The position numbers were made by a program, and so were the translations under genes. A stretch of 20,342 nucleotides of DNA, taken from positions 1 through 20,342 of IMG/VR virus record IMGVR_UViG_3300032293_002516. One strand, given 5' to 3'. The number at the start of each line of letters is the position of its first letter. Positions within the stretch are counted from its first letter, which is position 1. The notes beneath the pieces were generated by a model. The model had not been told where the DNA came from. It searched no databases and saw nothing but the letters and a program-made list of their open reading frames with translations. Below are positions 1 through 20,342 of this stretch, one piece after another. This DNA comes from a virus.

Positions 1-242
1 TGATTTCCTCTAATCCAAATTATATTAGTTTCATTAGACATTGTCAAAAGTTTTGAAATAACTTTAGTATGTTTTTTCTTCCATTTACTTCCTCTATTTA
101 ATGCCCAAGCATCAACTATATCACCATTTAATACTAAAGTATCACACGGATGTTGTTCTAAAAATTCTAAAAACTCATTACATTTACTATCTTTAGTCCC
201 TAAATGTAAATCAGAAACAATAACATATTGATATTTTTTCAT
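1..242 (-). CDS. LpxH-like calcineurin-fold metallophosphoesterase (3' truncated by window edge)
   Basis: About 80 N-terminal residues are visible, reading from an ATG at 242 leftward off the window. The motifs are those of the calcineurin-like metallophosphoesterase fold: S-D-L-H-L-G near residue 10 (first metal-binding Asp/His), N-G-D-I-V-D near residue 40 (bridging Asp), and R-G-N followed by a codon beginning CA, fitting the G-N-H motif. The spacing and the D-A-W after N-G-D-I-V resemble UDP-2,3-diacylglucosamine hydrolase (LpxH)-type enzymes, which hydrolyse a pyrophosphate in lipid A synthesis, but other substrates are possible. Its ATG overlaps the stop of the upstream glycosyltransferase gene as ATGA (239-242), so the two are probably translationally coupled. 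The fold is secure; the substrate is inference. Confidence 0.8.
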   Translation of the reverse strand, partial: MKKYQYVIVSDLHLGTKDSKCNEFLEFLEQHPCDTLVLNGDIVDAWALNRGSKWKKKHTKVISKLLTMSNETNIIWIRGN

Positions 243-940
243 ATCCAATAATTGTGGTCTTTTTTAAAAAAATCGGGATTATTTTTATTTAACATAGAAA
301 GAATCATCATTTTCATCATATACCAAAGACCTTTTTTCCTTAACCTTCTATCTGTTGTATAAACTTTATTTTTCGATATTGCAATCTTATATGGAGATAC
401 TTTGTTACTTAAGTCATAATCTTCTGCAAACAAAAAATCACTATTAAAACCACCAAGTTCAAAAAATTTATTACGATTAAATAACATAAATCCGCCTAAC
501 ACGAATGGTGAGTGGTATAAAAACCAATTTCTAAAAAATTCAAAAATTGGATATGTGTAAAAATATTTTCCTTCACATCTAAATCTTGTTGTAACTAAAT
601 CCAAGTTGTGATTGTCTATTATTTGAAGGGTTTCTAATAACGTATTTTTATCTGTTAAAAATATATCTGCATCCAAAAATAAAACGTATTTTGTTTCCGA
701 TAAAATCGCCCCATTATTTCTAGCAATCGATGGTATTCCTCCTTGAGTAAATTCTATTTGAATATTTTTATAATTTTTAGAAAGGACTTCTTCTTTTGTA
801 TTATCGGTGGAACTATCACAAATTATAATTTTTGTTCCTGAAATATATTTTTGATTGTTAAGTAAACCTAAAGTTAGATTTATAATTTCAGATTCATTTT
901 TACAAGGGATAACGATTGTTAATAATTCTTTTATATTCAT
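239..940 (-). CDS. Family 2 glycosyltransferase (GT-A fold)
   Basis: A 233-aa protein with the GT2 signature. An N-terminal nucleotide-binding strand contains V-I-P-C-K-N-E (residues 10-16), followed by C-D-S-S-T-D-N-T near 41-48, A-R-N-N-G near 73-77, and the metal-binding D-A-D in F-L-D-A-D-I-F (residues 88-94). A late R-R-L-R-K-K-G segment matches the conserved basic region of the family. I see no membrane helix, so it is probably a cytosolic enzyme acting on a lipid-linked or protein acceptor. I chose the ATG at 940 over a TTG at 955: the sequence between them contains a TATTTATC element and the family's first strand starts right after residue 5. It is coupled to the downstream phosphoesterase by an ATGA overlap. 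It could modify host surface glycans or virion proteins; the sequence does not decide. Confidence 0.88.
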   Translation of the reverse strand: MNIKELLTIVIPCKNESEIINLTLGLLNNQKYISGTKIIICDSSTDNTKEEVLSKNYKNIQIEFTQGGIPSIARNNGAILSETKYVLFLDADIFLTDKNTLLETLQIIDNHNLDLVTTRFRCEGKYFYTYPIFEFFRNWFLYHSPFVLGGFMLFNRNKFFELGGFNSDFLFAEDYDLSNKVSPYKIAISKNKVYTTDRRLRKKGLWYMMKMMILSMLNKNNPDFFKKDHNYWI

Positions 941-944
941 CAAA

Positions 945-952
945 GATAAATA
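945..952 (-). promoter_or_regulatory. TATTTAT-type element, 4 nt before the glycosyltransferase start
   Basis: On the minus strand this reads TATTTATC, then TTTG, then ATG. The direction matches the gene it precedes. If it is a -10 element the transcript would be leaderless or nearly so. Confidence 0.4.
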
Positions 953-994
953 CAAAAAAAAATATCATCACATTTTATTAAATTATTAAATTTT

Positions 995-1019
995 AAAAGG
1001 GTCCCATTGGGACCCTTTT
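995..1019 (-). terminator. Intrinsic terminator after the tmRNA gene
   Basis: Perfect stem GGGTCCC / GGGACCC (999-1005 with 1009-1015), extended by A/T pairs, with a 3-nt loop and a T-run on the minus strand. It begins directly after the encoded CCA end of the tmRNA, so it probably defines the precursor's 3' end. Because the stem is flanked by A's and T's it could also work on the + strand. Confidence 0.85.
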
Positions 1020-1413
1020 TGGTGGAGATGGCGGGAATCGAACCCGCGTCTTGCTCATTTTGACAATCAGTGACTACACGTTTATTACAACATTGTTTCT
1101 CAATGTTCCGAAATATCAGGTTTGATGTTTGTGAGAAACCTACCTGAAAACAACTTGGTCTCAGAATTATTTTAAGGGAGCTCTGACCTGTGACCCCCAT
1201 GACGGACTTCTGTTCCTGAGTATATGTCCTAACCGACTCGTAGTTGTTCTCTACTAATTAAGCAGCAACAACAGCAGCTTCTCTAGTCAAACCAAGAGCA
1301 GCAAGCTTAGCAAAAGTATTGCCATTTATTGTTTTAAATCAGTTTTTAAGGAGTTAACTCAGCTCCTACGTGCCACCAACCCCCAACAATGCCAATCGAT
1401 ACCTGTCATCCCC
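1020..1413 (-). ncRNA. ssrA: tmRNA (transfer-messenger RNA)
   Basis: About 394 nt. The 5' end GGGGATG pairs with CATCTCC at the 3' end to form a 7-bp acceptor stem with one G-U pair, followed by an encoded A-CCA ending at 1020. The T arm is GCGGG-TTCGATT-CCCGC, and a D-like GGTATCGATTGG follows the 5' acceptor strand. A tag reading frame (1258-1323) sits between pseudoknot-like segments, for example an AGGAG/CTCCT pair upstream of the resume site. tmRNA with SmpB rescues ribosomes stalled on broken mRNA and adds a degradation tag. Phage-encoded tmRNAs are known in large phages. This one is single-piece and complete, with a promoter-like element upstream and a terminator at its 3' end. No smpB is visible in the window, so host SmpB would be needed. 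Confidence 0.94.
1258..1323 (-). other. tmRNA tag-peptide reading frame (21 codons plus TAA)
   Basis: Resume codon GGC is preceded by an A-rich stretch ending CAATAAAT. The encoded peptide starts G-N-T-F-A-K-L-A-A-L and ends T-R-E-A-A-V-V-A-A, then TAA. The terminal A-A is the ClpXP-type degron; the length and V-V-A-A end differ from the short A-L-A-A tags I know from Bacteroidota. The exact resume codon is inferred from the frame. Confidence 0.75.
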
Positions 1414-1432
1414 ATAAATTAAAGAACTGTTG

Positions 1433-1463
1433 TAAAGATAAGAATAAATATTAAATTTTCAAA
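1433..1463 (-). promoter_or_regulatory. Bacteroidota-type promoter for the tmRNA
   Basis: On the minus strand TTTG (1463-1460), a 19-nt spacer, then TATCTTTA (1440-1433). This is one mismatch from the TAnnTTTG -7 element at the usual spacing. The mature tmRNA 5' end lies 19 nt downstream, leaving room for a short leader removed by RNase P. Confidence 0.55.
1443..1450 (-). promoter_or_regulatory. TATTTATT element inside the tmRNA promoter
   Basis: Minus-strand TATTTATT lies within the spacer of the host-type promoter, 29 nt upstream of the mature tmRNA 5' end. The tmRNA could therefore be read from two overlapping promoter types. Confidence 0.35.
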
Positions 1464-1472
1464 CAAAAAAAC

Positions 1473-1480
1473 TATTTATA
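1473..1480 (+). promoter_or_regulatory. TATTTATA element before the 611-aa gene
   Basis: Exact TATTTATA ending 8 nt before the ATG at 1489. It lies back to back with the divergent tmRNA promoter elements. Confidence 0.45.
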
Positions 1481-1488
1481 AACATTAT

Positions 1489-3324
1489 ATGAAAAGAACC
1501 ATAATCATTGAAGGTAAAAAAGAAGATATTGCTAAAAAACTCAAACAAAAATTTGAGTATGACGGTAGATTTATTGATAGAGTTTTAAGTACTGACCCAA
1601 CAGGGTATAAGTATGTTGATTATATTGGTAGAAAAATAGAAGATATAATACCAAGATTAACAAGTAAAGTTGGAGGTCTTAACGTACAACAATCAGAGGC
1701 TTTGTTAGATTTATTTGGTGTTGTAATTCCTTGGTTTAATAATAATAGTGATAAGATTGGAGATGATGATATTTGGAAAGCAGATACGATATATAGAAAT
1801 AGAATTGGATTAAATGTTCCAAACATAAATGGTATTGCAGATGCCCCTAAAGATATTAACGCATATGAAGACCCTGAATTCATAAAGGATTTAATGAACA
1901 TCATAGACGGTAGAAAAAGTGAAAGGGAAAAAGAGAAAGAAATAAAATCTCAAGCCGAAAAACTTTATGAAGATGATGATGTTTTGGTTATTAGACCAAA
2001 ATCACATTTGGCGTCTTGTTATTATGGTGCAAACACTAAATGGTGTACCACAACAAAGGAATCTCCATCTTATTTTGAAAAATATGTAAGAAACGGAAAA
2101 TTATATTATTTCATCAATAAAAAAACTGGATTGAAAAATGCTCTTTACGTTGATAATGATAGAGATGTAAAAGTATTTGATGCAAAAGATAATGAAATAT
2201 TATTAAATGATTTTAGAGAAAGTTTTCCATCACAAGATGCCCTTATTGATGATTTAACAGGAATGACACATTTGATTAAAGCACTTAGAAAATTTTCTAA
2301 GGGTCAAATTACTGTAAGAGAGCTTGAAGAATCGGACCCTGCAATATATGATGTTAAAGTTAAAGAACCATTAGGTTCAAGTATTATAACAATTAACTTT
2401 GAAGATGACGATGAGTTTTTTAAAGCTTTGGATTTAGACGAAAATGATGTTTGGTTTGCAAAAGTAATAACCTCGTATTATGGTAATTACGAATTTATGG
2501 ATTCTTATACCGTAGACGAAGATTTTAAGGAGGGATATATAATTTATGATGATTTAAATGATGAAAATTTAGATAAGCTTCAAAAAATATCCTCAGTAAT
2601 TTTACCCGAAAAAGAGTTTGATTTAAAAAATGATGACTTTACAAGAGAATTATCAAAAAGATTAGTTGATTTGTTTGAAAAGGAAATGGATTGGATTACT
2701 GGAGATTATCTATCAGAAAAAAATTCTGAAATGACTAAAACTGCAGAAGAATCAATTACTAAAGAAATTAATGGATTATTAGAAGATTTAGGGTTTGTTT
2801 TAGATAGAAGTTATGATTTAGTAAAAACCACTCCAGCAAATTTAATTATGTGGGCGGCTAAATTAAATACACCAAAAACAGACGCGATTTCATTGTTTAA
2901 TCAGATAGTTGAAAACAATGGAAAATCCATAGGTGGATGGTATGATAATTCGTATGATTTCCGAGGTGATGACAATTTTGATAAAGAAAGTTTTAATAGG
3001 ACGGTAGAAAGGAATTTTGATGAAATTTTAGAAAAAATTGAAGACTCTTCTGATTTGGAAGGCGGTGGATTGAAGAATTTTATAGAAATGATGGGTCGAA
3101 TTAAATCTAAATTTAAATTAAATATTTGGTATAAATTACCTAAAGACAAATCAGTTAATTTCAAAATTTCAGGTTTTGATAGAGATAAAATGAAAATTAA
3201 TCTTTTATTAAATAAATCCGATAAAGGTCCTTACAGTGGTAAATCTATAAGTTTAAGTGAAGAAAATTTTTATAAATTGTTATATCAAAAAGAATTATTT
3301 GATATATTTGATGATTCAGAATAA
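1489..3324 (+). CDS. Large phage protein with G-x-x-T-K-W-C signature, function unknown
   Basis: 611 aa, charged, with no signal peptide or membrane segment. Residues 160-250 contain the most distinctive part: D-V-L-V-I-R-P-K-S near 165-172, then C-Y-Y-G-A-N-T-K-W-C (177-186), then K-L-Y-Y-F-I and a D-N-D-R-D segment. I recall this YG..TKWC arrangement, together with an N-terminal D-P-T-G-x-K-Y near residues 36-42, from uncharacterised proteins of large T4-like marine phages; no function is known to me. The two cysteines nine residues apart could bind a metal or form a redox pair, which is only a guess. The remainder (residues 260-611) is acidic and helical without a recognised domain. It starts 8 nt after a TATTTATA element and is followed after 18 nt by the peptidase gene. 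Confidence 0.85.
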   Translation: MKRTIIIEGKKEDIAKKLKQKFEYDGRFIDRVLSTDPTGYKYVDYIGRKIEDIIPRLTSKVGGLNVQQSEALLDLFGVVIPWFNNNSDKIGDDDIWKADTIYRNRIGLNVPNINGIADAPKDINAYEDPEFIKDLMNIIDGRKSEREKEKEIKSQAEKLYEDDDVLVIRPKSHLASCYYGANTKWCTTTKESPSYFEKYVRNGKLYYFINKKTGLKNALYVDNDRDVKVFDAKDNEILLNDFRESFPSQDALIDDLTGMTHLIKALRKFSKGQITVRELEESDPAIYDVKVKEPLGSSIITINFEDDDEFFKALDLDENDVWFAKVITSYYGNYEFMDSYTVDEDFKEGYIIYDDLNDENLDKLQKISSVILPEKEFDLKNDDFTRELSKRLVDLFEKEMDWITGDYLSEKNSEMTKTAEESITKEINGLLEDLGFVLDRSYDLVKTTPANLIMWAAKLNTPKTDAISLFNQIVENNGKSIGGWYDNSYDFRGDDNFDKESFNRTVERNFDEILEKIEDSSDLEGGGLKNFIEMMGRIKSKFKLNIWYKLPKDKSVNFKISGFDRDKMKINLLLNKSDKGPYSGKSISLSEENFYKLLYQKELFDIFDDSE

Positions 3325-3338
3325 TTTGTCTATTTTTG
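3307..3338 (+). promoter_or_regulatory. Bacteroidota-type promoter for the M20-like peptidase
   Basis: TTTG (3307-3310), a 20-nt spacer, then TATTTTTG (3331-3338), which fits TAnnTTTG exactly. The ATG follows 5 nt after the element, so a leaderless transcript is predicted. It overlaps the end of the upstream gene. Confidence 0.5.
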
Positions 3339-3342
3339 CAGT

Positions 3343-4188
3343 ATGACAAAAAATGTGGAATTTTTAAAAGAAGTTCTTAGTGTTCCAACTAAGACATATA
3401 AAGAAGAAAAAATGGTTTCATTTATTGCCAATTGGTTAATTGACAATAATATTGAATATCATATTGATATTCATAATAACATTTACGCAACCAAACAAGA
3501 ATCAAAAAATTTACCAGAAAATTTTTATTTCCCTTGTGTTATTTCGCACACAGACACTGTTCATGAAATAGACACAATTAATATTCGTGAAGAAAATCTT
3601 CCTAACGCTCAAAAAGAAATAAAATCATCATTAAAGGCATATAATGATTTTGGACAACCTACAGGGATTGGTGGTGATGATAAGTGTGGTGTGTTTGCGT
3701 GTTTAACTCTATTAAAAGAATTACCAAATCTAAAGGCGGCTTTTTTTGTTTCTGAAGAAACAGGATGCCACGGTTCTAAAAAGGCCGATTCTGGTTTTTT
3801 TGAAAATGTTGGTTATGCAATACAGTTTGACGCTCCTGAAAATTGGATGATTACTGAAAAATGTTTTGGTCAAATTCTATTTGATAGAGATTCAGAATTC
3901 TTTGGTACAGTTAATGAAGTATTAACAGAAGGTATGAATCCATCTGATATGGAATATATGGTTCATCCTTATACTGATGTGTATGCTTTAAGAGGTAAGT
4001 TTGATTTTTCTTGTATTAACTTTTCAATTGGGTACTATGACTACCACACAAGAAATGAATATGTTGTTATTGAAGATGTTTTCAACGGGATTGAAATGGG
4101 TAAAAAAATGATTGAAAAATTAGGAAATAAATTACATTTTAAAAAATCCAAAGAATATAAAGGATATCAGGATAGATATATTTTTTAA
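3343..4188 (+). CDS. Compact M20/M28-like zinc peptidase (peptidase T-like)
   Basis: 281 aa with the full metal and catalytic set of the M20/M28/M42 co-catalytic zinc peptidases, in order: S-H-T-D-T-V (His69, catalytic Asp71), G-I-G-G-D-D-K (bridging Asp112), S-E-E-T-G (general base and ligand Glu138/139), F-D-A (Asp163) and Y-H-T-R-N-E (His235). It most resembles peptidase T-type exopeptidases, which remove N-terminal residues from small peptides. At 281 aa it is clearly shorter than the usual 370-410, the shortfall falling in the lid/dimerisation domain. It has no signal peptide, so it is cytosolic. It may finish degradation of peptides made by Clp proteases, or act on a peptide signal. Family confidence is high; substrate is unknown. 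Confidence 0.85.
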   Translation: MTKNVEFLKEVLSVPTKTYKEEKMVSFIANWLIDNNIEYHIDIHNNIYATKQESKNLPENFYFPCVISHTDTVHEIDTINIREENLPNAQKEIKSSLKAYNDFGQPTGIGGDDKCGVFACLTLLKELPNLKAAFFVSEETGCHGSKKADSGFFENVGYAIQFDAPENWMITEKCFGQILFDRDSEFFGTVNEVLTEGMNPSDMEYMVHPYTDVYALRGKFDFSCINFSIGYYDYHTRNEYVVIEDVFNGIEMGKKMIEKLGNKLHFKKSKEYKGYQDRYIF

Positions 4189-4201
4189 AAAAAAATAATA
4201 A

Positions 4202-4230
4202 AAAAAAGGGAGACAATGTCTCCCTTTTTT
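4202..4230. terminator. Bidirectional terminator between peptidase and ClpC-like genes
   Basis: Perfect stem GGGAGAC / GTCTCCC (4208-4214 with 4218-4224) with an AAT loop, preceded by an A-run and followed by six T's. It serves the converging genes on both strands; the minus gene stops 2 nt beyond it. Confidence 0.88.
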
Positions 4231-4231
4231 G

Positions 4232-6250
4232 TTACCTACCCTTTTTCACTAATTTAACTTCATCACCATCAACCTTAATGTTGTAGGTTTTACCCTCAAC
4301 CATTTTACCAGTCAATACTTCTTCAGAAAGAAGGTCTTCCACTTTGTCTTGAATTGCTCTTTTCAAAGGACGAGCTCCATAGAGTTCATCAAACCCAACT
4401 TTAGCCAAATAATCAACCAATGTTTCGTCATAAGTGATTTTATATTTCATATCTGCAAGACGAGCTGTTAGTTTATTAAGTTCAATCTCAGTAATCTTCT
4501 TAATGTTTTCTTGAGACAATGAATTGAAAACAATTGTATCGTCAATACGGTTGATAAATTCAGGTGAAAAGAAATTTTTCATTTCCTTCATCAAAATTTG
4601 TCTTTTAGATTCTTCATTACTGTATGAATTACTTGAAAAACCAATACCTGTTCCGAAGTCCTGTAATTTCTTAACACCCAAATTAGATGTAAGAATAATC
4701 AAAGTATTTTTGAAGTTGATTTTACGACCCAAACTATCTGTCACATGACCATCATCCAAAATCTGAAGAAGGATTGTAAACACGTCTTTATGCGCTTTTT
4801 CTACTTCATCAAATAAGATTACAGAATATGGTTTGTTTTTAACTTTTTCAGTCAACATTCCACCCTCTTCATATCCAACATAACCTGGAGGAGCCCCCAC
4901 CAATTTGGATACAGTGTGTTTTTCCTGATATTCGCTCATATCGACACGGATAAGTGAATCTTCACTACCAAACATTTCCTTAGCCAATTGTTTTGCCAAG
5001 TGAGTTTTACCGACACCTGTAGAACCCAAGAATACAAATGAACCGATTGGACGATTAGGGTCTTTGATACCTAATCTGTTTCTCTTAATTGATTTAGCAA
5101 TTTTTACAACCGCCTCATCCTGACCAATGACTTTACCCATAATCTCTTTATCCAAATTAAGGAGTGCTTTTGTGTCATCCACACTCATTTTATTAACAGG
5201 GATTTTTGTCATATTGGAAACAACATCATAAACATCTTCCAAAGAAATAACTTGTTTATTGTTTTCCATATCTTGTTCAAACTTCTTCTTTTCTGTATCC
5301 AATTTATCAAGAAGTTTCTTTTCTTTATCCCTCAATTGAGCAGCTTGTTCATAGTTTTGTTTCTTAACAACTTCCATCTTTTGATTCTTAATATCATTAG
5401 CCGCTTTTTTAAGAACTTCAATTGATTCAGGAATCTTCAGTTCGGTCTGCATACGAGCACCAACTTCATCCAAAATATCAAATGCTTTGTCAGGGAATTC
5501 ACGGTCAGTAATGTACCTATCTGCGAGTTTAACACAAGTTTCAATTACTTCATCGGAATATGAAACTTTATGATAAGATTCGTATTTTTCACGAACATTT
5601 TTCAAAATCTGAATTGTTTCCGCTACGGTAGATGGTTCAACCATAACCTTTTGAAACCTACGTTCCAACGCTCCGTCTTTTTCGATATTTTTACGGAATT
5701 CATCCAAAGTTGTTGCACCAATTACTTGGAGTTCGCCACGAGAAAGTGCGGGTTTGAAAATATTAGAACCATCCATAGAACCTGATGAATTACCTGAACC
5801 AACAAGTGTGTGGATTTCATCAATAAACACAATAATGTTTGGGTTTGATTGAAGTTCTTCTATAATAACTTTCATTCTTTCTTCAAATTGTCCACGGTAT
5901 TTTGTTCCCGCAACAACAGATGTAAGGTCTAAATTAACAATACGTTTATCAACCAAATTTTTAGGACATTCCCCATTAACAATTTTTATTGCCAAACCTT
6001 CAACAATTGCGGTTTTACCACAACCAGGTTCACCAATAATAATCGGGTTATTCTTTTTCCTACGAGATAGAATTTGAGCAATTCTTAAAATCTCACGGTC
6101 TCTACCAATTACAGGGTCCAATTTACCCTGTTCTGCTAGTTTATTCAAATCACGACTGAAATTATCCAAGACAGGAGTATTACTGTCAGGGGATTGTTTT
6201 TGCTTTTTACTCATCATTTTTTCGTCATCGTCCATTAAATCGTTATGCAT
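4232..6250 (-). CDS. clpC: ClpC-like double AAA+ protein unfoldase lacking the N domain
   Basis: 672 aa. The first AAA+ module has Walker A G-E-P-G-C-G-K-T (73-80), Walker B V-F-I-D-E (141-145) and E-R-R-F (196-199). A UVR-type insert (about 288-320, including Y-E-Q-A-A-Q-L-R) follows. The second module has Walker A G-S-T-G-V-G-K-T (409-416) and Walker B I-L-F-D-E-V-E-K (478-485). The UVR segment and a G-I-G-F loop at 535-538, at the place where ClpC and ClpA carry the ClpP-docking tripeptide, argue for ClpC rather than the disaggregase ClpB. The adaptor-binding Clp_N domain (about 140 residues) is missing; only some 30 residues precede the first module. It would unfold proteins for host ClpP, as no clpP is visible here. 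ATGs also occur at residues 6, 12 and 13, so the exact start is uncertain. It is divergent from hsp20. Confidence 0.92.
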   Translation of the reverse strand: MHNDLMDDDEKMMSKKQKQSPDSNTPVLDNFSRDLNKLAEQGKLDPVIGRDREILRIAQILSRRKKNNPIIIGEPGCGKTAIVEGLAIKIVNGECPKNLVDKRIVNLDLTSVVAGTKYRGQFEERMKVIIEELQSNPNIIVFIDEIHTLVGSGNSSGSMDGSNIFKPALSRGELQVIGATTLDEFRKNIEKDGALERRFQKVMVEPSTVAETIQILKNVREKYESYHKVSYSDEVIETCVKLADRYITDREFPDKAFDILDEVGARMQTELKIPESIEVLKKAANDIKNQKMEVVKKQNYEQAAQLRDKEKKLLDKLDTEKKKFEQDMENNKQVISLEDVYDVVSNMTKIPVNKMSVDDTKALLNLDKEIMGKVIGQDEAVVKIAKSIKRNRLGIKDPNRPIGSFVFLGSTGVGKTHLAKQLAKEMFGSEDSLIRVDMSEYQEKHTVSKLVGAPPGYVGYEEGGMLTEKVKNKPYSVILFDEVEKAHKDVFTILLQILDDGHVTDSLGRKINFKNTLIILTSNLGVKKLQDFGTGIGFSSNSYSNEESKRQILMKEMKNFFSPEFINRIDDTIVFNSLSQENIKKITEIELNKLTARLADMKYKITYDETLVDYLAKVGFDELYGARPLKRAIQDKVEDLLSEEVLTGKMVEGKTYNIKVDGDEVKLVKKGR

Positions 6251-6265
6251 AGTTATTAATTTTTA

Positions 6266-6296
6266 CAAATATGTATCAAAATGCGTACACTACAAA
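6266..6296 (-). promoter_or_regulatory. Bacteroidota-type promoter for the ClpC-like gene
   Basis: Minus strand: TTTG (6296-6293), a 19-nt spacer, then CATATTTG (6273-6266), one mismatch from TAnnTTTG. The ATG lies 15 nt further downstream. Two inverted repeats sit just upstream of the -33 element. Confidence 0.5.
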
Positions 6297-6302
6297 ATAT
6301 TT

Positions 6303-6315
6303 TGACATATTGTCA
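6303..6315. promoter_or_regulatory. Operator-like inverted repeat 1 (TGACA-TAT-TGTCA)
   Basis: A perfect 5-bp half-site palindrome with a 3-nt centre, 6 bp upstream of the -33 element of the ClpC-like gene. The size fits a dimeric DNA-binding protein. The regulator is unknown. Confidence 0.45.
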
Positions 6316-6331
6316 GGATATTTTTTTTGAG

Positions 6332-6344
6332 TGTCATTATGACA
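6332..6344. promoter_or_regulatory. Operator-like inverted repeat 2 (TGTCA-TTA-TGACA)
   Basis: A perfect palindrome with the half-sites of repeat 1 in swapped order. The two centres are 29 bp apart, close to three helical turns, so they could be bound on similar faces. Confidence 0.45.
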
Positions 6345-6412
6345 TATGTTTATTAAAAGAACTGAAATAATTACATTACCACCCAAATGGCATCAAAGTT
6401 GATACAATCAAA

Positions 6413-6420
6413 TATAAATA
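6413..6420. promoter_or_regulatory. TATAAATA / TATTTATA element between clpC and hsp20
   Basis: On the + strand it reads TATAAATA, identical to the T4 late-promoter core, ending 29 nt before hsp20. On the minus strand it reads TATTTATA, the form seen elsewhere in the window, 162 nt before the ClpC-like start. Which gene it serves cannot be told from sequence. Confidence 0.4.
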
Positions 6421-6449
6421 ATAAATTTTAAAATAAAAAATTAAAAACT

Positions 6450-6845
6450 ATGATTTACAGAAGTTCGAATTTTAATGATTTGTTTGATTCTTTTTTTAAT
6501 GATAAAAGAAAGGATTACAATTACACTACAGTAATTAAAAATCAGTTAGAAAATGAAAATTATGAAATAAACCACACTAAAGATGGTGCATATCTTTTCT
6601 TTGAAGCTGCTGGTTTTAATAAAACAAATTTGAAAGTAGAAATGGAAAATGGTATTTTACTTATTGAAGGTAAAAGAACCTATAAAATGAATGGGGAAGA
6701 AAAAGTAAAAACTATTTCTAAAGAATTCAAAGTTGGTGATGGATACAATCCTGAAGAAATTGAAGCAACAATCGAAGATGGATTACTTACGGTGTTTGTA
6801 CCAAATTATAAAAAACAAGAAAAGAAAAGGATTAGTATCCTCTAA
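6450..6845 (+). CDS. Small heat-shock protein, Hsp20 / alpha-crystallin family
   Basis: 131 aa, a typical bacterial sHSP length. A short N-terminal arm carries F-N-D-L-F-D-S-F-F (8-16), a usual sHSP oligomerisation feature. The alpha-crystallin domain spans about 37-121 with the hallmark A-x4-G-L-L-T-V-x-V-P (106-118), and the C-terminal I-x-I motif is I-S-I (128-130). These proteins are ATP-independent holdases that keep unfolding proteins soluble for refolding or degradation. Hsp20 genes are known in T4-like cyanophages, where a role in capsid assembly or host stress has been proposed. Here it is divergent from a ClpC-like unfoldase and could share its control region. The leader is A/T-rich with no Shine-Dalgarno sequence. 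Confidence 0.93.
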   Translation: MIYRSSNFNDLFDSFFNDKRKDYNYTTVIKNQLENENYEINHTKDGAYLFFEAAGFNKTNLKVEMENGILLIEGKRTYKMNGEEKVKTISKEFKVGDGYNPEEIEATIEDGLLTVFVPNYKKQEKKRISIL

Positions 6846-6848
6846 AAA

Positions 6849-6875
6849 GAAACCCTCCAAATGGAGGGTTTTTTT
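6849..6875. terminator. Bidirectional terminator between hsp20 and the kinase-like gene
   Basis: Perfect stem AACCCTCC / GGAGGGTT (6851-6858 with 6863-6870), loop AAAT, an A-rich left flank and a T-run on the right. It lies between two converging genes and touches the stop codon of the minus-strand gene. Confidence 0.9.
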
Positions 6876-7425
6876 ATAAATCTAAACATTTAATTTTTCC
6901 GTCGGAACCATATCCAAAGTTATATTTGTGAGCATCAACAATTGTGTCTTTTCCTTTAACATTTAATATTGCCTTTTCACAATTTTTAATCACAGTTAAA
7001 AACTCTATGAAAAAATTATAAGCTTCTTTATTGTGTTTGGCTAATTTTTTACCTATTTTCACAAATATGGACGCATTTGAACCTTCATTCATATATAAAT
7101 CAGCAAAACTTTCACCCATATCAACATCAAGAGCTCCAATATCTTCCAACACCAATTCTAAATCATCCCAATTATTTTCAAACTTGCCGGTATCTAACTT
7201 TTCTAACTCAACATAATATATGTCTTTGTCTTGCATTTTTCCTGCTCTAAAAACTTTTGGAAATATTTTAGGATTAGATTTAAACACTTCATACCACTCA
7301 TTCACAGTATCTTTATGACCCACCTTAAAAATAACATTAGGGTTGCTTTTTGATGCATAAATTTCGTGCTCAATACCACCACCAAATACTTCTTTTTCTT
7401 TTGTTCCTAATTCTTGTATTTCCAT
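6874..7425 (-). CDS. Minimal protein-kinase-fold-like protein
   Basis: 183 aa. The landmarks of the kinase/aminoglycoside-phosphotransferase fold can be placed in order: a glycine-rich turn G-G-G-I-E-H-E (15-21), a strand with V-I-F-K (Lys34, ATP-lysine position), a hinge-like Y-Y-V-E-L-E-K-L (70-77), D-A-H-K-Y-N-F-G (Asp164, His166, Asn169; catalytic-loop pattern), and a terminal K-C-L-D-L (Asp182, DFG-Asp position). The protein ends one residue after that Asp, so the activation segment and the rest of the C lobe are absent. It may be an atypical small-molecule or protein kinase, or a pseudoenzyme that only binds nucleotide. Its start codon lies 10 nt from the divergent gene at 7436. The assignment rests on motif order only. 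Confidence 0.55.
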   Translation of the reverse strand: MEIQELGTKEKEVFGGGIEHEIYASKSNPNVIFKVGHKDTVNEWYEVFKSNPKIFPKVFRAGKMQDKDIYYVELEKLDTGKFENNWDDLELVLEDIGALDVDMGESFADLYMNEGSNASIFVKIGKKLAKHNKEAYNFFIEFLTVIKNCEKAILNVKGKDTIVDAHKYNFGYGSDGKIKCLDL

Positions 7426-7432
7426 ATTTATA
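7425..7432 (+). promoter_or_regulatory. TATTTATA element between divergent genes
   Basis: Exact TATTTATA ending 3 nt before the ATG at 7436. Its first base overlaps the start codon of the minus-strand kinase-like gene. The spacing is too short for a normal -10 to +1 distance before the ATG. Confidence 0.35.
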
Positions 7433-7435
7433 ATT

Positions 7436-7771
7436 ATGAAACCATACGAAAAATTCTTACATGACCGAGTAGGTTTAAGACATTTACTCGAAATATATCT
7501 TGAATTAAGACAGCATTTTCAAGAGATAGGATTCAGTGAATCTGATTTAGAAAAACCACCAACATATACAGAAAAAATGATGAGATTGTTCCATAAATTT
7601 GGAGACACACAAAAGGCTTTATTTCAACAAGTTAATGATTATGGTTTTAAAACTGAATGGGGTGAATTTATTAATTTTATATCACCCTTACTTCAAAAAA
7701 TTAACGATATAACACCTTTATCAGAAAATGGGTATAGTAAAAGAGACGATTCAGGGGACGAAGATTATTAA
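7436..7771 (+). CDS. Hypothetical protein, 111 aa
   Basis: I do not recognise this protein. It is soluble, probably mostly helical (D-R-V-G-L-R-H-L-L-E-I-Y near 10-21; K-M-M-R-L-F-H-K-F near 47-55), and ends in an acidic tail, D-D-S-G-D-E-D-Y. It begins 3 nt after a TATTTATA element and overlaps the next gene (KTSC protein) by 44 nt in a different frame. This suggests one transcript and coupled translation. Confidence 0.7.
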   Translation: MKPYEKFLHDRVGLRHLLEIYLELRQHFQEIGFSESDLEKPPTYTEKMMRLFHKFGDTQKALFQQVNDYGFKTEWGEFINFISPLLQKINDITPLSENGYSKRDDSGDEDY

Positions 7772-7970
7772 TGAAATTAAATCTTCTAATATTAAAAAAA
7801 CTGAATACGATACGGAAACAAAAAAATTAGTAGTAGAATTTAATAATGGACATAGATACGAATATGATGAAGTCCCTCATCAAACATATACAAGGTTCAG
7901 AATGTCCGAATCACAGGGAAAATATTTCACTTCAGAAATATCAAAAAAATTTAAATACAAAAAAGTCTAA
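7728..7970 (+). CDS. KTSC-domain protein
   Basis: 80 aa. Residues 20-80 match the KTSC domain: an S-S-N-I-K-K-T-E-Y-D strand pair, a V-V-E-F-N-N-G-H-R-Y-E-Y core, V-P-H-Q-T-Y, and the signature S-Q-G-K-Y-F near 61-66, followed by a basic end. KTSC is a small domain found alone in many phages and fused to some lysyl-tRNA synthetases; its biochemical role is not established. The only ATG that includes the whole domain is at 7728, inside the end of the upstream gene; the ATG at 7771 is in another frame. The overlap therefore appears real. Confidence 0.82.
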   Translation: MGIVKETIQGTKIINEIKSSNIKKTEYDTETKKLVVEFNNGHRYEYDEVPHQTYTRFRMSESQGKYFTSEISKKFKYKKV

Positions 7971-7979
7971 ATATTTGAG

Positions 7980-7987
7980 TATTTATT
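7980..7987 (+). promoter_or_regulatory. TATTTATT element before the nucleotidyltransferase-fold gene
   Basis: TATTTATT, then AAGG, then ATG at 7992. The AAGG abuts the ATG, too close to work as a Shine-Dalgarno sequence. Confidence 0.4.
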
Positions 7988-7991
7988 AAGG

Positions 7992-8735
7992 ATGAATAGT
8001 TTTCAAAAAATCCTTGATAGTTTTTCGGTAAAAGAAACACTTAATCCCAAAGTATGGGAAAATCCTTCTGCACCTGAAACTGCAACAATGAAACCTAAAG
8101 TTAGAAAGGCTCTTCTTAAGATTGCGGAAGAGTTTATTGACTATTTGGGTGAAGATGTATTTGTTGAAGATATTGTCCTAACAGGGTCGTTAGCAAATTT
8201 TAATTGGTCAGAATTTTCTGATTTTGATTTACACGTTCATGTTGATTTACAACAGTATGAAAAAGAATCTGAACTTTACAAAGAATTATATAATCTTAAA
8301 AAGCAATTGTTTAACGAAAAGCATGATATTAGAATTTTTGGATATGATGTTGAACTTTATGCTCAAGATACGGAAGAAGTACATTATAGTTCGGGTGTTT
8401 ATTCGGTAATGAATGATGAATGGATTAGTGAACCAAAAAAATTCAGAAATGATGTTGACCAACAAGTTTTAAAAACTAAAATAAAATGTTGGACAGATAA
8501 AATAGATTCTGCTTTAGAAACGGAAGAAGATGATGACGATAGTAAACTTCTTGATTCGTTAAAAGATAAGTTAAAGAAATATAGACAATCTGGATTAGAA
8601 AAAGATGGTGAGTTGTCCTATGAAAATTTGGTTTTTAAGTTTTTAAGAAGGTCAGGACACATTGAAAAACTATTTGACACTATTAATAAGTCGGTAGATA
8701 AAAAGCTTTCAGTTGAAAGAAAAACAGAAGAGTAA
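7992..8735 (+). CDS. Nucleotidyltransferase-fold (Pol beta-like) protein
   Basis: 247 aa. The catalytic signature is intact: T-G-S-L-A-N (Gly65-Ser66), an 11-residue gap, then S-D-F-D-L-H (Asp77, Asp79), and a third acidic residue on a later strand in Y-D-V-E-L-Y (Glu121). This is the GS-x-DxD plus carboxylate arrangement that binds two metals and transfers an NMP from an NTP. An N-terminal segment with L-N-P-K-V-W and M-K-P-K-V-R-K-A-L-L-K-I-A (17-45) precedes the domain; I recall the same order in uncharacterised T4-like phage proteins. The C-terminal third is charged and helical. Targets could be RNA, protein or an antibiotic-like molecule; the sequence does not say. It lies at the left end of the late-type gene block. 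Confidence 0.82.
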   Translation: MNSFQKILDSFSVKETLNPKVWENPSAPETATMKPKVRKALLKIAEEFIDYLGEDVFVEDIVLTGSLANFNWSEFSDFDLHVHVDLQQYEKESELYKELYNLKKQLFNEKHDIRIFGYDVELYAQDTEEVHYSSGVYSVMNDEWISEPKKFRNDVDQQVLKTKIKCWTDKIDSALETEEDDDDSKLLDSLKDKLKKYRQSGLEKDGELSYENLVFKFLRRSGHIEKLFDTINKSVDKKLSVERKTEE

Positions 8736-8768
8736 AACTAAAAAATCAAATAATTAGTATCAATCATA

Positions 8769-8776
8769 TATTTATA
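8769..8776 (+). promoter_or_regulatory. TATTTATA element before the 72-aa gene
   Basis: Exact TATTTATA ending 15 nt before the ATG at 8792, in an A/T-rich intergenic gap of 56 nt. Confidence 0.45.
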
Positions 8777-8791
8777 AAGAAAAAATAAGAT

Positions 8792-9010
8792 ATGCCATAT
8801 ACATCACCCTGTCCTGTAACAGGATATACTGTAAATAGTTTTTATGAATATACCGCAGCAATGGAAGGTTCTTTTAGTGGTGGTACATTACCAGCGGGAA
8901 CTTTAGTGCCACATCCTGAATATGCTTCTGATAATACTGGAGGAACTAGTTGTGTTGTTATTCAATTAAACGCAGTTACTTTGGGGGGATTTAACGGATT
9001 AAATAATTAA
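8792..9010 (+). CDS. Small hypothetical protein, 72 aa, possible virion component
   Basis: I do not recognise this protein. It is rich in Gly, Ser, Thr, Ala, Tyr and Asn, nearly free of Lys and Arg, and contains two Cys (7 and 54). That composition is typical of small beta-rich capsid decoration or fibre-associated proteins and unlike regulatory proteins. It has its own TATTTATA element and precedes a run of probable structural genes. The virion role is inferred from composition and position. Confidence 0.6.
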   Translation: MPYTSPCPVTGYTVNSFYEYTAAMEGSFSGGTLPAGTLVPHPEYASDNTGGTSCVVIQLNAVTLGGFNGLNN

Positions 9011-9031
9011 AAAAATATAAATTTTTATAAA

Positions 9032-10282
9032 ATGGGAGATTTAAAACCAATTGGAAGTGAAAAACTCACAGGCCAAGACAAACTAAAAAGAATTATGGAA
9101 ATCGCTAGATTTAAAGAAACGATTCCTAGTACTATAAACGAAACTGCCAAAAAAGAATATTCTGTAAATCTTGCTGATGGTATCAATTATGAAATTTTTA
9201 AAGAAAGACAAGGATATATCATTAAAAAAGTTGTTTCAGAATCAGAAACTGAATATATCGAACCAATGAAAAATAGGAAATATTATTCTTCTTATTCTCA
9301 AGCATTTAAAAGATTAAATCTATTGGCTGGTGAGTTAAATAGATTAAATGAAAATGAGGAAGGTGTTTCTTTATATGGCGAACAAAAAAAGTTTGTTTTA
9401 AAAACTCCAAAACCTGCAGAACCTGCTCCTGAAATGGCAGCTCCTCCGGCACCACCGGCAGCTCCTCCACCAGTTCCTTCTCCTGAACTTCCTCCATCTC
9501 CATTAGGTGGTGATGTTCCACCTTCAGAAGGTGGTGAAGACATGGAACCAATGGGTGATGAGTTAGGAATGGAAGGCGGTGATGAAGATATGGGTGTAGA
9601 AGATATGGGCGGTGAAGAAGGACAAGATATGGAAGAAAAAGTTACCTTCAAGACAATCCAAAAACTAACTGGTAAATTAACTCAAAAAATTAGAACATTA
9701 GATAGTGAAGAAGGAATGACTTCTGAAGATATGAAATATGTTATTAATATGGTTCTTTCATCTTTAGATTTAGGTAGTTTGTCTGAAGAAGATAAAGAAG
9801 ATATTATGTCAAAATTTGAAGACGCTGAAGGAAGAGAAGAAGGTGATGATTTTGGTGGTGATGAAATGGGTGATTTTGGTGGTGATGAAATGGGTGGTGA
9901 AGAGATGCCTGCGGAAGGTGGTGAAGAGATGCCCGTTGAAGGTGAGTTCAGTGAAGGTGGATACGGTGCAATTTTAGACCACATTTTTAGCGAATCAAAA
10001 GTTGATACCGTAATCTCAAAATATTTTGAAATTTCAAAAAAAGAAATTTTAGAAAATAGAAATAAACAAGCTGAAAGACAATCAAAAAAAATTGTTGAAG
10101 TTAAAAGACAAATGAAAGAAGTTGTTAAATTAACAGAAACAATAGAACAAGAATTAGCGTCCAAAAAATTCTTAGAAGAAAATGTTGGAGCTAAAATTGT
10201 TGGAAAAACAAATAAAAATAACTTAGTATTTGAGAACAAAGGTGAACAAGTAAAAATTTCGCCTGAAGGATTATTGTTATGA
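9032..10282 (+). CDS. Acidic, proline/glycine-rich phage protein, probable virion or assembly protein
   Basis: 416 aa. Layout: a folded-looking N-terminal region (1-125) with a Y-E-I-F-K-E-R-Q-G-Y-I-I-K-K strand pair; a Pro/Ala/Glu-rich linker (128-165, e.g. A-P-P-A-P-P-A-A-P-P-P); a Gly/Asp/Glu/Met-rich stretch (165-200); a helical domain (about 205-260, K-T-I-Q-K-L-T-G-K-L-T-Q-K-I-R-T); a second acidic repeat region (269-309); and a charged, coiled-coil-like C-terminal region (320-385). I know no function for it. The acidic helical nature and the position upstream of packaging genes suggest an internal head or core component. It overlaps the next gene by ATGA. Confidence 0.8.
   Translation: MGDLKPIGSEKLTGQDKLKRIMEIARFKETIPSTINETAKKEYSVNLADGINYEIFKERQGYIIKKVVSESETEYIEPMKNRKYYSSYSQAFKRLNLLAGELNRLNENEEGVSLYGEQKKFVLKTPKPAEPAPEMAAPPAPPAAPPPVPSPELPPSPLGGDVPPSEGGEDMEPMGDELGMEGGDEDMGVEDMGGEEGQDMEEKVTFKTIQKLTGKLTQKIRTLDSEEGMTSEDMKYVINMVLSSLDLGSLSEEDKEDIMSKFEDAEGREEGDDFGGDEMGDFGGDEMGGEEMPAEGGEEMPVEGEFSEGGYGAILDHIFSESKVDTVISKYFEISKKEILENRNKQAERQSKKIVEVKRQMKEVVKLTETIEQELASKKFLEENVGAKIVGKTNKNNLVFENKGEQVKISPEGLLL
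9848..9895 (+). repeat. 24-bp tandem duplication in the acidic gene
   Basis: Two adjacent identical 24-nt units encode D-F-G-G-D-E-M-G twice. Shorter G-G-E-E-M-P repeats follow. It is in frame. Confidence 0.85.
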
Positions 10283-10674
10283 ATAAATTGATTTTCGTAA
10301 ATGGTTTGGGACCTAACTATAAAGGAGACAATCTTTACGAATTCATATTCTCTGATACTTTAGATATTTGGGGAGAATCTTGGGAAAGTAAACCATCAAA
10401 TGGATACCCAACTCCACCCGAATTAAAATATATTAAAAAAGTAGGAGTTCTGAGGAATACTGATGTTAAATTGGAATTGATTCAGAACTCCGATTTTTTT
10501 TGTATGATAGATGCCATGGATGATATTGTGGCACTAGCCTGGGAAAGTGAAGATTATGATAACCAAAAAAGATTGGTATTCAGATTTGGACTTACCGAAC
10601 AAGAAATAAAAGACAAACTCTACGAACGAGATTTAATTTTAGAGTTCGAAAATAAAGTTGTATATGAAAAATAA
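10279..10674 (+). CDS. Hypothetical protein, 131 aa
   Basis: I do not recognise this protein. It is compact and globular in composition: an N-terminal strand K-L-I-F-V-N-G-L-G-P-N-Y, a W-G-E-S-W-E segment near residues 31-36, then a mixed strand/helix body with F-F-C-M-I-D near 74-79 and R-L-V-F-R-F-G-L near 98-105. It is coupled to the 416-aa gene by an ATGA overlap and overlaps the next gene by 11 nt, so the three form a tight operon. A hairpin plus T-run lies inside the coding sequence (10444-10501). Confidence 0.8.
   Translation: MNKLIFVNGLGPNYKGDNLYEFIFSDTLDIWGESWESKPSNGYPTPPELKYIKKVGVLRNTDVKLELIQNSDFFCMIDAMDDIVALAWESEDYDNQKRLVFRFGLTEQEIKDKLYERDLILEFENKVVYEK
10444..10501 (+). other. Intragenic hairpin followed by eight T's
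   Basis: GGAGTTCTGA (10444-10453) is perfectly complementary to TCAGAACTCC (10482-10491). The loop is 28 nt and, after GA, T8 follows (10494-10501). It resembles an intrinsic terminator but lies mid-gene. Confidence 0.4.
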
Positions 10675-11569
10675 CATAAAGGCATTAGAATTAATTGAAA
10701 AAGGATTGTCGGCAAAAACTGTTGCAAAACTTGACGAATCTCAAATTAACGTATTACATTCAAAATTGTTAAGTGAGCAAACTACGCCAGGAACGACAAT
10801 GGTTCCTCAAACAGATACTAATAAAATTTCACAATTAAAAAGTCAAAAAAAGACATTCCAAGTTTATGAAAAAGAACTTGAAGAAGATATGAATATTAAT
10901 TTGACCAATGACCCTGACGCAACAGACGATGGAATGGGAATTTTTGAAAAAAAAGAAGATGATAATAAACCAAATTCATTTTCAATATGTCATTCCAAGG
11001 TCGGACCTAAAAAATCAAGAAAATGGGAAAGATGTGTACAACAAGTAAAAAAACAATTAGGTGAAGGAAAAAATCCCGTATCTTTGTTTTTAGAAAATGA
11101 AATTATGAAAATTGTAGAAAGAAACTTACCACCAAGAATTACAAAAGGAGATTTGGTAAAATATCTTACTGAAGGTGATAATTTTGCAACAAAACACATT
11201 CAAGATTTTAAAGGTACTACAACTGCACCTTCAAAACCAAAAACATCACCAACTACAAAACCAGGTAATCCAGACCCAAAACCAAGACCAAAACACCCTG
11301 GAAAAAATCCTAATCCTGGTGAAAATCCATCACCAAAGGCGATAAAAACAAATAAAGAAGTTAGTGAACAAAATCCTGCGGTTTCACCTTCAAAACCAAA
11401 AACATCACCAACTACAAAACCAGGTAATCCAGACCCAAAACCAAGACCAAAACACCCTGGAAAAAATCCTAATCCTGGTGAAAATCCATCACCAAAGGCG
11501 GCGAAAGTTTCTCCTGAAGAAGCTAAAGATAAAGTCATTGACGTAATAATGCAACTATTAGAAAAATAA
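10664..11569 (+). CDS. Phage protein with duplicated Lys/Pro-rich segment, function unknown
   Basis: 301 aa from the ATG at 10664 (a TTG at 10658 is less likely). The N-terminal helix A-L-E-L-I-E-K-G-L-S-A-K-T-V-A-K-L-D resembles short leading motifs I recall in T4-like phage structural proteins. The middle has C-H-S-K-V-G-P and, about 15 residues on, W-E-R-C-V-Q-Q-V-K-K, a two-cysteine arrangement. The distal part holds two copies of a Lys/Pro/Asn-rich, disordered 38-residue segment (T-S-P-T-T-K-P-G-N-P-D-P-K-P-R-P inside) joined by a short linker. An amphipathic helix rich in E, K and V ends the protein. The basic disordered repeats could bind DNA or act as a flexible tether in the virion; this is inference. 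Confidence 0.8.
   Translation: MKNNIKALELIEKGLSAKTVAKLDESQINVLHSKLLSEQTTPGTTMVPQTDTNKISQLKSQKKTFQVYEKELEEDMNINLTNDPDATDDGMGIFEKKEDDNKPNSFSICHSKVGPKKSRKWERCVQQVKKQLGEGKNPVSLFLENEIMKIVERNLPPRITKGDLVKYLTEGDNFATKHIQDFKGTTTAPSKPKTSPTTKPGNPDPKPRPKHPGKNPNPGENPSPKAIKTNKEVSEQNPAVSPSKPKTSPTTKPGNPDPKPRPKHPGKNPNPGENPSPKAAKVSPEEAKDKVIDVIMQLLEK
11226..11341 (+). repeat. 116-bp direct repeat, copy 1
   Basis: Identical base for base, as read by eye, to 11385-11500, with a 43-bp spacer. It is in frame and encodes the Lys/Pro-rich segment. Confidence 0.92.
11385..11500 (+). repeat. 116-bp direct repeat, copy 2
   Basis: The second copy, offset 159 bp (53 codons) from the first. Even synonymous positions match, pointing to a recent duplication or ongoing homogenisation. 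Confidence 0.92.
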
Positions 11570-11571
11570 TT

Positions 11572-12876
11572 ATGGCAAAAAAAATTAAAGAACAAGTAGA
11601 TTACGGGAACACACCTGAAAGGATGGACCCAAATTTGGAAAGAAAATTGGCTAATCCTGAAGGATTATATGCAAAAAATCCTGCAATGAAAAAAGGTGTT
11701 GCCGATGTTCAAAGATTAATTAGTAAAAGATTCCAAAAAGTTGCAGACAAATTAAGAGAAGTTACGGGTATTCCTGATTTGAGCTCCAAACAAGTTCAAG
11801 GAATGGTTTACAATGAAATGATGAGGAAACTTCCTAATATAATGAGGATAGAGGCTGCAAACAGAGATGAACTAATTGAATTGGCAAAAGAAGCTTCTTT
11901 AGATGAAGCGGAAGTTCCATCTGATTGGTATCAAATTGAGGCGACGTTAGGTATGCCTGACACATCAAATTTTAGGCTCGAACCTGAAGATGATGAAGAC
12001 GAAGAAGAGGAGGAGGAAGAAAAAGAAAAACCTGAATATCCTTCATTTGATATTGAAGATTTAACTGATGAAGAACAATTAGAACTTGAAAAACACAAAA
12101 GAAATATAATCAATGCTATTATTCAAGGAGCATCAAAAAAGGGACATTACCTTTTTCAAAAACCTGAAGTTAAGGCAAGATTAGATGCAATTGACCCATC
12201 TTTATATAGAGATTATTTGGGTGTTATGGCCATTAATGATTTTCTTTATTTCAGTATGGAACAAATGATTGAAATGATGAGTCAAACAGGTCAAGGTATT
12301 GCAGGTAAGGTTGAATTGGGTGATGCTGATGAGGATGAAGAAGGTGGTGAAGGTGGTGAAGAAGCTCCTGATACTAAAATTATGGCAACAGGTATGATTT
12401 TTCCTATTCTTTGTCATGAAATTATTAAAGGATTAGAAGAGGCAAAAGGAAGACACGGATTACCACAAGAACCAGATATGAGACAAAAAGTTATGGGACA
12501 AACAGATACATTATCTAATGAACCAATGCAATTAAGAATAGGACCTGAAATTGTAGAAAAAATTCGTTTTGCACTTCCTGATGAAATGTTTGATGAAGGT
12601 AATAAGGGTCTAATAAACTGGTTTCATATTTTGCTATACCAAATACCTGCTCAAGAATTCTTAGAAATTATTGGAAATGCAATTTCAGAAGATACGTCAA
12701 AAGTTAAAAAAGCTACCTCAAGATTTGAAGAAATTATGAAAGAAGCTAAAGAAATGAAAGACGAGTTTGAAAATTACAAAGAAGAGAATGGTAGTGATTC
12801 CGATAGTGATGATGAAGATGATGAAGATGACTTAGACGACTTTTTAGGTAGTTTGGGTATATCAAGACCCAAATAA
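11572..12876 (+). CDS. Acidic phage protein preceding the terminase, function unknown
   Basis: 434 aa. The N-terminal 120 residues are helical and basic/acidic mixed (K-K-G-V-A-D-V-Q-R-L-I-S-K-R-F). An almost pure Asp/Glu run follows at 138-152. A second helical domain starts after D-I-E-D-L-T-D-E-E-Q. A Gly/Glu-rich linker near 245-262 leads to a further domain with M-I-F-P-I-L-C-H-E-I-I-K-G-L-E. The C-terminus has a long Ser/Asp/Glu stretch ending D-D-F-L-G-S-L-G-I. It sits 2 nt after the previous gene and 8 nt before the terminase. A small terminase subunit often lies at this position, but the length and acidity do not fit one. A head-core or packaging accessory role is possible but unproven. 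Confidence 0.78.
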   Translation: MAKKIKEQVDYGNTPERMDPNLERKLANPEGLYAKNPAMKKGVADVQRLISKRFQKVADKLREVTGIPDLSSKQVQGMVYNEMMRKLPNIMRIEAANRDELIELAKEASLDEAEVPSDWYQIEATLGMPDTSNFRLEPEDDEDEEEEEEEKEKPEYPSFDIEDLTDEEQLELEKHKRNIINAIIQGASKKGHYLFQKPEVKARLDAIDPSLYRDYLGVMAINDFLYFSMEQMIEMMSQTGQGIAGKVELGDADEDEEGGEGGEEAPDTKIMATGMIFPILCHEIIKGLEEAKGRHGLPQEPDMRQKVMGQTDTLSNEPMQLRIGPEIVEKIRFALPDEMFDEGNKGLINWFHILLYQIPAQEFLEIIGNAISEDTSKVKKATSRFEEIMKEAKEMKDEFENYKEENGSDSDSDDEDDEDDLDDFLGSLGISRPK

Positions 12877-12884
12877 CTATATTT

Positions 12885-14642
12885 GTGACTAAAGAACAAT
12901 TAATTATAGAAGTAACGAAGTGCATGAGGAACACACCTTATGCACTTCGTACTTATTTACAGACATACGATAATACAGTATCAAAATACGTACCGTTAGA
13001 TTTATTTCCTGACCAAGTTTCACTGATTGAAGATTACGACAATTATAATGAAAATATCGCATTGAAATATCGTCAGGCGGGTGTATCAACAGTAACCGCC
13101 GCTTGGGCTTCTAAAAAGTTAGTATTTGCCAAAAAACAAAAACCTGAAAAAATTCTAATTATTGCAAATAAATTAGATACTTCGGTCGAATTTGCAAACA
13201 AAGTTAGAGGATTTACAGAACAATGGCCATCTTGGGTTGGTGTTGGATTTTCAGTAGAAAAAAACTCACAAAGACACTTTAAATTAACTAATGATTGTGA
13301 AGTTAAAGCTGTTGCAACTTCAAAAGACGCACTTAGAGGATATACCCCAACAATATTGATTTTTGATGAGGCTGCGTTCATTGAGGCGGATGATGATTTC
13401 TGGTCTGCTTGTATGGCATCACTTTCTACGGGTGGTAAAGTTATTGTTGTATCAACTCCTAACGGATACGATAGAATTTATTATGAGATTTACGACCAAT
13501 CGTTAAGAGGGATGAATGAATTCAAAATCTCAGAAATGGTTTGGTACAGAGACCCAAGATATACAAGGGATTTGTATATGGTAAAAACCAATGACTTGGT
13601 TCATTATTTGTTAAATAGGGAGGATTATCCTGCCAATGTACTTATTGACTTATCTGTTGAAAATCCATACGAAAGAGACCATGATGTAACTAAAACTTAT
13701 ATTGAACAGGGGTATAAACCTTGTTCTAGTTGGTTTGAAGGAATGGTTAAGAAACTCAAATACGACCGTAGAAAAGTTGCTCAGGAATTGGAATGTAACT
13801 TTTTGGGTTCGGGTGATAACGTATTCGATTCAGAATTGATGCAGAACATAGCTAAGAACCAACTGAGGGAGCCACAAGCTAAACTTATGGGTTCATCCCT
13901 ATGGATTTTCAAAGAACCCGTAAATGGTCACAAATACGTTATGGGTCTTGATGTGTCAAGAGGAGACTCTGAAGATTTCTCAAGTATTCAAATTATTGAC
14001 TTTGACGAAAGGGAACAAGTTTTAGAATACGTTGGGAAAGTTCCACCAGATGTATTGGCTGAAATAGCTTATAAATGGGGTACAATGTATAATGCTTATT
14101 GTGTTATAGATATTACAGGGGGAATGGGTATATCAACCGCAAGGAAATTACAGGAATTACAATACCAAGGTGGGTTATATGTTGATAATATAGACCCCAA
14201 CAATAAGTGGAAATGGGACCCAAAAATGAATGAAAAAATCCCTGGTATTAACTTCAACAACAAAAGAGTTCAAATTATTGCTGCATTTGAAGAAGCCATA
14301 AGACATGAGTTTAAAATATATTCTCATAGAACATATAATGAAATGAATACGTTCATTTATGTTAACGGAAGACCTGACCATCAAAAAGGTCAACACGATG
14401 ACTGTATAATGGGATTATCTATGGCAATCTATGTTGCGGAAAAATCATTCCAATCTTTAACTAAAGTTGTTAATCATACAAAGGCAATGATTAATTCTTG
14501 GTCAACAGTTGTTAATGAGAACAAAAACACGTCAGACTACTTTAATCCCCTAATACCTCAGATGGGGAGACAAAATCCAACTAATCAAGGGCCAACCAAA
14601 GCCGATTATCAAAAATATGGATGGTTATTTGGTGCCAAATAA
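12885..14642 (+). CDS. Terminase large subunit (T4 gp17-like)
   Basis: 585 aa, close to T4 gp17 (610). ATPase domain: adenine/fuel region F-P-D-Q near 41-44, Walker A-like K-Y-R-Q-A-G-V-S-T (61-69), Walker B I-L-I-F-D-E (157-162), and coupling motif V-V-S-T-P-N-G (188-194). C-terminal RNase H-like nuclease: G-L-D-V-S-R-G (Asp356), C-V-I-D-I (Asp409) and G-Q-H-D-D-C (Asp505/506). It powers DNA entry into the prohead and cuts the concatemer. A GTG start at 12885 keeps the N-terminal helix T-K-E-Q-L-I-I-E-V; the next ATG is codon 14. The portal gene follows directly, without tail sheath and tube genes between as in T4. Confidence 0.96.
   Translation: MTKEQLIIEVTKCMRNTPYALRTYLQTYDNTVSKYVPLDLFPDQVSLIEDYDNYNENIALKYRQAGVSTVTAAWASKKLVFAKKQKPEKILIIANKLDTSVEFANKVRGFTEQWPSWVGVGFSVEKNSQRHFKLTNDCEVKAVATSKDALRGYTPTILIFDEAAFIEADDDFWSACMASLSTGGKVIVVSTPNGYDRIYYEIYDQSLRGMNEFKISEMVWYRDPRYTRDLYMVKTNDLVHYLLNREDYPANVLIDLSVENPYERDHDVTKTYIEQGYKPCSSWFEGMVKKLKYDRRKVAQELECNFLGSGDNVFDSELMQNIAKNQLREPQAKLMGSSLWIFKEPVNGHKYVMGLDVSRGDSEDFSSIQIIDFDEREQVLEYVGKVPPDVLAEIAYKWGTMYNAYCVIDITGGMGISTARKLQELQYQGGLYVDNIDPNNKWKWDPKMNEKIPGINFNNKRVQIIAAFEEAIRHEFKIYSHRTYNEMNTFIYVNGRPDHQKGQHDDCIMGLSMAIYVAEKSFQSLTKVVNHTKAMINSWSTVVNENKNTSDYFNPLIPQMGRQNPTNQGPTKADYQKYGWLFGAK
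12915..12950 (+). other. 11-bp perfect inverted repeat at the start of the terminase gene
   Basis: ACGAAGTGCAT (12915-12925) pairs fully with ATGCACTTCGT (12940-12950), with a 14-nt loop. It begins 30 nt after the GTG start. It could be an mRNA hairpin affecting early elongation or a protein-binding site. Confidence 0.6.
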
Positions 14643-14643
14643 C

Positions 14644-14651
14644 TATTTATA
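14644..14651 (+). promoter_or_regulatory. TATTTATA element before the portal gene
   Basis: Exact TATTTATA two bases after the terminase stop codon, ending 28 nt before the portal ATG. This gives a plausible 20-nt leader. Confidence 0.5.
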
Positions 14652-14679
14652 TTATCAAGGTAATAAGTAAAATTGTAAT

Positions 14680-16527
14680 ATGGCAGAACAAAACATGACG
14701 GTCTGGCAAAGACTGTCGAAAACATTTGGACCGAATTCGCTTTTAAATCAAGATTATCCTACATTTAAATTGGATAAAAAGGAAATATTACGTACTACTA
14801 ACAAACAGGAGTACGAAACCGAAAAACTTCAAGCACAACAAACTTTTTATTTAACGAACCAATGGAGTAAGGTTGAAAATAATCTTTATTCTCAGGCGAT
14901 TTATTATGAACCGACAAGATTATCGGCTCAATATGATTATGAATCAATGGAGTATACTCCTGAAATTTCCGCAGCCTTGGACATTTATGCTGAAGAATCT
15001 ACAACAACAAATGAAGATGGTTTTATCCTACAAATTTATTCTGAATCAAAAAGAATTAAGGGAGTACTTGCAGATTTGTTTAACAGCAACTTAGACATCA
15101 ATACCAACTTACCAATGTGGACAAGAAACACTTGCAAGTATGGTGATAACTTTGTTTACCTTAAACTTGACCCTGAAAAGGGCGTTGTCGGTGTGCAACA
15201 ATTACCAACAATTGAAATAGAAAGACATGAGGTTGGGGTTAGTCAAAAAATTTCAGTAGACATTACCAAAGAATTGGACAAAGATAAAAAATCTTTACAC
15301 TTTACGTGGAAGAATAAAAATATGGAATTTCAATCTTGGGAGATAGCTCACTTTAGATTATTGGGTGATGATAGAAAACTTCCATATGGTACTTCTATGT
15401 TGGAAAAAGCAAGAAGAATTTGGAAACAACTTTTGCTTTCAGAAGATGCGATGTTAATTTATCGTACATCAAGAGCTCCTGAAAGAAGAATGTTTAAAGT
15501 GTTTGTTGGAAATATGAATGATGATGATGTTGAAGCATACGTACAACGTGTTGCTAACAAATTCAAAAGAGAACAAATTGTGGACAGTAAAACAGGAAAC
15601 GTGGATATGAGGTTTAACCAAATGGCGGTTGACCAAGATTATTTCATACCTGTTCGTGACCCAGCATCTCCCGACCCAATTACAACATTACCAGGTGCAA
15701 CAAACCTATCTGAAATTGCGGATATCGAATATATTCAAAAGAAACTATTAACAGCACTTCGTGTACCTAAGGCATTCTTAGGGTTTGAAGAAGTTGTTGG
15801 TGATGGTAAAAATTTGGCATTACAAGATATAAGATTTGCTAGAACAATTAACAGAATTCAAAAAAGTATGATTGCAGAATTAAATAAAATTGCAATTGTG
15901 CATCTATTTCTATTGGGTTTCGAAGACGAAATTTCAAATTTTACCTTAGGATTAACTAATCCGTCAACTCAAGCTGATTTGTTAAAGGTTGATGTTTGGA
16001 AAGAAAAAATATTGTTATATAAAGATTTGGTTGCAGACCCTGGAAATGGAATTCAAGCATCTTCATCTACTTGGGCTAAAAAACATATATTTAATTGGTC
16101 TGATGAAGAAATTCGTCTTGATTTACAACAACAAAGAATTGAAAGAGCCGTAGGTGAAGAACTTAAAGCAACTGCAACCGTTATAACAAAAACAGGAATA
16201 TTTGATAATATCGATAAACTTTATGGAACCAACACAGGTGCAACACCTTCAGCAGGAGCAGCAACAACTCCTGGCGGTGGTGAAGAACTTGGAGGTGCAC
16301 CACCACCTGAAATAGGAGGGGGAGCAGAATTACCACCTCCACCAGCTGGCGGTGAAGAAGCACCACCTGCAGGAGGGGAACCACCAATACCTGAAAGTAA
16401 AATGGATAACTTGAATATTTTAGTTGAAAATAACCTAATTGATGGAAATAAATTCATTGATTTAGGTATGGCACAAGAATCTTTGGGAGAAATTTCAAAA
16501 GAATTGGATAAGTTATTAAATTCCTAA
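14680..16527 (+). CDS. Portal vertex protein (T4 gp20-like)
   Basis: 615 aa, longer than T4 gp20 (524). Strong family landmarks: a Y-E-P-T-R entry segment followed by S-A-A-L-D-I-Y-A-E-E-S near 105-115, the G-D-N-F-V-Y-L-K strand, E-D-A-M-L-I-Y-R-T-S-R-A-P-E-R-R near 255-272, and T-T-L-P-G-A-T-N-L-S-E-I-A-D-I-E-Y near 330-350. The dodecameric portal is the DNA channel, terminase dock and starting point of prohead assembly. After the core, residues about 517-571 are a Gly/Pro/Glu-rich low-complexity stretch (G-G-A-P-P-P-E and similar), followed by a short helical tail. That extension accounts for much of the extra length and would project from the portal. Confidence 0.96.
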   Translation: MAEQNMTVWQRLSKTFGPNSLLNQDYPTFKLDKKEILRTTNKQEYETEKLQAQQTFYLTNQWSKVENNLYSQAIYYEPTRLSAQYDYESMEYTPEISAALDIYAEESTTTNEDGFILQIYSESKRIKGVLADLFNSNLDINTNLPMWTRNTCKYGDNFVYLKLDPEKGVVGVQQLPTIEIERHEVGVSQKISVDITKELDKDKKSLHFTWKNKNMEFQSWEIAHFRLLGDDRKLPYGTSMLEKARRIWKQLLLSEDAMLIYRTSRAPERRMFKVFVGNMNDDDVEAYVQRVANKFKREQIVDSKTGNVDMRFNQMAVDQDYFIPVRDPASPDPITTLPGATNLSEIADIEYIQKKLLTALRVPKAFLGFEEVVGDGKNLALQDIRFARTINRIQKSMIAELNKIAIVHLFLLGFEDEISNFTLGLTNPSTQADLLKVDVWKEKILLYKDLVADPGNGIQASSSTWAKKHIFNWSDEEIRLDLQQQRIERAVGEELKATATVITKTGIFDNIDKLYGTNTGATPSAGAATTPGGGEELGGAPPPEIGGGAELPPPPAGGEEAPPAGGEPPIPESKMDNLNILVENNLIDGNKFIDLGMAQESLGEISKELDKLLNS

Positions 16528-16535
16528 TATTTATA
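16528..16535 (+). promoter_or_regulatory. TATTTATA element before the 232-aa core-region gene
   Basis: Exact TATTTATA ending 16 nt before the ATG at 16552; it begins right after the portal stop codon. Confidence 0.48.
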
Positions 16536-16551
16536 TTGAAAATCATAACAA

Positions 16552-17250
16552 ATGACATTCGGAAAAATAAAATCCATAATTGAAAACAACTTACTTGAGT
16601 CTTACAAGAATGAAAAAGATTTTAAAAAATCTTTAAGAGAATTTAAACACAATGTTTTGAATGATAAGTCAATGTCAAAGGCTTATTCGGTGTATGACCA
16701 ATTAAGTTCACCACAAGGATTGTCCGAATCAGACGCTAAAGATTATTTAGAAGAAGGTATAAATTTACTACAAAGAATATTACCTACAATTAAACTTCCA
16801 AAAACATTAGATGAAAATTCTGCAAACAAATATTCAGATATTGATACATTAGTGTATACAAATAAAGTTAATATTACAGAAAGAATTCAATGTAAAAAAA
16901 ATATAGTATCTGTTTTAACTTTAAGAAAAGATTCAATAAAAGAATCTATTAACATACCAATTAAATCAATGGTTAATATTGCGAATCAAACTTTAAGAAA
17001 TTATATTGAAACTTTAGATGAAAACTCGAAAAAAGAGTTTTTTCAAATAATATCAGAAGATACAAAATCTTTGGAGTCTAAATTTCAATTAATGAAAGAA
17101 AATACAATAACAAAATTACAAGTTATTTTAGACAAAGAAGATGAAGCAGAATTAAAAAATAAAATTTCTGAAACCATAGATACAATCAGAAAAGAAAAAT
17201 TTGACCAAATAAGTTTTTTAAAGCTTAAAAATTTGGAGGGTTCAATTTAA
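16552..17250 (+). CDS. Prohead-core-region protein, function unknown
   Basis: 232 aa, highly helical and Lys/Glu-rich (F-G-K-I-K-S-I-I-E-N-N-L-L-E-S-Y at the start; a long E-D-T-K-S-L-E-S-K-F-Q-L region near 177-188). No enzyme motif is visible. It lies between the portal and the prohead protease, the place where T4 carries its small core genes 67 and 68, so a role in the scaffolding core is a reasonable inference from gene order. The protein is longer than those T4 proteins and I cannot show homology. Its TAA overlaps the convergent stop of the bS21 gene, leaving no room for a terminator between them. Confidence 0.75.
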   Translation: MTFGKIKSIIENNLLESYKNEKDFKKSLREFKHNVLNDKSMSKAYSVYDQLSSPQGLSESDAKDYLEEGINLLQRILPTIKLPKTLDENSANKYSDIDTLVYTNKVNITERIQCKKNIVSVLTLRKDSIKESINIPIKSMVNIANQTLRNYIETLDENSKKEFFQIISEDTKSLESKFQLMKENTITKLQVILDKEDEAELKNKISETIDTIRKEKFDQISFLKLKNLEGSI

Positions 17251-17432
17251 GATTTTCTAATTTTTTCACTGTGAACTGCCTTTAGAATTTGTGTTCTTTT
17301 TCTAACAGAAGGCTTAGTATATTCTTTTCTATCTTGGAGTAACTGGTTTTGCTTAGTTTTAATAACTTTTGATTTCAAAGTTTTTAAAGCTCTTTCAATA
17401 TTATCTCCTTTTTTAATTTCTACTATTAACAT
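17247..17432 (-). CDS. rpsU: Ribosomal protein bS21
   Basis: 61 aa from the ATG at 17432. A longer reading frame starting at 17477 adds 15 residues foreign to the family and is rejected. It fits the bS21 pattern in Bacteroidota form: N-terminal L-I-V-E-I-K-K-G-D-N-I-E-R-A-L-K-T-L-K (2-20), a central E-Y-T-K-P-S-V-R-K-R (37-46) and a basic helical end. bS21 sits near the anti-Shine-Dalgarno end of 16S rRNA on the small subunit; in Flavobacterium it takes part in hiding that end. Phage-encoded bS21 is known from many uncultivated phages. Here it is antisense within the head-morphogenesis cluster and has a host-type -7 element upstream. It may replace host bS21 to alter initiation (inference). 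Confidence 0.9.
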   Translation of the reverse strand: MLIVEIKKGDNIERALKTLKSKVIKTKQNQLLQDRKEYTKPSVRKRTQILKAVHSEKIRKS

Positions 17433-17438
17433 ATAATA

Positions 17439-17446
17439 CAAATATA
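17439..17446 (-). promoter_or_regulatory. Host-type -7 element for bS21
   Basis: Minus-strand TATATTTG fits TAnnTTTG exactly and ends 6 nt before the bS21 ATG, predicting a leaderless message. I see no good TTTG at -33, so confidence is limited. Confidence 0.42.
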
Positions 17447-17527
17447 TCGATTTAGAATAAAGTTTTTGACATTTCATTAAATATGACTTATTTTTTATGA
17501 AAATAAACGTATTAACAATGAAAATTA

Positions 17528-17968
17528 ATGAAAAAAGGTAAAAGTGTTAAGTTGAACTTATACAATCCTATTAAATCAGTATATGGCACAGTGGATTCAA
17601 AAGATTTAAAATCAGTATATATAAACATTCAGTCGTGGGTAACACCAAAGTATGATACAGACAATTGGAATAGAGTTGTTTGTAATTTAAGTAGAGAAAT
17701 TAGACATTCTGTTTATAATTCAATAAACACTAAAATTTTCCAAGAAAGAAGTATTGTCGATTTAGATTTGAGAACAAGCGGGATTTCACAAGGAAAAAAA
17801 TCCTTTTTTAATTTAGAAGTTAATCTTTATACAACATTAGAAATTGATTTTAAATGTCCCGAAATAAAAGATTCGGTTAAATCAATAGTTAAGAATATCT
17901 TTAAAAATAACATAAAAGAAAACGAATATTTTGACTTTTCAATTTCAAAAAAAGAAGCAAATGAATAA
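17528..17968 (+). CDS. Hypothetical protein, 146 aa
   Basis: I do not recognise this protein. It has a mixed strand/helix composition with many Ser, Asn, Lys and aromatic residues. An N-terminal S-V-K-L-N-L-Y-N-P-I segment and a middle D-L-D-L-R-T-S-G stretch are followed by alternating hydrophobic strands (F-N-L-E-V-N-L-Y-T-T-L-E-I-D-F). It lies between bS21 (opposite strand) and the prohead protease. No TATTTAT element or clear promoter precedes it; an ATG ten nt upstream opens only a 7-codon frame. Confidence 0.7.
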   Translation: MKKGKSVKLNLYNPIKSVYGTVDSKDLKSVYINIQSWVTPKYDTDNWNRVVCNLSREIRHSVYNSINTKIFQERSIVDLDLRTSGISQGKKSFFNLEVNLYTTLEIDFKCPEIKDSVKSIVKNIFKNNIKENEYFDFSISKKEANE

Positions 17969-17984
17969 ACATTCAATGTTTGTA

Positions 17985-17992
17985 TATTTATT
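17985..17992 (+). promoter_or_regulatory. TATTTATT element before the prohead protease gene
   Basis: TATTTATT ending 12 nt before the ATG at 18005, in a 36-nt intergenic gap. Confidence 0.45.
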
Positions 17993-18004
17993 TTAAAAGA
18001 TTAA

Positions 18005-18727
18005 ATGAAGAATTTAAGAATTTTAGAGGCAAATGAAATTGGCCACGGTATATTAATCGAAATGGATGCAGGGTGGATTTCACCTAAAGAAAAATTTAAT
18101 GCTGATGTTTTAAAGGAAGCTGCAAATTTAGATTATAAAAATCCATTTGAATTTTATGCAGTATTACAAAAATATGACACAGCAAATAGGAATGGTAGAT
18201 TTTACCCCGAAAGAATATTAAAAAGAGAAGCGGATAACTATAAAAAAATAATATCAAAAGGACTTTCAACTTCAGAATTAAATCATCCTGAATCATCACT
18301 TATTGATTTAGATAGAGTATCTCATTTGATTACAGATATTTGGTGGGATAAAAATATTTTGATGGGAAAATTAAAATTATTAACTTCACCAGGATTTCAC
18401 GAGAGAGGAATTGTTTCAACAAAAGGAGACCAAGCGGCAAATTTAATGAGACAAGGAGTAACACTTGGAATATCATCAAGAGGGGTTGGTTCTTTAAAGA
18501 AGGTTGGTGAAAGAAATGAAGTTCAAGACGACTTTGAATTAATTTGTTTTGACTTGGTATCTTCGCCATCAACTCCTGGTGCATATCTTTTTACAAATCC
18601 TGAAGACCGTTCAAAATATGATGAAAACTTAGAAGAAGAAAGAACTATGAAACAACAAAATAGTGGTGTAGGGATGGAAAAATCTATTGACTTAATGAAA
18701 AAATTAAACGATTTTTTAGGAAAATAA
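18005..18727 (+). CDS. Prohead core protease (T4 gp21-like)
   Basis: 240 aa (T4 gp21 is 212). It has the herpesvirus-assemblin-like serine protease landmarks of phage prohead proteases: N-G-R-F-Y-P (63-68), catalytic His94 in E-L-N-H-P-E, and the serine motif L-G-I-S-S-R-G (154-160, Ser157/158), followed by a hydrophobic strand F-E-L-I-C-F-D-L-V and S-S-P-S-T-P-G-A. In T4 the enzyme is activated after prohead assembly and degrades the core by cutting after (L/I)-x-E. The downstream acidic scaffold here carries repeated L-E-E triplets that fit that rule. The C-terminal 45 residues are a charged tail, possibly removed on activation. Confidence 0.93.
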   Translation: MKNLRILEANEIGHGILIEMDAGWISPKEKFNADVLKEAANLDYKNPFEFYAVLQKYDTANRNGRFYPERILKREADNYKKIISKGLSTSELNHPESSLIDLDRVSHLITDIWWDKNILMGKLKLLTSPGFHERGIVSTKGDQAANLMRQGVTLGISSRGVGSLKKVGERNEVQDDFELICFDLVSSPSTPGAYLFTNPEDRSKYDENLEEERTMKQQNSGVGMEKSIDLMKKLNDFLGK

Positions 18728-18731
18728 AACT

Positions 18732-18944
18732 ATGGACGAAAAGTATTTTGTAGCAAAAATTCAGTATGATTTACCTGACGAAAATACAGGTAAAGTTAAA
18801 AAAATTAGAGAAGAAAAACTCGTTAGAGGTTATTCCGTAACAGACGTTGAAGCGAAGGTAACCAAAATATACGAATCGTTTTCACATGATTGGAGGATAA
18901 CTTCGGTATCAGAAAGTAAAATTGATGAAGTAATCGAAAAATAA
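18732..18944 (+). CDS. Small protein resembling DUF4494, 70 aa
   Basis: The pattern Y-F-V-A-K-I-Q-Y-D at the start, a turn, R-E-E-K-L-V-R-G-Y-S-V-T-D-V-E-A-K-V and a final W-R-I-T-S-V-S-E-S-K resembles the DUF4494 family, known mainly from Bacteroidota as a small beta-alpha-beta protein without assigned function. The match is by memory of the pattern and is moderate. The gene starts 4 nt after the protease stop and is closed by a terminator, so it is the last gene of that transcript. Position between protease and scaffold suggests a minor core component, but this is inference. Confidence 0.65.
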   Translation: MDEKYFVAKIQYDLPDENTGKVKKIREEKLVRGYSVTDVEAKVTKIYESFSHDWRITSVSESKIDEVIEK

Positions 18945-18947
18945 TTT

Positions 18948-18972
18948 AAAGTGGTCAATCGACCACTTTTTT
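18948..18972 (+). terminator. Intrinsic terminator after the 70-aa gene
   Basis: Stem AAAGTGGTC / GACCACTTT (18948-18956 with 18961-18969), loop AATC, then a T-run. It separates the protease transcript from the scaffold gene, which has its own upstream elements. Confidence 0.88.
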
Positions 18973-18980
18973 TATTTATA
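18973..18980 (+). promoter_or_regulatory. Distal TATTTATA element of the scaffold gene
   Basis: Exact TATTTATA immediately after the terminator T-run, 83 nt before the scaffold ATG. It is the first of two such elements here, as expected for a highly expressed gene. Confidence 0.42.
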
Positions 18981-19035
18981 CCCTACATAAGGTGAATAAT
19001 TTAAGTGTGAAAATGAATTTTTTATTATTTGACAC

Positions 19036-19043
19036 TATTTATT
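19036..19043 (+). promoter_or_regulatory. Proximal TATTTATT element of the scaffold gene
   Basis: TATTTATT ending 20 nt before the ATG at 19064, giving a plausible 14-nt leader. Confidence 0.45.
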
Positions 19044-19063
19044 AGTTAAATAATTGAAGATTA

Positions 19064-20342
19064 ATGCAAGATACTAAAAAAAACCCAGTTGAAGAGGCGT
19101 TCATTCAAATGAAAAATGTTGAGGAAGCTATCGCCCAAAATGCAAAAGGAATACTTGCTTCTACTATGAAGGAAGAAATCAATCAATTAGTAAAAGAATC
19201 TCTTTCAGAACAAGATGATGAGCAAGAGGTTGATGTAGATGCAATGGTTGGTATGGACACAGATGATGCTGAGACAGATGATGTTGATGCTGATGATGTG
19301 GATATGTCAGACAACGCAGATAATATGGATGACGTGGACATTGATATTGACACTGATTCCGACACTCCGATAGATTTAACTGATGCTTCAGATGATGAAA
19401 TTCTAAGAGTATTCAAAGCAATGGGTGAAGAAGACGGTATCATCGTAAAAAAAGATGGTGAGAACGTTCATTTAACCGACAATGATGCTGATGTAGAATA
19501 TCTCGTTAAGCTAGGTGAGTCCGAAGAAGACAAAAACTTAGATGAAACTATGGAATTTGACGATTTAGACATTGAACAAGACAGTGATGGTACTGTTGAT
19601 GACGCTAGTACTGAAGATGTTATTAATTCTATCTTTGGTGGAAACTCCATGGAAGAATCAGATGACTTAGAAGAAGAGGGTGTCATGTATGAAATCGAAT
19701 TCACAGAGGACGATGATTTAGAAGAATCTGATGACATGTATGAATCAGAAGATTTAGAAGAATCTGACGACATGTATGAATCAGAAGATTTAGAAGAATC
19801 TGACGACATGTATGAATCAGAAGATTTAGAAGAATCTGATGACCTTGACGAGTCGTACAACCCTAAAAAAGCTAAAAAATCTGAAACTAAAGAAGGTAAA
19901 CTAGCAACAAAAAAACCTAAAGGTGTTGGTTTAGGTCACGGTCCTAAATTTTCTTATAAGTCATCTGAAAAAGGTGGTTTTAAAGAAGATAAAAAAGAAG
20001 GCCCAAAAACAATGGGTACAGGAAAACCTAAATTCGAATACAAGAAGGGTGAAAATATGGAAGGAAAATCTAAAGTTGTTAAGAAGGCAGAAACTAAAGA
20101 AGCTGCAAGAACTTTAGGAATGGGTTCAAAATTCAGAGAGGGTGGTTTACCAAAACCAAGAGCTCACTCTAAATTTAATCCTGACATTAAGAAGGAATCT
20201 TTAGAAATTGAAGTTAAAATGCTTAGAGAAAAGAATGAAGAATATAGAAAGGCTTTAAATGTTTTCAGAGAAAAACTTACTGAAGTCGCTATTTTTAATT
20301 CTAATCTAGCTTACGCAACAAGATTGTTTACAGAACACTCAA
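19064..20342 (+). CDS. Prohead core scaffolding protein (gp22-like), 3' truncated by window edge
   Basis: 426 codons are open from the ATG at 19064 to the window end, with no stop. Layout: a helical N-terminus (1-50, V-E-E-A-F-I-Q-M-K-N); a very acidic Asp/Glu region (50-265), including a 12-residue tandem repeat; a basic Gly/Lys-rich region (266-370) with G-x-G-P-K-F-S-Y-K-like repeats; and then a coiled-coil-like segment, E-V-K-M-L-R-E-K-N-E-E-Y-R, followed by V-A-I-F-N-S-N-L-A-Y-A-T, which I recall from scaffold proteins of marine T4-like phages. Position after the protease matches T4 gene 22. Scaffold proteins build the prohead core and are degraded by the protease. The major capsid gene would be expected just beyond the right edge. 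Confidence 0.85.
   Translation, partial: MQDTKKNPVEEAFIQMKNVEEAIAQNAKGILASTMKEEINQLVKESLSEQDDEQEVDVDAMVGMDTDDAETDDVDADDVDMSDNADNMDDVDIDIDTDSDTPIDLTDASDDEILRVFKAMGEEDGIIVKKDGENVHLTDNDADVEYLVKLGESEEDKNLDETMEFDDLDIEQDSDGTVDDASTEDVINSIFGGNSMEESDDLEEEGVMYEIEFTEDDDLEESDDMYESEDLEESDDMYESEDLEESDDMYESEDLEESDDLDESYNPKKAKKSETKEGKLATKKPKGVGLGHGPKFSYKSSEKGGFKEDKKEGPKTMGTGKPKFEYKKGENMEGKSKVVKKAETKEAARTLGMGSKFREGGLPKPRAHSKFNPDIKKESLEIEVKMLREKNEEYRKALNVFREKLTEVAIFNSNLAYATRLFTEHS
19715..19843 (+). repeat. 36-bp tandem repeat, about 3.6 copies, in the scaffold gene
   Basis: Units at 19715, 19751 and 19787 plus a 21-nt partial copy at 19823. They differ only at a synonymous GAT/GAC. Each encodes D-L-E-E-S-D-D-M-Y-E-S-E. 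Confidence 0.92.

Follow-up and report, generated by a model that had tools for sequence, protein, structure and literature searches.

Genes and features of the window

The window, that is the whole stretch of DNA analysed here, is a whole virus record of 20,342 bp, i.e. a fragment, and its lineage consists of very large viruses from lakes whose hosts are Bacteroidota. The genes that had been named in the original prediction are all real, and they are given in Table 1 together with the other features of the locus.

Table 1. Positions, strands and basis of the features identified in the window
Feature	Position	Strand	Basis
Terminator-like hairpin GGGTCCCAATGGGACCC-TTTT, immediately 3' of tmRNA	995..1015	-	sequence
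tmRNA (ssrA), one-piece, Bacteroidota type	1020..1413	-	Rfam RF00023, 97.1 bits
Tag reading frame GNTFAKLAALGLTREAAVVAA + UAA; resume codon GGC immediately 3' of UAAAU	1258..1323	-	sequence
Bacteroidota-type promoter TTTG-N19-TATCTTTA, upstream of tmRNA	1433..1463	-	sequence
611-aa protein, PHROG 17056 / 28193, between M20 and tmRNA (in most relatives too)	1489..3324	+	
Short M20-like (PepT-like) zinc peptidase	3343..4188	+	Pfam, PHROG, ligand motifs
ClpC-like unfoldase, N-domain-less	4232..6250	-	PHROG, Pfam, structural relative
Small heat-shock protein (Hsp20)	6450..6845	+	50.7 bits
bS21, between portal and prohead protease	17247..17477, conventional start 17432	-	40.8 bits

The covariance model that detected the tmRNA has a curated cut-off of 47 bits (E 4e-37 for the window). 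Its acceptor stem is GGGGAUG/CAUCUCC with G3.U70, the discriminator is A and CCA is encoded. The RNA is conserved in relatives, where the acceptor stem occurs in many versions with all 7 pairs formed and G3.U70 kept, in a search that favoured paired stems. When the tmRNAs of 24 relatives were aligned and folded with RNAalifold, 30 of 41 pairs had changed on both sides and the second modelled acceptor pair was G.U in 23 of the 24 relatives. The motif TTTG-N17-21-TAnnTTTR was present 5' of the tmRNA in 28 of 55 relatives compared to 0.9 in shuffles. Chromosomal tmRNA of Bacteroidota (e.g. Flavobacterium sp. 9AF, L264) is likewise one-piece with G3.U70 and resumes at GGC, there after TAAAC. SmpB genes were found near the tmRNA in five contigs and most phages of the lineage are without one. 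ARAGORN reported no tmRNA on the window; in relatives it reported five, and although it gave the same tag frame independently in L018 and L044, in the other three the tag was different. Since it fails on the tmRNA of the window and mis-tags three of five relatives, more such genes may have been overlooked.

The ClpC-like protein matches PHROG 4871 with 820 bits. Its best solved relative is S. aureus ClpC, to which it aligns from phage residue 11 over residues 146-802, so that the N-terminal adaptor-binding domain is missing in the phage protein. It has two AAA+ modules (Pfam AAA, AAA_2 and ClpB_D2-small) with KYR and GYVG pore loops, a UVR-like M domain (Pfam UVR 20.9 bits, just below the cut-off of 21.5) and the docking-type tripeptide IGF. 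The claim that it is a ClpC without N domain that keeps a ClpP-docking-type loop thus holds, and every full-length ClpC of the relatives keeps an [I/V/L]GF docking loop as well. In 19 of 20 records it is the single Clp ATPase of the phage.

The M20-like peptidase, a protein of 281 aa, scored 25.3 bits with Pfam Peptidase_M20, just over the cut-off of 24.6, and 124 bits with PHROG 4191 'peptidase'. The zinc-ligand motifs HTDTVH, GGDDK, SEETG, FDAP and YHTR are present in M20 order, and the M20 dimerisation (lid) domain had no match among the Pfam hits. In the window and in 55 of 55 relatives, bS21 lies on the reverse strand among the genes for TerL, portal and prohead protease. Freshwater bS21-encoding Bacteroidota phages, whose genomes reach 331 kb and in which chaperones and a Clp protease were noted, share a reverse-strand bS21 that is flanked by hypothetical genes and has TerL, portal and prohead protease near, and there bS21 has already been proposed to serve translation takeover (PMC9723584). 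As judged from its sequence, the gene order of the window agrees with that of this clade. Reading the block as an anti-phage defence was abandoned, as its PADLOC matches were mostly of the generic ATPase kind.

The tag encoded by the phage tmRNA

The tag frame of the window runs from GGC to UAA, has 21 codons and ends in VAA. Tags of one family of 21-22 residues were found in 58 of 58 relatives in which the tag was readable, and they lie outside the canonical ssrA form of about 8-15 residues ending in (L/V/M)AA. Selection on this tag acts at the level of the peptide: the entropies of the three codon positions are 0.83, 0.62 and 1.23, so that third positions vary most, pN/pS is 0.58 in the tag frame compared to 0.85 and 0.90 in the other two frames, and replacements at many positions are conservative (K/R, I/V/L, E/D). 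A G-L is invariant across the tags of the relatives, and the conserved part, G..K[ML]...GL, is not at the C terminus. When the tag was modelled as an amphipathic helix, the helical moment was below that of shuffles (mean z -1.1), and this reading was given up. To look for tag-like peptides in phage proteins, every ORF of a 321-kb relative was searched with a tag HMM; the matches were all spurious, the best (E 0.008) being in an ORF of 52 aa.

The tags of the hosts are different. Twenty-eight tags were read in Bacteroidota genomes; they have 9-10 residues of the GENNYALAA type, end in [L/M]AA and always have Ala at position -2, whereas in the phage tags, with their other sequence, this position is free and may even be E or K. 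Among 45 distinct phage tags only 7 have the penultimate Ala but 42 have the C-terminal Ala, a few ending in I or S, and most end in a hydrophobic residue followed by Ala. That ClpXP is excluded once the C-terminal LAA is lost was considered, but this claim was dropped, because E. coli ssrA variants ending in LVA or AAV serve as ClpXP degradation tags (PMC9382460). As the phage tags mostly end in a hydrophobic residue and Ala, host ClpXP may still take them.

Linkage of the tmRNA, ClpC and ClpP genes

Of the distinct contigs that carry ClpC and extend at least 6 kb downstream of it, 63 of 63 have tmRNA and M20 after the ClpC gene, and the cluster is therefore more than a chance neighbourhood. 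This linkage inside a single lineage is inherited, and the structural genes of the same block are equally constant. Co-occurrence was therefore rejected as independent evidence, the more so as the parts separate outside the lineage, where they assort independently: LR756502 and LR745206 have ClpC and ClpP and no tmRNA, and KP34-like phages have M20 alone. The Callevirus phages phi38:1 and Calle_1 of Cellulophaga are flavobacterial phages that also have a tmRNA about 1.3 kb from M20, with a long tag frame GNNTNAVNAQIEANMEAVNAILNLEVAVGV, but they are unrelated podoviruses with a different tag sequence and no Clp ATPase. As many as 293 phage records have an M20-like peptidase, among them KP34-like and Vibrio podophages of 43 kb, and of seven M20 phages tested, the tmRNA search stayed below the cut-off in four and a Clp ATPase was absent from six. 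The small heat-shock protein is optional even within the lineage (17 of 74 relatives). The co-occurrence of ssrA, clpC, M20 and rpsU is seen within the lineage but not in most of the M20 phages tested, and one fixed set of genes that includes the small heat-shock protein is not supported.

In close relatives a ClpP gene lies 9-25 kb past the tmRNA, beyond the 20-kb fragment of the window. It was found in 15 of 20, 7 of 10 and 11 of 50 records in three sets, many records of the last set being too short to tell, and a 304-kb relative without it rules out that ClpP is universal in the lineage. The Ser-His-Asp triad is intact in 12 of 12 of these phage ClpPs and the docking-pocket Tyr, which is kept in 20 of 20 host ClpPs, is His in 11 of the 12. 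The docking loop of ClpC is IGF in 23 of 23 contigs that carry ClpP and VGF in 11 of 11 without it, a split that amounts to only one or two transitions on the tree. The window falls in the clade with ClpP (support 98/98). The presence of a phage ClpP in close relatives strengthens the idea of a set of genes leading from ribosome rescue to proteolysis, for which the tmRNA, ClpC and M20 block, the intact docking loop and this ClpP speak; the sporadic small heat-shock protein is not a fixed part of it.

A possible route from stalled ribosomes to a phage protease

An explanation to which we give about an even chance is that these phages encode a trans-translation of their own, in which the tag is private and is probably handled by the phage ClpC together with a phage or host ClpP. 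The tmRNA, derived from a one-piece tmRNA of the Bacteroidota type, would be charged by the host alanyl-tRNA synthetase and delivered by host SmpB, rarely by a phage SmpB, to ribosomes that have stalled on mRNA that is broken or non-stop. The ribosomes would be freed and the chain would end in the phage-specific tag of 21-22 residues instead of the 9-10 residues of the host. This tag is most likely a degron for the phage unfoldase, which has lost the N domain via which hosts regulate ClpC with adaptors, and which would feed a ClpP that is phage-encoded in the sub-lineage of the window and host-encoded in others. The net effect would be that ribosomes are recycled during heavy late translation and that waste chains go to a protease controlled by the phage. 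Against a tie between tag and phage protease stands that the tag is long in sub-lineages that have no phage ClpP as well, and in Callevirus, which has no Clp ATPase. More tentatively, the pathway may be orthogonal, with a private degron that only phage ClpC reads, docked to a phage ClpP whose altered pocket matches it; stalled chains would then escape the quality control of the host, and long private tags would have arisen several times in Bacteroidota phages.

It is also a real possibility that a functional tmRNA is only a neighbour of ClpC and ClpP and keeps ribosomes cycling amid mRNA destruction, that tagged chains go to host ClpXP, and that ClpC(P), M20, the small heat-shock protein and bS21 are separate genes for proteostasis or takeover. 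The separation of the parts in LR756502, LR745206, Callevirus and KP34-like phages fits this, as does the C-terminal Ala that is mostly kept, but it leaves unexplained the doubled length of the tag, its conserved part away from the C terminus and the conservation of the block in all 63 contigs.

That tmRNA, ClpC, M20, the small heat-shock protein and bS21 form a single pathway from host proteins to amino acids is unlikely. The ClpP of close relatives would complete its protease, the PepT-like M20 with its zinc ligands seems fit to trim ClpP peptides, and M20 also lies about 1.3 kb from the tmRNA in the unrelated Callevirus; yet the small heat-shock protein is found in a minority of relatives, M20 is common in phages, most of those tested being without tmRNA or Clp, and bS21 lies in the structural block and not in the clp block. 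Recycling of host proteins had been proposed before as a role of a phage tmRNA, that of phage Melnitz (PMC9004378). Less probable still is that the tag is no degron and stabilises, localises or marks rescued chains, or withholds them from host proteases. The free position -2, the few tags ending in I or S and the unrelated long tags of other phages would agree with it, but the hydrophobic residue and Ala kept at most C termini and the Clp unfoldase that is always adjacent would not. Finally, it is very improbable that the tag region is conserved as RNA structure and not as a translated tag. Local folding for H5 and PK1 within the window predicts a hairpin of the H5 type around the stop codon, which would favour this reading, but the Rfam alignment is poor in this part and the fold was no better than shuffles (z -0.78); the variable third positions and conservative replacements described above also speak against it.

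The explanation with a private tag has a parallel in Mollicutes, where Lon recognises the long ssrA tag of Mesoplasma florum (PMC9382460). There too the longer tag is read as a switch of the recognising protease, but its sequence is different and the switch to Lon followed the loss of ClpXP, whereas the candidate partner in the phage is its own ClpC. In jumbo phages, ClpP and ClpA/ClpX genes were interpreted as anti-host or virion-assembly tools (PMC7824862); no tmRNA is mentioned there, whereas here the ClpC without N domain adjoins the tmRNA in every relative that is sequenced far enough. The literature consulted on such phages mentions Clp and not tmRNA; the text of PMC9723584 has no occurrence of the word and does not mention the tag or the pairing of ClpC with ClpP. 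Phage Melnitz likewise encodes a tmRNA, but one that is two-piece, of alphaproteobacterial type and under a riboswitch, with no Clp partner described in the consulted passages of its report, which also lists tmRNAs for 402 phages (PMC9004378). Such tmRNAs have been listed for years, and a tag that is conserved and replaced offers a direct handle on the question why a phage needs one. Should the phage ClpC indeed read the tag, the virus would have made a switch of protease specificity like that to Lon in Mollicutes, and the tag would be a new orthogonal degron. The virus may thus run a private line of protein disposal inside its host.

A maintained tmRNA with a new tag

The 20,342-bp virus fragment carries a T4-like terminase, a portal and a prohead protease, and the tmRNA, M20-like peptidase (M20), ClpC-like unfoldase, Hsp20 and bS21 of the original prediction were all found where it had placed them (table). 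The window tmRNA, which ARAGORN did not detect, is real and maintained. In relatives, the ClpC-bearing large lake phages of Bacteroidota, ARAGORN reported a tmRNA in only 5 of 9 tried; its tag differed from the frame used here in 3 of these 5 and matched it exactly in contigs L018 and L044. The window acceptor stem has G3.U70 and an encoded CCA. The acceptor stems of relatives diverge (GGGCCCG/CGGGTCC, GGGTCCG/CGGATCC, GGGGAAG/CTTCTCC, others) and retain G3.U70 and pairing, a result that is partly by construction as stem ends were located by a script favouring paired stems. In an independent analysis, RNAalifold predicted 41 pairs from an alignment of 24 tmRNAs; both members varied in 30 of these pairs, and 23 of the 24 sequences had the G.U pair. 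A Bacteroidota-type promoter, TTTG-N17-21-TAnnTTTR, lay 5' of 28 of 55 tmRNAs when 0.9 were expected. In A1, the alignment of relatives' tmRNAs, RNAalifold pairs the resume-codon region UGGC/CGGC (columns 104-107) with a conserved downstream GUCG (columns 226-229) in nearly all relatives, an unusual arrangement, since a resume codon is ordinarily single-stranded.

When read from the resume codon GGC directly 3' of UAAAU, the window tag is GNTFAKLAALGLTREAAVVAA. All 58 relatives with a readable tag have one tag family of 21-22 residues, including three (L019, L025, L058; first residue Asp) that the initial pattern did not catch and that were decoded by inspection; Gly-Leu is invariant and the first residue, Lys6 and the final Ala are nearly so. 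In the tag frame, variability peaks at codon position 3 (entropy 1.23 vs 0.83 and 0.62) and pN/pS is lower than in the other frames, so the tag is under selection as a peptide. A full tmRNA was present in 35 of 36 Bacteroidota genomes holding close ClpC relatives, and the 28 readable tags of Bacteroidota genomes were ordinary ones of 9-10 residues, mostly GENNYALAA. The phage tag is new, and the phage tmRNA is therefore a Bacteroidota-type tmRNA whose tag has been replaced and doubled.

Coordinates of the features discussed
Feature	Sequence	Positions	Strand	Remark
Metallophosphoesterase-like and family 2 glycosyltransferase genes	window	3-955		adjoin tmRNA
tmRNA	window	1020-1413	minus	Rfam 97.1 bits
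611-aa protein of unknown function	window	1489-3324		PHROG 17056/28193; GANTKWCTTT segment
M20	window	3343-4188	plus	
ClpC	window	4232-6250	minus	
Hsp20	window	6450-6845	plus	
bS21	window	17247-17432	minus	
smpB	L249	7979-8416	minus	
GOLLD RNA	L162 (LR756502)	9064-9470		
GOLLD RNA	L163 (LR745206)	12535-12940		
Second tmRNA-like match	L294 (LR756508)	1501-1612		112 nt
tmRNA	L502/L507 (phi38:1)	record 26803-27164		unannotated; cultured crAss-like phage
tmRNA	L498 (Calle_1)	2327-2688		
Two-piece tmRNA	L512 (Bohxovirus)	675-864		RF04321, 70.6 bits

The ClpC-M20-tmRNA block and ClpP

From 106 distinct ClpC contigs collected, block counts were limited to those with enough sequence beyond ClpC. All 63 contigs that extend 6 kb or more past ClpC have both M20 and the tmRNA, and 70 of the 71 that extend 4 kb or more have the tmRNA, whose start lies 2.0-5.6 kb from ClpC. 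bS21 was found in all 55 contigs that could be compared, Hsp20 in 17 of 74. Other genes of the block are equally constant, and therefore the co-occurrence marks a core region and is not by itself a functional link. In L069, L074, L076 and L079 a reversed M20 gene occupies the same syntenic position and its protein is only ~46-49% identical; this is an inversion or replacement in which the peptidase is still kept. The 611-aa protein lies between M20 and the tmRNA in most relatives, though at only ~23-60% identity, and a few relatives (L249, L006, L076, L077, L440) have smpB no more than ~1.5 kb from the tmRNA. The two genes adjoining the window tmRNA are probably for cell-surface sugar modification.

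The alignment of the window unfoldase to S. aureus ClpC begins at residue 146 of the latter, so the adaptor-binding N domain is gone; as predicted, it keeps the docking loop, along with both AAA+ modules and the pore loops. Exactly one Clp ATPase was found in 19 of 20 long relatives, and ClpP in 15 of 20 long records, among them all 309-321-kb ones of that search, and in 7 of another 10 records of the lineage; its usual place is 9-25 kb beyond the tmRNA. In contig 3300019093_000008, a close relative in this genome part, it lies ~18 kb past the tmRNA; the window stops 1 kb past its own, and therefore its ClpP is predicted, not seen. The triad is intact in 12 of 12 phage ClpPs. The docking-pocket tyrosine immediately ahead of the NSPGG-type motif, which we take to be E. 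coli Tyr62, is kept by all 20 main host ClpPs and replaced by His in 11 of the 12 phage ones. The ClpC docking loop is IGF in 23 ClpP-bearing contigs, VGF in 11 contigs that were followed for 23 kb or more beyond the tmRNA and showed no ClpP, and mostly VGF in hosts (65 of 79). These sequences are suggestive of a docking loop that tracks phage ClpP; the correlation is not independent replication, as one or two changes on the ClpC tree suffice to explain the trait; on this tree the window falls inside the ClpP-bearing clade (support 98/98).

Phages outside the lineage

Because none of the virus records has been certified as complete, an absence carries less weight than a presence. LR756502 and LR745206, phages of 630-640 kb, have ClpP and a ClpC that branches within Bacteroidota sequences, and neither has a tmRNA above the Rfam RF00023 curated threshold; a GOLLD RNA (RF02032, 275-287 bits) lies a few kb from ClpC in each. 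The LR756508 tmRNA has a 36-codon frame and is distant from its Clp gene; elsewhere in this phage's sequence there is also a second match, essentially the tRNA-like domain alone, comparable to the TLD-only gene of mycobacteriophage DS6A (PMC4131195). In LR756504 the tmRNA frame has 24 codons, DNVNSFEQSILNELFAPVEMAVAA, and an M20 gene lies ~14 kb away. In Cellulophaga phages phi38:1 and Calle_1 a tmRNA (~87 bits) with a 30-codon tag frame was found ~1.3 kb from an M20 peptidase, and no Clp; ARAGORN starts this tag eight codons too late, and the aligned resume codon gives GNNTNAVNAQIEANMEAVNAILNLEVAVGV. In a mycobacteriophage the tmRNA tag is of an ordinary kind with 12 residues, AAFVDADYAVAA. 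The crAss-like Bohxovirus has a permuted two-piece tmRNA with a 12-residue frame, GNFNVVDYTCVA, after GGC; the Bacteroidota genomes examined have one-piece tmRNAs. A KP34-like phage and a Vibrio podophage with M20-like genes had neither tmRNA nor Clp. Long tags are thus found repeatedly in phages, though not in all, and the parts can occur apart. Among related phages, co-occurrence held for ClpC, M20, tmRNA and bS21, but not for Hsp20, nor outside the lineage.

Proposed trans-translation with a private tag

Phages of this kind, which infect Bacteroidota, reach 331 kb and encode bS21 in reverse orientation within the structural genes, have been described as carrying chaperones and a Clp protease; the main text does not mention tmRNA (PMC9723584). 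For a second lineage of aquatic jumbo phages, predicted to infect Bacteroidota, ClpA but no tmRNA was reported (PMC12619734), and tmRNA and SmpB have been reported in huge phages in general (PMC7162821). For phage Melnitz, recycling of host proteins through the phage tmRNA has been suggested (PMC9004378), and action of phage ClpP on the host has been suggested (PMC7824862). In the main texts of freely accessible papers, we came across no account of a conserved private tag or its pairing with a phage Clp protease.

M20 is PepT-like and by its sequence has the full set of zinc ligands, and it could process the peptides that ClpP releases; its occurrence in many other phages, however, speaks for an independent function. 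The best supported reading is phage trans-translation with a private tag, where we infer charging of the tmRNA, use of SmpB and recognition, and the tag would probably feed the adjacent phage ClpC together with phage or host ClpP.
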